From assembly GCF_016863475.1 (NCBI RefSeq), contig NZ_BOOY01000014.1, forward strand, positions 1 to 64,000: a DNA stretch of 64,000 nt, given 5' to 3'. The position numbers and the translations under genes were made by a program. The notes under the pieces were generated by a model, which was not told the DNA's origin, did not search any database, and saw only the letters and a list, made by a program, of their open reading frames with translations. Below, piece after piece: positions 1-64,000 of this stretch; the first letter of the stretch is position 1, and each line of letters starts with the position of its first letter. The stretch comes from Spirilliplanes yamanashiensis (lineage in GTDB: Bacteria > Actinomycetota > Actinomycetes > Mycobacteriales > Micromonosporaceae).

Positions 1-85
1 GCGGGCTCGGACGCGGCGGGCTCGGACGCGGCGGGCTCGGACGCGGCGGGCTCGGACGCGGCGGGCTCGGACGCGGCGGGCTCGG
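1..85 (+). repeat. 15-bp tandem repeat, five full copies plus a partial one
   Basis: The unit gcgggctcggacgcg repeats exactly at 1-15, 16-30, 31-45, 46-60 and 61-75, with a partial sixth copy at 76-85. The array is cut by the window edge, so the true copy number is unknown. The unit is a multiple of three and encodes Ala-Gly-Ser-Asp-Ala in frame with the gene above. Copy-number change would therefore lengthen a linker without breaking the frame. Confidence 0.97.
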
Positions 86-915
86 ATCCGCAGCAGCGGC
101 GGCCCGCGGAAACAGGCTTCCCCGGCGCCGACCCGAAGGAAGCCCGGTTCGACGGTGCCGACCTGAAGGGCGCCCGGTTCGACCGTGCCGATCTCAGCGG
201 TGCCGAGTTCCGCGGCGCCGATCTCAGCGGCGCGCGGTTCCACGGCGCCGACCTCACCGGGGCGGTCATGCGCGGCGTCGAGCTGGTCGACGTCGACATC
301 AACGGCGAGGTCAGCAACCTGGTCATCAACGGCGTCGACGTCGCGCCCCTGATCCTCGCCGAGCTGGACCGCCGCGACCCCGACCGCGTCCTGATGCGAC
401 CGGACGACGCGGCCGGCTTCCGCCGGGCGTGGGACCTGATCGGGGAGCGTTGGCGGGGGACCGTCGAGCGGGCGGCCCGGCTGCCCGAGGAGCTGCTGCA
501 CGAGTCGGTCGACGGGGAGTGGTCGTTCGTCGAGACGTTGCGGCACCTGGTGTTCGCGACCGACTCGTGGATCGGCCGGGTCGTGCTGGGCGATCCGGCG
601 CCCTGGCATCCGCTGGCGCTGCCGTTCGACGAGATGGCCGACGTGCCGGGCGTGCCGCGCGACCGCGCGGCCCGGCCCGCGCTCGGCACGGTGCTGGAGC
701 TGCGGCGGGACCGGATGGCCATGATGCGGCGGGTGCTCGACGGGCTGACCGACGAGGCGCTCGCCGGGCACACCGAGCCGGTCGAGGCGCCCGGGTGGCC
801 GGGCCCGCGCAGCTACGCCGTGCGGGACTGCCTGTCGATCATCCTCAACGAGGAGTACGAGCACCGGCTGTACGCCGAGCGGGACCTGGCGGTCTTGGAG
901 GCGCGGACCGCCTGA
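1..915 (+). CDS. Pentapeptide-repeat/DinB-family protein (5' end outside window)
   Basis: The reading frame is open from base 1, so the start lies upstream of the window. About 30 residues of low-complexity (AGSDA)n come first, encoded by a 15-bp tandem repeat. A pentapeptide-repeat stretch follows (nt ~120-290), with repeated GADL-x-GARF units that would form a right-handed beta-helix. The C-terminal half is a DinB-like four-helix domain, with histidines in LRHLV and YEHRLYAERD at the positions expected for metal ligands. DinB_2 proteins are usually metal-dependent thiol S-transferases or of unknown role; this is not the Y-family polymerase. An internal ATG at 268 would give the DinB half alone, but it falls inside the repeat and is unlikely to be the start. 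The substrate is unknown. Confidence 0.8.
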   Translation, partial: AGSDAAGSDAAGSDAAGSDAAGSDAAGSDPQQRRPAETGFPGADPKEARFDGADLKGARFDRADLSGAEFRGADLSGARFHGADLTGAVMRGVELVDVDINGEVSNLVINGVDVAPLILAELDRRDPDRVLMRPDDAAGFRRAWDLIGERWRGTVERAARLPEELLHESVDGEWSFVETLRHLVFATDSWIGRVVLGDPAPWHPLALPFDEMADVPGVPRDRAARPALGTVLELRRDRMAMMRRVLDGLTDEALAGHTEPVEAPGWPGPRSYAVRDCLSIILNEEYEHRLYAERDLAVLEARTA

Positions 916-922
916 CGCGCCG

Positions 923-1558
923 TCAGGCGGCGGCGGCCTCGCGGCGGGCCACCTGCTCCAGGGCGGCGAGCAGCGTGGCGGAGTCCTGGGCGCCGACCAC
1001 CGCGTACTTCCCGGCCAGCACGAACGTCGGCACGCTGGAGACACCCAGCTCACGGGCGGCGGCGAACTCGGCGCGCACCTCGTCGGCACCGTCGGACGAG
1101 GCCAGGTAGGCGCGGGCGGACGCGGCGTCCAGGCCCATCTCGGCGGCGAGGCCGGCGAGGGCGTCGTGCGAGTTGAGGTCGACGCCGTCGGTGAAGTGGG
1201 CGCGGTGGGCCGCCTCCAGCAGCTCCGCCTGGCGGCCGTGGCTGCCCGCCCAGCGGATCAGCCGGTGGGTGTCGAAGGTGTTGGCCGCGACGGCGCGGGA
1301 GAAGTCGAGCCGGAGGCCGTCGGCGGCGGCGATGTCCGTCACGCGGGACGTCATGGCGGTGACCTGCTCCGGGCCGCCGAACTTCGCGGCGAGGGCGTCG
1401 ACCAGCGGTTGCGGCTCGCGCACCGGCGTCGGGTCCAGCTGGTACGCGCGGTACGTCACGGTCACGTCACCCGGGTACGCGGCCACCGCGCTGTCCATGC
1501 GCCGCTTGCCGATGTAGCACCACGGGCAGACGACGTCGGTCCAGATCTCGATCTCCAC
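923..1558 (-). CDS. DsbA-family (FrnE-like) thiol oxidoreductase
   Basis: This 211-residue protein belongs to the cytosolic DsbA/FrnE-like family. It has no signal peptide. The thioredoxin-fold active site CPWC lies in VVCPWCYIGKRR near residue 10, and the cis-Pro loop SSVPTFV near residue 180. The helical insertion between them is typical of FrnE/2-hydroxychromene-2-carboxylate isomerase-like members. The GTG at 1558 places the active site correctly; an in-frame TTG at 1570 is an alternative. It starts 8 nt after the SufE stop, so the two are probably cotranscribed. The likely role is dithiol/disulfide exchange; the substrate is unknown. Confidence 0.85.
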   Translation of the reverse strand: MEIEIWTDVVCPWCYIGKRRMDSAVAAYPGDVTVTYRAYQLDPTPVREPQPLVDALAAKFGGPEQVTAMTSRVTDIAAADGLRLDFSRAVAANTFDTHRLIRWAGSHGRQAELLEAAHRAHFTDGVDLNSHDALAGLAAEMGLDAASARAYLASSDGADEVRAEFAAARELGVSSVPTFVLAGKYAVVGAQDSATLLAALEQVARREAAAA

Positions 1559-1566
1559 GACGGGGC

Positions 1567-2007
1567 TCAACGCGGCCGGTCGTCCGCCTGTTCCCGCACC
1601 TGCCGCTTGAGCCGGGCGAGGACGGCGGTGCCGCCGCGCACCCGCAGCGGGCTGATCACGGTGGCCAGGCCCATGCGCTGGTACAGGTCGTCGGGGACGG
1701 CGAGCACCTCGTCGGCGGTGGCGCCGGCCAGGCCCTCGGCGAGGATGCCGGCGAACGCGCGGGTGGTGGGCGCCTCCGGCGGGCAGTCGAACCAGGTGCG
1801 CACGGTGCGGTCCGGCTGCACCTCGGCGCGCAGGAAGAACTGCGTCTGGCACTCCGGGACCTGTTCCATGCCGTCGTGGCCGGTCAGCTCCGGGGGCAGG
1901 GGCGGGACGGCGTCGGAGAACTCCAGCAGCATCTCGAGCACCACGTCGCGCGGGGCGCTCGCGAAGTCGTCGACGATCTCGGTCAGCTTCGGCGGGATGT
2001 CGGGCAC
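1567..2007 (-). CDS. SufE-family Fe-S/sulfur acceptor protein
   Basis: This 146-residue protein has the SufE fold. The N-terminus IPPKLTEIVDDF is typical, and the acceptor cysteine lies in VPECQTQFF near residue 54. SufE proteins accept persulfide sulfur from a cysteine desulfurase and stimulate it. In mycobacteria a SufE-like gene sits next to the rhodanese sseA and accA3; here the rhodanese (5114-6013) is about 3 kb away on the other strand, so that association is loosened. It is transcribed between the CBS gene and the DsbA-like gene with short gaps, consistent with a minus-strand operon. Confidence 0.88.
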   Translation of the reverse strand: MPDIPPKLTEIVDDFASAPRDVVLEMLLEFSDAVPPLPPELTGHDGMEQVPECQTQFFLRAEVQPDRTVRTWFDCPPEAPTTRAFAGILAEGLAGATADEVLAVPDDLYQRMGLATVISPLRVRGGTAVLARLKRQVREQADDRPR

Positions 2008-2017
2008 ACCGGCGAGG

Positions 2018-2473
2018 CTACGCCGGGTCGGCGACGCGGGCCGCGGGGACGGCCATGGCCGTCGGGCCGGAGTCGTCGGCGAGCAGGGCCGACGTGCGCG
2101 GGTGCATCGCCACGTCGGACAGCGAGATGATGCCGGCGATGTGCCGGTCGGCGTCGCAGACGAGCAGGCGGCGTACGTTGCGGTCGTGCATGACCTGCAG
2201 GGCCTCGGCGACGCCCGCCAACTCCTCGATCATCAGCAGTTCGCGGCTCTCGATGTCGCCCAGCGTCGCGTCCTTCGGCGAGCGGCCCTCCGCGATGGCC
2301 CGGATCACGATGTCGCGGTCGGTCACCAGGCCGGACAGGGTGGGGCCGCGGGTGACGAGCACGTCGCCGATGCGGCCGTCGCGCATCGCCTGCGCCGCCT
2401 CGTCCAGGGTGGTCTCCGCGGGCAGGTAGACCACCTCGCGGGTCATCAGGTCAGCAACCGTCAACCGTGCCAT
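2018..2473 (-). CDS. CBS-domain protein (tandem CBS pair)
   Basis: A 151-residue protein made almost entirely of two CBS motifs, forming one Bateman module. The first spans roughly residues 1-60 (VADLMTREVVYLP ... GDVLVTRGPTLSGLVTDRDIV). The second spans about residues 70-125 (SRELLMIEELAGVAEALQVMHDRNVRRLLVCD ... GIISLSDVA). Such stand-alone pairs bind adenine nucleotides or AdoMet and act as energy sensors; no effector domain is attached. It lies 29 bp downstream of proS and 10 bp upstream of the SufE gene on the same strand. The ligand cannot be told from the sequence. Confidence 0.92.
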   Translation of the reverse strand: MARLTVADLMTREVVYLPAETTLDEAAQAMRDGRIGDVLVTRGPTLSGLVTDRDIVIRAIAEGRSPKDATLGDIESRELLMIEELAGVAEALQVMHDRNVRRLLVCDADRHIAGIISLSDVAMHPRTSALLADDSGPTAMAVPAARVADPA

Positions 2474-2502
2474 GCGTCAGCGATACCCCCTGATCACGGT
2501 GC

Positions 2503-4212
2503 TCACACGCCGCCCAGGACCGTCTCGGTGACGGACGCCAGGGACACGTCGGCGCGCGTACCCGATGCCCTGTCCCGGACCTCCACCAGGCCCTCGGCCA
2601 GGCGGCGGCCGACCACCACGATGGTCGGGACGCCGATCAGTTCGGCGTCGGTGAACTTGACGCCGGGCGACACGGCGCGGTCGTCGACCAGCACGCGCAG
2701 GCCGCGGCCGGTCAGCTCGGCGGCCAGGTCGAGGGCGGCCTGGACGTGGCCGGCCTTGCCGGCCGCGACCACGTGCACGTCGGCGGGCGCGACCGCGCGC
2801 GGCCAGACCAGCCCCCGCTCGTCGTGGTGCTGCTCGGCGATCGTGGCGACGCAGCGGGTCACGCCGATGCCGTAGCAGCCCATCGTGGGGCGCACCGGCT
2901 TGCCGTCGGCGCCCAGCACGTCCAGGCCGAACGCGTCGGTGTAGCGGCGGCCGAGCTGGAAGATGTGGCCCACCTCGATGCCGCGGCGGATGGTCAGCTC
3001 GCCGTCCGCGCACGCCGGGCACCGGTCGCCGGCGCGCACGTCCGCGGCCTCCACCACGCCGTCGGGCACGAAGTCGCGGCCGCTCACCACGTTCGTGGCG
3101 TGCCGGCCCGGCTCGTTCGCGCCGGTCAGCCACGCCGAGCCCGGCGCCACCCGCGGGTCGACCAGGTAGCGCAGGCCCAGGCCCTGCGGGCCGATGTAGC
3201 CGCGGACCAGGTCCGGCCGCGACGGGAAGTCGTCGAACATCGCCACGTCGGCGCCGAGCGCCGCGCCGAGCCGCTTCAGGTCGACCTCGCGGTCGCCGGG
3301 CACGCCCACCGCGACCAGGTCGCCGCCCGCCCGGACCACCACGTTCTTCAGGGTGTCGGCGGCCGTCCAGTCGGCGCGGCCCGCCAGCCGGTGCGCGTTG
3401 GCGTGGTCGACCAGCGAGGCGATCGTCGGGGTGTCCGGGGTGTCGTGCGCCTCCAGCGGCGGGTGCTCCGCCGTCACCGCCGGGGCCGGGGGCGTCACCA
3501 CCGCCTCGGTGTTCGCCGCGTAGTCGCACGCCGTGCAGCCCACGAACGTGTCCTCGCCGACCGGCGTCGACGCCAGGAACTCCTCCGACGCCGAGCCGCC
3601 CATCGCCCCCGACACCGCCGACACGATCGTCGTCTCCAGCCCCAGCCGGGCGAAGATGCGCTGGTACGCGGCCCGGTGCGCGTCGTACGCGGCGGCAAGG
3701 CCCACGTCGTCCAGGTCGAACGAGTACGCGTCCTTCATCAGGAACTCGCGCCCGCGCAGCACCCCCGCCCGCGGCCGCGCCTCGTCCCGGAACTTCGTCT
3801 GGATCTGGAACAGGATCAGCGGGAAGTCCCGGTACGACGACGTGACGTCCTGCACCAGCAGCGTCACCATCTCCTCGTGCGTCGGCGCCAGCAGGTGGTC
3901 CGCCCCGCGCCGGTCCTTCAGCGTGAAGATGTCGTCGCCGTACGCCGTCCAGCGCCCGCTCGTCTCGTACGGCTCCCGCGGCAGCAGCGCCGGGAAGTGC
4001 ACCTGCTGGCCGCCGATGCCGGCCATCTCCTCGCGCACGATCGCCGCCACCCGGTCCAGCACCAGCAGGCCCAGCGGCAGCCACGTGTAGCCGCCCGGGG
4101 CGGCGCGGCGGACGAAACCGGCGCGCACGAGCAGGCGGTGGCTCGGCACCTCGGCGTCCGCCGGGTCCTCGCGCAGGGTCCGCAGGAACAGGCTCGACAT
4201 CCGCAGCAGCAT
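2503..4212 (-). CDS. proS: Prolyl-tRNA synthetase (bacterial type with INS editing domain)
   Basis: This 569-residue class II aminoacyl-tRNA synthetase charges tRNA-Pro. Motif 2 is visible as [19 protein letters not shown], and motif 3 as GCYGIGVTR near residue 430. The roughly 180-residue insertion between them matches the INS editing domain that removes misacylated Ala-tRNA-Pro. The C-terminal anticodon-binding domain follows. I chose the ATG at 4212 (MLLRMSSLF); a second ATG at 4200 is possible. The gene is divergent from the SGNH hydrolase across about 114 bp and heads the minus-strand group. Confidence 0.97.
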
Positions 4213-4326
4213 CGTTGCAGCGTAATGAGGCACACTCCGCCGGTCGCCGGAATAACCGGCGCGTCGGCGCGGTCGTTGCTGAGCGGGCGCCGACCGGCCG
4301 CCCGGAACCGAGAAGGGGGTATCGGC

Positions 4327-5103
4327 GTGCGCTGGGGCAGCTACGTCGCGGTGGGGGACAGCTTCACCGAGGGCATGGACGACACGTACCCCGACGGCAG
4401 CTACCGCGGCTGGGCCGACCTCGTCGCCGTCCGCCTCGCCGCCGAGGCCGGCCCCGGCTTCGGGTACGCCAACCTGGCCGTCCGCGGCCGCCTGTTCGAC
4501 CGCGTCGTCGCCGACCAGGTCGAACCCGCGCTCGCGATGAAGCCCGGCCTGGTCAGCTTCGCCGCCGGCGGCAACGACGTGCTGCGCCGCCGCTGCGAAC
4601 CGCACGAGCTCGTCGGCCGCCTCGACACGGTGATCGGCCGGCTGCGCGCCACCGGCGCCGACGTCGTCATGTTCCGCTTCGCCGACGTCCTCGCCCGCCT
4701 GCCCGGCCAGCGCATGCTCGCGCCCCGCGTCGCCATCCTCAACCGGGGCGTCGGCGAGGTCGCCGAGAAGCACGGCGCCACCCTCGTCGACCTGTTCGCC
4801 GACGACGAGTTCCGCAACCCCGCCCTGTGGAGCGAGGACCGCCTGCACATGAGCGCCGCCGGCCACCGCCGCGTCGCCGCCCACGTCCTCACCGCCCTCG
4901 GCGTCGGCGCCGACGAGGACTGGCTCATCGTCCCGCCCCGCCCGGCCGCCACCCCGTGGCTCGCGGCGCGGCAGGCGGACCTGCGCTGGGCCGGCCAGCA
5001 CCTGGCGCCGTGGATCAAGCGCCGGCTGACGGGCCGCTCGTCGGGCGACCTGATCACCGCCAAGCGCCCCCACCTGGAACCGGTGGAGTCCCGCCAGGGA
5101 TAG
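4327..5103 (+). CDS. SGNH/GDSL-family hydrolase
   Basis: This 258-residue protein has the SGNH blocks: GDSFTEG near residue 10 (nucleophile Ser), GGND near residue 83, and DRLHMS near residue 175 supplying the Asp/His pair. These enzymes are esterases or lipases. No signal peptide is seen, so it is probably cytoplasmic. The GTG start at 4327 is supported by the Shine-Dalgarno run AAGGGGG at 4313-4319. The last ~40 residues are basic and Trp-rich ([21 protein letters not shown]), an extension seen in many actinobacterial members. The substrate is unknown. Confidence 0.88.
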
Positions 5104-5113
5104 CGTTACCACC

Positions 5114-6013
5114 ATGGCCGTTCCGAACGATCCCGCGCCCCAGCTGCAGGCGTACGCCCACCCCGACAAGCTCGTCACCACCGAGTGGCTCGCCGCGAAT
5201 CTCGGCGCCCCCGGACTGGTCGTCGTCGAGTCGGACGAGGACGTGCTGCTCTACGACACCGGGCACATCCCGGGCGCGGTGAAGGTCGACTGGCACACCG
5301 AACTGAACGACCAGGTGACCCGCGACTACCTGACGGCGGTGGACTTCGCCCGGCTGTGCACGGCCAAGGGCATCAACCGCGCCGACACCGTCGTGTTCTA
5401 CGGCGACAACTTCAACTGGTGGGCGGCGTACGCGCTGTGGGTGTTCACGCTGTTCGGGCACCCGGACGTGCGGCTGCTCGACGGCGGCCGGCAGAAGTGG
5501 GTCGCCGAGGGGCGCGAGCTGACCCGGGACCGGCCGGACCGCGCGCCGGGCGACTACCCGACGCCGACGCGTGACGACGCGCCGGTGCGGGCGTACCGGG
5601 AGCAGGTGGTCGAGCACGTGGGGGCGGGGCGGCCGCTGGTGGACGTGCGGTCGCCGCAGGAGTACACGGGCGAGCTGACGCACATGCCGGCGTACCCGCA
5701 GGAGGGGGCGCTGCGCGGCGGGCACATCCCCGGGGCGCTGAACAAGCCGTGGAAGGCGGCGGCGAACGACGACGGCACGTTCCGGCCGGCGGAGGAGCTG
5801 CGGGCGATCTACGGCGACGGGCTGGGGCTGGACCCGGGTGACGACGTGATCGCGTACTGCCGGATCGGCGAGCGGTCGAGCCACACCTGGTTCGTGCTGC
5901 ACCACCTGCTGGGCTATCCGCGGGTGCGCAACTACGACGGCTCGTGGACGGAGTGGGGGAACCTGGTCCGGGCGCCGATCGTGCAGGGCGGTGAACCGGG
6001 CACGCTCGCGTGA
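5114..6013 (+). CDS. sseA: Thiosulfate/3-mercaptopyruvate sulfurtransferase (two rhodanese domains)
   Basis: A 299-residue protein with two rhodanese domains: an inactive N-terminal one (residues ~15-130) and a catalytic C-terminal one (~160-290). The active loop [11 protein letters not shown] near residue 250 holds the persulfide cysteine, and the CRxGER form is closest to thiosulfate sulfurtransferases of actinobacteria. It transfers sulfane sulfur to thiol acceptors or cyanide. It starts 10 bp after the hydrolase gene, and its stop overlaps the start of the VanZ-like gene (GTGA at 6010), so the three are probably one transcript. Substrate preference is not decidable from sequence alone. 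Confidence 0.92.
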
Positions 6014-6546
6014 GCGCGGCCTGGCGCGACCACGGCGCCACGATCGTCGCGGCGCTGATCGTCCTGCCGGTCGGCGGCGTGGTCGCATACCTGCTGCTGG
6101 TGGGGCGGCTGGGGCGGCGGCGGGCCGCCGCCGTGGTCGGGCTGGTCGCGGGCACCGTGCCGTTCCTGGTCATGCTGTTCACGCCGCAGCCGGCGCCGCG
6201 GTCGCTGGCGTTGCGGCCGCTGCGCGACGTGCCGTCGTGGTTCGACGGGTCGTGGCTGACGGCGGCCGAGCAGGTGGGCGGCAACCTGCTGGCGCTGGCC
6301 GCGGTGGGCGCGTTCCTGCCGGTGCTGTGGCGGCCGGTGGCGACGCTGCCGCGGATCGTGCTGCTGGCCGCGGTGGCGTCGGCGGGCATCGAGGCGGCGC
6401 AGTGGGTGGCGGACGTCGGCCGGGTGTCCAGCGTGGACGACGTGCTGGTCAACACGCTGGGGGCGGCGCTGGCGGCGCTGGCGACAAGGCCGTGGTGGAC
6501 GGACCGAAAACGGGACCACGAAACGGCGTTGATCTCGGTAGCCTGA
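6010..6546 (+). CDS. VanZ-like membrane protein
   Basis: A 178-residue integral membrane protein with about four to five hydrophobic segments (near residues 10-32, 38-57, 84-105, 110-132 and 145-165). The stretch [29 protein letters not shown]-like near residues 130-160 matches the VanZ signature (E-x2-Q, then D-x2-N-x2-G). VanZ confers low-level teicoplanin tolerance in enterococci, but most actinobacterial members have no known function. The GTG start at 6010 overlaps the rhodanese stop by four bases, which implies translational coupling. Confidence 0.82.
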
Positions 6547-6552
6547 CCGGCC

Positions 6553-8307
6553 GTGAGCAACGCCTTCCAGGTCGACCTGCGCGGCATCGTCGACCTGCTC
6601 AGCCACCACCTGTACGCGAGCCCCCGGGTGTACGCGCGCGAGCTGCTGCAGAACGCCCTCGACGCGATCACCGCCCGCCGCGCCGGCGACCCGGAGGCCC
6701 CGGCGGGCGCGGTGCGCATCGAGACGGGCGACGGGGTGCTGCGCGTCGCCGACAACGGCATCGGGCTCACCGAGGCCCAGGTGCACGAGCTGCTCGCCAC
6801 GATCGGCCGCAGCTCCAAGCGGGACGAGCTGGGCTTCGCCCGGCACGAGTTCCTGGGCCAGTTCGGCATCGGCCTGCTGTCCTGCTTCCTGGTGGCCGAC
6901 GAGATCCGGGTGCACACCCGGCGGGCGGGCGCCCCCGCGGTGCTGTGGACGGGCTTCGCCGACGGCCGGTACGAGGTGGCGCCGGGCGCGGACCGCGAAC
7001 CGGGCACGACGGTCACGCTGCTGCCCCGGCGCGGCGCCGAGCACTGGCTGTCGGGCGCCACGGTGACGGGCCTGGCGCAGCTGTTCGGCTCGCTGCTGCC
7101 GGTGGACGTGCGCGTCGACGGCGTCGCCACCACCGCTGGCGACCCGCCGTGGCTGCTGGGCGACGACCGGGCGCTGACGGCGTACGCGGAGCGCACGTTC
7201 GGGTTCACCCCGTTCGACGTGATCCCGCTGAACGTGCCCGAGGCGGGGCTGACCGGCGCCGCGTTCGTGCTGCCCACCCCCGTCAATCCGGCGGCGCGCG
7301 GCGGGCACCGGGTGTACCTGAAGCGGATGCTGCTGGCGGAGAGCGTCGAGGGGCTGCTGCCGGAGTGGGCGTTCTTCGCCCGGTGCGTGGTGGACGCGGG
7401 CGAGCTGCGACCCACCGCCAGCCGCGAGGCGCTGTACGAGGACGGCCTGCTGGAGTCGACCCGGGAGGCGATCGCCGACCAGCTGCGCGGCTGGCTGGTG
7501 CGGCTGTCGCGGCTGGACCCGCGCCGGCTGGCCGAGTTCCTCCAGGTGCACCACCTGGGCGTGAAGGCGCTGGCCCTGCACGACGACGAGATGCTGCGCC
7601 TGGTCGAGCAGTGGTGGCCGATGGAGACGAACGTCGGGCGGATGACGCTGGCCGAGTTCCGCCGGCAGCACGGCGGCATCCGGTACGCGGCGACGCTGGA
7701 CGAGTTCCGGCAGCTCGCGGCGGTGGCGGCGGCGCAGGACCTGGCGGTGGTGAACGCGGGCTACACGTACGACGCGGAGATCATCGAGCGGCTGCGCGGG
7801 CTGGACCGCGACGCGGTGGTCGAGCGGCTGGAGCCGTCGGACCTGACCACCCGGTTCGACCTGCTGGACCCGGCGGCGGAGCTGGCGCTGCGGCCGTTCC
7901 TGGCGGCGGCGCAGCGGCGGCTCGACCGGCTGGGCTGCGAGGTGGTGGTGCGCGCGTTCGAGCCGGCGTCACTACCGGCGCTGTACCTGGTGACCCGGTC
8001 GGCGGCGTTCCACGACGAGCTGCAGGCCACCCGGGAGCGCGCCGACGAGCTGTGGGGCGGGGTGCTGGACGCGATCGCCGACGCCGGCCCGCCGGACCGG
8101 CCGCAGCTGGTGCTGAACCACCGCAACCCGCTGGTGCGCCGGGTCACCGCCCTGGCGGACCCGGAACTGGTGGCGCTGGCGGTGGAGGCGCTGTACGGGC
8201 AGGCGCTGCTGCTCGGCTACCACCCGATCCGGCCGGCGGACGCGGCGCTGCTGAACACCTCGTTCCTGGGCCTGCTCGGCCGCGCGGTGCCGGGGGAGCA
8301 GGCGTGA
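6553..8307 (+). CDS. HSP90-family GHKL ATPase
   Basis: A 584-residue HSP90-like protein. GHKL ATP-site motifs are complete in the N-terminus: the N-box ELLQNALDAI (Glu30, Asn34), the G1 box DNGIGL (Asp67) and the G2 box GQFGIGLLS near residue 105. The middle domain keeps a catalytic-loop-like arginine stretch (RPTASREALYED near residue 290). It is shorter than E. coli HtpG, and the C-terminal dimerisation region is divergent. It starts with GTG seven bases after the VanZ stop. Its stop overlaps the start of the TPR-like gene (GTGA at 8304). The family is widespread in actinobacteria beside a TPR partner; the client is unknown. Confidence 0.88.
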   Translation: MSNAFQVDLRGIVDLLSHHLYASPRVYARELLQNALDAITARRAGDPEAPAGAVRIETGDGVLRVADNGIGLTEAQVHELLATIGRSSKRDELGFARHEFLGQFGIGLLSCFLVADEIRVHTRRAGAPAVLWTGFADGRYEVAPGADREPGTTVTLLPRRGAEHWLSGATVTGLAQLFGSLLPVDVRVDGVATTAGDPPWLLGDDRALTAYAERTFGFTPFDVIPLNVPEAGLTGAAFVLPTPVNPAARGGHRVYLKRMLLAESVEGLLPEWAFFARCVVDAGELRPTASREALYEDGLLESTREAIADQLRGWLVRLSRLDPRRLAEFLQVHHLGVKALALHDDEMLRLVEQWWPMETNVGRMTLAEFRRQHGGIRYAATLDEFRQLAAVAAAQDLAVVNAGYTYDAEIIERLRGLDRDAVVERLEPSDLTTRFDLLDPAAELALRPFLAAAQRRLDRLGCEVVVRAFEPASLPALYLVTRSAAFHDELQATRERADELWGGVLDAIADAGPPDRPQLVLNHRNPLVRRVTALADPELVALAVEALYGQALLLGYHPIRPADAALLNTSFLGLLGRAVPGEQA

Positions 8308-11132
8308 AGTCCGTCGACGAGCTGTGGCGGCTGCTGCACGAGGCGCGGCAGCTGCCGTACGGGGCGGCGCAGATCGCCCTGGTGGAGCAGGTGCTGCGGC
8401 ACGCGGACGCGGCGGGCGACCGGGAGCTGGCGTACGCCGCCCGGATCTTCGCCACGACGGCCTACGTGTACGGCGGCGAGCAGGGCAAGTCGTTCGTGAC
8501 GTTCGCCTGGCTGCTGGCCGACCACGACCGCGACCCGGCGCCGTTCCACGCGACCTGGGAGCACAACCTGCTCTGGTACTTCAAGTACATGGTCGTGGCG
8601 CTGACCAAATTCCCCGAGGTGCCGCTGAGCCGCACGTACGCGGTGCTCGACGACATGGAGCGGCGCTACCGGGAGGGCGGCCACAGCCTGCAGGCCGTGT
8701 ACAAGCACCGGTTCCTGGTGGCCCGCCACGTCGGCGACCTGGACGCGGCGGCCGGCTGGTACGAGCGGTGGCTGACGACGCCGCGCGACGACCTGTCGGA
8801 CTGCGCGGGCTGCGACCCGTCGGCGCAGGTGTCGTGGCTGGCGTTCCAGGGCCGCGACGACGAGGCGGTGGCGCTGGCCGAGCCGGTGCTGGCCGGGCGG
8901 CTGACCTGCACGGAGCAGCCGCAGGGCATCCTGATCGGGCTGCTGGAGCCGTACGTGCGCACGGGCCGCGGGGACGCGGCGGCGGACGCGCACCGGCGGG
9001 CGTACCGGCTGGTCCGCGGCAACGTGGCGGACCTGTGGGACATCGGCGACCACATCGCGTTCTGCGCGCGCACCGGCAACGAGCACCGCGGCCTGGAGAT
9101 CCTGCAGCGGCACGTGGACTGGCTGGACCGGGCGCCGTCGCCGGCGGCGGGCATGGTGTTCGCGGCGTCGGCGGCGCTGCTGCTGCGCCGCCTGGCCGCC
9201 ACCGGGCACGGGGCGGTGCCGGTGCACCGGCGGTCCGCGGGGGACACTCCGGCGGCGGAGCTGGGCGAGGAGCTGGCGGCGTACGCGACGGCGCTGGCGG
9301 CGCGCTTCGACGCCCGCAACGGCACGGGTGAGCAGGGCCGGCGGGTCGCGGAGCGGCTGGGCGCGGCGCCGTTCCCGGACGCGCTGCCGCTGTCGCCGTC
9401 GGCCCGGCGGGCGCCCGCGGCCGTGCCGGTCGCGGTCGCGGTCCCGGCCCCGGAGCCGGCGCGGGTCCCGGCGGACGCCTCGGCGGCCGAGCTGCTCGAC
9501 CTGGCCGAGCGGTACGCCGACGCCGACGCCGACGAGGCGGTCGCGGCGGTGCTGGCGGCGTTCGACGCCCGGTTCCCGGAGCCGGCGGACGCGCTGTTGG
9601 CGGCGCGGCGCACGGACGTCGCGGGCGACCAGTCGTGGCTGGCCCGGGACGCGGCGGGCGCGATGGCGGCGTGGCGGTCGGCGGCCGAGCGGTACGCGGC
9701 GGCGGGCGACGAGCGGCGCGCGCACCGCAGCCGGGCGGCGTGGGGCGTGGCGGCCTGCCTGACCGGCGACGCGGAGGCGGGCGCCGAGGCGGTGGCCGCG
9801 GACCTGGCGTACCAGCTGCGGGCCGGCGGCGAACCGGCCCGGCTGGCGGCGGCGTGGGCGCGGCAGGCGCTGGCGCTGGCGGTGACCGGCCGGGGCGATG
9901 CGGCGCTGGCGGCGTTCGGCGAGGCGGACGCGGTGGCGGCCGGGGCGGGCGACGAGCGCCTGACGGCGCGGATCGCGCTGCGCCGGGCGACCACGCTGGC
10001 GAACCTGGGCCGCGGGCCTGAGGCGGCGGAGGCGGCCGCGCCGGCGGTGGCGTTCTACCGGGCGCACGGCCCGGCGGACCGGTTCGCGGCGGCGGCGCTG
10101 GTCGTGGCGGCCGGGTCGCCGGACCCGGTGGCGGCCGTGGCGGCGGCGTCGGACGCGCTGGCGGCGGGCCCGGCGGACCGGGCGCTGGACGCGCGGCTGG
10201 CCCGGGCGCGGGCGCTGGTGGCGCAGGACCGCCCGGGCGACGCCGTGGCCGACTACGTCGAGGTGGTGGCGCTGTGCGCCGAGCGCGGGCTGGACGCGGG
10301 CGGGGCGGCGGCGCGGCACGAGCTGGCGGCCGCGTACCGGGACGCGGGGCGCCTGGTGGAGGCGGCCGAGGTGGCCGAGGAGGCGGTGACGTGGTGGACC
10401 CGGCTGGACGCCGTGCCCGCCGCGGACGACTCCCGGTTCGTGCTGGCGGGCGTGTACTCGGAGCTCGGCGAGACGGCGCAGGCGCTGGCGCTGTACGACG
10501 AGCTGGTGGGCCGGCTGGGCGGCAACGACGCGGGCCGGGGCCAGGTCGAGGAGCAGGCGGCCGAGCTGCTGTTCCGGGCGGACCGGGACGCGGACGCGGC
10601 GCGGCGGTTCGAGGCGGCGGCGCAGGCGTACGCGGCGGCGGGCGACGTGGCGGGCGAGCTGCGGGTGCTGCGCCGCCGGCTGACCGCCCTGCACTGGGCG
10701 GACGACGTGGCGGCGGCCGAGGCGGTGCTGGCGCAGGCGGTGCGGCGGCACGACGCGCTGCCGCCGGAGCTGGCCGGTGAGCCGCCGCTGGTGTGGGAGC
10801 GGGCGGTGCTGGGCCACGAGGCGGGCCGGCTGCTGATGGCGCGTGGCCGGTTCGCCGAGGCGCTGCCGTACCTGGACGGTGCGCCGGAGCGGCTGCGGTC
10901 GATCGGCGCGACGGGCGACGCGGACCGGCTGGCGGTCATGGCGGGCGAGGCGCTGCTGCGGGCTGGCCGCCCGGCGGACGCGGCGGAGCTGCTGGCGGGG
11001 GCGCTGGCCGGGCTGGGCGCGCGGGCGCCGGGGCGGGCCGGGGCGGCGGGGCTGCTCGCGGAGGCGCTGGACGAGCTGGGCCGGTTCGCGGAGGCGGCGG
11101 CGCTGCGCGCGGAGCACGGCCTGGACGACTGA
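8304..11132 (+). CDS. Large TPR-like helical protein, partner of the HSP90-like gene
   Basis: A 942-residue protein made largely of Ala/Leu/Glu-rich helical pairs in the TPR style. Examples are LYDELVGRLGGNDAGRG and the repeats around residues 400-940. The first ~330 residues are less repetitive and more Trp/Tyr-rich, with a CxxC pair (Cys167, Cys170). A disordered Ala/Pro/Val linker lies near residues 365-400. There is no signal peptide or membrane segment, so it should be cytoplasmic. The GTG at 8304 overlaps the HSP90 stop and is preceded by ggggga. By analogy with eukaryotic HSP90/TPR co-chaperones it may adapt clients to the HSP90-like protein; that is inference. Confidence 0.8.
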   Translation: MKSVDELWRLLHEARQLPYGAAQIALVEQVLRHADAAGDRELAYAARIFATTAYVYGGEQGKSFVTFAWLLADHDRDPAPFHATWEHNLLWYFKYMVVALTKFPEVPLSRTYAVLDDMERRYREGGHSLQAVYKHRFLVARHVGDLDAAAGWYERWLTTPRDDLSDCAGCDPSAQVSWLAFQGRDDEAVALAEPVLAGRLTCTEQPQGILIGLLEPYVRTGRGDAAADAHRRAYRLVRGNVADLWDIGDHIAFCARTGNEHRGLEILQRHVDWLDRAPSPAAGMVFAASAALLLRRLAATGHGAVPVHRRSAGDTPAAELGEELAAYATALAARFDARNGTGEQGRRVAERLGAAPFPDALPLSPSARRAPAAVPVAVAVPAPEPARVPADASAAELLDLAERYADADADEAVAAVLAAFDARFPEPADALLAARRTDVAGDQSWLARDAAGAMAAWRSAAERYAAAGDERRAHRSRAAWGVAACLTGDAEAGAEAVAADLAYQLRAGGEPARLAAAWARQALALAVTGRGDAALAAFGEADAVAAGAGDERLTARIALRRATTLANLGRGPEAAEAAAPAVAFYRAHGPADRFAAAALVVAAGSPDPVAAVAAASDALAAGPADRALDARLARARALVAQDRPGDAVADYVEVVALCAERGLDAGGAAARHELAAAYRDAGRLVEAAEVAEEAVTWWTRLDAVPAADDSRFVLAGVYSELGETAQALALYDELVGRLGGNDAGRGQVEEQAAELLFRADRDADAARRFEAAAQAYAAAGDVAGELRVLRRRLTALHWADDVAAAEAVLAQAVRRHDALPPELAGEPPLVWERAVLGHEAGRLLMARGRFAEALPYLDGAPERLRSIGATGDADRLAVMAGEALLRAGRPADAAELLAGALAGLGARAPGRAGAAGLLAEALDELGRFAEAAALRAEHGLDD

Positions 11133-11167
11133 TCCGTCCTACCAGCCGGGACGGTCGCCAGAACTAA

Positions 11168-11177
11168 ACGACCGTTC
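11168..11177. promoter_or_regulatory. Candidate TetR operator (AACGACCGTT) before the TetR gene
   Basis: The near-palindrome AACGACCGTT matches nine of ten bases of the perfect palindrome AACGATCGTT before the carboxyltransferase gene at 16977. It lies about 37 bp before the TetR start and roughly 25 bp upstream of a -10-like TAGAGT. This suggests autoregulation by the TetR protein. Binding is inferred, not shown. Confidence 0.5.
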
Positions 11178-11213
11178 AGTAACCAGGGTCCGACGAGGGG
11201 TTAGAGTGAGCCG

Positions 11214-11831
11214 GTGACGGTTGATCAGCAGCGGCGGACCGGTCCGCCGGCACCCCGGCGCCGGTCGCGCCGGGACGAGATCCTGCAGATCGCAGTAGGT
11301 CTGTTCGCCTCCCGCGGCTACCACGGCGTCTCCATGGACGACATCGGCTCGGCCGCCGGGGTCACCGGTCCCGCGCTGTACCACCACTTCGCCGGCAAGG
11401 AGGCGATGCTGGTCGCGGCGCTCATCCCGGTCAGCGAGAGCCTGCTGCACGGCGGCCGCGACCGCGTCGCCGCGCACCCCGACGACGCCAGCGCGGCGCT
11501 CGCCGACCTCATCGACTTCCACGTCGACTTCGCCCTGGCGAACCCGGCGGTGATCGCCCTGCACCTGCACGAGCTCGACCGGCTGCCCGAGGAGCCGCGC
11601 CGGCAGATCCGCCGCCTCCAGCGCCTCTACGTCGAGGAGTGGGTGGGCGTGCTGGCCCGGCTGCGCCCGGGGCTCGACGCGGCCGAGGCGCGGGTGCTCG
11701 CCCACGCGGCGTTCGGCCTGATGAACTCGACGCCGTTCCTGGGCGGCGAGGTCGAGCGGCGGCGCCGGGCGGCGCTGCTGCGCGAGGCCGCCGCGGCGGC
11801 GCTGACCGGGGGCGGACAGCCCGTCGCGTGA
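11214..11831 (+). CDS. TetR-family transcriptional regulator of the leucine/acyl-CoA cluster
   Basis: A 205-residue TetR/AcrR-family repressor. The N-terminal helix-turn-helix spans residues ~20-65 (FASRGYHGVSMDDIGSAAGVTGPALYHHFAGKEAML), and a C-terminal ligand domain follows. It lies 70 bp before the biotin carboxylase gene on the same strand. The family and the position next to leucine-catabolic genes suggest it senses an acyl-CoA intermediate and represses the cluster. The GTG start has no well-spaced Shine-Dalgarno; TAGAGT about six bases upstream could be a -10 box of a leaderless transcript. A candidate operator lies just upstream. Confidence 0.9.
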   Translation: MTVDQQRRTGPPAPRRRSRRDEILQIAVGLFASRGYHGVSMDDIGSAAGVTGPALYHHFAGKEAMLVAALIPVSESLLHGGRDRVAAHPDDASAALADLIDFHVDFALANPAVIALHLHELDRLPEEPRRQIRRLQRLYVEEWVGVLARLRPGLDAAEARVLAHAAFGLMNSTPFLGGEVERRRRAALLREAAAAALTGGGQPVA

Positions 11832-11901
11832 GGGTCGGCACCAACCGGACGGTAACCGGCGCGCGGGCAGTAACGTCCCCCGAAAGGGACGAGGGAGAGA
11901 A

Positions 11902-13230
11902 ATGATCGAGTCGCTGCTCATCGCCAACCGTGGGGAGATCGCCCGCCGGATCATCCGCACCGCCAAGCGGCTGGGGATCCGCGCGATCGCCGTGCACTCC
12001 GAGGCGGACGCCGGGATGCCGTTCGTGCTGGAGGCGGACGAGGCGGTGTGCGTCGGACCGGCGAACCCGGCGCAGAGCTACCGCAACACCGAGGCGATCC
12101 TGGCCGCCGCCAAGCAGACCGGCGCGCAGGCCATCCACCCCGGTTACGGGTTCCTCAGCGAGAACGCCGACTTCGCGCGCGCCGTCGAGGCCAACGGCCT
12201 GGTCTGGGTCGGCCCGAGCGCGGACGCGATCACCGCGATGGGCGACAAGATCAACGCCCGCAACCTGATGGCCGAGGCCGGCGTGCCCGTCGCGCCGGGC
12301 ACCACCGACCCGGCCGCCACCGTCGAGGCCGCGCTGGACGCCGCCGCGACGATCGGCTACCCGGTGATGGTGAAGGCCGCGGCGGGCGGCGGCGGCATGG
12401 GCATGGCCGTGGCGAACGACGAGGCCGGCCTGCGCACCGAGTACGACAAGGTGCGCGGCTTCGCCGAGCGCATGTTCGGCGACGGCTCGGTGCTCATCGA
12501 GCGCTACTTCCCGCGGGTGCGCCACGTCGAGGTGCAGATCCTCGGCCTGGCCGACGGCCGGGTGGTGGCCCTGAGCGAGCGCGAGTGCTCGGTGCAGCGG
12601 CGCAACCAGAAGCTGGTGGAGGAGGCCCCGTCGCCGGCCGTGTCGCCGGAGCTGCGCGAGCGCTTCCTGGCCGCCGCCGTGAAGGCGGGCGAGGCGGTGA
12701 ACTACCGCAACGCGGGCACCGTCGAGTGCCTGCTCGACCCGACCACGGGCGAGTTCTTCTTCCTGGAGATGAACACCCGGCTCCAGGTCGAGCACCCGAT
12801 CACCGAGATCATCCACGGCATCGACCTGGTCGAGGCGCAGCTGCGGATCGCCTCCGGCGAGGAGGTCGAGATCCCGCTGACGACCAGCGGGCACGCGATC
12901 GAGCTGCGGGTCAACGCCGAGGACCCGAAGCGGTTCCTGCCCGGCCCCGGCGCCGTGAAGACGTGGGTCGAGCCGACGGGCGAGGGCGTGCGCGTCGACT
13001 CCGGCTACGCCGAGGGCACCACGGTCACCCCGAACTACGACTCGCTGATGGCCAAGCTCATCGTCACCGGCGCCACCCGCGACGAGGCGATCGAGCGGGC
13101 GCGCGCGGCGGTTGCGGGCTTCGAGATCACCGGGCCGAAGAACAACCTGCCGTTCTTCGCCGAGCTGCTGGAGAACGCGGAGTTCCTGTCCGGCGACTAC
13201 GACACCGGCATCGTGGGCCGCATGCGATGA
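11902..13230 (+). CDS. accA1: Acyl-CoA carboxylase biotin carboxylase subunit, lacking a BCCP domain
   Basis: A 442-residue biotin carboxylase that carboxylates a biotinyl lysine using ATP and bicarbonate. The ATP-grasp glycine loop KAAAGGGGMGM lies at residues 158-168, and the catalytic stretch EMNTRLQVEH near residue 285. The gene ends right after the biotin carboxylase C domain. Actinobacterial AccA1 proteins usually continue to ~600-660 residues with a biotin-carrier domain carrying an MKM motif, and that part is absent here. The ATG at 11902 has AGGGAGAG upstream. The stop overlaps the HMG-CoA lyase start (ATGA). With the carboxyltransferase at 16977 it likely forms 3-methylcrotonyl-CoA carboxylase. 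Confidence 0.93.
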   Translation: MIESLLIANRGEIARRIIRTAKRLGIRAIAVHSEADAGMPFVLEADEAVCVGPANPAQSYRNTEAILAAAKQTGAQAIHPGYGFLSENADFARAVEANGLVWVGPSADAITAMGDKINARNLMAEAGVPVAPGTTDPAATVEAALDAAATIGYPVMVKAAAGGGGMGMAVANDEAGLRTEYDKVRGFAERMFGDGSVLIERYFPRVRHVEVQILGLADGRVVALSERECSVQRRNQKLVEEAPSPAVSPELRERFLAAAVKAGEAVNYRNAGTVECLLDPTTGEFFFLEMNTRLQVEHPITEIIHGIDLVEAQLRIASGEEVEIPLTTSGHAIELRVNAEDPKRFLPGPGAVKTWVEPTGEGVRVDSGYAEGTTVTPNYDSLMAKLIVTGATRDEAIERARAAVAGFEITGPKNNLPFFAELLENAEFLSGDYDTGIVGRMR

Positions 13231-14099
13231 GCTTCGTCAGCATCCGCGAGGTCGGCCCGCGCGACGGCCTGCAGAACGAGGACCCGGTCCCGGCGGACGC
13301 CAAGGTGCGCCTGCTGGACGCCCTGTCGGCGACCGGCGTGCGCCGGATCGAGGCGGTCTCGTTCGTGCACCCGAAGGCGATCCCGCAGATGGCGGACGCG
13401 GACGAGGTCTGGGCGCGCTCGCGCCACGACCCGGACGTGCGGTACTCCGCACTGGTGCCGAACACCCGGGGCGCGCAGCGGGCGCTCGCCGCGGGCTTCC
13501 GCGAGATCGAGGTCGTGGTCTCGGCCAGCGACACGCACAACCGGAAGAACCTGAACCGCTCGACGGACGAGTCCCTCGACGACATCGCGCAGCTGGTGCC
13601 GCTCATCCACGCCGCGGGCGGCACCGTCGAGGTGATCGTGGCGACGAGTTTCGGCTGCCCGTACGAGGGCGACGTGCCGCCCGAGCGGGTCGGGTCCATC
13701 GTGGAGCGGGTCCGCGCGGACGGCGCGGACCGCATCGCCTTCGGCGACACCACGGGCATGGGTACGCCCCGGCGGGTGCGCGACCTGCTGTCCGTGGTGA
13801 CGCCGGACCTGCTGCACTTCCACAACACCCGGGGCACCGGGCTGGCGAACATCCTGACCGCCCTGAACCTGGGCGTGACGGAGTTCGACGCGAGCGTGGG
13901 CGGCCTGGGCGGCTGCCCGTACGCGCCCGGCGCCTCGGGCAACGTGGCCACCGAGGAGGTGGTGCACATGCTGCACGACATGGGCTACGAGACCGGCATC
14001 GACCTGGACGCGCTGATCGCCGCGGCGGCACTGGCGCAGGAGATCGTCGGCCGGGAGCTGCCGTCGGGTGTGCTGAAGGCCGGCCTACGTACTCGGTGA
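13227..14099 (+). CDS. hmgL: Hydroxymethylglutaryl-CoA lyase
   Basis: A 290-residue TIM-barrel enzyme of the HMGL-like family. It cleaves 3-hydroxy-3-methylglutaryl-CoA to acetoacetate and acetyl-CoA, the last step of leucine breakdown. Visible residues are the catalytic Arg/Asp in GPRDGLQNE (residues ~10-18), the metal-binding HFHNTRG near residue 197, and the lyase signature GGLGGCPYAPGASGN near residue 230 with the active-site cysteine. It overlaps the biotin carboxylase gene by four bases, so the two are translationally coupled. There is no membrane segment; the enzyme is cytosolic. Confidence 0.94.
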   Translation: MSFVSIREVGPRDGLQNEDPVPADAKVRLLDALSATGVRRIEAVSFVHPKAIPQMADADEVWARSRHDPDVRYSALVPNTRGAQRALAAGFREIEVVVSASDTHNRKNLNRSTDESLDDIAQLVPLIHAAGGTVEVIVATSFGCPYEGDVPPERVGSIVERVRADGADRIAFGDTTGMGTPRRVRDLLSVVTPDLLHFHNTRGTGLANILTALNLGVTEFDASVGGLGGCPYAPGASGNVATEEVVHMLHDMGYETGIDLDALIAAAALAQEIVGRELPSGVLKAGLRTR

Positions 14100-14209
14100 T
14101 CATTTTTTCCGATTTGTCCGCGTGACCCCCGCGAGATCCCGTCGTTACGCATACCGAGTGGCAATTGCGGTTCATATGCCACGAAACGGTCGACAACGAG
14201 GGGCATGCG

Positions 14210-15340
14210 ATGACGAGGTCGGGGGTCGAGCGCTTCGAGCGCACGCCGTCCGCCGGCGTCGCGCCCGCCGGTGCCGCCACGCCGCCGTCACCCACCCAGG
14301 TGCCGGGCCGTGACGCGCGCCGGAGGACCCGTGGGCTCCGCTGGGGCCTGCGTACCCTCGTCGTCGGCGGTCTCGCCGGTGCAGCCTGGCTGTTCACCGG
14401 CGCGGCGGCCCACGCCGCCGACAACCCGGCGCCGGCCCCCGAGCAGGGGCTGTCCGTGGTGTCGCTCGTCAACGGCCTCGGCAACGAGGCGGACGAGCGG
14501 GACGCCACCGACGCTGCCGACACCCGCACCGTCCTGGACGGTGTGGAGCGGCTGACCGGCACCGTCGTCGGCACGAAGGCCGCCACGGGCACGGACTCGC
14601 GCAAGAACCGGCCGGCACGCCAGCCGGCCGCGACGGCGGGCCTGACCGACAGCATCACCGACCTGGTGCCGGCCTCGCCCGCACCGGTCGTCACCGACGA
14701 GGTCCTCGCCGCCACCAACGGCGTCGACGGACTCGTCAAGGTGTTGGCCGCACCCTTCCGTCTCACCGACGGGCCGGCCGGCACCCGGGGACTGCTCACG
14801 CCGTTGCCGACGACCGAGCCGATCGTCCAGAGCCTCCGCCCGTTCACGGATCTGCTGCACTCCGCGGCCGACCCGGCACAGGCGCGCCCGGACGCGGACC
14901 TCTCGGCCGTCTCCTTCGCGCCGGCCGTGCCCGCACACGCACCGGTGGTCCAGGCCCTGAGCGCCGACGGCGTTCCCGGCCTGCCGCTCGCCCCCACCGC
15001 GGACCAGGTCCGCGGCGGTGAGCACGGCACCGGCACGGCATCCCTGCTCGCCCTGCAGCGTTACGCCGCAGCGCACCTTCCCGACGGCCTCACCGCGACG
15101 GGCCAGGGCATGACAGACGCCCCGACCCGTCCGGACAACGCCCCCATGCGTGGGCACCTGGGCGCCGTCGGTGGAGCACCGGCCACCGGGTCGGGTGCTT
15201 CCTCCCCGGAGGGTGGCTCGTCCGCCACCGTTCCGTCCTCGGTCGTCGGCCATGCGGACGCCGGTTCCCGGCTGCCCGCGGCGACCAGTGTCGAGGTCCG
15301 GCGTCACGACGCCGAGGCACCGACTGTCTCACCTGACTAG
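14210..15340 (+). CDS. Secreted protein of unknown function, Ala/Pro/Thr-rich
   Basis: A 376-residue protein. An unusually long basic N-region of ~45 residues ends in DARRRTRGLRWGLRT. A hydrophobic core and a likely signal-peptidase site AAHA-AD follow near residue 70. The mature part is low in cysteine and rich in Ala, Pro, Thr and Gly, with no domain I recognise. The ATG at 14210 is chosen because GAGGGG at 14198-14203 is well placed; a TTG at 14165 is also open. It precedes the chaplin-like gene, separated by a hairpin and about 296 bp. The two may both belong to the spore or aerial surface; that is inferred from position only. Confidence 0.7.
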   Translation: MTRSGVERFERTPSAGVAPAGAATPPSPTQVPGRDARRRTRGLRWGLRTLVVGGLAGAAWLFTGAAAHAADNPAPAPEQGLSVVSLVNGLGNEADERDATDAADTRTVLDGVERLTGTVVGTKAATGTDSRKNRPARQPAATAGLTDSITDLVPASPAPVVTDEVLAATNGVDGLVKVLAAPFRLTDGPAGTRGLLTPLPTTEPIVQSLRPFTDLLHSAADPAQARPDADLSAVSFAPAVPAHAPVVQALSADGVPGLPLAPTADQVRGGEHGTGTASLLALQRYAAAHLPDGLTATGQGMTDAPTRPDNAPMRGHLGAVGGAPATGSGASSPEGGSSATVPSSVVGHADAGSRLPAATSVEVRRHDAEAPTVSPD

Positions 15341-15348
15341 TGATGTAG

Positions 15349-15373
15349 CCCGGACCGTCCGCTGACGGCCGGG
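15349..15373 (+). terminator. Hairpin after the secreted-protein gene
   Basis: CCCGGACCGTC at 15349-15359 pairs with GACGGCCGGG at 15364-15373 around a CGCT loop, with one bulged base. It starts eight bases after the stop codon at 15340. There is no T-tract, as is common in high-GC actinobacteria. The remaining intergenic sequence to 15636 is somewhat A/T-richer and probably holds the promoter of the next gene, but I see no clear -35/-10 pair. Confidence 0.6.
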
Positions 15374-15636
15374 ACCCGCCGGTGACCCCGCTTCAGCGCG
15401 GCCGCCGGGTGGTCAGTCAGTGCCGAGCGTCCGCCCGCTCTCTTTCCGGGCCGGCTCGCCGGAGTTCTTCTTCCACACATCACGTCACCGCAACGGCGCA
15501 CGTCGACAGGCGGGGTCAGGCAGTCATGCCCAGGCACCGCTGCGCCCGCAGCACGATTCCCGGGATCACCGACAACCGAATACGGATCGTTCTCAACACC
15601 AATCCTGAAACATAATCCGAAAGGCATCTTCTCCCC

Positions 15637-16746
15637 ATGAAGACTTGGGTTCGCAAGACTCTCAGCGTTGGCGTTCTGGCCGCGGGTGCCCTCCTGTTCG
15701 CTCCGGCCGCGGCGCACGCCGACGTGGACCAGGTCGCCGACGGCAACAACGGCATCCTGAACGCCACCCAGCTCGTCGCCCCGATCAACATCCCGGTCGG
15801 CGTGGCCGGCGTGGGCGTGGGCATCCTGGGCGAGGGCTCGGGCACCGGCGAGGTCACCAACTGGGGCGGCTGGAACACCGAGGACGTCACCCAGGCGTCG
15901 ACCGACAACAACGGTGTCGGCAACGGCACCCAGGCCTACCTGCCCGTCAGCATCCCGGTCGGCATCGCCGGCATCGGCGTGGGCATCCTGGGCGAGGGCC
16001 ACGGCGAGGGCTCGGTCAGCAACAACACCGAGAGCGCGCAGACCGAGAGCGTGACGCAGGCCGCCACCGACAACAACGGCATCCTGAACGCCACGCAGGC
16101 GTACCTGCCGATCAACATCCCGGTCGGCCTGGCCGGCCTGGGCGTGGGCATCCTGGGCGAGGGCCACGGCGAGGGCTCCGTCAGCAACAACACCGGTGGC
16201 AACAGCACCGAGTCGGTCGGCCAGGGCTCCTCGGACAACAACGGTGTCGCCAACGGCACGCAGGTCTACTCCCCGATCGACATCCCGGTCGGCATCGCGG
16301 GCGTCGGCCTGGGCGTCCTGGGCGAGGGCACCGGCATGGGCTCCGTCAGCAACAACACGGGCGGCGGCAACTCGGCCGAGGACGCCACCCAGGTGTCCAC
16401 GGACAACAACGGGGTCGGCAACGGCACCCAGGTCATCGCGCCGGTCGACGTGCCGGTCTGCGTCGCCGGCATCGGCATCGGCATCCTGGGCGAGGGCTCG
16501 GGCGAGGGTTCCTGCACCAACGGTGGCGGCGAGACCGACACCCCGGACGAGGAGCCGACCGAGCCGACCGACCCGACCGACCCGGGCACCGGCACCGGTG
16601 ACGGCGACGGCTACGGCGAGCAGTCCCGCAAGTCGGCCCGCAAGGCCGCCTCGCAGGAGGCCCTCCCGACCGACGCGGTGACCCAGGGCCTCAACGGCCA
16701 GGGCCTCAACCTCGGTGGGCTGGACCTGCTGAACACCCTGCGCTGA
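15637..16746 (+). CDS. Secreted protein with five chaplin-like repeats
   Basis: A 369-residue exported protein. The signal peptide spans residues 1-28 (AAAHA-D cleavage). Five repeats of 54-56 residues follow, starting near residues 37, 91, 146, 201 and 257, each with the pattern NNG-x2-N-[AG]-TQ ... P-[IV]-x-[IV]-PV ... GILGEG. Only repeat 5 has cysteines (Cys275, Cys293), 18 residues apart; this matches, from memory, the spacing of the two conserved chaplin cysteines. An acidic Pro/Thr linker and a basic tail follow. No LPXTG-type sortase motif is seen. The likely role is a hydrophobic, self-assembling surface protein. The gene lies inside the leucine cluster. Confidence 0.85.
   Translation: MKTWVRKTLSVGVLAAGALLFAPAAAHADVDQVADGNNGILNATQLVAPINIPVGVAGVGVGILGEGSGTGEVTNWGGWNTEDVTQASTDNNGVGNGTQAYLPVSIPVGIAGIGVGILGEGHGEGSVSNNTESAQTESVTQAATDNNGILNATQAYLPINIPVGLAGLGVGILGEGHGEGSVSNNTGGNSTESVGQGSSDNNGVANGTQVYSPIDIPVGIAGVGLGVLGEGTGMGSVSNNTGGGNSAEDATQVSTDNNGVGNGTQVIAPVDVPVCVAGIGIGILGEGSGEGSCTNGGGETDTPDEEPTEPTDPTDPGTGTGDGDGYGEQSRKSARKAASQEALPTDAVTQGLNGQGLNLGGLDLLNTLR
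15743..16510 (+). repeat. Five tandem ~165-bp coding repeats
   Basis: The gene above contains five direct repeats of about 162-168 bp. The most conserved segments are GACAACAACGG and the stretch encoding GxGxGILGEG. They mirror the protein repeats. Synonymous differences between units show they are not freshly duplicated. Confidence 0.85.
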
Positions 16747-16760
16747 GCAGGTAGTCCGCG

Positions 16761-16837
16761 GGACGCGGCCGGCGACGGCCGCGTCCGGCGCGGGTCACAC
16801 CGGTCCCGGGTGTGACCCACCGGCACTCCGGTGCCGG
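16761..16837 (+). terminator. Three tandem perfect hairpins
   Basis: Hairpin 1 is GGACGCGGCCG (16761-16771) with CGGCCGCGTCC (16776-16786), loop GCGA. Hairpin 2 is GGGTCACACC (16792-16801) with GGTGTGACCC (16809-16818). Hairpin 3 is CCGGCAC (16820-16826) with GTGCCGG (16831-16837). All stems are perfect. They begin 14 bp after the chaplin-like stop and isolate that gene from the carboxyltransferase promoter. Confidence 0.8.
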
Positions 16838-16942
16838 GCACCAGCCGACGCTCCTCCACAGCGTCGGTGCACCACCCCGGACGGGGGTCCCGCGACGGCG
16901 GGGCTCCCGTCCGTGGCGTTGCGGGGGTCTTCTGCGTTAGCC

Positions 16943-16954
16943 TAACGATCGTTA
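16943..16954. promoter_or_regulatory. Perfect 12-bp palindrome TAACGATCGTTA, candidate TetR operator
   Basis: TAACGATCGTTA is a perfect palindrome 22 bp before the GTG start of the carboxyltransferase gene. A TANNNT-type -10 candidate, TAGCCT at 16938-16943, abuts it, so a bound repressor would cover the transcription start. Its 10-bp core matches nine of ten bases of the site before the TetR gene at 11214. The shared core suggests one regulator for both; this is inference. Confidence 0.65.
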
Positions 16955-16976
16955 AGGTCGTCGCCTGGGAGGTCTC

Positions 16977-18488
16977 GTGTCGCTCGAGCAGCACCGCAAG
17001 CGCGCCCTGGCCGGCGGCGCCGCCAAGTACCACGACGCCAACGCCGCCAAGGGCAAGCTGTTCGCCCGCGAACGCGTCGCCCTGCTCGTCGACCCCGGCT
17101 CCTTCGTCGAGGACGGCCTCTACGCCAACGCCCTGGCCGACGGCCTGCCCGCCGACGGCGTCGTCACCGGCACCGCCACCGTCGACGGCCGCCCCGTCTG
17201 CCTCATGGCGAACGACTCCACCGTCAAGGCCGGCTCCTGGGGTGCCCGCACGGTGGAGAAGATCATCCGGATCATCGAGCGGGCGTACGACACCGGCACC
17301 CCCATGATCTACCTCGTCGACTCCGCAGGGGCCCGGATCACCGACCAGGTCGACCTGTTCCCCGGCCGCCGCGGCGCCGGCAAGATCTTCCACACCCAGG
17401 TACGCGCGTCCGGCGCCATCCCGCAGGTCTGCGCGCTGTTCGGCCCGTCCGCCGCCGGCGGGGCGTACATCCCGGCCTTCTGCGACGTCGTCGCCATGGT
17501 CGACGGCAACGCCAGCATGTACCTCGGCTCCGACCGCATGGTCGAGATGGTCACCGGCGAGAAGACGACGCTCGAGGCGATGGGCGGCGCGCGGGTGCAC
17601 TGCGCCGAGTCCGGCGTCGGGCACTTCCTCTGCAAGACCGAGCAGGAGGCGCTCGACGTCGTCCGGCGCTACCTGTCCTACCTGCCGTCCAACTTCCAGG
17701 GCGCCCCGCCCGCCGTCGAGGCCACCGGGCCCGGCCGCGGCGACCTGGCCGAGCTGGTGCCCGCCAGCGAACGGCAGGCGTTCGACATGCGCCGGTACGT
17801 GAAGGCGCTGCTCGACGACGGCACGTTCCTGGAGATCCAGGCGCTGTGGGCGAAGGAGCTGACCGTCGGGTTCGGACGGTTGAACGGCGAGGTCGTCGGC
17901 GTCGTCGCCAACAACTCCATGTTCAAGGGCGGGGTGCTGTTCGTCGACAGCGCCGACAAGGCGTCCCGGTTCGTGTCGCTGTGCGACGCGTTCAACGTAC
18001 CCCTGCTGTTTCTGTCCGATGTGCCCGGTTTCATGGTCGGGGCGGCGGTCGAGCGGCAGGGCATCATCCGGCACGGCGCCAAGATGATCTCGGCGATCAG
18101 TGAGGCCACCGTCCCCAAGATGTGCGTCGTGGTCCGCAAGGCCTACGGCGCCGGCCTGTACGCCATGGCCGGCCCCGGCTTCGACCCCGACGCCACCATC
18201 GCCCTGCCCACCGCCAAGATCGCCGTCATGGGCGCGGAGGCGGCCGTCAACGCCGTCTACGCCAACAAGATCGCCGCCCTGCCCGAGTCCGAGCGCGAGG
18301 CGTTCGTCGCGGCGAGGCGCGAGGAGTACGAGCGCGACATCGACCTCGTCCGGCTCGCCGGCGAACTCGTCATCGACACCATCGTCGAACCCGGGCAGCT
18401 GCGCGACGAGCTCATCCGCCGCTACGCCGCCGCCCGCGGCAAGGACCGTTCCTTCTCCCGGCGCCGGCACGGCGTCACACCCGTCTGA
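16977..18488 (+). CDS. accD1: Acyl-CoA carboxylase carboxyltransferase (beta) subunit, probably methylcrotonyl-CoA
   Basis: A 503-residue carboxyltransferase with the two crotonase-like halves of the AccD/PccB family. GPSAAGGAYIPAFCD near residue 160 and GAGLYAMAGPGFDPD near residue 390 are the glycine-rich oxyanion-hole loops. It moves the carboxyl group from biotin to an acyl-CoA. Its position with hmgL and an acyl-CoA dehydrogenase suggests 3-methylcrotonyl-CoA rather than propionyl-CoA. The GTG at 16977 has the Shine-Dalgarno GGGAGG just upstream. A perfect palindrome overlaps its presumed promoter. The acyl-CoA dehydrogenase follows after eight bases. Confidence 0.93.
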   Translation: MSLEQHRKRALAGGAAKYHDANAAKGKLFARERVALLVDPGSFVEDGLYANALADGLPADGVVTGTATVDGRPVCLMANDSTVKAGSWGARTVEKIIRIIERAYDTGTPMIYLVDSAGARITDQVDLFPGRRGAGKIFHTQVRASGAIPQVCALFGPSAAGGAYIPAFCDVVAMVDGNASMYLGSDRMVEMVTGEKTTLEAMGGARVHCAESGVGHFLCKTEQEALDVVRRYLSYLPSNFQGAPPAVEATGPGRGDLAELVPASERQAFDMRRYVKALLDDGTFLEIQALWAKELTVGFGRLNGEVVGVVANNSMFKGGVLFVDSADKASRFVSLCDAFNVPLLFLSDVPGFMVGAAVERQGIIRHGAKMISAISEATVPKMCVVVRKAYGAGLYAMAGPGFDPDATIALPTAKIAVMGAEAAVNAVYANKIAALPESEREAFVAARREEYERDIDLVRLAGELVIDTIVEPGQLRDELIRRYAAARGKDRSFSRRRHGVTPV

Positions 18489-18496
18489 GGAGCGTC

Positions 18497-19651
18497 ATGG
18501 ACTTCCGCCTGAGCGACGAACACGAGGCGCTGCGCGAGACCGTCCGCGAGTTCGCCCGCGAACAGGTCGCGCCCGTCATCGGCGAGCTGTACGAGAAGCA
18601 CGCCTTCCCGTACGACCTCATCCGGCAGATGGGCAAGATGGGCCTGTTCGGCCTGCCGTTCCCAGAGGACCAGGGCGGCATGGGCGGCGACTACTTCGCC
18701 CTCTGCCTGGCGCTGGAGGAACTCGCCCGAATCGACTCCAGCGTCGCCATCACCCTGGAAGCCGCCGTCTCCCTCGGCGCCATGCCCATCCACCGCTTCG
18801 GCACCCCCGCCCAGCGGGCCGAATGGCTGCCGCGCCTGCTCAGCGGCGAGGCGCTGGCCGGCTTCGGCCTCACCGAGCCCGGCACCGGCTCCGACGCCGG
18901 CGGCACCCAGACCCGCGCCGTCCTCGACGAGGCGGCCGGCGAGTGGGTCATCAACGGCTCCAAGGCGTTCATCACCAACTCCGGCACCGACATCACCGCC
19001 CTGGTCACCGTCACCGCCGTCACTGGCACCAACCCCGACGGCAGCAAGGAACTCTCGACGATCATCGTGCCGTCCGGCACCCCCGGCTTCCACGTGCTGC
19101 CCGCCTACTCCAAGGTCGGCTGGAACTGCTCCGACACCCACGAGCTGGCCTTCGACGACTGCCGGGTGCCCGCCGCGAACCTGCTCGGCGCGCGCGGCCG
19201 CGGCTTCGCCCAGTTCCTCCAGATCCTCGACGAGGGCCGCATCGCCATCGCCGCCCTGTCCGTCGGCCTCGCCCAGGGCTGCGTCGACGAGTCGCTCAAG
19301 TACGCCCACGAGCGGCAGGCGTTCGGCCAGCCCATCGGCAACTTCCAGGCCGTCCAGTTCATGATCGCCGACATGGAGATGCGCGCCCACACCGCCCGGC
19401 TCGCCTACTACGACGCCGCCGCCCGCATGCTGGCCGGCCAGGACTTCAAGCGCCAGGCCGCCATCGCCAAGCTGTACGCCAGCGAGGCCGCCGTCGACAA
19501 CGCCCGCTACGCCACCCAGGTCCACGGCGGCTACGGCTTCATGAACGAGTCCGCCGTCGGCCGCTTCTGGCGCGACGCCAAGATCCTGGAGATCGGCGAG
19601 GGCACCTCGGAGATCCAGCGGATGATCATCGCCCGGTCGCTGGGGGTCTGA
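18497..19651 (+). CDS. Acyl-CoA dehydrogenase, probably isovaleryl-CoA dehydrogenase-like
   Basis: A 384-residue flavoprotein that forms an alpha,beta-double bond in acyl-CoA and passes electrons to ETF. The FAD/substrate signature GFGLTEPGTGSDAGG lies near residues 118-132. The C-terminal GEGTSEIQRMIIARSLG carries the glutamate at the usual short/medium-chain catalytic base position. It follows accD1 by eight bases in the same operon. The context (carboxylase and HMG-CoA lyase) favours branched-chain acyl-CoA such as isovaleryl-CoA; substrate specificity is inferred. Other members of this family act on short straight-chain substrates. Confidence 0.92.
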   Translation: MDFRLSDEHEALRETVREFAREQVAPVIGELYEKHAFPYDLIRQMGKMGLFGLPFPEDQGGMGGDYFALCLALEELARIDSSVAITLEAAVSLGAMPIHRFGTPAQRAEWLPRLLSGEALAGFGLTEPGTGSDAGGTQTRAVLDEAAGEWVINGSKAFITNSGTDITALVTVTAVTGTNPDGSKELSTIIVPSGTPGFHVLPAYSKVGWNCSDTHELAFDDCRVPAANLLGARGRGFAQFLQILDEGRIAIAALSVGLAQGCVDESLKYAHERQAFGQPIGNFQAVQFMIADMEMRAHTARLAYYDAAARMLAGQDFKRQAAIAKLYASEAAVDNARYATQVHGGYGFMNESAVGRFWRDAKILEIGEGTSEIQRMIIARSLGV

Positions 19652-19746
19652 CAGCGTCCCTCTCGGCCCCGCGTCGCGGCATTTGCTGCGGGGAAACGAT
19701 TTCTTTCCCGTCGATGCCGCGAGCAGGTTCGAGCAGCTAGACAGGG

Positions 19747-22410
19747 GTGTCTACGCTCTCGACCGTGATGGCGGAGCACGGGGCGGGGCGCGGGCCGGGC
19801 TTCGGCGCCGTGCTGCGCGCACGGCGTCGCGGGTCCGGTCTGACGCAGGCGGAGCTGGCCGAGCGGGCGGGCATCGGGGTGCGGACGGTGCGCGATCTGG
19901 AGCGCGGCCACGCGTCCCGGCCGCAGCGGACCACCGTCGAGTTGCTGGCCACCGCGCTCAATCTGGCGGGTGCGGCCCGGGCGGAGTTCCTGGCGGCGGC
20001 GCGCGGGCAGGCGCCCGAGGTGTCGGGGCCGCCGCCGGTCGCGCCGCTGCCGCCGGTGCCGGGGCTGGTCGGGCGGGACGCCGACGTGGCGGAGCTGACG
20101 GCGCGTCTCACCGCCGGCGACCGCGCGGGCGGGGGCGGCCCGCTGCAGGGGGTCACGCTGGTCGGGCTGGCGGGCGTGGGCAAGACGAGTCTGGCGCTGA
20201 CCGTCGCGCACGCCCTGGCCGAGCGGCACCCGGGCGGGGTGCCGGGCGTCGTGGTCTCCGATGTGTCGACGGCCGCGGACGTGCTGACCACCATCGCCGC
20301 CGTGTACCGGGTCGGCCGGCCGGACGATCTGGTGGCCCGGCTGGCCGGGACGCCCGGCCTGGTGCTGGTGGACGCGGTGGAGCGGGCCCCGGACGCGGTC
20401 GCGGAGGCGTTGCAGTGGCTGGCGGCGAAGGTGCCGACGGTGCGTTTCCTGGCCACCGGCCGCCACCCGATCGGCGTGCCGGGGGAGCAGGTGTGGCCGG
20501 TGGCGCCGCTGGAGGTGCCCCCGCCGGACCTGGTGGCCGCGGGGCCGGAGCCGGACCTGATGCCCGTGTCGGGCGCCGGCTCCTCGATGTTGCCGCTTCC
20601 CGCCCTGAGCCCCGACCCGGAACCGGCGGCGGAGACGGCGGAGGCCGCACCGCCGGACCCGCCGGCGGCCGTCGCCGCCTATCCTGCCGCGGCCCTGTTC
20701 CTCGACCGGCTCGCCCGGGTGCGGCGCGAGCCGCTGTCGGCCGCCGAGGTTCCGGCCCTGGTGACGCTGCTGCGCCGGCTCGGCGGGCTGCCGCTGGCGC
20801 TGGAACTGGCCGCGGCCCGCGGCCGGGTCCTCACGGTCACCGAGATCCTCGACCGGTACGGGGACCGGGTGCTCGACCTCACCGGCCTGTCGGCCGGGCC
20901 GGGGGTGGGTGCGACGGCGCCGGACGCGGCGGTGACGCTGGCCGGGGCGGCCGGGGTCGAGGCGGTGTCGCTGCGGGACGCGGTAGCGGCGAGTTACCGG
21001 CTGCTGGAGCCGGACGAGCGGCGCGGGCTGCGGTTGCTGGCGGTGTTCCGGAACCGGTGGTCGGTGGAGCTGGCGGAGCAGATGCTGACCGGCGGCGGCT
21101 GCCCGGCGGACCCGGTGGCGCTGCTGGACCGGTTGCTGGAGCTGGGGTTGCTCGGGGTGCGCGGGTCGGGGGCGTTCCGGTTCCGGCTGCTCGACGTGGT
21201 GCGCGACTTCGGCGTCGAGCGGGCCGCCGCCCGGGGCGAGCGGGCCGGGATCAGCCGGCTGCACGCCGAGGTGCTGGCCCGGTTCGCGGAGCGGATCGCG
21301 CCGGACCTGGCCGGGTCGAGGCCGGCGGACGCCATGGCGCAGCTGGACGACGTCAACGCCGATGTGGGGGCGGCGCTGGCGCACGCGGCGGGCGACGACC
21401 CGGTGACGGCGTTGCGGCTGGCGGCGGCGTTGCCGCGGTGGTGGCGGTTCCGCGGCCGGGACCGGCTGGGCCGGCAGTGGCTGCGGCGGCTCCTGGACGA
21501 CCCGCGCACGGCGGGCGCGGCGCCGGAGCTGCGCGCGTGGGCGCAGGTCGGGCTGGCGCAGCTGGCGCTGGAGCACGGCGCGGCGGCCGACGAGATCGGG
21601 TCGGCGCGGGCGGCGCTGGACGCGTTCACCCGGCTCGACGACGTGCCCGGGCAGTTCGCGGCGCGGACCCTGCTCGCGGGGCTGTGCACGGCGGTCGGCG
21701 GCTACGACGAGGCCCGCGGGCACGCCGAGGAGGTGCTGGCGCTGGCCGGGCGCACGGGCCGCATCCGGGACATGGCGGTGGCGCAGAACAACCTGGCCTG
21801 GCACGAGCTGCGCGCCGGTGACGTGCCGGCGGCCCGGCAGCGGCTCACCGCGGTGGACCGGCTGGCGGCGCAGGCGGGCGAGCACCGGCTGCGGGCGGTG
21901 GCGCTGGCGAACCTGGCGGACGTGGCCCGGCTGGACGGCAGTCTGGCCGAGGCCGAGACGATGGCCCGCCGGGCGGTGTCGACACTGGACGACCTGGGCG
22001 CCCCCGCGCACCGGCGCCGCGCCCTGGCGACGGCCGGGCTGGCGCTGGCCGAGGCGGGCCGCGTGGTCGAGGCGACCGAGGTGCTGGCCGACCTGCGGCG
22101 CACGTCCGCGGAGCTGGACGGCCCGGCGGCGATGGTGGAGGGCGCGGTCGCGGAGGTGCGCGGGCAGCGGGAGCGGGCGCGCCGGTCGTACGGGACGGCG
22201 GCGCGGTGGTTCGAGCACGGCAGCGACCCGCGGGACACGGCGGAGGCGCTGGCCTGCCTGGCCGGGGTGACGGCGGGGGAGGTGCGGCAGGTGGTGCTGG
22301 AGTGCCTGGGCAAGGTGTGCCGGGCGAACGGCATCGTGCTGTTGCCGCGGCAGCGCACCCGGGCGGCCCTGGCGGACGGCGAGCAGCTGCCCACCCGCGA
22401 CACCGCCTGA
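19747..22410 (+). CDS. XRE-HTH/NB-ARC ATPase/TPR regulator
   Basis: An 887-residue multidomain regulator. The N-terminal XRE helix-turn-helix spans residues ~15-70 (GLTQAELAERAGIGVRTVRDLERG). A STAND-type NTPase follows, with Walker A GLAGVGKTSLAL near residue 140 and the winged-helix region GLPLALELAAARGR near residue 350. The C-terminal ~300 residues are TPR-like helices. Such proteins act as ATP-dependent signal-responsive transcription switches. An Ala/Pro-rich insert lies near residues 270-310. I use the GTG at 19747; an ATG at 19768 is possible. It is monocistronic and its target is unknown. Confidence 0.86.
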   Translation: MSTLSTVMAEHGAGRGPGFGAVLRARRRGSGLTQAELAERAGIGVRTVRDLERGHASRPQRTTVELLATALNLAGAARAEFLAAARGQAPEVSGPPPVAPLPPVPGLVGRDADVAELTARLTAGDRAGGGGPLQGVTLVGLAGVGKTSLALTVAHALAERHPGGVPGVVVSDVSTAADVLTTIAAVYRVGRPDDLVARLAGTPGLVLVDAVERAPDAVAEALQWLAAKVPTVRFLATGRHPIGVPGEQVWPVAPLEVPPPDLVAAGPEPDLMPVSGAGSSMLPLPALSPDPEPAAETAEAAPPDPPAAVAAYPAAALFLDRLARVRREPLSAAEVPALVTLLRRLGGLPLALELAAARGRVLTVTEILDRYGDRVLDLTGLSAGPGVGATAPDAAVTLAGAAGVEAVSLRDAVAASYRLLEPDERRGLRLLAVFRNRWSVELAEQMLTGGGCPADPVALLDRLLELGLLGVRGSGAFRFRLLDVVRDFGVERAAARGERAGISRLHAEVLARFAERIAPDLAGSRPADAMAQLDDVNADVGAALAHAAGDDPVTALRLAAALPRWWRFRGRDRLGRQWLRRLLDDPRTAGAAPELRAWAQVGLAQLALEHGAAADEIGSARAALDAFTRLDDVPGQFAARTLLAGLCTAVGGYDEARGHAEEVLALAGRTGRIRDMAVAQNNLAWHELRAGDVPAARQRLTAVDRLAAQAGEHRLRAVALANLADVARLDGSLAEAETMARRAVSTLDDLGAPAHRRRALATAGLALAEAGRVVEATEVLADLRRTSAELDGPAAMVEGAVAEVRGQRERARRSYGTAARWFEHGSDPRDTAEALACLAGVTAGEVRQVVLECLGKVCRANGIVLLPRQRTRAALADGEQLPTRDTA

Positions 22411-22446
22411 GCCGGCGGGCCCGGGCGAAACGGGGCCGCATGCAGC

Positions 22447-22490
22447 AAGGGACGTGGTCGGCCGTCGTGGTGACGGCCGGCACGTCCCTT
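22447..22490. terminator. Long hairpin between convergent genes
   Basis: AAGGGACGTGGTCGGCCGTC at 22447-22466 pairs with GACGGCCGGCACGTCCCTT at 22472-22490, loop GTGGT, with a small internal mismatch. It sits in the 278-bp gap between the regulator gene (plus) and the LLM oxidoreductase gene (minus), and could stop transcription from both sides. I see nothing else in the rest of the gap to 22688. Confidence 0.8.
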
Positions 22491-22688
22491 GAAACGCGGC
22501 GCGTACGAGGCTCCCCCGTTGTCAGAACCCGCCGTGCCTCGGTCTCGCCGCATCCCCCGTGGTGAAACCGTGCGCCCACCCTAACCGTGCGTGCAGAGAC
22601 CATCGGGTTATTTCCGCCCGAAACGCCCGGCCCGTCGGCGGTTCTGCCGGTCGTTCTGCCGCCACCGGCGGGCAGGCGGGGCGGCAGC

Positions 22689-23516
22689 TCAGCGGGGCGG
22701 CCCGGCGGCCAGCCGCTCCTCCGCGTACCCCCGGACCCGCTCGCGGGCGACGGACCAGTCGCCCTCGATCCACCAGGTGGCCCCGGCGGCGGCCCACGGC
22801 GCCACCTTCTCGCGCGCCGCGTCCGGGTCGCCGGCGGGGGTGACGCCCTCGGCCGTGACGTCGTACCCGTCGAGGGGCAGCCCCTCGGCCTGCCGCAGGG
22901 CGCGGATCCAGGCGAGACCCTCGGCGAGCAGCGCGGGGGTGAACTCGGTGCCCGCGGGCACGACGTTGGGCAGCCAGCCGTCGGCGCGGGCGGCCCGCCG
23001 CATCGACTTCGGCGCGGGCCAGGCGCCGACGACCCAGATCGGCGGGTGCGGGCGTTGCACGGGCGGCGGCGGCACCATGAAGTCGGTGGGCTCGACCCGG
23101 TAGTGCGTGCCCGCGTAGGTGAAGGGCTGGCCGGCTAGCAGGCCGCGCAGCACGTCGAGGCCCTCGTCGAGCTGTTCGGCGCGGGTGCGGCGGCCCTGGT
23201 CGCGCTCGAAGGCGGTCCAGCCGCCGTGCAGGGCGCCCAGGCCGACGCTGAGGGTGACGCGCCCGCCGGAGAGGCCGTCGACGGTGGCGACCTGGCCGGC
23301 GAGGTCCCACGGCCGGCGCCGGGGCAGCGGCGTGAGCAGGGTGCCGAGGCGGATGCGGGACGTGGTCATGGCGGCGGCGCCGAGGGCGACCCACGCGTCG
23401 ACGCCCCAGACGGGTTCCCAGACGAAGAAGCCGTCCCAGCCGTGCCGTTCGGCGACGGCGGCGAGGTCGGCGGCGTCGCGGGCGGTGCCCCAGGGCAGCA
23501 CGAAGCCGTACTTCAT
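22689..23516 (-). CDS. LLM-class flavin-dependent oxidoreductase
   Basis: A 275-residue bacterial luciferase-like monooxygenase with a TIM barrel. Visible features are the N-terminal strand MKYGFVLPWG, the RIRLGTLLTPLPRRRPWDLAGQ region and DGLSGGRVTLSVGLG near residue 85, which are typical of F420- or FMN-dependent family members. It probably oxidises or reduces a small molecule using reduced FMN or F420; cofactor and substrate cannot be told. It starts only ten bases downstream of the MarR gene end on the same strand, so it may be co-controlled by that repressor. Confidence 0.88.
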   Translation of the reverse strand: MKYGFVLPWGTARDAADLAAVAERHGWDGFFVWEPVWGVDAWVALGAAAMTTSRIRLGTLLTPLPRRRPWDLAGQVATVDGLSGGRVTLSVGLGALHGGWTAFERDQGRRTRAEQLDEGLDVLRGLLAGQPFTYAGTHYRVEPTDFMVPPPPVQRPHPPIWVVGAWPAPKSMRRAARADGWLPNVVPAGTEFTPALLAEGLAWIRALRQAEGLPLDGYDVTAEGVTPAGDPDAAREKVAPWAAAGATWWIEGDWSVARERVRGYAEERLAAGPPR

Positions 23517-23526
23517 GCCCGCGAAC

Positions 23527-24015
23527 CTACGACGCCGGTACGACAGGTTCGCTCGTGCCGACGGTGGCGCAGGGGTTCACGGCGTCGCGCAGGACCCGCA
23601 GGGCGGACAGCAGCTCGTCGAGCTGTTCGGGGCTGAACTGGCCGACGAACCAGCGGTCGATGAGGTCGAGGTGGCCGGGCAGGATCTCGTTGAGCTTGGC
23701 CAGGCCGGCCTCGGTGACGGTGGCGTAGGAGCTGCGGCGGTCGGTCGGGCAGGCCCGGCGGGCGACGAGGCCGTCGCGTTCCATCCGGTCCACGACCCGG
23801 GTGACGCCGCTGGTGGACAGGGTGGTCTGGGCGGCGAGGTCGGTCATCCGGAGCTGGTTGCCGGGGGAGCGGGCGAGCCGCATGAGGACCTCGAACTCGA
23901 CGGCGGAGACGCCGTACCGGTCGAAGTCGGCCGCGAACTTGCTGCTGAGCCCGACGAATGCCTCGGTGAACAGGCCCACGGCGGTGAAGCGCGCGTCGTC
24001 GAAGTCGATGCTCAT
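23527..24015 (-). CDS. MarR-family transcriptional regulator
   Basis: A 162-residue winged-helix repressor. The recognition region LRMTDLAAQTTLSTSGVTRVVDRMERDGLV spans residues ~55-85, and the wing carries RRACPTDRRSSYATVTEAG. The ATG at 24015 is chosen over an upstream ATG that would run through the intergenic promoter. It is divergent from the YceI gene across 104 bp containing a consensus-like promoter and the inverted repeat GTAGCAA...TTGCTAC. It probably represses both itself and yceI. A single Cys lies near the C-terminus (VNPCATVG); the inducer is unknown. Confidence 0.9.
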   Translation of the reverse strand: MSIDFDDARFTAVGLFTEAFVGLSSKFAADFDRYGVSAVEFEVLMRLARSPGNQLRMTDLAAQTTLSTSGVTRVVDRMERDGLVARRACPTDRRSSYATVTEAGLAKLNEILPGHLDLIDRWFVGQFSPEQLDELLSALRVLRDAVNPCATVGTSEPVVPAS

Positions 24016-24024
24016 GGTCCCACT

Positions 24025-24075
24025 GTAGCAAGCGGTACTTGACAGCTGGAATATTGCCGTGCGTATAGTTGCTAC
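24025..24075. promoter_or_regulatory. Divergent marR/yceI promoter with GTAGCAA inverted repeat
   Basis: TTGACA at 24039-24044 matches a -35 box exactly, and TATAGT at 24064-24069 is a good -10 box for yceI, with a 19-bp spacer. GTAGCAA (24025-24031) and TTGCTAC (24069-24075) form an inverted repeat that brackets this promoter, so the MarR protein is a candidate ligand. The assignment is inferred. Confidence 0.6.
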
Positions 24076-24119
24076 GTCACACAACAGCAACCCGCACAGC
24101 ACTCCCCGAGGAGAACCCG

Positions 24120-24704
24120 ATGTCTGACACCACCGCCGCCGCGACCCGCACCTGGGACGGGCTCGTCATCCCGGCTGCCGGCACGTACGAGCTGGACCAG
24201 GCGCACAAGCGGGTCGGTTTCGTGGCCCGGCACATGATGGTCAGCAAGGTGCGCGGCGAGTTCGCCGACGCCACCGCCACCATCACCGTCGACGAGGACC
24301 CGCTGGCGTCCTCCGTCGTCGCCACCATCCAGGCCGCCAGCATCCAGACCGGCCAGAAGGACCGCGACGCCCACCTCGTCAGCGGCGACTTCCTGGAGGC
24401 CGAGAAGTATCCCGTCCTCACCTTCCGCAGCACCCGCGTGAAGTCGCACAGCGGCAGCGAGTTCGTGCTCGAGGGTGAGCTCACGATCAAGGACGTCACC
24501 CGCGTCGTCGACCTGGAGGTCGAGTTCGAGGGCGTCAACCGCAGCCCGTACGGCTTCGACGTCTTCGGCTTCAGCGCCAGCACCGAGATCGACCGCGAGG
24601 ACTTCGGCCTGACCTGGAACGTCGCCCTGGAGACCGGCGGCGTCATGGTCGGCAAGAAGGTCAAGATCGAGATCGAGGGCGAGGCCATCCGCCAGGCCGC
24701 CTGA
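24120..24704 (+). CDS. YceI-family lipid-binding (lipocalin-like) protein
   Basis: A 194-residue YceI protein. The family core runs from TYELDQAHKRVGFVARHMMVSKVRGEF (residues ~21-48) to DFGLTWNVALETGGVMVGKKVKIEIE near the end. It forms a beta-barrel that binds isoprenoids or other amphiphiles. No signal peptide is present, so unlike E. coli YceI it is cytoplasmic. The ATG at 24120 has GAGGAG seven bases before it. It is divergent from the MarR gene and probably regulated by it. A good Rho-independent terminator follows at 24720. Confidence 0.9.
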   Translation: MSDTTAAATRTWDGLVIPAAGTYELDQAHKRVGFVARHMMVSKVRGEFADATATITVDEDPLASSVVATIQAASIQTGQKDRDAHLVSGDFLEAEKYPVLTFRSTRVKSHSGSEFVLEGELTIKDVTRVVDLEVEFEGVNRSPYGFDVFGFSASTEIDREDFGLTWNVALETGGVMVGKKVKIEIEGEAIRQAA

Positions 24705-24719
24705 TCCCACCGTCCCGGC

Positions 24720-24754
24720 GCCGGTCCACCGCGAGAGCGGCGGGCCGGCGTTTT
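24720..24754 (+). terminator. Rho-independent terminator after yceI
   Basis: GCCGGTCCACCGC (24720-24732) pairs with GCGGCGGGCCGGC (24737-24749), loop GAGA, with two wobble or mismatch positions. GTTTT follows at 24750-24754. It lies 16 bp after the yceI stop and is one of the few T-tailed terminators in this window. Confidence 0.85.
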
Positions 24755-24946
24755 GGCGTGCGCCGCGAGGGAAATGATCGAGGACGGTGAGCCGCCGCGT
24801 CATCACACAGAGGTGATGTGCGTCCGTTTTGCCCCTAGCCGGACCCAACCCGACGCCCCTAACGTGAAGGGGCCACCACCGGAGGCCGACGCCGCCCTCC
24901 ATCAGGATCGCCGCGCCCCCGGACAGGGGTGCGACAGGAGGACCCG

Positions 24947-26425
24947 ATGGGCAAGGACGTCACACAGGTCGCGTTCTCGGCCGAGGACCGCGTCCGATAC
25001 AGGCAGAAGGTACGCCGCTGCCTGGACGTCTTCGCGTACATGCTCGACGACTTCTCGTTCGACACCACCAGCCCCATGACGGGCCTGGAGATCGAGCTCA
25101 ACCTCATGGACGGCGACGGCGAGCCCGCCATGCGCAACGCCGAGATCCTCAGCAACCTCGCCGACCCCACGTTCCAGACCGAGCTGGGCCAGTTCAACCT
25201 CGAACTGAACGCCCGCCCGCGGCTCATCTGCGGCGACGGCTTCGCCGACTACGAGCAGGACCTGCACGCCAGCCTCGGCCGGGCCGAGGACCGCGCCGCC
25301 AAGGCCGACTCGACGATCGTGCTCGTCGGCATCCTGCCCACCCTCACCCCGCGCCACCTCGTGCTCGACAACCTCAGCGAGAACGAGCGCTACCGGCTGC
25401 TCAACGACCAGATCGTCGGCGCCCGCGGCGAGGAGATCAGCCTCGACATCAGCGGCGTCGAACGGCTGCAGACCGCCAACGACTCCATCGCGCCCGAGGC
25501 CGCCTGCACCAGCGTCCAGTTCCACCTCCAGGTGCCGCCCGAGCAGTTCGCCGCCTACTGGAACGCGTCGCAGGCCATCGCCGCCGTCCAGGTCGCCGTC
25601 GGCGCCAACAGCCCGTTCCTGTACGGCCGGCACCTGTGGTCCGAGACCCGCATCGCCCTGTTCGAACAGGCCACCGACACCCGGCCCGAGGAACTGCGGG
25701 CGCAGGGCGTCCGGCCGCGGGTGTGGTTCGGCGAACGGTGGATCACGTCCATCTTCGACCTGTTCGAGGAGAACGTGCGGTACTTCCCGCCGCTGCTCCC
25801 GATCGTCGACGAGGAGGACCCGGTCACCGTGCTGCGCCAGGGCGGCGTGCCGCACCTCGGCGAGCTGCGCCTGCACAACGGCACGGTGTACCGCTGGAAC
25901 CGCCCCGTCTACGACATCGCCGGCGGCCGGCCGCACCTGCGCGTCGAGAACCGGGTCCTGCCCGCCGGCCCCACCGTCGTCGACATGCTCGCCAACGCCG
26001 CCTTCTACTTCGGCCTCGCCCGCGAACTCGCCGAGGAGGACCGGCCCATCTGGTCGCAGCTCACCTTCGGCGCCGCCGAGGACAACTTCCACGCCGCCGC
26101 CCGCCGCGGCATCGAGGCCGCCCTGTACTGGCCGCGGCAGGGCGAGGTCCGCGCCGCCGACCTGGTCCGCGAGACGCTGCTGCCCAAGGCGTACGCGGGG
26201 CTGGACCGGTTCGGGGTCGATCCGTACCACCGGGACCGGCTGCTCGGCATCATCGACGAACGCTGCCGCACCGGCCGCAACGGCGCCGTCTGGCAGACCG
26301 AGACCGTGTGGTCCGCCGAACGCAACCGCGGCCTCGACCGCGACGCCGCCCTGCACGACATGCTGCTGCGCTACAACAAACTGCAGCGCAGCAACGACCC
26401 GGTGCACACCTGGCCGGTCGAATGA
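24947..26425 (+). CDS. Glutamate-cysteine ligase-family (carboxylate-amine ligase-like) enzyme
   Basis: A 492-residue protein of the actinobacterial GCS2-like family. The N-terminal MTGLEIELNLMDGDGEPAMRN (residues ~44-64) and TELGQFNLELNARP carry the metal/ATP-binding acidic residues. HLRVENRVLPAGPT near residue 330 is another conserved block. The family forms amide bonds between a carboxylate and an amine at ATP cost. Actinobacteria use mycothiol, whose synthesis uses other enzymes, so the physiological substrate is unclear. The ATG at 24947 has AGGAGGA five bases before it. It ends directly against the stop of the minus-strand membrane protein. Confidence 0.85.
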   Translation: MGKDVTQVAFSAEDRVRYRQKVRRCLDVFAYMLDDFSFDTTSPMTGLEIELNLMDGDGEPAMRNAEILSNLADPTFQTELGQFNLELNARPRLICGDGFADYEQDLHASLGRAEDRAAKADSTIVLVGILPTLTPRHLVLDNLSENERYRLLNDQIVGARGEEISLDISGVERLQTANDSIAPEAACTSVQFHLQVPPEQFAAYWNASQAIAAVQVAVGANSPFLYGRHLWSETRIALFEQATDTRPEELRAQGVRPRVWFGERWITSIFDLFEENVRYFPPLLPIVDEEDPVTVLRQGGVPHLGELRLHNGTVYRWNRPVYDIAGGRPHLRVENRVLPAGPTVVDMLANAAFYFGLARELAEEDRPIWSQLTFGAAEDNFHAAARRGIEAALYWPRQGEVRAADLVRETLLPKAYAGLDRFGVDPYHRDRLLGIIDERCRTGRNGAVWQTETVWSAERNRGLDRDAALHDMLLRYNKLQRSNDPVHTWPVE

Positions 26426-28450
26426 TCAGGCGGTCGCCTCGGGCCGCCGCCGGAACGGGTTCCGGCCGCGCCTGACGGCCGGCTCCGGCTCGTCCTCGAC
26501 CCACAGTGGACTGACGGACGACAGCGCCGCGTCCCCGCCCCGGTCCGGCTCGCCGCCGGCCGGCCGGCCGCCGGTCCCGCCCCCGGACGCCCCCGCCGCC
26601 GGGCCGCCGGGGTCCTTGTCCCTGCCCTTGGTACGACCGGAGCGCGCCGTCCGCTCCGGCCGGGGCGCCGTCGGCGGCTCGTTGGCGGGCTCCGGCGCGG
26701 TCGGCGGCGTGTTCGCGGGCTTCGGCGTCCCGGCCTGCTGCACGACCTGGGGCTCGGCCGGGCGCCCCTTCCCGGGCGTCGGCGGGCCGAGGACCGGGCG
26801 CTGGATCGTGGTCGGCGCGGCCACCGTGCTGTGCCGCGGCTTCTCGGCGGCGACGGCCCGCCCACCGCGCTGGTCCCTGTCGTCGCCGGTGGCTTCCTTG
26901 CCGCCCCGACCGGCGGCGCCGCCGGGCTGGCGGGCGCCGGCCTCGGCCGCCGGCCCGGCCCCGCCGTCGGCCTTGGCCGGGGCGGTCTTCGTCGGAGTGT
27001 CCTTGGCCGCGGTGGTCTTGGCCGAGGTGTCCTTGGCCGGGGTGGCCTTCGCCGGGGTGGTCTTCGCGGCGGCCTTGGCGGGCGGCTGCCCGGCGGCGGC
27101 CCCGGCGGGGCCCGGCGTCGGCGCGGCGGTCGGCTTGGTGGCCGGCTTGGAGGCCGGTGCGGTCAGGTCCGCGGTGGGTTCGGTGTCGTCGGTGACCGGC
27201 TTGGCCACGCCCCGGGACCGGACCCGGGCCAGGCCCCGGAACAGCCCCTTCACCCGGCCCGGCGACGCCGGCTCACCGGCGGCCGTCGCCCCGGCGGAGG
27301 CGGCGCCGCCGCCCGAGCCGGCGGAAGCGGGAGAAGCGGCCGGCTTGGCGGTGGGCTTGGGCTTGGCCGCGGCCTTGGCGGTGGGCTTGGCCGCGGGTTC
27401 GGCGGCGTCGGCGGTGGGGTCGGCCGGGCGGCGCCACGGCAGGCGGCTGCGCCGGGGCTCGGCCGCGGCCGCGGAGCTGCCCGCGAGCGGGCTCGCCCAC
27501 GGGTCCGCCGGGGCCGCGCCGCGGGCCGACTCGGTGGTGGCGGCGTTCGTGGCGGCCTTCGGTCGTACCGTCGAGGTGAGCCGGACCGGGGCGACCTCGC
27601 CGGCGGTCCGGCTGGTCTTCGCGAAGCGGGCCGCGAGCAGCGAGCCCGCGAGGCCCGCCACCACCGCGTAGGGGGCGGTCAGGTAGGCGGAGGTCAGCTC
27701 GGTCGGGGAGCCGGTCAGGCGGGGGACCAGCACGAAGTACGAGACGGCGACGAGCACCGGGCCGATCGCCCCGGAGACGACCGCGCCGGGGCCGGTGTGG
27801 CCGCGGCGGACCGCGACCCAGGTGACGGCGAGGCCGATGAGCAGGGCGGCGGCGACCATGACGAGGGCGCCGGGCCAGTGCAGGTTCGCCCACCAGTGGC
27901 GGCCGGCGGCGCCGGGGGGCTGCCAGACGGCGAGGTGCGCGCCGGCCGTGCGCCCGCCCGTGACCAGGCCGGTGACGACGGCGGCGGCCGCGAGGACCCA
28001 CACCCAGACGGCGGTGGCGGCGAGGTTCGCGGCGACGGGCCGGGAGCGGGCCGCGAACGCGCCGAGCACCAGGCCGACGAGGATGCCGAGGGTGGCGTAC
28101 CCGGCGGCGGTGGTCTCGGGCGCGAACGTGTCGGCGCGCATCGCCTCGCGGGCGGGCACGGCGATGAGGGCGACGGTGAGCAGGGCGCCGACGGCGGCGG
28201 CCGTGGCGAGCACGAAGCCGGGCACGGCCGACCGTCCGATGCGGGCGGCGACGACCGCGCCGAGGATGGTGGAGGTGGCCGCGATCCAGGTGGACCACGC
28301 CAGGCTGCCGGACCAGACGAGGTCGTCGGCGGGTGTCGCCGGCCAGGCGACGACCCCGAGGCCGTAGCCGAGTCCGAGCTGCGCGGCACCGGCCGCGGCG
28401 GCCGTTCCGGCCGCCGCGGCTGTCTGTGCTGTCCAGCCCTGTCCGGCCAT
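26426..28450 (-). CDS. Polytopic membrane protein with long Lys/Ala/Pro/Thr-rich cytoplasmic-type tail
   Basis: A 674-residue protein. The N-terminal ~290 residues hold about eight hydrophobic segments. The rest is disordered and basic, with many short PAK/AKTT/AAKP units near residues 355-545, much like the tails of actinobacterial histone-H1-like or FtsK-linker proteins. It ends in an acidic-then-basic patch (WVEDEPEPAVRRGRNPFRRRP). The ATG at 28450 is chosen over an upstream GTG/TTG frame extension. Its stop abuts the ligase stop (TGATCA). I do not recognise a function; a membrane-anchored nucleic-acid or cell-wall polymer contact is conceivable only from composition. Confidence 0.7.
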   Translation of the reverse strand: MAGQGWTAQTAAAAGTAAAAGAAQLGLGYGLGVVAWPATPADDLVWSGSLAWSTWIAATSTILGAVVAARIGRSAVPGFVLATAAAVGALLTVALIAVPAREAMRADTFAPETTAAGYATLGILVGLVLGAFAARSRPVAANLAATAVWVWVLAAAAVVTGLVTGGRTAGAHLAVWQPPGAAGRHWWANLHWPGALVMVAAALLIGLAVTWVAVRRGHTGPGAVVSGAIGPVLVAVSYFVLVPRLTGSPTELTSAYLTAPYAVVAGLAGSLLAARFAKTSRTAGEVAPVRLTSTVRPKAATNAATTESARGAAPADPWASPLAGSSAAAAEPRRSRLPWRRPADPTADAAEPAAKPTAKAAAKPKPTAKPAASPASAGSGGGAASAGATAAGEPASPGRVKGLFRGLARVRSRGVAKPVTDDTEPTADLTAPASKPATKPTAAPTPGPAGAAAGQPPAKAAAKTTPAKATPAKDTSAKTTAAKDTPTKTAPAKADGGAGPAAEAGARQPGGAAGRGGKEATGDDRDQRGGRAVAAEKPRHSTVAAPTTIQRPVLGPPTPGKGRPAEPQVVQQAGTPKPANTPPTAPEPANEPPTAPRPERTARSGRTKGRDKDPGGPAAGASGGGTGGRPAGGEPDRGGDAALSSVSPLWVEDEPEPAVRRGRNPFRRRPEATA

Positions 28451-28631
28451 GCGGGGCACTGTAGCGGTCGATGTCTTCGCCAGCGAGTCCGTCGCATCCG
28501 TACGATTCGGCCGGGCCGGGGCGTCGGTGGCGCAGTCGGTCAGGGGGCGGTCGCGGCACATTCGCCACCGCGTACCGGATATTTTGGACAGGTGTCCGGC
28601 GAGCCGGTGTGTACCGCGAGAGGATCACGCG

Positions 28632-29501
28632 ATGTCCGATGAGCAGCGAGGCCGCCCCGGGGGCGGGTCGGGTGACGAGCAGCGTCCGCTGGACGAGACC
28701 GGGCAGTTCGACCCGTTCGCCGACGACGAGGACGAGCCGCCGCGCCCGCCGGCCGCCGACGACACGGCGTTCCTGTCCGGGGACCCCGCGCGCGGCCTGC
28801 CGCCGGCGGATCCCACCCAGCGGATCCCCCCGGCGGGTGACGCGACGCAGCAGCTGCCGGGCGCCGGCGCGACCCGGCCGGTGCCGGGGGCGGACGCGAC
28901 CCGCCAGATGCCGGCGGTGGAGGACGACGGCGGGGCCGCCTGGGCCGGACGGGCCGAGGTGCGGCCGCCGCGCCCGGTGCCGATGGAGACCACGACGGTG
29001 GGCGGCTGGGCGCCGGTGGCGGACGAGCCGCGCCGCGCCTGGTGGATGCCGATCCTGATCGGTGTGGCGGCGCTGCTGCTGGTGGGCCTGATCGGCTACG
29101 GCGTCTTCCTCATCACGGACAACGCGGGCGACGACGACCCGCTGCCGCAGGCCAGCTCGGCGGCGCCCGCCGTGACCAAGCCGTCGGCGACGCGCACGAG
29201 CCGCACCCCCAGCCCGACGCCCACGACGGCGTCGCCGTCGCCGGAGCCCGAGGAGGTGCCGGTGCCGCAGGTGGTGGGCCTGACCGCGGCCGACGCCCGC
29301 CGGGCGCTGGACGAGGCGGGGCTGACGTACCGGCTGCGGTTCCGGGAGTCGGACGCGGAGCCGGGCACGGTCATCGAGACGGTCCCGGGGGAGGGCACGG
29401 AGCTGGAGCCCGGCACGACGGTCGAGCTGATCGTCGCGGACGAGCCGCGCACTACCGAGCCGACGCCGTCCCCGACGACGACGGGACCCGAGGGCGACTG
29501 A
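28632..29501 (+). CDS. Single-pass membrane protein with one extracellular PASTA domain
   Basis: A 289-residue protein. Residues 1-~135 are acidic and Pro-rich, with repeats of the form ATRPVPGADATRQ. One membrane segment (~138-160, WWMPILIGVAALLLVGLIGYGVFLI) follows. Then come a Thr/Ser/Pro stalk and a PASTA domain at ~208-270 (VPVPQVVGLTAADARRALDEAGL ... GTTVELIVA). PASTA domains bind peptidoglycan muropeptides, so it probably senses or docks to cell wall. Unlike PknB it has no kinase domain. The ATG at 28632 has GAGAGGA seven bases before it. Its last 50 bases overlap the signal peptidase gene tail to tail. Confidence 0.85.
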   Translation: MSDEQRGRPGGGSGDEQRPLDETGQFDPFADDEDEPPRPPAADDTAFLSGDPARGLPPADPTQRIPPAGDATQQLPGAGATRPVPGADATRQMPAVEDDGGAAWAGRAEVRPPRPVPMETTTVGGWAPVADEPRRAWWMPILIGVAALLLVGLIGYGVFLITDNAGDDDPLPQASSAAPAVTKPSATRTSRTPSPTPTTASPSPEPEEVPVPQVVGLTAADARRALDEAGLTYRLRFRESDAEPGTVIETVPGEGTELEPGTTVELIVADEPRTTEPTPSPTTTGPEGD

Positions 29502-30021
29502 CGGCCCGGCCGCGGCGCCGCCCGTGCCGTCCGCGCCGCCCGGCGAGGACGGCGGCGACCAGCAGGCCGGCGACCGCCGCGAGGCACGCCACCACCAGGG
29601 GTTCGGCGAGGCCGGCGACGAGCATGCCGAGGTACGGCAGGACGACCACCGTCCGGCCGATCTCCGCGCGGGCGGGCGCCGTCCACCGCTCGCTGCCGGC
29701 GTTGGCGTCGCCGCGCGTCTCGAAGGTCAGCAGGTCGCCGGTGCGCCGGACGTCGACGACCCGGTGGGTGATGAGCGCCCCGCCGCGGCCGGTGTCGCGG
29801 AAGCTGACGATGTCGCCGGTGCGCACGGCGTCGGCGGGCACCGGCCGGCTGACGACGAGCGCGCCGGGCCGGATCGTGGGCAGCATGCTGCCGGACTGCT
29901 CGACGAGCGGTTGCAGGCCGGCGACGCGGCCGAGCGTCACCGCCGCGGCGGCCGCCACCATGACGAGCATCAGCGCCGTGGTCGCCAGCCGGCGGGTGCG
30001 GCCGGCCGGCGCCGCGGTCAT
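29452..30021 (-). CDS. sipW: SipW/ER-type signal peptidase I
   Basis: A 189-residue S26B-type signal peptidase. After an N-terminal membrane segment (~12-34), the serine nucleophile lies in QSGSMLPTI near residue 45. The second catalytic residue is histidine in ITHRVV near residue 86, replacing the lysine of ordinary bacterial LepB; this is the ER/SipW form. GDAN follows at the conserved Asp position. A C-terminal membrane segment and a basic tail end the protein. In Bacillus, SipW processes TasA. Here its start overlaps the stop of the TasA-like gene (ATGA), strong evidence that this is its client. Confidence 0.9.
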   Translation of the reverse strand: MTAAPAGRTRRLATTALMLVMVAAAAAVTLGRVAGLQPLVEQSGSMLPTIRPGALVVSRPVPADAVRTGDIVSFRDTGRGGALITHRVVDVRRTGDLLTFETRGDANAGSERWTAPARAEIGRTVVVLPYLGMLVAGLAEPLVVACLAAVAGLLVAAVLAGRRGRHGRRRGRAVSRPRVPSSSGTASAR

Positions 30022-30644
30022 CGCTGCGCCTCCCAGCTGAACGTCTGGGTGAGCGTCCGGCCCTGGGCGGCGTTCACGTCGTCGACGTCGATGCTGAACC
30101 GGTACGAGTGGGTCTCGTTCGTCGGCCACGCCGCCAGCGGGTCCGGCACGCCGGCCGCGAACGTCGACGGGTAGTCGGTGAGGTCGTCCTGGAAGAGCAC
30201 CCCGGGGCCGAGGCCCGCGTACGAGGTGGCGTCCGGCACGAACGAGGAGCAGTCGTCGTGGGCGCCGCCGGTGCCCCGGGTGACGGTCAGGTTGAGGTAC
30301 GGGCCCAGCGTGCCGGCCGTCGGGGCGCCGTAGAGCCGCACCTCGGACGGCAGCGAGCCGGCGTAGGTCAGCTCGACGCAGTTCTCCTCGACCACGCCCG
30401 GCTCCATGGCGGGCAGGGCGAACAGCGTCCCGCCGCTGGTGTCGTCCTGCAGCACGACCGTGCCGGTCTCGAACTCGTTGCCGGTGTTGTCGGTCCGGGC
30501 GTTCCACGCCGACCAGGTGGCGGTGCCCCCGACCAGCCCGATGACCAGGGCGGCCGACACGATGACGGCGAACTTCGCGCGCTCGTCGGCCGGTCCCGGC
30601 CGGTGCCGGGGACGGTAGCCGCGCGGGGCGTGGTCGGTCGTCAT
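30018..30644 (-). CDS. TasA/camelysin-like secreted protein with SipW-dependent signal
   Basis: A 208-residue exported protein. After a basic N-terminus the membrane segment VIVSAALVIGLVGGTATWSAW is followed by NARTDNTGNEFETGTVVLQDD. This is the typical SipW-type signal and mature start of the M73/TasA superfamily. The core (LFALPAMEPGVVEENCVELTYAGSLPSEVRLYG) matches that fold. Two cysteines (EENCVEL, HDDCSSF) may form a disulfide. Bacillus TasA forms amyloid-like matrix fibres, so a surface or matrix role is plausible. It is coupled to the signal peptidase gene by ATGA. Protease activity, claimed for camelysin, is not supported here by a metal motif. Confidence 0.85.
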   Translation of the reverse strand: MTTDHAPRGYRPRHRPGPADERAKFAVIVSAALVIGLVGGTATWSAWNARTDNTGNEFETGTVVLQDDTSGGTLFALPAMEPGVVEENCVELTYAGSLPSEVRLYGAPTAGTLGPYLNLTVTRGTGGAHDDCSSFVPDATSYAGLGPGVLFQDDLTDYPSTFAAGVPDPLAAWPTNETHSYRFSIDVDDVNAAQGRTLTQTFSWEAQR

Positions 30645-30700
30645 GCGTGCGGGTGCCTTCCGTGGACGTCGGGTGTCCCCCGTTTCATCGGCGCGCGCGG

Positions 30701-32263
30701 TCACCGGTTGAGGCCGGCGGGCTGCGGATGGCGGACGGCCGCGGAGGCGCCGTCCGTGACCGCCCGGTCGCGGCCGGCCCGCTTCGCGGTGTAGAGCCGC
30801 TCGTCGGCGAGGCCGATCAGGCCCTGCTCGGTGACGTCGTCGTGCGGGAAGCAGGCGGCGCCGATGCTGACCGTCACCGGCACGGGGGTGTCCGCGTCCG
30901 CCACCGCCCGGCGCAGCCGCTCGGCGAACGCGGGCAGCTCGGCCGGCGGCACGGGGGTCAGCACGGCGAACTCCTCGCCGCCGTACCGGGCCACGAGCGA
31001 CCCGGCGCCCGCGGCGGCCCGCAGCGCGGCGGCCGCGGCGACCAGGACGGCGTCGCCGGTCTGGTGGCCGTGGGTGTCGTTGACGGCCTTGAAGTGGTCG
31101 AGGTCGAGCAGCAGCAGCGCGAACGGCACCGGCCCGCGCACCTCGGCCGCCAGCAGGGCGTCGAACCGGCGCCGGTTGGCCGTGCCGGTGAGCCCGTCGG
31201 TGAGTGCGGCGGCGGCGAGCTGGTCGGCGACCAGCGCGCGTCCCACGGCGGCGGCACTCTGCGCGGCGGCCTGCCGGGCGGTGGCGAGCATCCGCCGGTT
31301 GACGCGGCGGGACGCCCGGGCCGAACGGCGGCGCGGCTGCTCCAGCACGAGGAAGCCCACCGCGTCCTGGACGGCGAACGGCACCACGACCACGTTGACG
31401 GGGTCGGGCAGCAGCTGGTGGATCCACGCGTCGCGGACCGGGTCCGGCCGGCCGAGCAGGCGGACGTCGTCGGGTCGCAGCTCCGCCGGCGGCGGGCCGG
31501 TCAGGATCCGGGTGCGGGAGGTGCCGTCCTCGTCCACCACGGCGCCGAAGTCGGGCCGGCCGGCGACGTCGCCGTGGGTGAGCACCGCCACGGCGGCGCG
31601 GCGGGCGGACAGCTCGGCGTACCCGAACGCGGCCAGGCCCAGGGCCACGGCGCCCGCGTCGGCCTGCGCGCCGGAGCGCAGCGCCAGGTCGCGGAGCACC
31701 TGCTCGTCGTAGCGGCGGCGGCGCAGCTCGCGTTCGTTGACGGCGGCCAGGCACGCCGTGCCCAGCGCGGCCGCCCACAGCCCGCCCAGGTAGACGGCGG
31801 TGTCGACGACGGGGAAGGGGCGGGCGGGACCCAGCAGCCCGGCGGAGACCGCGTCGAGCACCGCGACCGCGAGCAGCGAGTGCCACAGCGCGATCTTGGC
31901 GCCGGTGCGGAACGCCGTCACCAGGGTCACCGCGATGGTGTGCAGGACGATGACCAGGCTGACGGGGCCGTCGAGCCCGTCCAGGCGGTACCAGGCCCAG
32001 GCGAGGACCATGCCGTCGCCGATCAGGGTCACGTTGAGCGTGGTCAGCGCCGCCGTGCGGCCGAACCGGCTCAGCGGCCACGACGCCAGCGCCACGGCGA
32101 GCCACAGGGCGCAGCCGAGCAGCAGCGGCGGCACGGCGGCGCCGGGCGTGGCGGCGGCGAGCAGCGGCAGCGCCGCGAACACCGGGACGCGGCTCAGCTG
32201 CACCCCGGCGATGCGGTTGGCGACCGGGACGAGGTCGTCGGCGACCTGGGGGCTGCGCGTCAT
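30701..32263 (-). CDS. Membrane diguanylate cyclase (GGEEF)
   Basis: A 520-residue protein. About five hydrophobic helices fill residues ~25-175. A GAF-like region spans ~195-310, and a coiled linker leads to a GGDEF domain at ~345-505. The domain has LTDGLTGTANRRRF, LDLDHFKAVNDTHGHQTGD and the active site RYGGEEF, so c-di-GMP synthesis is expected. The product-inhibition motif RxxD before the active site is replaced by GAGS, so feedback inhibition may be missing. Its start overlaps the stop of the camelysin-like gene (ATGA). It lies 57 bp upstream of the TasA-like gene, linking c-di-GMP to this surface locus. Confidence 0.9.
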   Translation of the reverse strand: MTRSPQVADDLVPVANRIAGVQLSRVPVFAALPLLAAATPGAAVPPLLLGCALWLAVALASWPLSRFGRTAALTTLNVTLIGDGMVLAWAWYRLDGLDGPVSLVIVLHTIAVTLVTAFRTGAKIALWHSLLAVAVLDAVSAGLLGPARPFPVVDTAVYLGGLWAAALGTACLAAVNERELRRRRYDEQVLRDLALRSGAQADAGAVALGLAAFGYAELSARRAAVAVLTHGDVAGRPDFGAVVDEDGTSRTRILTGPPPAELRPDDVRLLGRPDPVRDAWIHQLLPDPVNVVVVPFAVQDAVGFLVLEQPRRRSARASRRVNRRMLATARQAAAQSAAAVGRALVADQLAAAALTDGLTGTANRRRFDALLAAEVRGPVPFALLLLDLDHFKAVNDTHGHQTGDAVLVAAAAALRAAAGAGSLVARYGGEEFAVLTPVPPAELPAFAERLRRAVADADTPVPVTVSIGAACFPHDDVTEQGLIGLADERLYTAKRAGRDRAVTDGASAAVRHPQPAGLNR

Positions 32264-33204
32264 GACTGCTCCGGTGACTCGGGGATCCACAGGTGGTCGT
32301 CGGCCCACACCGGGGCGAGGGCGAGCTTGGGGTCGCGCTGATCGAGCCGGCTCTGCACCAGCAGGAAGAGCAGCAGCGCGACGATCGCGGCGATCGGCAC
32401 CGCCGCGTAGCGGCCCGCCTGCTCGAGGAACCGGCGCACGTCCTCGAGGACGGCCGCCATGCCGCCGGTGCTCGCCGTCCGTCCCGCGGGCGGCGCGGCC
32501 GGAACGGCTCCGGAGGTCGTCGGCGCGCCGGTGGCCGGGCTCGACGGGGACGCGGCCGAGGACGGGGCGGCGGACGGGGCCGGGGACGCCGGTCCGGGCG
32601 GCGCCGGCGTGCCGCCGGTGGCCTGCGGTGCGACCGGTGCCGGTCCCCGCAGCTGCCAGACGAACGAGGCGGCGGCCGCCGCGCCGGGCGCCGGCTGCTC
32701 CTGGCCCGCGAGCCGCACGGTGACCCGGAACGCCGCGGACTCCCCGGCGCCCGGGGACCACCCGGTGTCCAGGCCGTCGTCGTGGTCGTCGGCCAGGTCG
32801 CGGAGGGTGCCGGCGTAGATCGGCGCGCCCCGGAAGCCGGCGCAGTCGCCGTACCGGCCGCCGGTGCCCCGTTCGACGGTCACGGCGATCCGGCCGGCCA
32901 GCGCGCCCCGGACGTCGGCCGCGGTCAGCCGCACGGTGCCCGGGACGGCGGGCCCGCCGTATCCGACCTGGACGCACCGTTGGACGGCGATGTCCGGTTC
33001 CATGGCGGCCAGCGCGAACATGGCGTCGCCGCCGTCGTCGTCGAACAGCGGGGACGTCGCGAGCACCGGTTCGGTCGTGGCCGTGCGGTCGTCCCGCCAG
33101 CCGATCGCGGCGAAGGCCACGGCGGCGGCGAGCAGCATCACCACGACGAGCGTCAGGTCCGGCCGGCGGTACGCCGGGGCGCGACGGGGGCGTCCGCTTC
33201 CCAT
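32260..33204 (-). CDS. Membrane-anchored camelysin/TasA-like protein
   Basis: A 314-residue protein with an N-terminal membrane segment (~20-35, TLVVVMLLAAAVAFAAIGW). The core MFALAAMEPDIAVQRCVQVGYGGPAVPGTVRL aligns with LFALPAMEPGVVEENCVELTYAGSLPSEVRL of the 30018-30644 protein, so the two are paralogues. After the core comes an Ala/Pro/Ser stalk (~190-250) and a C-terminal membrane segment (~275-295), unlike the secreted paralogue. The ATG at 33204 has AAGGGA upstream; longer ATG/GTG forms exist. It is coupled by ATGA to the diguanylate cyclase gene. It may be an anchor for the secreted protein; that is inference. Confidence 0.78.
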   Translation of the reverse strand: MGSGRPRRAPAYRRPDLTLVVVMLLAAAVAFAAIGWRDDRTATTEPVLATSPLFDDDGGDAMFALAAMEPDIAVQRCVQVGYGGPAVPGTVRLTAADVRGALAGRIAVTVERGTGGRYGDCAGFRGAPIYAGTLRDLADDHDDGLDTGWSPGAGESAAFRVTVRLAGQEQPAPGAAAAASFVWQLRGPAPVAPQATGGTPAPPGPASPAPSAAPSSAASPSSPATGAPTTSGAVPAAPPAGRTASTGGMAAVLEDVRRFLEQAGRYAAVPIAAIVALLLFLLVQSRLDQRDPKLALAPVWADDHLWIPESPEQS

Positions 33205-33344
33205 CCTGCGTCCCTTCGACCGGCGACCTCCTCTCGCGCTCTTGTCGGCAGGAGGCCGGTGCCTCCTGAGCGATCGGCCCCTCAACCGCGGCGGCGCCGC
33301 GCCGATAGGAGCGCCGTCCGGACGGCGGGAGGAGGCGGGAGCAG

Positions 33345-34382
33345 ATGCGGCACACGACGCTGCGCCGGCGCCTGCGCCGCCACGGTTTGGCCACGCTGAC
33401 GCTGATCCTGGTCGGGCTGGCGTCCCTGACCGGCTACCAGACGTCCAGTGCCGCGTTCTCGTCCGCGCGGGGCGCCGCCGGGACGTTCGGGACGGACACC
33501 CTGAACGCGCCCGGACCGCTGACGGCCGACCGCCCGTGCACCCCGCTCGCAGCGGGCTACCGCGCCTCGACGACGGGTTCGGGCCTCGGCGGCTCCATCA
33601 CGCTCACCACGCCGGCCACCGCGGCCGGGGACATGCTGATCATGTCGGTGATGACCTACGACGACGGCGGCGCCGCCCCGGCGGGCATCAACACGCCGCC
33701 CGGGTGGCTGTATCTCGGTGGGAACTTCGCCGACGGCGCGAGCTACGACGTCCGCCTGGCGGTGTTCGCGCTGGCGGCGCCCGCCTCACCGCCGGCCGAC
33801 TACACCGCCACGTTCAGCACGATCGCCGTGGCGGTGGGCAGCCTGACCTCGTACCGGAACGCCGGCGGGGCGGTCGTGAGCGTCAGCAACAACGGCACCA
33901 CCGCCACCGCGGCCGCGTCGTCCGTGACCGCCCAGGCGAACGACATGCTGGTGACGGTCTTCGCGCACAGCGGCACCACGTCGTCCGTGCCGGCCGGAAT
34001 GACGGCCGGTCCCGCGGTCAACGGCATCGGCGCCGGCCTGCGCAGCTACCACGCGCCGGTGGCGGCGGCCGGCGGCACCGGCGTCCGCACCAGCTCGATC
34101 AATCCCACCAACCCGGCGTGGGCGTCGATCGCCCTCGCGATCCCCACGACGGCGCTCAACGACCCCACGGTCGATCTCGGCTGGACCGCGACCACGGACA
34201 CGTACGCCGACGGGTACGAGATCGTCCGCACGCCCGGCGGCACGACGACGATCGCGGGGCGTGCGACGGTCGCCTGGACCGACACGACGACCGCGGCCGG
34301 CACCGGCTACACGTACACCATCGCCGCCCGGGCGGGCACTTGGCGATCGCCGACCCGGACGGTCACGGTCGACCCCTGCTGA
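33345..34382 (+). CDS. Secreted protein with SipW-type N-terminus and C-terminal FN3-like domain
   Basis: A 345-residue exported protein. After a basic start, the hydrophobic segment LATLTLILVGLASLTGYQTS leads to SSAAFSSARGAAGTFGTDTLNAPGPLTA, a pattern seen in SipW-dependent actinobacterial proteins. Residues ~65-270 form a beta-rich domain of unknown family (STTGSGLGGSITLTTPATAAGDMLI). The last ~85 residues resemble a fibronectin type III fold (VDLGWTATTDTYADGYEIVRTPGG ... YTYTIAARAG). The start has a strong GGAGG upstream. It is divergent from the camelysin-like gene and likely belongs to the same surface locus. Confidence 0.78.
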   Translation: MRHTTLRRRLRRHGLATLTLILVGLASLTGYQTSSAAFSSARGAAGTFGTDTLNAPGPLTADRPCTPLAAGYRASTTGSGLGGSITLTTPATAAGDMLIMSVMTYDDGGAAPAGINTPPGWLYLGGNFADGASYDVRLAVFALAAPASPPADYTATFSTIAVAVGSLTSYRNAGGAVVSVSNNGTTATAAASSVTAQANDMLVTVFAHSGTTSSVPAGMTAGPAVNGIGAGLRSYHAPVAAAGGTGVRTSSINPTNPAWASIALAIPTTALNDPTVDLGWTATTDTYADGYEIVRTPGGTTTIAGRATVAWTDTTTAAGTGYTYTIAARAGTWRSPTRTVTVDPC

Positions 34383-34388
34383 CGGTGG

Positions 34389-34688
34389 TCAGCGGCCGGT
34401 GCGGATGACGCGGCCCGACGTCGTGCCGGGGGTGACGCCCGGACGGCGCGAGTTGCGGGTGCGGGGATCGGGCGCCTTGCCGATCTGCCGCAGGCCGCTG
34501 AGCTGTACGAAGACCGAGCGGCGCTCGACGGCGTCCCCGGCGGCGTTGAGTTCGTACCCGTCCAGCCAGATCCAGCCGTCGTACGTCGGCCAGTCGTGCA
34601 CCCGGATGACGCGGAAGAGCTTCGGCGACGTGAATTGCACGCTCGCAGCCTTCGTCAGATGGAGAACATCACCGGACCGAGGTAGCAC
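34389..34688 (-). CDS. Small conserved protein, actinobacterial family
   Basis: A 99-residue soluble protein beginning MLPRSGDVLHLTKAASVQF, with DWPTYDGWIWLDGYELNAAGDAVERRSVFV in the middle. I recall near-identical small proteins in Micromonosporaceae and relatives; no function is known to me. The conserved ~70 residues look like a small beta-barrel. The last ~25 are basic and variable. The stop lies six bases from the convergent secreted-protein gene. Upstream is the 467-bp gap before the XRE gene. Confidence 0.7.
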   Translation of the reverse strand: MLPRSGDVLHLTKAASVQFTSPKLFRVIRVHDWPTYDGWIWLDGYELNAAGDAVERRSVFVQLSGLRQIGKAPDPRTRNSRRPGVTPGTTSGRVIRTGR

Positions 34689-35155
34689 GTCTTCTCCTGT
34701 CCTGTCGCGGGGGTGGACGGGGTGGTTCGTCCGTGCTGTCGCACGAAGAGCCAGTGTGCCCGCCTTGCGGCGTTATGCAATACCCAAGATGGCTGACTGC
34801 CCACCTCGGACGTTGCCCTTCCCGCCATCGCCACGCCCAACAGTCCAACCACGTGCGACGATCCGCCCGGTCATCCGGTCGGACGTCCACACGGGACGAA
34901 CGGTCGAGGTGGCGCCCCTGTCATAGCGGTGCAAAACGCGCACTACGGGCTTCAACATCAAACTCAGAGTGACACCAGGCCTACGGAAAGATTGCACCAC
35001 GAGGTCCCTCTATGCAAGTTGCACGAAAGCGTCGGCCGGACCCCTCGCGCGCTTGGTGCGACCCCCGGAAACCCGGCACACTGAGCGGACCGACCGTGAC
35101 GCAGGGTGCACTGCACCGAGTCCCACCGTCACGGAGCCGCCCCCCGGAGGTGTGT
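34689..35155. other. 467-bp intergenic region with TTGCA half-sites
   Basis: No convincing gene is seen here on either strand. The region is less GC-rich than its surroundings. It contains GGTGCAA (34928-34934), TTGCACC (34992-34998) and the palindrome TGCAAGTTGCA (35013-35023), which together look like operator half-sites. They lie upstream of the XRE regulator gene. A Shine-Dalgarno GGAGG at 35146-35150 sets the start at 35156. Confidence 0.6.
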
Positions 35156-36031
35156 GTGGACCAGCGCCGGAGCCCGACCATCCGACGTCGTCGGCTGGGC
35201 GCTGAGCTGCGTAAATATCGGGAGCAGGCCGGCATCACCATCGATGTCGCCGCCGACCGGCTGGGCTGCTCGAAGTCCAAGGTCTCCCGCATCGAGACCG
35301 GTCACAACACGGCTACGCCCAAGGACGTCCAGGACCTGCTCACCGTCTACGGCGTGAACGGTACGGTCGCCGAGGAACTTGTGCAGATAGCGCGAGAAGC
35401 CCGGATGAAGGGCTGGTGGCACCCGTACAGCACCGTCCTGACCGGCGCTTTCGTCGGCCTGGAGGCGGCCGCGCAACGGATCCGTGCGTACGAGCAGCAG
35501 GTGGTCCCCGGTCTGCTGCAGACCGAGCACTACGCCAAGGCGATGCTCCACACCGCCCGCCCCGACATCGACGAGGACGAAGCCGAGCGCCGCGTGCGTG
35601 TCCGGATGCAACGTCAGTCGTTATTGATCCAGGACGATCCGATCGACCTGTGGGTGGTGCTGGATGAAGCGGTACTGAGCCGGCCCGTCGGCGGGGATGC
35701 GGTGATGCGTGGCCAGATCGTCCAGTTGATCGAGGCCACGGAGATGCCGAACGTGACCCTCCAGATCCTGCCCTTCGAGGCGGGGGCCCATGCGGGCATG
35801 GACGGCACGTTCACGATCCTCGACTTCCCGGAGGACCGGGACCCGGACGTGGTGTTCGCCGAGAACGCGACCGGGGGCCTGTTCCTCGAGAAGAACGACG
35901 AACTGGTCAAGTACCACTTGATCTTCAACTCCCTCCACACGGCGGCCCTCTCGCCGGAGGAATCCGCCGCCATGCTTGCCAAGCTGGCTAAGGAGCCATT
36001 GTGGAGATCAAGACCAAGGGACTCCGCGTAG
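35156..36031 (+). CDS. XRE-family regulator with DUF5753 domain
   Basis: A 291-residue protein. The helix-turn-helix spans ~15-70 (LGAELRKYREQAGITIDVAADRLGCSKSKVSRIETGHN). DUF5753 follows (~100-280, YEQQVVPGLLQTEHYAKAML ... DGTFTILDFPEDRDPDVVFAEN). These proteins are the large partners of DUF397 proteins in actinomycetes, related to WhiJ/BldB-type developmental control, and some pairs behave like toxin-antitoxin modules. The GTG at 35156 is five bases after GGAGG. Its 3' end overlaps the DUF397 gene by 31 bases in another frame, indicating strong coupling. Confidence 0.92.
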   Translation: MDQRRSPTIRRRRLGAELRKYREQAGITIDVAADRLGCSKSKVSRIETGHNTATPKDVQDLLTVYGVNGTVAEELVQIAREARMKGWWHPYSTVLTGAFVGLEAAAQRIRAYEQQVVPGLLQTEHYAKAMLHTARPDIDEDEAERRVRVRMQRQSLLIQDDPIDLWVVLDEAVLSRPVGGDAVMRGQIVQLIEATEMPNVTLQILPFEAGAHAGMDGTFTILDFPEDRDPDVVFAENATGGLFLEKNDELVKYHLIFNSLHTAALSPEESAAMLAKLAKEPLWRSRPRDSA

Positions 36032-36225
36032 ATCTGAGCCGTGCCGAGTGGTTCAAGAGCTCGCGCAGCGGCCCCAACTGCGACAACTGTGTCGAGGTCG
36101 CGTTCGTGGGCGGCGGCATCGCCGTGCGCGACTCGAAGAACCCGACCGGCCCCGCCCTGCTGTTCACGACCGACGAGTGGGACGCCTTCGTCGGGGGCGC
36201 CAAGGACGGCGAGTTCGACCTGTGA
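36001..36225 (+). CDS. DUF397 small partner protein
   Basis: A 74-residue protein made of one DUF397 domain: WFKSSRSGPNCDNCVEVAFVGGGIAVRDSKNP is its hallmark, with a CDNC cysteine pair. DUF397 proteins pair with XRE-DUF5753 regulators and are thought to modulate DNA binding. The GTG at 36001 lies 31 bases inside the end of the XRE gene, so it is read by reinitiation or from its own site. The closing stretch LFTTDEWDAFVGGAKDGEFDL is also standard for the family. Confidence 0.93.
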   Translation: MEIKTKGLRVDLSRAEWFKSSRSGPNCDNCVEVAFVGGGIAVRDSKNPTGPALLFTTDEWDAFVGGAKDGEFDL

Positions 36226-36336
36226 CGGGCAGAGGGCGGCGGCCGGTGCCGTCGCCCTCTCCGCCTGAACGTCGTTGACCTGGTAGTGCGCGGGTCGGAC
36301 GCGTCATTCGAGCGAGGCAGGCGGAGAGTGATCCTC

Positions 36337-36747
36337 ATGGGTTCCGAGAACCTGAACAACGGTTCGTCCACGGCGGCGGACCGATTCGGCGGCGTCGGGC
36401 CGTACCGGCAGCGCCGCGACCAGCTGCCCGAGCCGGTCGAGGCCGAGCTGGCCCCCCGCAACGGCGCCGCCCCGGCGCTGGACCCGGCGGCGGGCCTGGA
36501 GCGCCCGCCGACGCTGCCGTCCCTGGACATGGGCGGCCTGAGCGAGCCCGTCTACCCGCCGCCCGGCTGGCTCGAGAACGGCGCCCCGCCGCCCTCGATG
36601 GCGGACCACCCGCTGCTGCGCGGCCTGCTGCTGGAGCTGCCGCCTAAGGGCTCGGTGCCGCCGCCCGGGTGGCTGGACCGCTGGTTCGAGGCGGCCCGGT
36701 CGATCCTCGAGCTGCTCTACGTGCAGGACGCCAAGCGCCGCCCGTAG
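36337..36747 (+). CDS. Small Pro-rich protein with repeated PPPGWL motif
   Basis: A 136-residue protein I do not recognise. The first ~75 residues are polar and Pro/Ala-rich (YRQRRDQLPEPVEAELAPRNGAAP). Then VYPPPGWLENGAPPP and SVPPPGWLDRWFEAARSILELLYVQ repeat the motif PPPGWL 36 residues apart, the second followed by an amphipathic helix. There is no signal peptide. The ATG at 36337 has GGAGAG eight bases upstream; a GTG at 36286 is also in frame. It follows the DUF397 gene by 111 bp and may be part of the same developmental-type module, by position only. Confidence 0.65.
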   Translation: MGSENLNNGSSTAADRFGGVGPYRQRRDQLPEPVEAELAPRNGAAPALDPAAGLERPPTLPSLDMGGLSEPVYPPPGWLENGAPPPSMADHPLLRGLLLELPPKGSVPPPGWLDRWFEAARSILELLYVQDAKRRP

Positions 36748-36751
36748 CGGG

Positions 36752-37330
36752 TCAGGACGACCGGATCATCGCGCGGACCCGGACGGCGCCCTCGGCGAGG
36801 CGGCTGTGCCGCAGGGCGTGCCGGGCGCCGATGACCAGCACGGCCAGGCCGACGACGCAGATCGCGATGCCGGCCAGGCCGGACCCGGGCAGCTCCACGA
36901 CACCCGCGGCGACCGGCGCGCCGGCCAGCGCCGCGAGTCCGGTCACCTGCAACGGGGTCGCCAGCAGGGGGTGGGCGGCCGCGGCGCGCAGGGCGGGCGA
37001 GGCGGGCGTCAGCGGCGCGGTCGCGAACGCGGCCGCGCCGCGGCGCAGCCAGCCGAGGCGGCGCACGGTCACGACGAGCACCACCAGCGCCGGTACGGCG
37101 GGCAGCAGCGCGGCCGACGGCAGGCGCGACGCGCCCGGGGTGGCGGCGTCGACGAACGGCACGGCGACGAGCAGGGCGGCCCCGACGCCGACGAGCACGG
37201 ACAGCGCCCGGGTGCGGCGCAGCAGGACGCGGGCGGTGCCGACGTCGGGCAGGGTGTCGGCCAGCAGGCCCGCGGCCAGCCAGGTGGCGGCGAGCGCGCC
37301 GACGACGGTCAGATCAGCCGGGGTGGTCAC
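36752..37330 (-). CDS. Small polytopic membrane protein
   Basis: A 192-residue protein with about five hydrophobic segments (near residues 8-25, 42-62, 72-92, 118-138 and 148-170), joined by short Arg-rich loops (LLRRTRALS, VRRLGWLRRG). It ends with the basic tail RHALRHSRLAEGAVRVRAMIRSS. No family motif is recognised. I use the GTG at 37330; a TTG at 37357 adds nine residues. Its stop is five bases from the convergent PPPGWL gene. Confidence rests on coding bias and hydrophobicity. Confidence 0.6.
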   Translation of the reverse strand: MTTPADLTVVGALAATWLAAGLLADTLPDVGTARVLLRRTRALSVLVGVGAALLVAVPFVDAATPGASRLPSAALLPAVPALVVLVVTVRRLGWLRRGAAAFATAPLTPASPALRAAAAHPLLATPLQVTGLAALAGAPVAAGVVELPGSGLAGIAICVVGLAVLVIGARHALRHSRLAEGAVRVRAMIRSS

Positions 37331-37575
37331 GGGTGTCAGCCTGTCGTGCGGGCGCAACCCCGGGAACCGGGTTTTCCCCGCTCAGACCCCTGACGCCCGC
37401 CCCGTAGGGGTCCGAAATGGACTCTGTGTGACGGCTTGCGTACTGAGCGTTCTCATTCCATTGGGCGAAAGGCATATTCGACCCTGTATCGGCCGTGTCC
37501 CCTGCCATACGCTCGTGTCGAGCTTCCGTCGCCCGGTATCCGCGACGGGATGGCCCGACCTGGGGAGGGTCGGCA

Positions 37576-37612
37576 GGGGCTCCGGTGGCGCGACGGGCGC
37601 CGGCGGAGCCCC
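37576..37612 (-). terminator. Hairpin after the WecG-type gene
   Basis: GGGGCTCCG (37576-37584) pairs perfectly with CGGAGCCCC (37604-37612) around a GC-rich loop that can itself pair. It lies 10 bp beyond the stop of the minus-strand glycosyltransferase gene. The rest of the 292-bp gap (37331-37622) is less GC-rich and shows nothing else I can support. Confidence 0.65.
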
Positions 37613-37622
37613 GCTGCTGTGC

Positions 37623-38417
37623 CTAGACGGGGAACGTCTCCAGCGGCGTCGTGGCCGGCGCCGGCGGGGCCGCCTTCCACAGCCGCAGCTTCTGCGCCGC
37701 CAGCCGGGTCAGGTACGCCGGGTTGAGCAGCACGTAGCGCTTCCACAGCCGGCGCGGCTCCAGGCCCAGCCGCCACAGCCACTCCAGCGCGTACCGCTGC
37801 ATCCACGGCGGCGGGTTGCGCAGCAGGCCCGCGTGGTAGTCGAACGCCGCCCCCACCGCCAGCAGCGGCATGTCGAGCAGCGGGCGCATCGCGTACGCGA
37901 AGACCTCCTGCCGGGGGCAGCCCAGCCCCACCAGCACCACCCGCGCGCCCGACGAGCGGATCCGGTCGGCGATGTCGGCCGCCTCGCCCGGCTGGGCCGA
38001 GCGGAACTTCGACGCCTCGACCCCGGCCAGCTTCAGCGCCGGGAACATCCGCTCCAGCGCCGGCACCAGCCGCGCCAGGGTCGGCTCCGTCGAGCCGTAC
38101 AGGTAGACCGGCAGGCCCTCGGCCGCCGCCCGCTCCAGCACCTTCAGCGTCAGCGTCGGGCCGTAGACCCGGTCGGTCAGGCCGGCGCCGTGCAGCAGGT
38201 TCAGCGCCCAGCGCACCGGCTGGCCGTCGGGCGTGACCATGTCGAAGCTGTTCAGCCGGGCGTTGTGGGCCCGGTCCTGCACGCCCGTCATCACGCCGTG
38301 CACCGCGAGCGCCGTCAGGGCGAACGGGCGGCGCTCGACGGCCGCCGCGATCACCGCGTCCGCGGCGGCGGCGTAGTCGGTGGCGTCCACGAGGACGCCC
38401 AGCACGTTGCGCTTCAC
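37623..38417 (-). CDS. WecG/TagA/CpsF-family glycosyltransferase
   Basis: A 264-residue GT26-family enzyme. Conserved blocks are [19 protein letters not shown] near residue 60 (acceptor/donor site Asp), [13 protein letters not shown], and [18 protein letters not shown] near residue 155. It transfers an N-acetylmannosaminyl-type sugar from UDP to a lipid-linked acceptor during envelope glycan synthesis. There is no membrane-spanning helix; the C-terminal basic/aromatic part ([27 protein letters not shown]) probably attaches it to the membrane. The GTG at 38417 overlaps the epimerase stop (GTGA). The acceptor is unknown. Confidence 0.9.
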
Positions 38418-39487
38418 GACTGCGGGACCCACCTGTCCACGTTGGCCTCGTAGATCTCCTGCAGGATCATCGGCACGTCGTAGACCTGCTTCCAGTCCGG
38501 GTAGTCGGCCTGGAACGCGGCGTTCGACCCGATCCACCAGATGTGGTCGCCCACCCGGTTGGCCTCGTGGTACTCGGTGATCATCGGCTTGCCACTGATC
38601 CGCTCCGCCGTCGCGAACGCCTCCAGCATCGAGGTGTTCGAGTGCCGGCCGCCGCCCAGGTTGTAGACGGCCGCCGAGCGCGGGGCGCGGAAGAACGCCT
38701 CGAACGCGCTGAGCACGTCGTGGCTGTGGATCGCGTCGCGCACCTGCTTGCCCTTGTAGCCGAACATCCGGTACGTGCGCTGCTCCAGGTTGCAGCGCAT
38801 CACGTACGCCAGGAAGCCGTGCAGCTCGGTGGCCGCGTGCGCGGGCCCGGTCAGCGTGCCGCCGCGGAACACCACCGTCTTCATGTCGAAGTAGCGGCCG
38901 TACTCCTGCACCATCACGTCCGCGGCCACCTTCGAGGCGCCGAAGACCGAGTGCAGGCACGCGTCGATCGACATGTCCTCGGTGATGCCGTCGAAGTACG
39001 GATGCGCGCGGTCCAGCTCCCAGCGCGTCTCCAGCTCGGCGTACGGCAGCGAGTTGGGCCGGTCGCCGTACACCTTGTTGGTGGAGCAGTGGATGACCGG
39101 CGCCTCGATGCAGTGCTCGCGGACGTTCTGCAGCACGTTGAGCGTGCCGCCGGCGTTCACGTCGAAGTCGGTGAACGGGTCGCGCACCGCCCAGTCGTGC
39201 GACGGCTGCGCCGCCGTGTGGATGACCACCGCGACGTCGCGGCCGTAGCGCTTGAACACCGCGGCCATGGCGTCCCGGTCGCGGATGTCGAGGGCCTCGT
39301 GGGTGTACGCGGAGCCGAGCTCCTCGCCGAGGCGGCGCACGTTCCACGCGGTGGAGGCCTCGGCGCCGAAGAACTCGGCGCGCATGTCGTTGTCGATGCC
39401 GACGACGTCGAGGCCGAGCCCCGCGAAGTGGCGGACCGCCTCCGACCCGATCAGGCCACCGGAGCCGGTCACCAGGGCGACACTCAC
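38414..39487 (-). CDS. NAD-dependent nucleotide-sugar epimerase/dehydratase (CDP-paratose 2-epimerase-like)
   Basis: A 357-residue extended SDR enzyme. The NAD-binding glycine motif is [10 protein letters not shown] near residues 8-17. The usual catalytic Tyr-x3-Lys is replaced by the pattern [11 protein letters not shown] (Phe-Gly-Ala-Ser-Lys) near residue 165, and [11 protein letters not shown] carries a second conserved Tyr/Lys pair. Members near CDP-tyvelose (paratose) 2-epimerase have this arrangement. GTG at 39487 has GGAGAG four bases upstream; an ATG at 39499 is the alternative. It is coupled to the WecG-type gene, so it likely supplies a sugar for that transferase. The real substrate is unknown. 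Confidence 0.85.
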
Positions 39488-39603
39488 ACGACTCTCCATA
39501 CGTGTCCGGGAGCACAGGAACCACGGGAGCATAACGCCCCCGGTCACCACACCCCGTAACGCAACCGGCCCCCCGGTTTCTGCCGGGGGGCCGCTACTGC
39601 TGG

Positions 39604-39686
39604 TGGGGATGGGGGGAGTTGAACCCCCACGTCCTTTCGGACACACGGACCTGAACCGTGCGCGTCTGCCATTCCGCCACATCCCC
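39604..39686 (-). tRNA. tRNA-Leu (anticodon CAG)
   Basis: Read on the minus strand, the acceptor stem GGGGATG pairs with CATCCCC. The anticodon loop TTCAGGT gives CAG, decoding CUG. There is a long variable arm and a standard T arm (GGGTTCAACTC). The discriminator is A at 39604, and the CCA end is encoded at 39601-39603. It lies between the epimerase gene and the fhaA operon. Confidence 0.96.
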
Positions 39687-39933
39687 TGATGTGGTGATCA
39701 TCCTGCGTCGGGTGCGGGAGACGGGTGACCGCCCCACTCCTCGGCAGGTGCCGGGACAGATTACGCTGTCCCTGTTTGCACCACGAACAGATTACCGCCC
39801 GTGACGCGTGACAGAGGTTAGCACGACGTCGCGGGCGGCCATACGAGGGTCACGGTCTGGCGGCCGTTCCGCGCGGGGGATGCGCGAGCGGCTGCCGGAT
39901 ACCATCATGTCCTCGGAACCCGAGGAGGAGCCG

Positions 39934-40707
39934 GTGAGCGTGCTGCAGCGCTTTGAGAAGCGATTGGAAGGCCTGGTCGAGGGGGCCTTCGCCAAGGTGT
40001 TCAAGGGTGTGGTCCACCCTGTCGAGATCCTCAACGCTATGCAGCGGGAGGCCGAGGCGCACAAGGCGATCCTCGCCGGCGGTCGCACCCTGGTGCCCAA
40101 CCGCTACGTGATCGATCTCTCGCCCTACGACCACAGCCGCCTGGCGCCGTACGCGGCCGCCCTGGCGCAGGAGCTGGCGCAGTCGCAGGCGGAGTTCATC
40201 GGCGAGCAGGCCTGGACGGTGTACGGCGACGTCATCGTCGAGATCGAGCGCGGCGACGGGCTCGACACCGGCATGTTCCGGGTCACGGCCGAGGTCTACA
40301 CCGGCGGCGACGTCGCCCCGGTGCAGGCGCCCGCCTACGACCAGGGCGGCTACGGCCAGCCGGCGTACGACCAGCAGCCGCAGATGGGTGGCGGCTACCC
40401 GCCGCACGGCGGTCACGGCGGCCAGCGCAACGTGCGCCTGGTCGGCGGCGACGGCCGCACCTACCCGCTGCAGATGGGCTCGACCGTCATCGGCCGCGGC
40501 GACCAGGCCAACCTGCGCCTGCCCGACGTCGGCATCTCGCGCCGGCACGCCCGGCTCGACTTCGACGGCAACCAGGTCGTGCTGACCGACCTCGGTTCCA
40601 CCAACGGCACGATGGTCAACGGCCAGCGCGTCTCCGCCGTCGCCCTCAACCCGGGTGACATGATCCAGCTCGGCACGACGACGCTGACGTTCCGAGTGGA
40701 CGGCTAG
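39934..40707 (+). CDS. fhaA: FhaA: DUF3662/FHA phosphothreonine-binding protein
   Basis: A 257-residue cytoplasmic protein. The N-terminal DUF3662 domain (1-~115: VLQRFEKRLEGLVEGAFAKVFKGVVHPVEI) is followed by a Gly/Tyr/Gln/Pro linker (~125-165) and an FHA domain (~168-257) with GRGDQANLRLPDVGISRRHARL and DLGSTNGTMVNG. FHA domains read phosphothreonines made by PknA/PknB. In mycobacteria FhaA binds phosphorylated MurJ and controls lipid II flux. It is shorter than mycobacterial FhaA because the linker is short. The GTG at 39934 has GAGGAGG five bases upstream. It heads the operon; the next gene is six bases away. Confidence 0.95.
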   Translation: MSVLQRFEKRLEGLVEGAFAKVFKGVVHPVEILNAMQREAEAHKAILAGGRTLVPNRYVIDLSPYDHSRLAPYAAALAQELAQSQAEFIGEQAWTVYGDVIVEIERGDGLDTGMFRVTAEVYTGGDVAPVQAPAYDQGGYGQPAYDQQPQMGGGYPPHGGHGGQRNVRLVGGDGRTYPLQMGSTVIGRGDQANLRLPDVGISRRHARLDFDGNQVVLTDLGSTNGTMVNGQRVSAVALNPGDMIQLGTTTLTFRVDG

Positions 40708-40713
40708 GTCACC

Positions 40714-41199
40714 TTGCCCGACTTCGTCTTGACCGTCGCCCGGTTCGGGTTCCTCATCCTCCTGTGGATCTTCGTGTTCACGGTGGTCGGGGTGATCCGC
40801 CGGGACCTGTTCGCCGGCACCCGGTCCAGCCGCATCGTCGCCGCTCCCCGGGGCGTCGGCGGCGCGGCGCCGGCAGGCCGCCCGGTGGCCAAGGTCAAGC
40901 GCGGCAAGGCGGCCCGCCAGCTCGTGGTGACCGCCGGGCAGCTGGCCGGCACGCGCATCACCCTGGGTGAAGCGCACATCACGATAGGGCGGGCGGAGGA
41001 CTCGACGCTGGTGATCACCGACGACTACGCGTCGGCCCGGCACGCGCGCCTCGTGCCGCGTGACGGGCAGTGGTTCCTCGAGGACCTCGGCTCCACGAAC
41101 GGGACGTACCTCGACCGCGCTAAGGTCTCTGCACCGACGCCCGTCCCCCTTGGTGTGCCGATCCGGATCGGCCGCACGTCCCTCGAGCTACGGACATGA
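40714..41199 (+). CDS. fhaB: FhaB (FipA-type) membrane FHA protein
   Basis: A 161-residue protein. One N-terminal membrane segment (~4-27, FVLTVARFGFLILLWIFVFTVVGV) is followed by a basic linker and an FHA domain at ~65-161. That domain carries IGRAEDSTLVITDDYASARHARL and DLGSTNGTYLDRAKV. In mycobacteria FhaB is a PknA/PknB substrate and links to FtsZ/FtsQ and septal synthesis. The start is a TTG at 40714, six bases after fhaA. The stop overlaps the pstP start (ATGA), so the two are coupled. Confidence 0.94.
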   Translation: MPDFVLTVARFGFLILLWIFVFTVVGVIRRDLFAGTRSSRIVAAPRGVGGAAPAGRPVAKVKRGKAARQLVVTAGQLAGTRITLGEAHITIGRAEDSTLVITDDYASARHARLVPRDGQWFLEDLGSTNGTYLDRAKVSAPTPVPLGVPIRIGRTSLELRT

Positions 41200-42614
41200 C
41201 ACTGACCTTGCGCTATGCCGCGCAGAGCGACCGCGGTCTGATCCGAGACGGCAATCAGGACTCCGTCTACGCCGGACCGCGGCTGCTCGCTGTCGCCGAC
41301 GGGATGGGCGGCATGGCCGCCGGAGACGTGGCGAGCAACATCGTCATCGGCGCCATGGCCCCGCTCGACGAGGACGTGCCGGGCGACGCCCTGGTCGACG
41401 CGCTGCGGCACGCCGTCGGCACCGCCAACCAGCAGCTGCGCGACACCGTCGACGCCAACCCGCACCTCGAGGGCATGGGCACCACCCTCACCGCGGTGCT
41501 GTTCTCCGGCAGCAAGATCGGCATGGTGCACATCGGCGACTCGCGCGCCTACCTGCTGCGGCAGGGCGAGTTCGCGCAGATCACCAAGGACGACACGTAC
41601 GTCCAGATGCTCGTCGACGAGGGCCGCATCAGCCCCGAGGAGGCCAGCAGCCACCCGCAGCGCTCGCTGCTCACCCGGGCGCTCGACGGCCGCGACATCG
41701 ACCCGGAATACAGCGTCCGCCAGGTGCAGCGCGGCGACCGCTACCTGATCTGCTCCGACGGCCTGTCCGGCGTCGTCAGCTTCGACACGATCGGCGCCAC
41801 CCTGCGCGAGTACGCCGACCCGCAGGCCTGCTCGGAGCGGCTCGTCCAGCTCGCGCTGCGCGGCGGGGGCCCCGACAACATCACCGTGGTCATCGCCGAC
41901 GCCACCGACGAGGACATCCTCGAGGCGGCGCCGATCGTCGGCGGCGCGGCCGCCCGCGACCGCGGCAACACCACCGTGGCCGACGGCTCCACCTCGGCCG
42001 CCCGCGCCGCCGCCCTCCAGGCGCCGCCGCGCCCCGCGCAGCCCGAGCCCGTCGCCGAGCCGGCCGAGGACCTGGCCGAGCCGAAGCGGCACCCGGTGCG
42101 CACCACGATCCTCATGGTGGTGCTGCTCGGCATCCTCGGCGGCGGCCTGTGGCTGGGCTGGCGCTACACCCAGACCCGCTACTACGTCGGCGCCACCGAG
42201 TCCGGCCAGCTCGCCATCTTCCAGGGCATCCCCGGCGAGATCGCCGGGTTCAACCTGTCGACCGTCCAGCAGGACAGCGCGACCGGCGACCTGGAGGACC
42301 TGACGACGGTCGCGCAGACGCAGGTCCGCCAGGGCATCCAGGCCGACAACCGGGCCGACGCCGAGCGCACGCTCGCCGCGCTGACCAGCACCGACCCGGC
42401 CAACGCCAACCTCAAGCCGCTGTGCCCGCCGACGGCCTCCGCCGGTGCGACCACCCCCACCGTCCCGCCCCTGTCGAACCCGTCGGTCGCGCCGTCGTCC
42501 GGCCCGGGAGGCCTGCCCGGCGCCACCACGCCGGCCACCGCCCCCGACGCCCCGCCCTCCTCCGCCGCCGCCCTGCCGGTCGACCCGCCCGTCGGTTGCC
42601 GGCCCGCCGACTGA
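41196..42614 (+). CDS. pstP: PP2C-family Ser/Thr phosphatase
   Basis: A 472-residue membrane phosphatase that reverses PknA/PknB signalling. The catalytic domain (1-~240) has the PP2C metal motifs DGNQDS, VADGMGGMAAGD, HIGDSRAYL and GGGPDNITVV. A disordered Pro/Glu linker follows. One membrane segment lies at ~308-330 (TTILMVVLLGILGGGLWLGW), and an extracellular Thr/Pro tail of ~140 residues ends the protein. It overlaps fhaB by four bases and sits 31 bp before rodA. The extracytoplasmic part is unusually Pro/Ser-rich (SSGPGGLPGATTPATAPDAP). Confidence 0.96.
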   Translation: MTLTLRYAAQSDRGLIRDGNQDSVYAGPRLLAVADGMGGMAAGDVASNIVIGAMAPLDEDVPGDALVDALRHAVGTANQQLRDTVDANPHLEGMGTTLTAVLFSGSKIGMVHIGDSRAYLLRQGEFAQITKDDTYVQMLVDEGRISPEEASSHPQRSLLTRALDGRDIDPEYSVRQVQRGDRYLICSDGLSGVVSFDTIGATLREYADPQACSERLVQLALRGGGPDNITVVIADATDEDILEAAPIVGGAAARDRGNTTVADGSTSAARAAALQAPPRPAQPEPVAEPAEDLAEPKRHPVRTTILMVVLLGILGGGLWLGWRYTQTRYYVGATESGQLAIFQGIPGEIAGFNLSTVQQDSATGDLEDLTTVAQTQVRQGIQADNRADAERTLAALTSTDPANANLKPLCPPTASAGATTPTVPPLSNPSVAPSSGPGGLPGATTPATAPDAPPSSAAALPVDPPVGCRPAD

Positions 42615-42645
42615 CCGTGCCGGCCCCGACCGAACGGGATCACTC

Positions 42646-44145
42646 GTGACCGCCCCAGCCGTACCGGCTCCGCCGCCCGCCAGCGCGGGCGAGCAGCCGC
42701 GTGTCCCGGTGCCCCGGACGCACCGCAACGCCGAACTGGCGATGCTGCTGTTCGCGATGGCGCTGGTCGCGGTGTACGCGGCAACGGTCGAGGCCACCGT
42801 GCTGGAGACGCTCACGCCGCGGTTCTGGGTGCCGACCGCGCTGCTCACCGCGCTGTTCGTGGCGCTGCACATGGTGGTGCGGTTCCTCGCGCCGTACGCC
42901 GACCCGGTGCTGCTGCCCGCCGTGGCCCTGCTCAACGGCATCGGGGTGGCGTACCTGCGCCGCGTCGACCTCGCCCGCGCCGAGCCCGACGAGCGCATCG
43001 ACCTGGGCCTCTTCTCCGGCGTGGGCGGGCGTCAGCTCGCCTGGACGCTGCTGTCGCTGATCCTGGCCGGCGTGCTGCTGGCCGTCATCCGCGACCACCG
43101 CATCGTCTCGCGCTACGCGTACACGCTGGGCCTGATCGGCATCGTGCTGGTCATGCTGCCCGCCGTGCTGCCCGCCAGCATCTCCGAGGTCAACGGCGCG
43201 AAGCTGTGGATCCGGTTCGGCGGCTTCTCCATCCAGCCGGGCGAGTTCGCCAAGCTGGCGCTGGTCTCGTTCTTCGCCTACTACCTGGTGCGCAAGCGCG
43301 AGGTGCTGTCGCTGGCGAGCAAGCGGTTCCTCGGCATCGACTTCCCGCGCGGCCGCGACCTCGGCCCGATCGTCGCGGTGTGGCTGTTCAGCCTCCTGGT
43401 CCTGGTGTTCGAGAAGGACCTCGGCACCGCCCTGCTGTACTTCGGCCTGTTCATCGTCACGCTGTACATCGCCACCGAGCGCTCCAGCTGGCTCATCATC
43501 GGCCTGCTGCTGTTCTTCGGCGGCGTCTACCTGGCGTACGTGCTGGGCGCGTCCGTCGGCGGGCCGTTCCGCAACTTCTACGACCGCGCCCAGATCTGGC
43601 TCAACCCGTTCGAGGGCGAGCGGCCGTTCAACGAGAGCTACCAGCTGGTCCAGTCGCTGCTGGGGCTCGGCACGGGCGGGCTGTTCGGCACCGGCCCCGG
43701 CGGCGGCCAGCCGCGGTTCATCCCCGAGGTCGAGGACGACTTCATCTTCGCCGGGCTCGGCGAGGAGATCGGGCTGTTCGGGCTGTCGGCCCTGCTCGTC
43801 ATCTACTTCCTGGTGGTCTCGCGCGGCCTGCGGGCGGCGCTGGCGGTGCGCGACTCGTTCGGCAAGCTGGTCGCCGGTGGCCTCGCGTTCACCATGGGTT
43901 TGCAGGTGTTCGTCATCGTGGGTGGCGTGACCGGCTTGATCCCGCTGACCGGCCAGACGACCCCGTTCCTCTCCGCCGGCGGCTCCTCACTGATGGCCAA
44001 CTGGCTGCTCATCGCCATGCTCCTGCGCATCTCGGACGCGGCCCGCCGGCCCGCCACGGGCGCCGCAGGCGGTCCCGCCGCCGCGCCCGGCGCGAAGCAG
44101 CCGCCCGCGCAGCTGCACGGCGCCGCCACGGAGGTGATCCGGTGA
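42646..44145 (+). CDS. rodA: SEDS-family lipid II polymerase RodA/FtsW
   Basis: A 499-residue protein with about ten to twelve membrane segments. It polymerises lipid II into glycan strands for cell elongation and works with the class B PBP downstream. Key sequences are the extracytoplasmic loop around AQIWLNPFEGERPFNESYQLVQSLLGLGTGGLFGTGPG and EVEDDFIFAGLGEEIGL, which carry the conserved loop-4 Asp/Glu. A Pro/Ala-rich N-terminal extension of ~25 residues precedes the first helix. The GTG at 42646 is used. Its stop overlaps the pbpA start (GTGA). Confidence 0.95.
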   Translation: MTAPAVPAPPPASAGEQPRVPVPRTHRNAELAMLLFAMALVAVYAATVEATVLETLTPRFWVPTALLTALFVALHMVVRFLAPYADPVLLPAVALLNGIGVAYLRRVDLARAEPDERIDLGLFSGVGGRQLAWTLLSLILAGVLLAVIRDHRIVSRYAYTLGLIGIVLVMLPAVLPASISEVNGAKLWIRFGGFSIQPGEFAKLALVSFFAYYLVRKREVLSLASKRFLGIDFPRGRDLGPIVAVWLFSLLVLVFEKDLGTALLYFGLFIVTLYIATERSSWLIIGLLLFFGGVYLAYVLGASVGGPFRNFYDRAQIWLNPFEGERPFNESYQLVQSLLGLGTGGLFGTGPGGGQPRFIPEVEDDFIFAGLGEEIGLFGLSALLVIYFLVVSRGLRAALAVRDSFGKLVAGGLAFTMGLQVFVIVGGVTGLIPLTGQTTPFLSAGGSSLMANWLLIAMLLRISDAARRPATGAAGGPAAAPGAKQPPAQLHGAATEVIR

Positions 44146-45641
44146 ACGCCCCGCTCCGCCGCGCCGGCATCGTGATCATGGTGCTGTTCGGCCTGCTGTT
44201 CGCGAACCTCAACTGGGTGCAGGCGTACAAGGCCGACGAATACCGCACGAGCGGCTTCAACTCCCGCGTCCAGGTCGCCGAGTACGACCGCCAGCGCGGC
44301 GTCATCGAGGCCGGCGGCGAGGCGCTCGCTGAGAGCGTCGCCACCAACGACCAGCTCAAGTACCGGCGCACCTACCCGCTGAAGCAGCCGTACGCGCACG
44401 TCATCGGCTACAAGCCGGTCAACCTGGGCGCCACCGGCATCGAGCGCAGCGAGAACGACTTCCTGTCCGGCGAGAGCGACAAGCTGTTCGCCGACCGGGT
44501 CAAGGACATGTTCACCGACGACGACACCGGCGGCGGCAACGTGCTGCTGACGCTCAACCGGCGGGCGCAGGAGGTGGCGTACGAGCAGCTGACGAAGAAC
44601 AACGGTGGCGTGGACCGGGGCGCCGCCATCGCCATCGACCCGCGCACCGGCGCCGTGCAGGCCCTCGTGTCGATGCCCAGCTTCGACCCGAACCCGTTGG
44701 CCGACCACGCCACGAAGAAGGCGCAGGCGGCGTACGACGAGCTGCTCAAGGCCGAGAACGGCCCGCTGAAGAACCGGGCGCTCAGCGAGGTGCTGCCGCC
44801 CGGCTCCACCTTCAAGATCGTGATGGCGGCCGCCGCGCTGGAGAACGGCATCACCAAGGAGACGTCCATCCCGGCGGGCAGCACCTACACCGCCCCGACG
44901 TCCGGCGCGCCGATCCGCAACGCCGCCCCGTCGATCTGCCCCGAGTCGCAGGTGACCCTCGCCGAGGCCGTCCGCGAGTCCTGCAACACCGGCTTCGCCC
45001 GCCTCGGCGTCGAGCTGGGCGCCGACAAGCTCAAGGCCACCGCCGCCAAGTTCGGCTTCGGCCAGGACGCCGAGCTGACCGTGGGCAACCTGACCGGCGG
45101 CGGCCTGCCCGTCGCCGCCAGCGAGACCGGCGCCATCCAGGGCCCCGACGGCCAGGACGACCCCGGCGCGCTCGCCCAGTCGTCGATCGGCCAGCGCGAG
45201 GTCCGGATGACGCCGCTGCAGGGCGCGATGATCGCCGCCGCGGTCGCCAACGACGGCAAGCAGATGCAGCCGTACCTGGTGCAGCGCCTGCTCGGCCCCG
45301 ACCGCCGGCAGATCGACAGCGCGAGCCCGAAGGTGCTGCGCGAGCCGATCACCCCGCAGGTCGCCAGCGACCTGCGCGACATGATGAAGCTGGTCGTCGA
45401 GAACGGCACCGGCCGCAACGCCGCCATCAACGGCTTCCAGGTCGGCGGCAAGACCGGCACCGCGCAGACCGGCGTCACGAAGAACATCGGCTGGTTCATC
45501 GGCTTCGCCATCGACGACAAGGGCCAGCCGGTCTCCGCGGTGTGCGTCGTGCTGGAGGACTACGGCGACGGCGGCAGCGCCGAGGCGGCGCGCATCGCCG
45601 GCCGCATCATGCGGGCGGCCGCCGGCCGGGGAGGCGACTGA
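44142..45641 (+). CDS. pbpA: Class B penicillin-binding protein (transpeptidase)
   Basis: A 499-residue peptidoglycan transpeptidase. One N-terminal membrane anchor (~5-25) and an N-terminal pedestal domain precede the transpeptidase domain. Active-site motifs are STFK in PPGSTFKIV near residue 222, SCN in ESCNTGFARLG near residue 282, and KTG in GGKTGTAQTG near residue 438. It crosslinks the glycan made by RodA. It overlaps rodA by four bases and lies two bases before pknA, as in other actinobacteria, where PknA/PknB phosphorylation tunes the pair. Confidence 0.96.
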   Translation: MNAPLRRAGIVIMVLFGLLFANLNWVQAYKADEYRTSGFNSRVQVAEYDRQRGVIEAGGEALAESVATNDQLKYRRTYPLKQPYAHVIGYKPVNLGATGIERSENDFLSGESDKLFADRVKDMFTDDDTGGGNVLLTLNRRAQEVAYEQLTKNNGGVDRGAAIAIDPRTGAVQALVSMPSFDPNPLADHATKKAQAAYDELLKAENGPLKNRALSEVLPPGSTFKIVMAAAALENGITKETSIPAGSTYTAPTSGAPIRNAAPSICPESQVTLAEAVRESCNTGFARLGVELGADKLKATAAKFGFGQDAELTVGNLTGGGLPVAASETGAIQGPDGQDDPGALAQSSIGQREVRMTPLQGAMIAAAVANDGKQMQPYLVQRLLGPDRRQIDSASPKVLREPITPQVASDLRDMMKLVVENGTGRNAAINGFQVGGKTGTAQTGVTKNIGWFIGFAIDDKGQPVSAVCVVLEDYGDGGSAEAARIAGRIMRAAAGRGGD

Positions 45642-45642
45642 C

Positions 45643-46944
45643 ATGATCAGTCCCGGGGTGTCCCTCGGCGGCCGGTACCGCCTGGACGAGCGCATCGCCG
45701 GCGGCGGCATGGGCGACGTGTGGCGCGGCACCGACGAGGTGCTCGGCCGCACCGTCGCCGTGAAGATCCTGCTCCCGGCCCTGCTCGACGAGCCCGGCTT
45801 CGCCGAGCGGTTCCGCGGCGAGGCCCGCACCATGGCCACCGTCAACCACCCCGGCGTCGTCGACGTCTACGACTACGGCAGCGACCAGCAGATCGCGTTC
45901 CTGGTCATGGAGTACGTCGAGGGCGACGCCCTGTCCCGCACCCTCAACCGGGTGGGCCGGCTGACCCCGGCGCGCACCATGGCGCTCATCGCGCAGGCCG
46001 CCGACGCGCTGGAGGCCGCCCACGCCAAGGGCATCGTGCACCGCGACGTGAAGCCCGGCAACCTGCTGGTCCGCCCCAACGGCACGCTCGTGCTCACCGA
46101 CTTCGGCATCGCCCGCTCCGCGCTGGTCGGCCAGCTCACCATGGCCGGCGCGGTTCTCGGCACCGCCTCGTACATCTCGCCCGAGCAGGCGTCGGGCAAC
46201 GTCGCGACCTCGGCCTCGGACGTGTACGCGCTCGGCGTCGTCGCGTACCAGTGCCTGTCGGGGCACCGCCCGTTCGACGGCGACACGCCCATCGAAATCG
46301 CGATGAAGCACGTGCGGGACAGCCCCCGCCCGCTGCCCGCCGACATCCCGCCCGCGGTCCGCCAGATCGTCGAGCGCGCGATGGCCAAGGAGCCGGCCGC
46401 CCGGTGGCCCAGCGCGGCCGCGCTCGCCGCCGTCGCCCGGCAGGCCGCGGCCACCCTGACCAGCACGGTTCACGTCCAGGCGGGGCTGCCGCACCAGGGC
46501 GCCACCGCCGTGCCGCCGCACGCCCAGAACGGCGCGAACCGGCCGCAGTCGGGGCCGCCGCGCACGTACCCGCAACAGCCCGTCTCGCCGCCCCGGCCGC
46601 CCCTGCAGCAGCCCGGCGTGCCGCGTCCCGTCTCCGGCGCACAGCAGGCGCGCGGCGCGGCTTCGGTACCGTCGACGGGTGGACCCACGTACAACCGGCC
46701 GAGCGCCCCGCCGCTCGCCCCGCCCGCCCGGCGCCCGGAGGGCTCCGGCAGCCGGCAGGTGTTGATCGTGGTCGCCGTGGTGCTGGCGATCCTGGTGCTG
46801 CTGTGCGCCGGGGTCATCTCGTTCCTGTATCGCACCAATCAGGGGCAGGCCCTCGTTGATGTGGGCGGGGGCGGCCCGGCCGTCGCGTCGTACCGTGTGA
46901 TGGAGCAACTCCCGCTGACGATCGAAGGACGAAGGACGCCATGA
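45643..46944 (+). CDS. pknA: Ser/Thr protein kinase PknA
   Basis: A 433-residue membrane kinase. The kinase domain (~8-270) has the glycine loop GGGMGDVW, the lysine in VAVKIL, HRDVKPGN, DFGIARS and the activation segment GTASYISPEQASG. A Pro/Gln-rich juxtamembrane linker follows (~280-365), then one membrane segment (~368-392) and a short extracellular tail of about 40 residues without PASTA domains. PknA and PknB together control cell shape and growth. Its stop overlaps the pknB start (ATGA). Confidence 0.96.
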   Translation: MISPGVSLGGRYRLDERIAGGGMGDVWRGTDEVLGRTVAVKILLPALLDEPGFAERFRGEARTMATVNHPGVVDVYDYGSDQQIAFLVMEYVEGDALSRTLNRVGRLTPARTMALIAQAADALEAAHAKGIVHRDVKPGNLLVRPNGTLVLTDFGIARSALVGQLTMAGAVLGTASYISPEQASGNVATSASDVYALGVVAYQCLSGHRPFDGDTPIEIAMKHVRDSPRPLPADIPPAVRQIVERAMAKEPAARWPSAAALAAVARQAAATLTSTVHVQAGLPHQGATAVPPHAQNGANRPQSGPPRTYPQQPVSPPRPPLQQPGVPRPVSGAQQARGAASVPSTGGPTYNRPSAPPLAPPARRPEGSGSRQVLIVVAVVLAILVLLCAGVISFLYRTNQGQALVDVGGGGPAVASYRVMEQLPLTIEGRRTP

Positions 46945-48728
46945 CGGCTCAGGCCCGCCTGCTCGGTGGCAGGTACCAGGTCGGCGAGCTGCTGGGCTAC
47001 GGCGGCATGGCCGAGGTCCACCGCGGCCGCGACCTGCGGCTCGGTCGCGACGTGGCGGTGAAGATGCTGCGCGCCGACCTGGCCCGCGACGCGACGTTCC
47101 AGGAGCGGTTCCGCCGCGAGGCGCAGAACGCCGCCGCCCTCAACCACCCGGCGATCGTCGCGGTCTACGACACCGGTGAGGAGACCGGCGCCACCGGTGA
47201 GCGGCTGCCGTTCATCGTCATGGAGTACGTGGCCGGCCACACCCTCAAGGAGGTGCTGGCCGCCGAGCAGCGCCTGCAGCCGCGCCGCGCCCTGGAGATC
47301 ATCGCCGACATCTGCGCCGCGCTGGAGTTCAGCCACCGGCACGGCATCATCCACCGGGACATCAAGCCCGGCAACGTGATGATGACCCCGAACGGCCAGG
47401 TCAAGGTCATGGACTTCGGCATCGCCCGGGCCCTGGCCAGCGGCGCCACCACGATGACCCAGACCAGCGCCGTCATCGGCACCGCCCAGTACCTGTCGCC
47501 CGAGCAGGCCCGCGGCGAGTCCGTCGACGCCCGCTCCGACGTCTACGCGGCCGGCTGCGTGCTGTTCGAGCTGCTCTGCGGGCACCCGCCGTTCGTCGGC
47601 GACAGCCCGGTCAGCGTGGCGTACCAGCACGTCCGGGAGGACCCGAAGGCCCCGAGCGACATCAACCCCGAGGTCCCGCCGGACGTCGACGCTATCGTCC
47701 TCAAGGCCCTGGCGAAGAACCCGCTCAACCGCTACCAGAGCGCCCAGGAGATGCGCGCCGACGCGCTGCGCGCCGTGTCCGGCCGCCCGGTGCTCGCCAC
47801 CCCGGTGATGACCGAGGCCGAGACGATGGCGCTGGGCGGCCCGGTGCGCACCACCGGCATGACCCGCACCGTCCCGGCCGGCGGCCCCGTCGGCGGCCCG
47901 CCGCCGCGCAAGACGTCGAACTGGGTGATGGCCGTGCTGGCCGCGCTGGGCGTGCTGGCGGTGGTGGCCCTCGGCGTCGGCCTGGTGCTGGCCAACCGCG
48001 GCGGCGAGCAGCAGGTCCAGCAGGTCACCGTGCCCGACCTGACCGGCCAGTCCGAGGACCAGGCCAAGTCCGAGCTGACGAATGCGAAGCTCGTGCCCGC
48101 CAAGGGTCCCGACATCAAGGACGAGGGCTGCGAGAAGAACCAGGTCGCGGACTGGTCGCCGAAGGGCGGCCCGGTCGACCAGGGCTCGACGGTCACCTAC
48201 CAGATGTGCGTCGGCCCGGAGCAGGTGCCGATCCCGCGCCTGGTCGGCCTGTCCGAGGACGCGGCCCGCGACAACCTGGAGAACATCGGCCTGAAGATGA
48301 ACGCCAACCCCGTCGACGGCGCCCAGCCGGAGGGGACCGTCGTCAAGGCTCCCGACGAGGGCAAGTCCGTCGACCGGGGCACCACGGTGAAGGTCGACGT
48401 GTCGAAGGGCAACCTCACCGAGGTGCCGGACGTGACCGGCCAGATCGCCGACGTCGGCATCCAGCGGCTGCGCGAGCTCGGCTTCAAGGTGCAGCCGATC
48501 GCCGACCCGACGGAGACCGTGCCCGCCGGCCAGGAGCCGCGCATCCTCGAGCAGAGCGTCAAGGGCACCGCCAAGAAGGGCGCCACCATCCAGGTGCGGG
48601 TCGAGACCATCGAGCAGGAGCCGGACCCCGGCCAGACCACCCCCGGCCCCGACGGCTCCACCCCGCCGGGTGACGGCGGGGGCGGCGGCCTCCTCGAGGA
48701 CGGGCTGTTCGGCCGCTTCAGCCTCTGA
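46941..48728 (+). CDS. pknB: Ser/Thr protein kinase PknB with PASTA domains
   Basis: A 595-residue receptor kinase. The kinase domain (~10-275) has GYGGMAEVHRG, VAVKML, HRDIKPGNVM and DFGIARA. The activation loop TTMTQTSAVIGTAQYLSPEQ carries threonines available for autophosphorylation. The membrane segment (~331-352) is followed by three PASTA domains, starting near VTVPDLTGQ, VPIPRLVGL and TEVPDVTGQ, and an acidic Pro/Gly tail. The first PASTA has a Cys pair. Mycobacterial PknB has four PASTA domains; three here is a difference. PASTA binding to lipid II or muropeptides regulates the kinase. Confidence 0.97.
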   Translation: MTAQARLLGGRYQVGELLGYGGMAEVHRGRDLRLGRDVAVKMLRADLARDATFQERFRREAQNAAALNHPAIVAVYDTGEETGATGERLPFIVMEYVAGHTLKEVLAAEQRLQPRRALEIIADICAALEFSHRHGIIHRDIKPGNVMMTPNGQVKVMDFGIARALASGATTMTQTSAVIGTAQYLSPEQARGESVDARSDVYAAGCVLFELLCGHPPFVGDSPVSVAYQHVREDPKAPSDINPEVPPDVDAIVLKALAKNPLNRYQSAQEMRADALRAVSGRPVLATPVMTEAETMALGGPVRTTGMTRTVPAGGPVGGPPPRKTSNWVMAVLAALGVLAVVALGVGLVLANRGGEQQVQQVTVPDLTGQSEDQAKSELTNAKLVPAKGPDIKDEGCEKNQVADWSPKGGPVDQGSTVTYQMCVGPEQVPIPRLVGLSEDAARDNLENIGLKMNANPVDGAQPEGTVVKAPDEGKSVDRGTTVKVDVSKGNLTEVPDVTGQIADVGIQRLRELGFKVQPIADPTETVPAGQEPRILEQSVKGTAKKGATIQVRVETIEQEPDPGQTTPGPDGSTPPGDGGGGGLLEDGLFGRFSL

Positions 48729-48743
48729 CCGGGCGGCCGCCGG

Positions 48744-49391
48744 TCAGGACGCGAACGCCGCCTGGCGCCGCGCCTCGACCTCCGCGGCCAGCTCCGGCGC
48801 GCGGTCCAGCGCCGACGGCAGACCGCACGACGCCAGCCAGTTCGCCAGCATCGTGTGCCCGCCCTCGGTCAGCACCGACTCCGGGTGGAACTGCACACCC
48901 TCGACCGGCAGCTCCCGGTGCCGCATCGCCATCACCACGCCGGACTCCGTCCAGCCCGTGACCTCGATCTCCGGCGGCAGCGTCTCCGGCAGCACCGCGA
49001 GGGAGTGGTAGCGGGTCGCCGTGAACGGGTCCGGCAGGCCCGCCAGCACGCCCGAACCCTTGTGCTGCACCTGCGACGTCTTGCCGTGCAGCAGCTCCGG
49101 CGCCCGGGTGACCGTGCCGCCGAACGCCGCCCCGATCGCCTGATGCCCCAGGCACACCCCGAACAGGGGCAGGTCACCCGCGTACGTCTCGATGACGTCC
49201 ATCATGATGCCCGCCCGGTCCGGCGTACCCGGGCCCGGGGAGAGCAGCACCCCCGCGGCGCCGGACCGGCCGACGTCGGCGACGGTGATCTCGTCGTTGC
49301 GCCGCACCTCGCAGTCGGCGCCCAGCTGGCCCAGGTACTGCACCAGGTTGAAGACGAACGAGTCGTAGTTGTCGATCACGAGAATGCGCAT
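48744..49391 (-). CDS. trpG: Class I glutamine amidotransferase, TrpG/PabA type
   Basis: A 215-residue glutaminase subunit that delivers ammonia for anthranilate or 4-amino-4-deoxychorismate synthesis. The catalytic triad cysteine is in GVCLGHQAIG near residue 80, and His/Glu are in GVQFHPESV near residue 172. LLSPGPGTPDRAG is the oxyanion loop. It is alone here without TrpE or PabB, as in the equivalent locus of other actinobacteria beside pknB. ATG at 49391 has AGGTG five bases upstream; another ATG lies at 49394. It converges on pknB with 15 bp between stops. Confidence 0.93.
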   Translation of the reverse strand: MRILVIDNYDSFVFNLVQYLGQLGADCEVRRNDEITVADVGRSGAAGVLLSPGPGTPDRAGIMMDVIETYAGDLPLFGVCLGHQAIGAAFGGTVTRAPELLHGKTSQVQHKGSGVLAGLPDPFTATRYHSLAVLPETLPPEIEVTGWTESGVVMAMRHRELPVEGVQFHPESVLTEGGHTMLANWLASCGLPSALDRAPELAAEVEARRQAAFAS

Positions 49392-49395
49392 CATG

Positions 49396-49686
49396 TCACC
49401 TGGTCGGCGTCGGCTCGGCGTTGTTGGTGTGCGTCGGGTACGGCACGGAGTTGTCGTCCTCGGAGACCTGGTCCTCGCCGCCGCCCCCGGTGATCCCGGC
49501 GTCGTCGGCGCCACCCGGGTCGTCCGTGTTCTGGGTGACCTGCACGTCGTCGAACGGCAGCAGCGGCTGCGCCCACGGGAACACCACGAACCACAGCAGC
49601 GCCGCCGCGGCGGCCGCCAGCGCCAGCGAGCCGATCAGCTTGCCGGGCACCCCGAAGGGCAGCTTGCGCCAGATCCACGCGTACAT
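49396..49686 (-). CDS. Small single-pass membrane protein beside the sortase
   Basis: A 96-residue protein. A short basic N-terminus (YAWIWRKLPFGVPGK) and one membrane segment (~18-38, [22 protein letters not shown]) are followed by an acidic extracytoplasmic tail (DDVQVTQNTDDPGGADD ... NSVPYPTHTNNAEPTPTR). No known domain. It sits between the sortase gene (five bases away) and trpG (four to five bases away), so all are probably one transcript. Small proteins of this shape are common at this place in actinobacterial genomes; the function is unknown to me. Confidence 0.8.
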   Translation of the reverse strand: MYAWIWRKLPFGVPGKLIGSLALAAAAAALLWFVVFPWAQPLLPFDDVQVTQNTDDPGGADDAGITGGGGEDQVSEDDNSVPYPTHTNNAEPTPTR

Positions 49687-49691
49687 GACCC

Positions 49692-51902
49692 TCAGCCGTT
49701 CAGGATGGCGGGCTGGCCCTGGTCCGGCCGGGACCTGTCCCGCTTGCTCTTCGAGGTCAGCTCGGCGTGCACGATGAGCCGCTGGTAGTTGTCGAACTTC
49801 GGGTTGCACGTGGTCAGCGTCAGCATCGCCTTCTTCGGCTTCGCGCCCGGCTTGCCCGGCACCGGCGCCACCACCTCCACCGCGCTCGGCAGCACGATGT
49901 GGTTGCGGGTCACGGTGTACACGTACCAGTCCGTCGCCGTCTCCACGACCATCTGGTCGCCGGTGTGCACCTCGTCCAGGCGCCAGAACGTCGCCCGGTT
50001 GCGGTGCCCCGCCACCGAGAAGTTGCCCACCTTGCCCGGCATCGCCGAGTCCGGGTAGTGCCCCGGCGCGTGCCGGATGTCCTTCTGCTCCACGCCCTCG
50101 ACGACCACCCAGTGCTTCTTCAGCTTCGGGATGTACAGCCGCGCGATGCCCTTGCCGGCCAGCGGCTTCAGCGCCTTCGGGCCGGGCCCGGCGCTCACCG
50201 TCGGATCCGGCTGCGCCCACTCCTGCGCCAGCTGGTCGTCCAGGTTGCTCTGCTCCGCCTCCACCTCGGCGGTGTTGCCGAACACCTCGTACGCCGCGAA
50301 CAGCAGCACCACCAGGCCGAACGTGATCATCGCCTCGCCGAGGCCGCGCACCGCCGCCCGGATCCGGGAACCCAGCGTCGGTCGGGTCAGCTCCGAGTAC
50401 ACGCTCTTGTACCCCTCGGGGGTGTTCTCCGCGCGCAACTGGACCACCCGCTCACCCGCCCGTCGCTTCGGCGGCTCCGCCGGCGCCGGCTCGTCGTCCA
50501 CAACAGGTGTCGTGGGGACCGCCGCGGCCGCCACCACCGCCCCGTCGGGGCGCTCCGCGCCACCCGGCGGGACCGCGGGCCGGGCCGGGACCACCGGCGG
50601 CGGCTTCTCCGCGGGTACGGCCGGGATCAGCGCCGTCTCGTCCGCCACCCGCCCGATCACCGCGGTCGGCATGTCCGGCGGCACCCCACCGGCCCGCCCC
50701 GCGGCGGCCGGCGCCTGCTGACGGGCCTGCGCGGGCAACGGCGACACGGCCGCCGCCCCGTGCGGCGGCTGGGCGAACGGCTCGGCGTGGTGGGCGGCCT
50801 CGGGCCGCTGCACCGGCCCACGGCCCGGAACGTCGGCGCGGGCGGCGGCCTCGTCGCCGGGCCGGACCGCCGCCCCGCGGGCGGCCATCCCGTCGTGGAC
50901 CGGCGGCGGCTCGGGGCGGGGGCGCGGCTCCGGCCGCGGCTGCGCCGGCGGCGCGGGATGCCGGGCGGTCTCGTCGGGCCCGGCTCCGCGGGTGAGGCCG
51001 GCGTGGCCGGCGGTTCCGGCGGTTCCGGCTGGTCCCGTTCCGGAGGCTAGGCCCGGGGTGACGCCCGGGGCCAGGCCGGCGGGTGCGGGCGGAACCGGCG
51101 GGTCGTAGGGGCGGGGCCGCGCGGACCGCATGTCGCGCGTCGGGCCCTCCAGGTGCGGGGCCGGGCCGGGGTTGACGAAGTCGGGCCGGATGCCGCCGCG
51201 GCGCGTCTGCTCCTGCCGCTCCCGGTTGCGGCGCTCGCGCTGCTGGCGCTCCTGCTCGCGCAGGACCTCCGCCATGAGCTCCCGCTGCCGCTCCTCGGCC
51301 GCGGTGGCGGCGGCGGACACGGCGGCGGCGGACACCGACGCCGAGGCGGACACGGGCGGGACCCCCACCCGCGCGACCCCCGCGGACCCGGCGGCGACCG
51401 GCGGCGGCGCGCCATCGGCGGCCCGCGACGGCACGGCGGGGCTGCCCGGCTGCGGCGACCGCGGGACGGCGGCGGACCCCGACGGAACCGGAGACCCGAA
51501 CCCGGCCGACCGGGCGGGCCCGGCCTCGTACCCGGCAGCCTGCGGCGACCCGGACCCAGCCGCGGACCCGCCGGAAGCGGATGGCGACCCGGGAACGACC
51601 GCGGACCCGGCGGCGGCAGTGGACGGCTCGCCACGACCGGCGGACCCGAGCGGAGTCGCCGACCCGGAAGGGACCGCGGCCCGGGAGGGAGCGGCAAAGG
51701 CGGAGGACGCGGCAAAGGCGGGGGGTGCGGCAGGTCCGGAGGACGCGGCGGGCGCGGGAGGCGGCGGGGCCGCGGGCGGGCCGGATGGACCGGCGGCCGG
51801 GTCGGGGGTGTCGTCGGTGATGCGGGGGAGGTAGGCCGTCGGGTCCTCGCCGTCGGGGGCGCGGTGGCGGCCGAGGTCGTGCGGGTCGCGGGCGGTGGCC
51901 AT
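49692..51902 (-). CDS. Class E sortase with very long disordered N-terminus
   Basis: A 736-residue protein. Residues 1-~510 are Ala/Pro/Gly/Ser-rich and charged, with a coiled-coil-like Glu/Arg stretch ([28 protein letters not shown]) near 200-230. One membrane segment lies at ~522-542 ([19 protein letters not shown]). The sortase barrel follows, with the catalytic His in [12 protein letters not shown] near 625, Cys in [10 protein letters not shown] near 699, and Arg in [10 protein letters not shown]. Class E sortases anchor proteins with LAXTG-type signals to peptidoglycan or pili. The start overlaps the DUF881 stop by one base (TGATG). Ordinary class E sortases are about 250-400 residues, so the N-terminus is exceptional. 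Confidence 0.9.
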
Positions 51903-52711
51903 CAGCCGGGCACCTGTGCGGAGCGCAGGCCGGTGGACCCGTCGTACGCCGGAACCGTCACGTCCCCCTCCACGGTTTCCCGATAGCCGAGCCCGAAGTC
52001 GGCGACCGCGTCCCGGAACTGCTGGACCCCGGCGGAGCCGGCCAGCGACGCCTGCATCGCGTCGGAGTCGCCGATCGCCCGGATGGTGAAGGGCGGGGAG
52101 AACGGCTGGCCGTGGAGCAGCAGCGTATTGCCCACACAGCGTACCGCGCTGGTCGAGATCACGCGGATTCCCATGATCGACATGGCCTCGGCGCCGCCGG
52201 CCCACATGGCGTTGACGACGGACTGGACGTCCTGCTGGTGGACGACGAGGTCGTCGGGGCGGGGGCCGTCGACGTCGTCGGCGGTGGTGCGGCGGGGGGA
52301 GTCGTCGAGCTGGACGGTGAGGCCGGGGCCGCGCAGGGCGGTGAGGCCGGCGGCGGTGCGGCCGGCGTCGGCCTGCCGGCGGGCGGCGCGGACGGGGCCG
52401 TCGACGTCGGCCAGGGCGCCGGTCTGGGCCTCGACGGCGGCCTGGAGGGCGTCTGCGCGGGCCTCCCGGTCGGCGATGCGGGTGCGCTGGTCGGCGATGA
52501 GCTGGGTGAGTTCGGGGCGGCGGTCGTCGCGCAGGGCGGTGCCGCGGGCGGTGGTGGCGGTGGTGGTGAAGAGGAGGCCGGCGGCGAGGGCGATGAGCGG
52601 GACGCCGATGGACCACCCGGCCTGGCGCTTGCCGCGGCGGCGGCGCAGCAGGCCGGTGACGGCGCGGGTGAGCACGAGACGCCACGACTGGGTGCCGGAG
52701 GTGTAGTCCAC
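51902..52711 (-). CDS. DUF881-family membrane protein
   Basis: A 269-residue protein with one membrane segment (~35-55, [21 protein letters not shown]). A coiled-coil region follows (~70-120, [26 protein letters not shown]), then the DUF881 domain (~125-260) with [38 protein letters not shown] and [20 protein letters not shown]881 proteins cluster with sortase and crgA near the cell-division region of actinobacteria; a divisome role is suspected. GTG at 52711 has GGGAGGA eight bases upstream; an ATG at 52729 is an alternative. It is divergent from crgA. Confidence 0.86.
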
Positions 52712-52886
52712 GTCCGTTTCCTCCCGCATGTCCGGCCCGTTCTGATCCAACTGCCCGGTGGGGTGCTCGTCCCCGATCCGGAGTGACTACGCTAGCTGTC
52801 GAACTCTATGCGCCGCGGGCGGCCGCCGGGGGTCCGGCAGGGCCCGAGGTGCGTTGTTCACGACTTGTCCCCCTCAGGAGAGCGCC

Positions 52887-53150
52887 GTGCCGAAGTCTCA
52901 GGTTCGCAAGAAGAAGGTCTACACGCCGCCGACGGACCTGCGCCCGTCCTCGACGGCGGCGGCCAAGAAGCCGAGCCCGCTGTGGCTGCCGGTGACCGCG
53001 GTGGCGCTGATCGTCGTGGGCATCCTGTGGCTGGTCGTGTACTACCTCTCCGACCAGCAGTACCCGGTCGAGTCGTGGCGGTACTGGAACCTGGCCGTCG
53101 GCTTCGGGTCGATGGTGGCGTCGCTGATCCTGCTCGCGCGCTGGCGCTGA
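52887..53150 (+). CDS. crgA: CrgA cell-division protein
   Basis: An 87-residue protein. A basic N-terminus (PKSQVRKKKVYTPP) and two membrane helices (~30-55 SPLWLPVTAVALIVVGILWLVVYYL and ~67-85 WNLAVGFGSMVASLILLA) are the CrgA layout. CrgA recruits FtsQ/FtsI and coordinates septation in actinomycetes. The GTG at 52887 has AGGAGA five bases upstream. A perfect hairpin follows immediately after the stop. Divergent orientation relative to the DUF881/sortase cluster is usual for this locus. Confidence 0.95.
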   Translation: MPKSQVRKKKVYTPPTDLRPSSTAAAKKPSPLWLPVTAVALIVVGILWLVVYYLSDQQYPVESWRYWNLAVGFGSMVASLILLARWR

Positions 53151-53167
53151 GCGCCGGCTCCCGGCGC
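53151..53167 (+). terminator. Perfect hairpin directly after crgA
   Basis: GCGCCGG (53151-53157) pairs with CCGGCGC (53161-53167) around a three-base CTC loop. It begins at the base after the crgA stop. No T-tract follows. Confidence 0.7.
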
Positions 53168-53325
53168 GCCGCCCTCACCGGGTGCGGCGCGCCGTTTCAC
53201 TCTGCCCGCGTGCCGTTCGCGGGTCCGGCAGACTGGCCGGGAAGATCCGCGCGCGCCGGTGTGGGTTACTCGCGGGTAACGTAGTCTCAGGACCCGACGC
53301 GGCAGCAGCAGGAGGCACAGCGCAG

Positions 53326-55500
53326 ATGGGCACCGCACAGATCGTCGCCACCGTCCTGGCGGCCGCCGTCACCGTGGTCGCGGTCGCGCTGGCCGTGCGC
53401 GCCGTGCGGCAGATGGTCGCGGTGATCCGGCTGGGGCAGCCGGATCCGACGCGCTCCGGCGAGCTGGGGCAGCGCGCGGCGGTGATGCTGAAGGAGACCG
53501 CCGGGCACACCCGGATGCTGAAGTGGAGTGCGGTCGGCGCCGCGCACTGGTTCGTGATGGTCGCCTTCGTGGTGCTGTCGCTGCTGGTCGTCGAGGCGTA
53601 CTTCGAGGTGGTCGACCCGCAGCTGGGCCTGCCCGTGATCGGGCACTGGACGGTGTTCGGGCTGGTCACCGAGTGGATCGGCGTGCTCGGCACGGTGGGC
53701 ATCCTGTACCTGATCGCGGTGCGGCTGAAGAACCGGCCGTCGCGCGCGAAGGGCCTGTCGCGGTTCACCGGCTCCACCATGTGGCAGGGCTACTTCGTCG
53801 AGTGGATCATCGTCGCGGTGCTGGTCTGCGGGTTCCTGATCCGCGGCTTCAAGGTCGCCACCGACCACTTCGAGTACCCGCTGTGGGCCACCCCGGTCAG
53901 CCACGCGATCGGCTCGGCGCTGCCGGCGTGGGAGGACGGCGCCACCTGGGTCGCCCTGGTCAAGATCTTCATCTCGATGAGCTGGCTCATCACCATCTCG
54001 CTGAACGTGACGATGGGCGTGGCCTGGCACCGCTTCCTGGCGTTCCCCAACATCTTCTTCAAGCGCGACCCCGGGCGCCCGGCCGGCTCGGGCCTCGGCC
54101 CGCTCAAGCCGATGATGTCGGGCGGCAAGCCGCTGGACTTCGAGGAGGCCGACCCGGAGAAGGACCAGTTCGGCGTCGCCCAGGTCGAGCAGTTCACCTG
54201 GAAGGGCCTGCTGGACTTCTCCACGTGTACGGAGTGCGGGCGCTGCCAGTCACAGTGCCCGGCGTGGAACACCGCCAAGCCGCTGTCGCCGAAGCTGCTC
54301 ATCACGAGCCTGCGCGACCACGCGTACGCGAAGGCGCCGTACCTGCTGGCGGGCGGCGGCAAGGACCTGACCGGCGAGGAGAAGGCGACCGCGGCGCAGC
54401 TGGCGCACGTGGACGTGCTCGCGCTGGCCGAGGCCGACCGGCCGTTGATCGGCACCGCCGAGGAGGGCGGGGTCATCGACCCGGACGTGCTGTGGTCGTG
54501 CACCACCTGCGGCGCGTGCGTCGAGCAGTGCCCCGTCGACATCGAGCACGTCGACCACATCGTCGACATGCGCCGCTACCAGGTGCTGATCGAGTCGAGC
54601 TTCCCCAGCGAGGCCGGCGTCATGCTGCGCAACCTGGAGAACAAGGGCAACCCGTGGGGTGCGCCGCAGAACACCCGCGAGGACTGGACGAAGGGCCTCG
54701 ACTTCGAGGTGCCGCGGGTCGGCGAGACCGAGGACTTCGAGTACCTGTTCTGGGTCGGCTGCGCGGGCGCGTTCGAGGACCGGGCGAAGAAGACGACCCG
54801 GGCGGTGGCGACGCTGCTGCACGAGGCCGGCGTCGACTTCGCGATCCTCGGCGAGGGCGAGACCTGCTCGGGCGACCCGGCCCGGCGCATGGGCAACGAG
54901 TTCGTCTTCCAGATGCTCGCCCAGCAGAACGTCGAGACGCTCAACGAGGCGTTCGGCGAGCGGAAGACCAAGAAGATCGTCGCGACCTGCCCGCACTGCT
55001 TCAACACCATCGGGCGCGAGTACGAGCAGCTGGGCGGCACGTTCGAGGTCGTGCACCACACGCAGCTGCTCGCCCACCTGGTGTCCACCGGCAAGCTGAC
55101 GCCGGTGCAGCCGATCGACGGCGGCCTGACCTACCACGACCCGTGCTACCTCGGCCGGCACAACCGGGTGTTCGAGGCGCCGCGCGAGGTGCTCGGGGCG
55201 GCCGCCAAGGACGGCATCACGGAGATGCCGCGCAACTCGGAGCGCTCGTTCTGCTGCGGCGCCGGCGGCGCCCGCATGTGGATGGAGGAGCGCATCGGCA
55301 AGCGCATCAACGTGGAGCGGGTCGAGGAGGCGCTGTCGACGAACGCGCAGACCGTCGCCGTCGGCTGCCCGTTCTGCTACACGATGCTGGGCGACGGCGT
55401 CACCGGCAAGGGCCGGCAGGAGGACGTCGAGGTCGTCGACGTCGCCACCGTGCTGCTGCGGTCGGTGAAGCCCAAGGAGACCGAGGCGCAGGGGGCCTAG
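53326..55500 (+). CDS. Membrane Fe-S oxidoreductase, heterodisulfide reductase-like (Rv0338c type)
   Basis: A 724-residue protein. Five membrane helices lie in residues ~5-240. Two 4Fe-4S ferredoxin motifs follow: CTECGRCQSQCP near 303 and CTTCGACVEQCPVD near 392. The C-terminal part has two CCG domains with CPHCFNTIGREYEQLGG, HDPCYLGRHN and FCCGAGGARMW. It resembles the essential mycobacterial iron-sulfur-binding reductase Rv0338c and the HdrD/GlpC family, linking a quinone-type membrane pool to a soluble disulfide or other acceptor. The acceptor is unknown. The ATG at 53326 has GGAGG ten bases upstream. Its stop shares the CTAG with the convergent GPP34-like gene. Confidence 0.92.
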   Translation: MGTAQIVATVLAAAVTVVAVALAVRAVRQMVAVIRLGQPDPTRSGELGQRAAVMLKETAGHTRMLKWSAVGAAHWFVMVAFVVLSLLVVEAYFEVVDPQLGLPVIGHWTVFGLVTEWIGVLGTVGILYLIAVRLKNRPSRAKGLSRFTGSTMWQGYFVEWIIVAVLVCGFLIRGFKVATDHFEYPLWATPVSHAIGSALPAWEDGATWVALVKIFISMSWLITISLNVTMGVAWHRFLAFPNIFFKRDPGRPAGSGLGPLKPMMSGGKPLDFEEADPEKDQFGVAQVEQFTWKGLLDFSTCTECGRCQSQCPAWNTAKPLSPKLLITSLRDHAYAKAPYLLAGGGKDLTGEEKATAAQLAHVDVLALAEADRPLIGTAEEGGVIDPDVLWSCTTCGACVEQCPVDIEHVDHIVDMRRYQVLIESSFPSEAGVMLRNLENKGNPWGAPQNTREDWTKGLDFEVPRVGETEDFEYLFWVGCAGAFEDRAKKTTRAVATLLHEAGVDFAILGEGETCSGDPARRMGNEFVFQMLAQQNVETLNEAFGERKTKKIVATCPHCFNTIGREYEQLGGTFEVVHHTQLLAHLVSTGKLTPVQPIDGGLTYHDPCYLGRHNRVFEAPREVLGAAAKDGITEMPRNSERSFCCGAGGARMWMEERIGKRINVERVEEALSTNAQTVAVGCPFCYTMLGDGVTGKGRQEDVEVVDVATVLLRSVKPKETEAQGA

Positions 55501-56171
55501 GACCCGCCGCCCGCCGCCGCGGCGGTCGAGGACGCCACGACGGCGATGGTGACCGCCGCGTACACCTCCTCGATGGCCCGCTTCACGGCGGTGGCCGCCC
55601 ACGCGCCCCGGCCGATCTCCTTGAGCCGGCGCTTCACGTCGCCGCGGGGCAGGTCGGCGAACACCTTGCGGTCGAAGCCGACCGCGGCGACCAGCGAGCA
55701 CAGCGCCGCCGTGCGCGGGTCGGCCACGTCGCCGGTGCTCGTCACCGCCGCGCGCATCCGCTGCCGGGCGTCGGTCTCGGCCGGCGGCTCCACGCCGCCC
55801 GGCACCGGGTACTGGGTGCGGGGAAAGACCCACAGCACCTTCTGCTCGGCCCGGTCGAGCGTGCCCTGCGCCACCAGCCGCTCCAGCACGGCGTCGCGGG
55901 CGCCCCGCCGCAGCTTGTCGACCCAGTGACCGGGCTTGCGCGGCTTCTGCTCCGCGGCGACGCGGGCCAGCGCGGCGTCGATGAGCGGCTCGCCGACCGG
56001 CGACGCGTCGACCACCACGACCCTGTTGCCGTCGACGTCCACCCGGCCGGCCAGGGCCAGCTCCAGCAGCAGCGCGCCGCCCAGCCCGTACTCCAGCTCG
56101 GTCGAGCCGAGCCTGCGCTCGCCGTCGTCGTCGTAGGCGAGCAGCACCAGTTCGTCCAGCAAGGTCACCAT
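55497..56171 (-). CDS. GPP34/GOLPH3-family phospholipid-binding protein
   Basis: A 224-residue soluble protein of the GOLPH3/Vps74-like family. LLDELVLLAYDDDGERRLGSTELEYGLGGALLLELALAGRVDV (residues 3-45) is the hallmark N-terminal helix-turn. In eukaryotes GOLPH3 binds phosphatidylinositol-4-phosphate on the Golgi. The many actinobacterial homologues are uncharacterised; membrane phospholipid binding is inferred. The gene ends at the same CTAG that ends the Fe-S protein gene on the other strand (four-base overlap). The start is ATG 56171, flanked by GTG alternatives. Confidence 0.9.
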   Translation of the reverse strand: MVTLLDELVLLAYDDDGERRLGSTELEYGLGGALLLELALAGRVDVDGNRVVVVDASPVGEPLIDAALARVAAEQKPRKPGHWVDKLRRGARDAVLERLVAQGTLDRAEQKVLWVFPRTQYPVPGGVEPPAETDARQRMRAAVTSTGDVADPRTAALCSLVAAVGFDRKVFADLPRGDVKRRLKEIGRGAWAATAVKRAIEEVYAAVTIAVVASSTAAAAGGGS

Positions 56172-56249
56172 CACCCGAAGGTAACCGTCCACCGCGATTC
56201 CGCACGGCGGTGCGCGCGTCCGGCAGAATGATGCCGAGGTGAAGCGATC

Positions 56250-57545
56250 ATGGACGGCCTGCTCCTGACCGCGCTGCTCCCCCTGGTGGCGTTCGTGCTG
56301 CTCACGGCGGGCAACGCGTTCTTCGTGGCCGCCGAGTTCGGCCTGGTCACGGTGGACCGGGTGGAGATCGCGCAGCGCGCCCAGGGCGGCGACCGCGGCG
56401 CGCGCACGGTGCAGGGGGCGCTGCGCGAGCTGTCGTTCCAGCTGTCCGGCGCGCAGCTCGGCATCACGCTGACCGCCCTGCTGACCGGCTACCTGGCGGA
56501 GCCCGCCCTGGCCCGGCTGTTCGAGCCGGTGATCGCCAGCGACGGCGTCAACCACCTGCTCGCCTTGGTGCTGGCCACGCTGCTGTCGATGCTGTTCGGT
56601 GAGCTCGTACCCAAGAACGCTGCCCTGGCCCGGCCGATGCGCGCGGCCCTGCTGACGGCGGGCCCGATGCGGGTCTTCTCCACGACGTTCGGGTGGCTGA
56701 TCCGGCTGCTCAACGGCTCGGCGAACGCGGTGGTGCGCAAGCTCGGCATCGAGCCGCAGGAGGAGCTGGCCAGCGCCCGCTCGCCCGACGAGCTGGGGCT
56801 GCTGGCGGCGATCAGCGCCCGGGCGGGCGCGCTGCCGCCGGACACGGCGACGCTGCTGCAGCGCACGATCCGGTTCGGCGACAAGCGGGCCGCGGAGGCG
56901 ATGACCCCGCGGGTGGACGTGGTCGGCCTGCGCACCACCGCCACGATCGCCGAGCTGCTGACCACCGCCCGGGAGACGGGCCACTCCCGCTTCCCCGTGT
57001 ACGAGCAGCGCATCGACCTGGTCACCGGGGTGGCGGGCGTGCACGAGGCGCTCGGCGTACCCCCGGGCCGCAGGGCGACCACGACGGTGGCGACGGTGGC
57101 CCGCGAGCCGGTGTACGTGCCGGAGAGCCTCGACCTCGACGGCGTCCTCGCGGCGCTGCGCGCGGCCGACGCGGACCTCGCGATCGTGGTCGACGAGTAC
57201 GGCGGCACCGACGGCGTCGTGACCGTCGAGGACCTGGTGGAGGAGCTGGTCGGGGAGATCTCCGACGAGCACGACGTGGACGACGCCGCGGCCGCGGACC
57301 TGACCGCGCCGGAGGGCCAGCACTCGTTCCTGGTGGACGGCCTGCTGCGCGAGGACGAGCTGGCCGAGCAGACCGGCTTCCGGCTGCCGCCGGGCCCGTA
57401 CGAGACGCTGGCCGGCTTCCTGCTGTCGCGGCTCGGGCACATCCCGGTCGCGGGGGAGACGGTGGACGCGGACGGCTGGGAGTTCACCGTGGTCGAGGTC
57501 GACCGGCACCGGGTCGAGCAGGTGCGCGTGGTGACCCCCGAATGA
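56250..57545 (+). CDS. CNNM/CorC-type transporter-like protein 1 (DUF21-CBS)
   Basis: A 431-residue protein. The N-terminal DUF21/CNNM membrane domain has about four helices (~1-150, LTAGNAFFVAAEFGLVTVDRVEIAQ, SFQLSGAQLGITLTALLTGYLAEPALA, FGELVPKNAALARP). A CBS pair (~205-330, EAMTPRVDVVGLRTTATIAEL ... IVVDEYGGTDGVVTVEDLVEELVGEI) and a CorC_HlyC C-terminal domain (~345-425) follow. These proteins act in Mg2+/Co2+ efflux; the old label hemolysin is misleading. Its stop overlaps the second CNNM gene (ATGA), so they probably form one unit. Confidence 0.93.
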   Translation: MDGLLLTALLPLVAFVLLTAGNAFFVAAEFGLVTVDRVEIAQRAQGGDRGARTVQGALRELSFQLSGAQLGITLTALLTGYLAEPALARLFEPVIASDGVNHLLALVLATLLSMLFGELVPKNAALARPMRAALLTAGPMRVFSTTFGWLIRLLNGSANAVVRKLGIEPQEELASARSPDELGLLAAISARAGALPPDTATLLQRTIRFGDKRAAEAMTPRVDVVGLRTTATIAELLTTARETGHSRFPVYEQRIDLVTGVAGVHEALGVPPGRRATTTVATVAREPVYVPESLDLDGVLAALRAADADLAIVVDEYGGTDGVVTVEDLVEELVGEISDEHDVDDAAAADLTAPEGQHSFLVDGLLREDELAEQTGFRLPPGPYETLAGFLLSRLGHIPVAGETVDADGWEFTVVEVDRHRVEQVRVVTPE

Positions 57546-58552
57546 TCAACCTGCTCATCACGGTGCTGCTGCTGGCGGGCAACGCGTTCTTCGTGGGCAG
57601 CGAGTTCGCGCTGATCGCGTCCCGGCGTACCGTGCTGGAACCGCTCGCGGCGACCAGCCGGCGGGCGCGGTGGGCGCTGTCGGCGACGAGCCAGATCCCG
57701 CTGATGATCGCCGGCGCGCAGCTCGGCATCACGATCTGCTCGCTGGGGCTCGGCGCGATCGCGGAGCCGGCGCTGGCGCACCTGCTGGAGGCGCCGTTCG
57801 CGTGGGCGGGGCTGCCCGAGGCGGCCCGGCACCCGGTGGCGTTCGTGCTGGCCCTGGCGGTCGTGGTCTTCCTGCACACCGTGCTGGGCGAGATGGTGCC
57901 GAAGAACATCACGCTGGCCGGGCCGGAGGAGTCGGCGCTGGTGCTGGGCCCGCCGATGCTGGCGTTCTGCGTGGCGTTCAAGCCGCTGCTGGCCGCGATG
58001 CGGTGGGCGTCGAAGGTGATCCTGTCGCTGTGGAACATCGAGGCCACCGACGCGGTGAAGACGGTCTTCACGGCGGAGGAGCTGGCCGGCATGGTGACCC
58101 AGTCGCGCACGGAGGGCCTGCTCGGCAGCGAGGAGCACGCGCGCATCGCGGGCGCGCTGGCGCTGCGCCGGCGCACGGCCAGCGAGGCGCACCGCCCGTG
58201 GTCCCGCGTCACCACGATCGCCGACGACGTGTCGCCGGCGACGCTGGAGGTGCTCGCGGCCCGCACCGGCCGGTCCCGCTTCCCGGTGGTGCAGCGCACG
58301 ACCCGCCGGGTGCTGGGCTTCGTGCACGTCAAGGACGTCCTGGGGTACGTGGGCCCGGCCCGCACCGCGCCGATCCCGGCGGACGCCATCCGCCCGCTGG
58401 CGGTGGTGCCGCCCGACCGCACCCTGGCCGACCTGCTGCTGACGATGCGCCGCGAACGGCAGCACATCATGCTCGTCACGGACGGCCGCACGCCGCTCGG
58501 CGTGGTGACCCTGGACGACGTGCTGCACGCGGTGGTCGGCGAATCCGCGTGA
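57542..58552 (+). CDS. CNNM-type transporter-like protein 2, without CorC_HlyC domain
   Basis: A 336-residue paralogue of the preceding protein. The DUF21 membrane domain is intact (~1-160, LLAGNAFFVGSEFALIASRRTVLEP, GAQLGITICSLGLGAIAEPALAHLL, GEMVPKNITLAGPEES). A CBS region (~215-330) ends with GVVTLDDVLHAVVGES, and there is no CorC_HlyC domain. Tandem pairs of a long and a short CNNM protein are usual in actinobacteria and suggest a heterodimer. It is coupled to the first gene by ATGA. A divalent-cation role is inferred from the family. Confidence 0.92.
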   Translation: MINLLITVLLLAGNAFFVGSEFALIASRRTVLEPLAATSRRARWALSATSQIPLMIAGAQLGITICSLGLGAIAEPALAHLLEAPFAWAGLPEAARHPVAFVLALAVVVFLHTVLGEMVPKNITLAGPEESALVLGPPMLAFCVAFKPLLAAMRWASKVILSLWNIEATDAVKTVFTAEELAGMVTQSRTEGLLGSEEHARIAGALALRRRTASEAHRPWSRVTTIADDVSPATLEVLAARTGRSRFPVVQRTTRRVLGFVHVKDVLGYVGPARTAPIPADAIRPLAVVPPDRTLADLLLTMRRERQHIMLVTDGRTPLGVVTLDDVLHAVVGESA

Positions 58553-58615
58553 CAAATCCGTGACGGGCGGGCGGTTGTACGTGTGTCGGAGGGCAACAAA
58601 CCCGACAATCAGGCT

Positions 58616-59470
58616 ATGTCTGACAAAAGGTCTTCTCGACGGAACCCCCGGCGGGTGCGTGCCCTCGCCGTCCTGACGGCCGCCGTCGCCTTCGCCGCCG
58701 GCCTCGCCCTCGCCGGCCAGGCCGCGTTCCGGCAGTCGTCGGCCGCCCCGGCGCCCGCCGCCCCCTCGCCCATCGCCTCGCCCTCGGCGGACCCGTCCTC
58801 CCCGGAGGCCCCGGCCCCCGGCCAGGCCGCCGCCGGGTCGTACAGCGTCCGCTACTTCTTCGACGGCGGCGCCCGCCAGCCCGTCCTCGACAGCACCTCG
58901 GCCCACCCGCTGCGCGTGCTGACCGCCCAGGGCGGCGCGATCCGCCACGTGCCGCGGGCCGGCGGCTGGGCCCTGCAGTTCCCGCCCCGCTGCCGCGTCG
59001 CGGCCAGCACCTGCCCCCGGGTGATCCTGCAGGGCTCGCGCGACGACTCGCTCAACCCCTACACCCGCCCCCTGCGCTACGGCGCGGCCGTGCTGATGAC
59101 CCGCAACGACACCGCGTCCGGCGCGAACGTCCTGCAGAAGGGCTACTCGGTCGGCGGCGCCTCGCAGTACAAGCTCCAGGTCGACCACCTGGCCGGCAAG
59201 CCGTCCTGCGTCGTGGCCAGCCGCACCACCATCTACCGCGCCGAGTCCCGCTACACCGTCGCCGACGGCCGCTGGCACGCCCTCGCCTGCACCCGCATCG
59301 GCAACCGCCTCACCCTCTACGTCGACGGCGCCCAGCGCGCCAGCCGCTACGTCCCCACCACCCTGTCCATCGCCAACACCGAGCCCCTGCGCATCGGCGG
59401 CAAGGGCACGGCCCCCAACAACGACCAGTACGCCGGCCAGATCGACAACGTCTACGTCACGATCGGGTGA
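58616..59470 (+). CDS. Secreted LamG-type (concanavalin A-like) protein
   Basis: A 284-residue exported protein. A basic N-terminus (KRSSRRNPRRVRA), a hydrophobic segment (ALAVLTAAVAFAAGLALAG) and an Ala/Pro/Ser stalk precede a jelly-roll domain (~75-284). That domain carries YKLQVDHLAGKPSCVV, DGRWHALACTRIGNRLTLYVDGAQRAS and LRIGGKGTAPNNDQYAGQIDNVYV. These are the typical LamG strands, which bind sugars or are cell-surface modules. The ATG at 58616 is used; a GTG at 58583 adds 11 residues. Cysteines (CR, TC, SC, AC) suggest two disulfides. The ligand is unknown. Confidence 0.82.
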   Translation: MSDKRSSRRNPRRVRALAVLTAAVAFAAGLALAGQAAFRQSSAAPAPAAPSPIASPSADPSSPEAPAPGQAAAGSYSVRYFFDGGARQPVLDSTSAHPLRVLTAQGGAIRHVPRAGGWALQFPPRCRVAASTCPRVILQGSRDDSLNPYTRPLRYGAAVLMTRNDTASGANVLQKGYSVGGASQYKLQVDHLAGKPSCVVASRTTIYRAESRYTVADGRWHALACTRIGNRLTLYVDGAQRASRYVPTTLSIANTEPLRIGGKGTAPNNDQYAGQIDNVYVTIG

Positions 59471-59501
59471 CAGGCAGTGAGCTGGGGTTTTGCTGGCGTG
59501 A

Positions 59502-59517
59502 TCGAACAAATGTTCGA
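59502..59517. promoter_or_regulatory. Perfect LexA/SOS box TCGAACAAATGTTCGA
   Basis: The 16-bp sequence fits the actinobacterial SOS-box consensus TCGAAC-N4-GTTCGA at every fixed position. It ends 12 bp before the ATG of the PNPOx-like gene at 59530, where a repressor would block transcription. I infer LexA control from the match. A binding test or comparison with known boxes would decide. Confidence 0.75.
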
Positions 59518-59529
59518 TAGAATGAGGAC

Positions 59530-60033
59530 ATGGCTTCCTGGTCCGATTTCGCCGCCGCCGAGCCCCACCTCGCCTCGGCCGTCCGCGCCCTGCTCCAGCA
59601 GTACGGCCCCGGCATGGCCTACCTGGCCACGGTTCGCCCCGACGGCGGTCCCCGGGTCCACCCCATCTCCCCGGTCATCACCGACGAGGGCCTCTACTGC
59701 TTCGTCGTCGCCTCCCCGAAACGCGGCGACCTCGAACGCGACGGCCGCTACGCCCTCCACTCCTACCCGCCGGAGGACAGCGACGACGAGGCCTACCTCG
59801 CCGGCACCGCCCACCCCGTCACCGACCCGGTGGTCGTCGCGCGGCTCGCGGGGGCGCTGCGCGCGTCCCCCCGGGTCGACTGGCGCCTCTTCGAGTTCTC
59901 GATCGACGTGGCGATGGTCCGCCGGCACGGGCCCGCAGGGGCCATGCCGTTGACGCCGACGCCCGTGGTGCCGGCGGTGTCGCGGGCGTGGCGGGACCCG
60001 GCCGCGCGGTTACCGGCGGCGGTGGCGGCCTGA
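59530..60033 (+). CDS. PNPOx-like FMN/heme-binding fold protein under a SOS box
   Basis: A 167-residue split-barrel protein of the pyridoxamine-5'-phosphate-oxidase-like family. YGPGMAYLATVRPDGGPRVHPISPVITDEGLYCFV (residues ~25-60) is the barrel core, and SPKRGDLERDGRYALHSY follows. Members bind FMN, F420 or heme and are mostly uncharacterised. It is a lone gene: a perfect SOS box precedes it and tRNA-Gly follows. The ATG at 59530 has GAGGA close by. The link to DNA damage is inferred from the box alone. Confidence 0.86.
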   Translation: MASWSDFAAAEPHLASAVRALLQQYGPGMAYLATVRPDGGPRVHPISPVITDEGLYCFVVASPKRGDLERDGRYALHSYPPEDSDDEAYLAGTAHPVTDPVVVARLAGALRASPRVDWRLFEFSIDVAMVRRHGPAGAMPLTPTPVVPAVSRAWRDPAARLPAAVAA

Positions 60034-60115
60034 GGTTCGCGCCGCGCGCGACGCTCCTGCCGACGGGATCCGGTGAGAGCGTCGCGCGCGGCGATCGGGT
60101 ACAGTGGTGCCGCTC

Positions 60116-60186
60116 GCGGGTGTAGTTCAATGGCAGAACATCAGCTTCCCAAGCTGACAGTGCGGGTTCGATTCCCGTCACCCGCT
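60116..60186 (+). tRNA. tRNA-Gly (anticodon CCC)
   Basis: The acceptor stem GCGGGTG pairs with CACCCGC. The anticodon loop TTCCCAA gives CCC. The T arm GGGTTCGATTCCC is standard, the discriminator is T at 60186, and CCA is encoded at 60187-60189. From the anticodon loop onward (60146) its sequence is repeated at 62255. This copy is intact and functional in form. Confidence 0.96.
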
Positions 60187-60193
60187 CCACGCT
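60146..60193 (+). repeat. Left attachment-site repeat (attL), inside tRNA-Gly
   Basis: 48 bp identical to 62255-62302. It supplies the 3' half of the intact tRNA-Gly. Sequence after it to 60240 also resembles that after the right copy, and encodes NGEGPDRE-stop on the minus strand, a divergent copy of the last codons of the gene at 62322. Confidence 0.9.
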
Positions 60194-60637
60194 CAAGGCC
60201 CCTGGTCAGGATGTCATTCCCGGTCGGGGCCTTCGCCGTTTCCGGCACTCGAAAAGGCGCTCGGGCCATCGACGGGCCACTAGGCATCGCCGCCCACCGC
60301 CTCGTCCGGAGTGTCGCGCGCTGTACTAGATCAAGGCGCCGCGCGAGCGCGGCGCGGCCGGCCGCGCTCGGCCTGCTGGCGGCCTCCGGCCGGCATCGGC
60401 CGGCGCGCCGGCCGACTGCTGCGACGACTCTTGAACTTGGAGGCTGCCTCCGGCGGAAGCACTCGGGCCCCGGGATGAGGTTGCCATCCCGTCCACCGTC
60501 GACCCAGGCGTAGCCGAGCAGACCTGCCCCAGGGCGCCAAGGTCGTTCGTCCGGTAGGGCGCTCCACCTTGTCGCCCTGGGGCAGGCCCACTCCACGGTG
60601 TGTGGGTCGACGGCGAACGGGATGGCTCGGCGCGAGG
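60194..60637. other. 444-bp non-coding left end of the element with a 21-bp hairpin
   Basis: No convincing gene is seen. The stretch includes AAGGCCCC...GGGGCCTT just after the tRNA (a possible tRNA terminator), the 18-bp repeat, and a strong inverted repeat. The last is CCTGCCCCAGGGCGCCAAGGT at 60523-60543 with its complement at 60566-60586 (one mismatch, 22-nt loop). The hairpin lies about 50 bp beyond the stop of the minus-strand gene at 60638, so it may terminate that transcript. Confidence 0.7.
60262..60279 (+). repeat. 18-bp element-end repeat, left copy
   Basis: CGGGCCATCGACGGGCCA occurs here and identically at 62151-62168 in the same orientation, inside each end of the element. It is itself CGGGCCA-TCGA-CGGGCCA. 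In the circular form the two copies would lie on either side of the att core, as expected for integrase arm sites. Confidence 0.7.
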
Positions 60638-61216
60638 TCAGCTTCTGCTGTCGACCTGTACGGGGCGGCCCCAGTCTGAGAGTAGCTGGCCGGGATGTTT
60701 AAGGGCCCACTGCTTCGCGACGCTGCCGATCCGGACGTTGCGGACAGGTGTGCCGGCAGGTGTCACCAGGACCGATGTGGTGACGGCGTGGAGCGCTTCC
60801 CATACGAGCCGGGCTAGCTCCCTGAAACGAACCTGTATCGCGTCTGTTTCGTTCGCTGGCACCCACTGAAAGGCGAGACGGCCAGACCTCATGACCGCGT
60901 TCGGTGCGTCAGCCTGAACATGCAGCCCGAAGGCGCTTTCGGCGAAGCCGGTACCCACGTATTGGATAGCAGGTCCGATCGCGGCAGCGTCCTGACCGAT
61001 CAAGCGGAGGGACGCCTGCAACGGTTCTTGGTGCAGGGCGTCACTGAGCGACATGTGGATAAGGTCGCCCAGCTCCCGCATTGCGCTACCGGCCCGCCAG
61101 CCAGTGATGCCGTCAATGAGCGGCGTTACCGCGTCGCTGAATGCATCGACGTCGGCATGCAGCATGAAGGTGCTCGTCTGCCGAGATCGGGACCCTGGTT
61201 TGGATGCCACATGCAC
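60638..61216 (-). CDS. Unrecognised protein A of the tRNA-Gly element
   Basis: A protein of up to 192 residues, with start uncertain: GTG at 61216 or ATG at 61165 (175 residues). It looks soluble and mixed alpha/beta. MLHADVDAFSDAVTPLIDGITGWRAGSAMRELGDLIHMSL is helical, and GTGFAESAFGLHVQADAPN and AFQWVPANETDAIQVRFRELARLVWEALHAV follow. There is no signal peptide or membrane segment, and I recognise no family. Less-biased codon use than the flanking genes fits its position in an acquired element. It lies 220 bp downstream of protein B on the same strand, so they may be cotranscribed. Confidence 0.55.
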   Translation of the reverse strand: MHVASKPGSRSRQTSTFMLHADVDAFSDAVTPLIDGITGWRAGSAMRELGDLIHMSLSDALHQEPLQASLRLIGQDAAAIGPAIQYVGTGFAESAFGLHVQADAPNAVMRSGRLAFQWVPANETDAIQVRFRELARLVWEALHAVTTSVLVTPAGTPVRNVRIGSVAKQWALKHPGQLLSDWGRPVQVDSRS

Positions 61217-61436
61217 ATGGTGTCAGCTTCTTCGGCCCCTGCGTGGTCGCGCTGATGTACAGCCATCCGTACGGCTAAGGCCCCCACCCCGACCACGACA
61301 CGGGTCGACAAGTCACGGACGGGCGAGCAGGGACAGCGCTCCCCTGCCAGCCCCACCATGATCTTCTTCCAAGGTGAGGGTGCGATCCCGGAGTCGCTAT
61401 GCAGGCTTGGGCGCCAGAGGCGGGCGGGCGCTGCTC

Positions 61437-61985
61437 TCAGGTCATGCGGCCAGTGTCGAACAGGTAGCCGATATACAGCTCATGGAGCGCACCGTCGAGG
61501 GGATGGCCGTGGTCATCAGTGAGCTGGAGTCGGCCCACCTCGGCGCTCGCCGAGCCCCCGTCGATCGCAACAAGTGCGGAATGCTGAGCCGTGCAGACCA
61601 TCTCGCGGACGAAGCGGGCCAGCGCGTCCACCTGCTCCGGCGAAGTGAGGCACCGTCGAAGTGTCAGCACGGCCTCGGTGTCGTCCACCCAGATCGGCAG
61701 GTTCGGGCTGCTGATCGCCTCACGGACGGTGTTCGCCACGCCGTCCCGATCCGACGCGAGGTCTTCGAAGAACGCTCGCATCAGCTCACCGCTTTCCTCC
61801 ACCTCCCGGCTCACTTTGGCAGCCTCCCACAGCCCGATCCCCGACGACTTTGCCTTCGTGGTGATCGCACCGAGAACAGACCCAGTCCGCTCGTACAGCC
61901 ATCGGTACAGCCAAGCCGGTCGGCGGCGACCGGGGGAGAGCGGCACGGCCGACACCCGGTGCAGGTCAGCGACTGTCATCAGCAT
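61437..61985 (-). CDS. Unrecognised protein B of the tRNA-Gly element
   Basis: A 182-residue soluble protein; ATGs at 61985 and 61979 are both possible. The N-terminus is basic and aromatic (GRRRPAWLYRWLYERTGSVLGAITTKAKSSGIGLW). It is followed by charged helices (SREVEESGELMRAFFEDLASDRDGVANTVREAI) and a closing beta-like half (VAIDGGSASAEVGRLQLTDDHGHPLDGALHELYIGYLFDTGR). No family is recognised. An open frame continues upstream to 62261, but that part overlaps the repeat region and is not coding-like. It is the first of the two element genes on this strand; a cargo or regulatory role is possible but not shown. Confidence 0.55.
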   Translation of the reverse strand: MLMTVADLHRVSAVPLSPGRRRPAWLYRWLYERTGSVLGAITTKAKSSGIGLWEAAKVSREVEESGELMRAFFEDLASDRDGVANTVREAISSPNLPIWVDDTEAVLTLRRCLTSPEQVDALARFVREMVCTAQHSALVAIDGGSASAEVGRLQLTDDHGHPLDGALHELYIGYLFDTGRMT

Positions 61986-62150
61986 CGGCCGACAGGATGC
62001 GCGATCTTTGCATGGCGAGGATCGCCTGACCCCACCTTGACCCCAGCAGCGGGCAACGGCTCGCTCAGCGACCACCAGTGATCCTGGCCGCGACGGCAAC
62101 TGAGCAGGCAGCGGACCCGCGTGCCCGTTCCTACTGATCACATGGTTGGC

Positions 62151-62168
62151 CGGGCCATCGACGGGCCA
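62151..62168 (+). repeat. 18-bp element-end repeat, right copy
   Basis: Identical to 60262-60279, about 87 bp before the right attachment repeat. See the left copy for interpretation. Confidence 0.7.
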
Positions 62169-62254
62169 TAAGCTGGTGCGGCTCAGGGGTAAGCCAGGCC
62201 GCTGGCGACCGCGCTGAGCGGGAACACCCCGCACGCGGGACTGATCTTGTGCAA

Positions 62255-62302
62255 TTCCCAAGCTGACAGTGCGGGTTCGATTCCCGTCACCCGCTCCACG
62301 CT
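62255..62302 (+). repeat. Right attachment-site repeat (attR), truncated tRNA-Gly 3' half
   Basis: 48 bp identical to 60146-60193. It begins in the anticodon loop and contains T arm, acceptor 3' strand and CCA, but no 5' half, so it cannot be a working tRNA. The sequence upstream (to 62254) is unrelated to a tRNA. Confidence 0.9.
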
Positions 62303-62321
62303 TGAGGCCCTGGTCAGGACG

Positions 62322-63296
62322 TCAGTCCCGGTCGGGGCCTTCGCCGTTCATCCGGTGCGGATCAGCGACCGCGGTCAGCGCATCCAGGCCCGTGCGGTAC
62401 CAGGCTCCGGTCCGAGTGAGGGCGTGCAGGTCGGCGCCGCGGCAGGTGTAGCGCAGGCTGTGCGCCTCCAGGCCGTCGGGCAGGACGATGCGGCGCTGGT
62501 CGCCGGCTCGGCGCACGCCGTCCGGCCCGGCATGCAGCGGCGTCACGAGGTCGTAGTCGGGGCCCCACCCGCCCACGAGCACCCAGTCGTCTCCGCGGAC
62601 CAGCAGGTTCCGGGCCGACCGGTACGGCGACGGCCCCCGGTCGGTCACCCCGCCGGCCGAGGCGGACAGCAGGTGGAAGTCGGTGTAGGGACAGACGTGC
62701 GCGGTGTCTCCGTCCACGTTGAGGGCGTAGCAGTCCGCGATGGCCGGGAGTCCCGTGTCGAGCGGGAAGAGCCAGTCGGCGGCGAGGTCGGCGGTGAAGC
62801 GGGCGAGCCCGTGACCCTCGGGGCCGCTGCCACCCATCGCCTCGTCGAAGTAGCCGACCCAGATCCTCCCGGACGGGGTCGTCAGGAGCTCCTCGATCGC
62901 GTCGCCGAGGGAGCCTCGCCGTTCCAGGACGCCACCGTCGGTCCACACCTCGGCGTTCGTCTCACCGGGACGGGCGCGGGCCGCGGCCAGCAGGACCCGT
63001 TCGCCGGGCAGCGGCTGCACGAACGACACGGCCAGGTCCGTCTCGACGTCGATGGCGCCGGCGAGCTCGCCGCCGTCGTGAACGGTCACCTGCTTGCGGC
63101 GGGGGGTCCGCCGGTGGGTCCAGACGGCGAGGGCGGTGCCGCCGGGTCCGACTCCGACCGCCTGAGGTTCGGAGGTCACGAGCGCCCGGTCGGACGGCCG
63201 CACCCAGCCGTGCCGTCGCAGCGGCACGACCGGCAGTCCGAGGTTCTCGGACCGCCGGTGCAGGCTTCTCCGGTCGCGGTCCGCATGCGTCGTCAT
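62322..63296 (-). CDS. Protein of unknown function, possible beta-propeller
   Basis: A 324-residue soluble protein. It has repeated short beta-rich blocks such as SGRIWVGYFDEAMGG, GHGLARFTADLAADWLFPLDTG and DDWVLVGGWGPDYDLVTPLHAGPDG, which look like propeller blades without a classical WD or Kelch motif. There is no signal peptide. The ATG at 63296 is used. Its final codons (NGEGPDRD-stop) fall inside the sequence that is also duplicated at the left end of the element, so in the uninterrupted chromosome it faced tRNA-Gly directly. It is intact here. The function is unknown. Confidence 0.72.
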   Translation of the reverse strand: MTTHADRDRRSLHRRSENLGLPVVPLRRHGWVRPSDRALVTSEPQAVGVGPGGTALAVWTHRRTPRRKQVTVHDGGELAGAIDVETDLAVSFVQPLPGERVLLAAARARPGETNAEVWTDGGVLERRGSLGDAIEELLTTPSGRIWVGYFDEAMGGSGPEGHGLARFTADLAADWLFPLDTGLPAIADCYALNVDGDTAHVCPYTDFHLLSASAGGVTDRGPSPYRSARNLLVRGDDWVLVGGWGPDYDLVTPLHAGPDGVRRAGDQRRIVLPDGLEAHSLRYTCRGADLHALTRTGAWYRTGLDALTAVADPHRMNGEGPDRD

Positions 63297-63452
63297 CGCC
63301 GGAATTCTCCGGCATCCGTCGAACCGTTTTCGGCCGGTCGCGGCGTGACGGACCGTGACCGGTGTGCCCCCCGGGCGGCGGTCATCCTTGCTACCCTCGG
63401 CCCCCTCCCGGCTCCGGCCGGGAACGGTTGTCGATACGGGGGAAGGGGTGCG

Positions 63453-64000
63453 ATGCGTCGCATCGTGTTGTGGGGGGCGGCCGCTGCCGCCGTCGGGACC
63501 ACTGTGGTGGGTGCCGCACCGAGTGCGTGGGCGGACGAGCCGGCGGGCACGTCGCGGGTCACGATCGGTTATGACGGCGAGGAGGCCAACGGCTCGAGCA
63601 CGTTCTCCGCGATCTCCGGCGACGGCCGGGTGGTCGCATTCCAGTCGAATGCGCTCAACATCGTGCGGGGGGACCTGACCCGGAACTCTGACGTCTTCGT
63701 GCGCGACCTGGCCACCGGGGTCAGCAGCCGAGTCAGCGTGTCGTCGGCTGGCGTTCCGTCGCGCGGGAGCAGCAGCAGTGTCGCGCTGTCGTACGACGGC
63801 CGGGTCGTGGTCTTCCAGTCGGCGGCGTCGGACCTGGTGCCGGGCGACACCAACAAGGTCGCCGACATCTTCGTCCACGACCGGGAGACCGGCGCCACTA
63901 CCCGGGTGAGTGTGGCGACGGACGGCACGGAGGGCAACGGGCCCAGCACGGCGCCGCAGGTGTCGGCCGACGGCCGGTGGGTCACGTTCGGCACGACGGC
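63453..64000 (+). CDS. Secreted TolB/PD40-like beta-propeller protein (3' end outside window)
   Basis: 182 codons are seen before the window ends. A signal peptide (1-~27, VLWGAAAAAVGTTVVGAAPSAWA-D) precedes repeated blades of the pattern SGDGRVVAFQSNA ... SDVFVRDLATGVSSRVSVSS ... SYDGRVVVFQSAASDLVPGDTNKVADIFVHDRETGATTRVSV. These are WD40-like PD40 repeats, as in TolB-type secreted propellers. The ATG at 63453 has GGGGAAGGGG upstream. It is divergent from the 62322 gene across 156 bp. A typical member would have six to seven blades, so several lie beyond 64000. Ligand and role are unknown. Confidence 0.85.
   Translation, partial: MRRIVLWGAAAAAVGTTVVGAAPSAWADEPAGTSRVTIGYDGEEANGSSTFSAISGDGRVVAFQSNALNIVRGDLTRNSDVFVRDLATGVSSRVSVSSAGVPSRGSSSSVALSYDGRVVVFQSAASDLVPGDTNKVADIFVHDRETGATTRVSVATDGTEGNGPSTAPQVSADGRWVTFGTT

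Follow-up and report, generated by a model that had tools for sequence, protein, structure and literature searches.

Cis-mobilizable elements (CIMEs) are best known from the relaxase/T4SS-type ICEs of Firmicutes. By the definition given in the portion of PMC5704250 drawn on here, a CIME descends from an integrative conjugative element, has lost the genes for integration and transfer, retains attL and attR and would be moved with or by a related complete element. The 2.1-kb element described here, located at a tRNA-Gly gene in the window (the whole 64-kb stretch of DNA that was analysed), is like a CIME in these losses and retentions and in sharing its tRNA site with complete relatives, but its parent type is the FtsK/TraB-type AICE and an origin-like hairpin has been kept as well. 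Decayed AICEs have been reported from Streptomyces and, as far as the excerpts of PMC9513070 used here extend, these also show direct repeats, leftover cargo, and, in relatives, empty sites and complete elements at the same site; the window element differs from them in its location at tRNA-Gly, its host, its cargo and in having no detected integrase remnant. The hairpin is also present, at 82% over 145 bp, in the AICE pMR2 (NC_006910) from Micromonospora rosaria, but pMR2 is 11.2 kb long with int, xis, rep and tra, and its integrase is 32-42% identical to six tRNA-Gly integrases that are 45-89% identical to one another.

The sso (sti) of pIJ101, in the section of PMC4170104 consulted, is a non-coding structured element of a rolling-circle replicon and, by analogy, the same role may be proposed for the window hairpin, although the latter has no convincing match in pIJ101 itself and is a candidate origin. 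PAISt of Streptomyces turgidiscabies, which its authors liken to integron capture, is an actinobacterial island that contains internal att sites as well as remnants of integrases but, in the parts of PMC4057263 used here, is far larger, has its own integrase and is integrated at bacA instead of a tRNA gene. Set beside these systems, the 2.1-kb element is most likely a relic of a known kind, a decayed AICE with its cis sites kept.

Ends and interior of the element

Features are given with window coordinates and strand.
60116-60189, plus: tRNA-Gly (anticodon CCC), the integration target (ARAGORN, Rfam RF00005)
60146-60193, plus: attL core, left copy of the 48-bp repeat
60194-60300, plus: AICE-type left end, terminator copy and subterminal stretch; the left ends in G460, G031 and G010 match it at 74-77% over 92-108 bp
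60263-60279, plus: left subterminal tandem repeat GGGCCATCGACGGGCCA, 73 bp past the tRNA 3' end
60318-60482, plus: block ahead of the hairpin, found by sequence similarity in several other loci
60483-60626, plus: 144-bp conserved hairpin, putative single-strand origin (sso)
60638-61216, minus: ORF A, 192 aa, no family match; the similar N-terminus of a relative supports the reading frame
61257-61277, plus: fossil tandem-repeat site of another type (GTACAGCC type), between A and B
61437-61802, minus: ORF B, likely start GTG at 61802, 121 aa, no family match; about 35% to a Variovorax plasmid ORF
61893-62016, plus: fossil right end from an element of the tRNA-Ala(TGC) type, now lacking its core; G124 matches at 73% over 127 bp
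62148-62213, plus: AICE-type right end; the right ends in G460, G031 and G010 match it at 75-86% over 36-66 bp
62152-62168, plus: right subterminal tandem repeat with exactly the sequence of the left one, 103 bp ahead of the right tRNA half
62255-62302, plus: attR core, right copy of the 48-bp repeat
62303-62348, plus: second tRNA terminator copy, presumably the original chromosomal one

The sequence-only reading had described exact 48-bp direct repeats of the tRNA-Gly 3' half around 2.1 kb of lower-GC DNA, and both points were confirmed. The repeat at 60146-60193 and 62255-62302 is exact, comprises the last 44 tRNA bases plus 4 more, has no leftward extension and recurs at a spacing of 2,109 bp, which far exceeds what chance would produce. 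Similarity runs on past the 48 bp and through the tRNA terminator to 60240 and 62348 (95% over 94-95 bp), and the 3' part of the tRNA-Gly now appears to be provided by the element. The GC content of the interior is 67.0%, whereas the left flank has 74.0% over approximately 5 kb and the right flank 73.1% over 1.7 kb.

The same reading had seen a clean-ended insertion with no recombinase, which also held: by tblastn at E 1e-5 the interior had no match to tRNA-Gly-clade integrases, to the pMR2 excisionase or Rep, or to part of TraB. The integrase, replication initiator and TraB expected of an autonomous AICE were not found, nor was the combination of an own integrase with mobilisation or packaging genes by which an IME or phage satellite is recognised. 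A phage source was considered and rejected, as the matches in distant blastn were tRNA-like or short pieces at tRNA ends (best 20 of 48 records).

The 17-mer GGGCCATCGACGGGCCA occurs only at 60263 and 62152 within the 64 kb and corresponds to the tandem repeat of AICE-type elements, which has two GKGCC-type units with an 11-bp period; the subterminal tandem repeats are putative integrase arm-type sites. A lone 48-bp repeat could also be produced if homologous or illegitimate recombination duplicated the 3' half of the tRNA without any site-specific insertion, and a tandem tRNA duplication of this sort had been named in advance as an outcome that would overturn the insertion. It is highly improbable here, given the lower-GC interior, the AICE-like ends, the AICE-linked hairpin and the paired subterminal sites at AICE spacing; the end architecture in particular disfavours it.

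Profile searches bore out the claim that the two encoded proteins are unlike familiar families, with nothing above cut-off for ORF A or B in Pfam or NCBIfam and nothing at E <=1 in PHROGs or PADLOC. The structure prediction suggested alongside those searches gave models too poor to interpret (pLDDT 31 for A and 50 for B), and a match of ORF A to muconate cycloisomerase (E 0.011) was judged to be chance. Among 249 genomes of the order, ORF A was found in the host with five further matches; these include a relative in G172 with 40% identity and others in G091 and G252 that are partial, and the relatives of A appear truncated or partial. ORF B was found in the host with four weak matches in the same 249 genomes, and in the host only among 326 genomes of the phylum. 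The plasmid search returned a single match for ORF B, from Variovorax, and none for ORF A; a scan of genome contigs gave no homologues of either, viral contigs none of A and phages none of B. Both ORFs are single copy in the host. Read from its first start at 62261, ORF B is probably too long, because the upstream part overlaps the fossil element end at 61893-62016, while from GTG 61802 its 121 aa are close to the size of the Variovorax relative.

That block at 61893-62016 is the fossil right end of a tRNA-Ala-type AICE. A second GTACAGCC-type tandem repeat lies at 61893, just upstream of B, and the G124 counterpart of the block runs into an exact 46-bp tRNA-Ala(TGC) 3' end, and the hairpin and matches to rep and TraB are present at that locus too. 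The tRNA-Ala core expected from this comparison is not retained in the window; other tRNA-like cores inside the window were no better than shuffled sequence, which leaves 61893-62016 as the only solid block. Given this fossil end, an ancestor probably switched its integrase and with it the integration site, and integrase change in AICEs is reported in the portion of PMC9513070 consulted. The internal GTACAGCC-type sites are a sign of a mosaic history that is more complex than one deletion.

Elements at the same tRNA-Gly in related genera

Forty loci from relatives, the window and Nonomuraea gerenzanensis were compared, and 39 elements were measured as the distances between successive tRNA 3' halves. 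Loci were included if they had a strong match or several tRNA 3' halves, and the element fractions given here are therefore not population frequencies. A PPOX-type gene lies upstream of the tRNA-Gly in 19 of the 21 loci examined for it, the exceptions being L095 and Nonomuraea. Full AICE type, defined as a clade integrase match of >=320 residues together with an excisionase match, was assigned to 12/39 elements of 7.3-18.0 kb, of which 10 match the pMR2 Rep and 9 match the TraB fragment used. An integrase match short of this definition was present in five elements (G444, G117, G490, G431 and G443), while 21/39 were below 3.2 kb (0.26-3.1 kb) with no integrase match; the remaining one, in G466, has no integrase match either and is 8.1 kb long. 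tRNA-Gly(CCC) is thus an AICE integration hot spot in related genera. Two checks proposed by the sequence-only reading were thereby answered in its favour: integrase-bearing elements occupy this tRNA-Gly in other genera, and 3 of the 40 loci (G003, G021 and G036) look empty, with a single tRNA copy and no repeat site or integrase match behind it. No second genome of the host genus was present among the 60 relatives searched, so the empty sites are known from other genera only.

The left subterminal repeat is present in all 12 AICE-type elements, 70-74 bp past the tRNA 3' end, and the right repeat in 10 of them, ahead of the right tRNA half by 104 bp in seven and 114-127 bp in the other three; the 73 and 103 bp of the window element are close to this spacing. 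In the window, the loose pattern behind these counts has a frequency of approximately 0.04 per 100 bp on each strand. Among the 21 integrase-less elements the right site is found in 15, the left in 5 and both in 4, one of the four being a 256-bp unit in which a single site was counted twice. This asymmetry fits deletions that take out int, since int adjoins the left end.

Recognisable toxin-antitoxin genes or their relatives occur in at least 8 of the 21 integrase-less elements, a lower bound obtained without a background control from 10 of 43 listed ORFs that were chosen by eye and run against Pfam; the 256-bp unit was left out, and neither G494 (two copies) nor G033/G416 can be counted as independent. 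Examples are ParE with Phd/YefM in G019 and a Gp49 (HigB-type) protein in G433, to which a pair in G027 is related. PIN proteins are encoded in G027 and Nonomuraea, a second G027 unit being related to the Nonomuraea one, and AbiEii in G433 has a relative in G491, a genome of that genus. In matches of >100 bp the cross-genus cargo homology excludes the ends, and retention by addiction is for this reason at least as good an explanation of shared cargo as movement. By itself the 2.1-kb element is an ordinary relic, but together with its siblings it shows which parts outlast the decay of an AICE, namely the att sites and an origin-like hairpin, often along with toxin-antitoxin genes. Two questions thereby become testable: do addiction modules determine what survives of a dead element, and are the surviving parts rescued in trans? 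The hairpin and the toxin-antitoxin mini-elements are more interesting by-products than the element itself.

The conserved hairpin

The hairpin is a GC-rich imperfect palindrome with inverted ends GCCATCCC/GGGATGGC. Together with the preceding block it matches G306 at 80% over 300 bp (60330-60626) and G184 at 75% over 322 bp (60321-60626), and its counterpart in pMR2 lies in non-coding DNA approximately 270 bp from the integrase gene. Nine plasmid records match at least 80% of the query, at 74-86% identity, and the hairpin is common to pMR2, tRNA-Gly AICEs and Streptomyces plasmids. A covariance model of the hairpin has matches in 80 of 121 family genomes and also inside the tRNA-Gly AICEs of G009 and Nonomuraea. 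No Rfam family was reached at the gathering cut-off, and hits to eukaryotic microRNA models, far under their gathering scores, were dismissed as chance; a search of the open-licence literature with few terms found no description of the hairpin.

The hairpin is likely to be a single-strand origin of rolling-circle type, judged from its structure and its placement in other elements. A conserved non-coding secondary structure, as expected of an sso, is present, and so is a fixed orientation relative to rep in all 27 listed cases, the window element itself being without rep. It is less likely, although a serious alternative, that the hairpin is no origin at all and instead terminates transcription, encodes a small RNA or is a miniature transposon. 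The clean inverted ends of such a GC-rich hairpin do resemble those of a miniature transposon, but no obvious target duplication is seen in the aligned flanks. The stem, furthermore, is compensated: in 21 aligned copies, 16 of 50 predicted pairs have changes on both sides, a number reached by 0/500 shuffles (1/500 for one of five measures), and paired cells fall from 96% to <=44% when the alignments are slid, albeit with a structure derived from the tested alignment itself, which favours it, and with related sequences that inflate the covariation support.

Among the matches listed, which comprise 132 distinct hairpins, 27 have a listed pMR2-type Rep no more than 16 kb away and all 27 are on the opposite strand (20 genomes, one of which supplies six), which argues for the origin; the other 105 have no listed Rep within 16 kb, and only 26 of the 94 listed Rep places, from which some short fragments and the second piece of any split gene were dropped, have a listed hairpin within that distance, which favours the alternatives. 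Against the alternatives stands a Streptomyces longwoodensis plasmid of pIJ101-like gene order, in which a near-identical apex recurs on a different stem. A single-strand origin is the preferred reading, and the hairpin could help to recognise AICE remnants and be a candidate origin in vector design.

Descent and mobility

The 2.1-kb element is, with good confidence, a CIME-like deletion derivative of an AICE whose recombination sites are intact and which has no helper. Its 48-bp cores and both subterminal repeats are kept at AICE-like spacing, the interior has no matches to integration and transfer genes, and the ends and hairpin are AICE-like, which points to descent from an integrative conjugative element for which no same-cargo parent was found. 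Beyond the left end, at a point between 60300 and 60318, the sequence changes to the block that precedes the hairpin, and the hairpin region (60436-60626) is 86% over 195 bp to a tRNA-Gly AICE in G482. There it lies approximately 15 kb into an 18-kb element and is followed by a 501-aa ORF and the right end; the window therefore resembles such an AICE minus everything between left end and hairpin. The 1.45-kb element of G444, with both repeat sites, a 156-aa integrase fragment and a hairpin match of 69% over 150 bp, looks like an intermediate of decay. As no intact parent with the same cargo was found, the deletion is read from ends and hairpin, without a before-and-after pair.

On this evidence an ancestral AICE would have entered the tRNA 3' end by its tyrosine integrase, rebuilding a complete tRNA at the site seen today. 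An internal deletion with its joint at about 60300-60318 would then have taken out int, xis, rep and tra (approximately 15 kb if the ancestor was like the G482 element) and, to judge by the anatomy, fused the left end to the hairpin and the right-hand cargo region. The DNA that remains acts in cis and comprises both att cores, both tandem-repeat sites, the hairpin, the two cargo genes and the fossil right end, the last suggesting that an ancestor had changed its integration site. An incoming tRNA-Gly-clade integrase should still excise the 2.1-kb element, and movement in trans by a related intact element is possible. At present the element is probably silent, because no tRNA-Gly-clade integrase was found in the genome: the host has 11 phage-integrase family matches, its best match to a tRNA-Gly-clade integrase is 31% identical, and it has no match to a pMR2-type Rep. 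The assembly has 59 contigs and is 99.96% complete, and it is unlikely that a helper was missed; the 2.1-kb element is an orphan in this assembly.

The sequence-only reading had posed the choice between a remnant and a satellite moved by a helper, which proved an apt question, and it is the remnant that is better supported, by the match of left end, right end and hairpin to AICEs and by the integrase fragment in G444. A true satellite would be regularly excised, moved and reintegrated by the integrase of a helper AICE, perhaps with its Rep and TraB, and would keep only cis sites and cargo. Both ends of the window element do have identical repeat sites and the origin-like hairpin has been kept; integrase-less elements are common at tRNA-Gly (21 of 39 measured), some stand in tandem with an integrase-bearing one (G482, G494, G033 and Nonomuraea), and related toxin-antitoxin cargo recurs in mini-elements of different genomes. 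Such a life is nevertheless unlikely, since the low count of two-site elements (4/21, including the 256-bp double count) and of left sites (5/21) is what decay predicts, the cargo shared across genera (G027/G433 and G027/Nonomuraea) is homologous in its body and not in its ends in matches of >100 bp, no helper was found in the host, and A and B are each single copy. Deletion from an AICE is thus retained as the probable origin of the 2.1-kb element. Not every short unit at tRNA-Gly need be an AICE relic, however, because the G022 unit includes, between its tRNA halves, a fragment with similarity to the gene in the right flank of the window element (41% over 54 aa).

A broader possibility, which we regard as improbable, is that the integrase-less mini-elements of 0.3-3 kb found at tRNA-Gly in the family and its relatives form a tRNA-based cassette system whose units AICE integrases collect in tandem and shuffle in trans. 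In such a system tRNA-derived att sites with arm repeats would bound units that often hold one toxin-antitoxin module, as a counterpart of the integron array, and the window element would be one such unit with a replication origin in addition. A strict cassette grammar is not supported, as genes are not always on the minus strand or beside the right repeat; the subterminal sites are present at 15/21 right and 5/21 left ends. An integron gene cassette would have an attC site and an IntI integrase; here tRNA 3' ends accompanied by tandem repeats serve as the sites, and the integrases linked to them are tyrosine enzymes of AICE type, which speaks against such a cassette.

Hairpin of the 2.1-kb element

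The integrase-less 2.1-kb element at tRNA-Gly(CCC) carries a hairpin common to AICEs and actinobacterial plasmids, and a separate inverted repeat is present before the tRNA gene:

60040-60056 and 60077-60093: perfect inverted repeat with 17-nt arms and a 20-nt spacer, in the intergenic region that separates the PPOX-type gene from tRNA-Gly
60483-60626: conserved hairpin, 144 bp

Among the matches listed, the hairpin and a Rep of the type found in the Micromonospora rosaria AICE pMR2 are on opposite strands in all 27 nearby cases, and no Rfam family was assigned to the 144-bp hairpin at the gathering cut-off. The upstream inverted repeat is possibly a terminator.

Further copies in the host genome

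The block preceding the hairpin (60318-60482) has a second host copy on contig C8 (L143:9595-9773; 79% over 197 bp), and the fossil tRNA-Ala(TGC)-type right end (61893-62016) has one on contig C43 (L142:11380-11508; 81% over 130 bp); both perhaps derive from other AICE-like elements or their remnants.

Small elements in other genomes

In other genomes, integrase-less mini-elements at tRNA-Gly frequently carry a toxin-antitoxin module (loci L087, L093, L037, L153 and L155), and four units stand in tandem at this gene in G027 (L093). One cargo is common to two genomes of one genus, G033 (L090:14361-17437) and G416 (L150), at 93% over 804 bp; the G033 copy has two further long ORFs that, judged by eye, look like an IS21-type transposase pair. 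In G022 (L088), the unit enclosed by the two tRNA halves contains a fragment that shares 41% identity across 54 aa with the right-flank gene of the window (62322-63296); old chromosomal DNA may therefore be part of this unit. Behind tRNA-Ala(TGC) in G184 (L121, 6330-9840), four GTACAGCC-type tandem-repeat sites follow at a spacing of ~1.1-1.3 kb, perhaps another small-element array.
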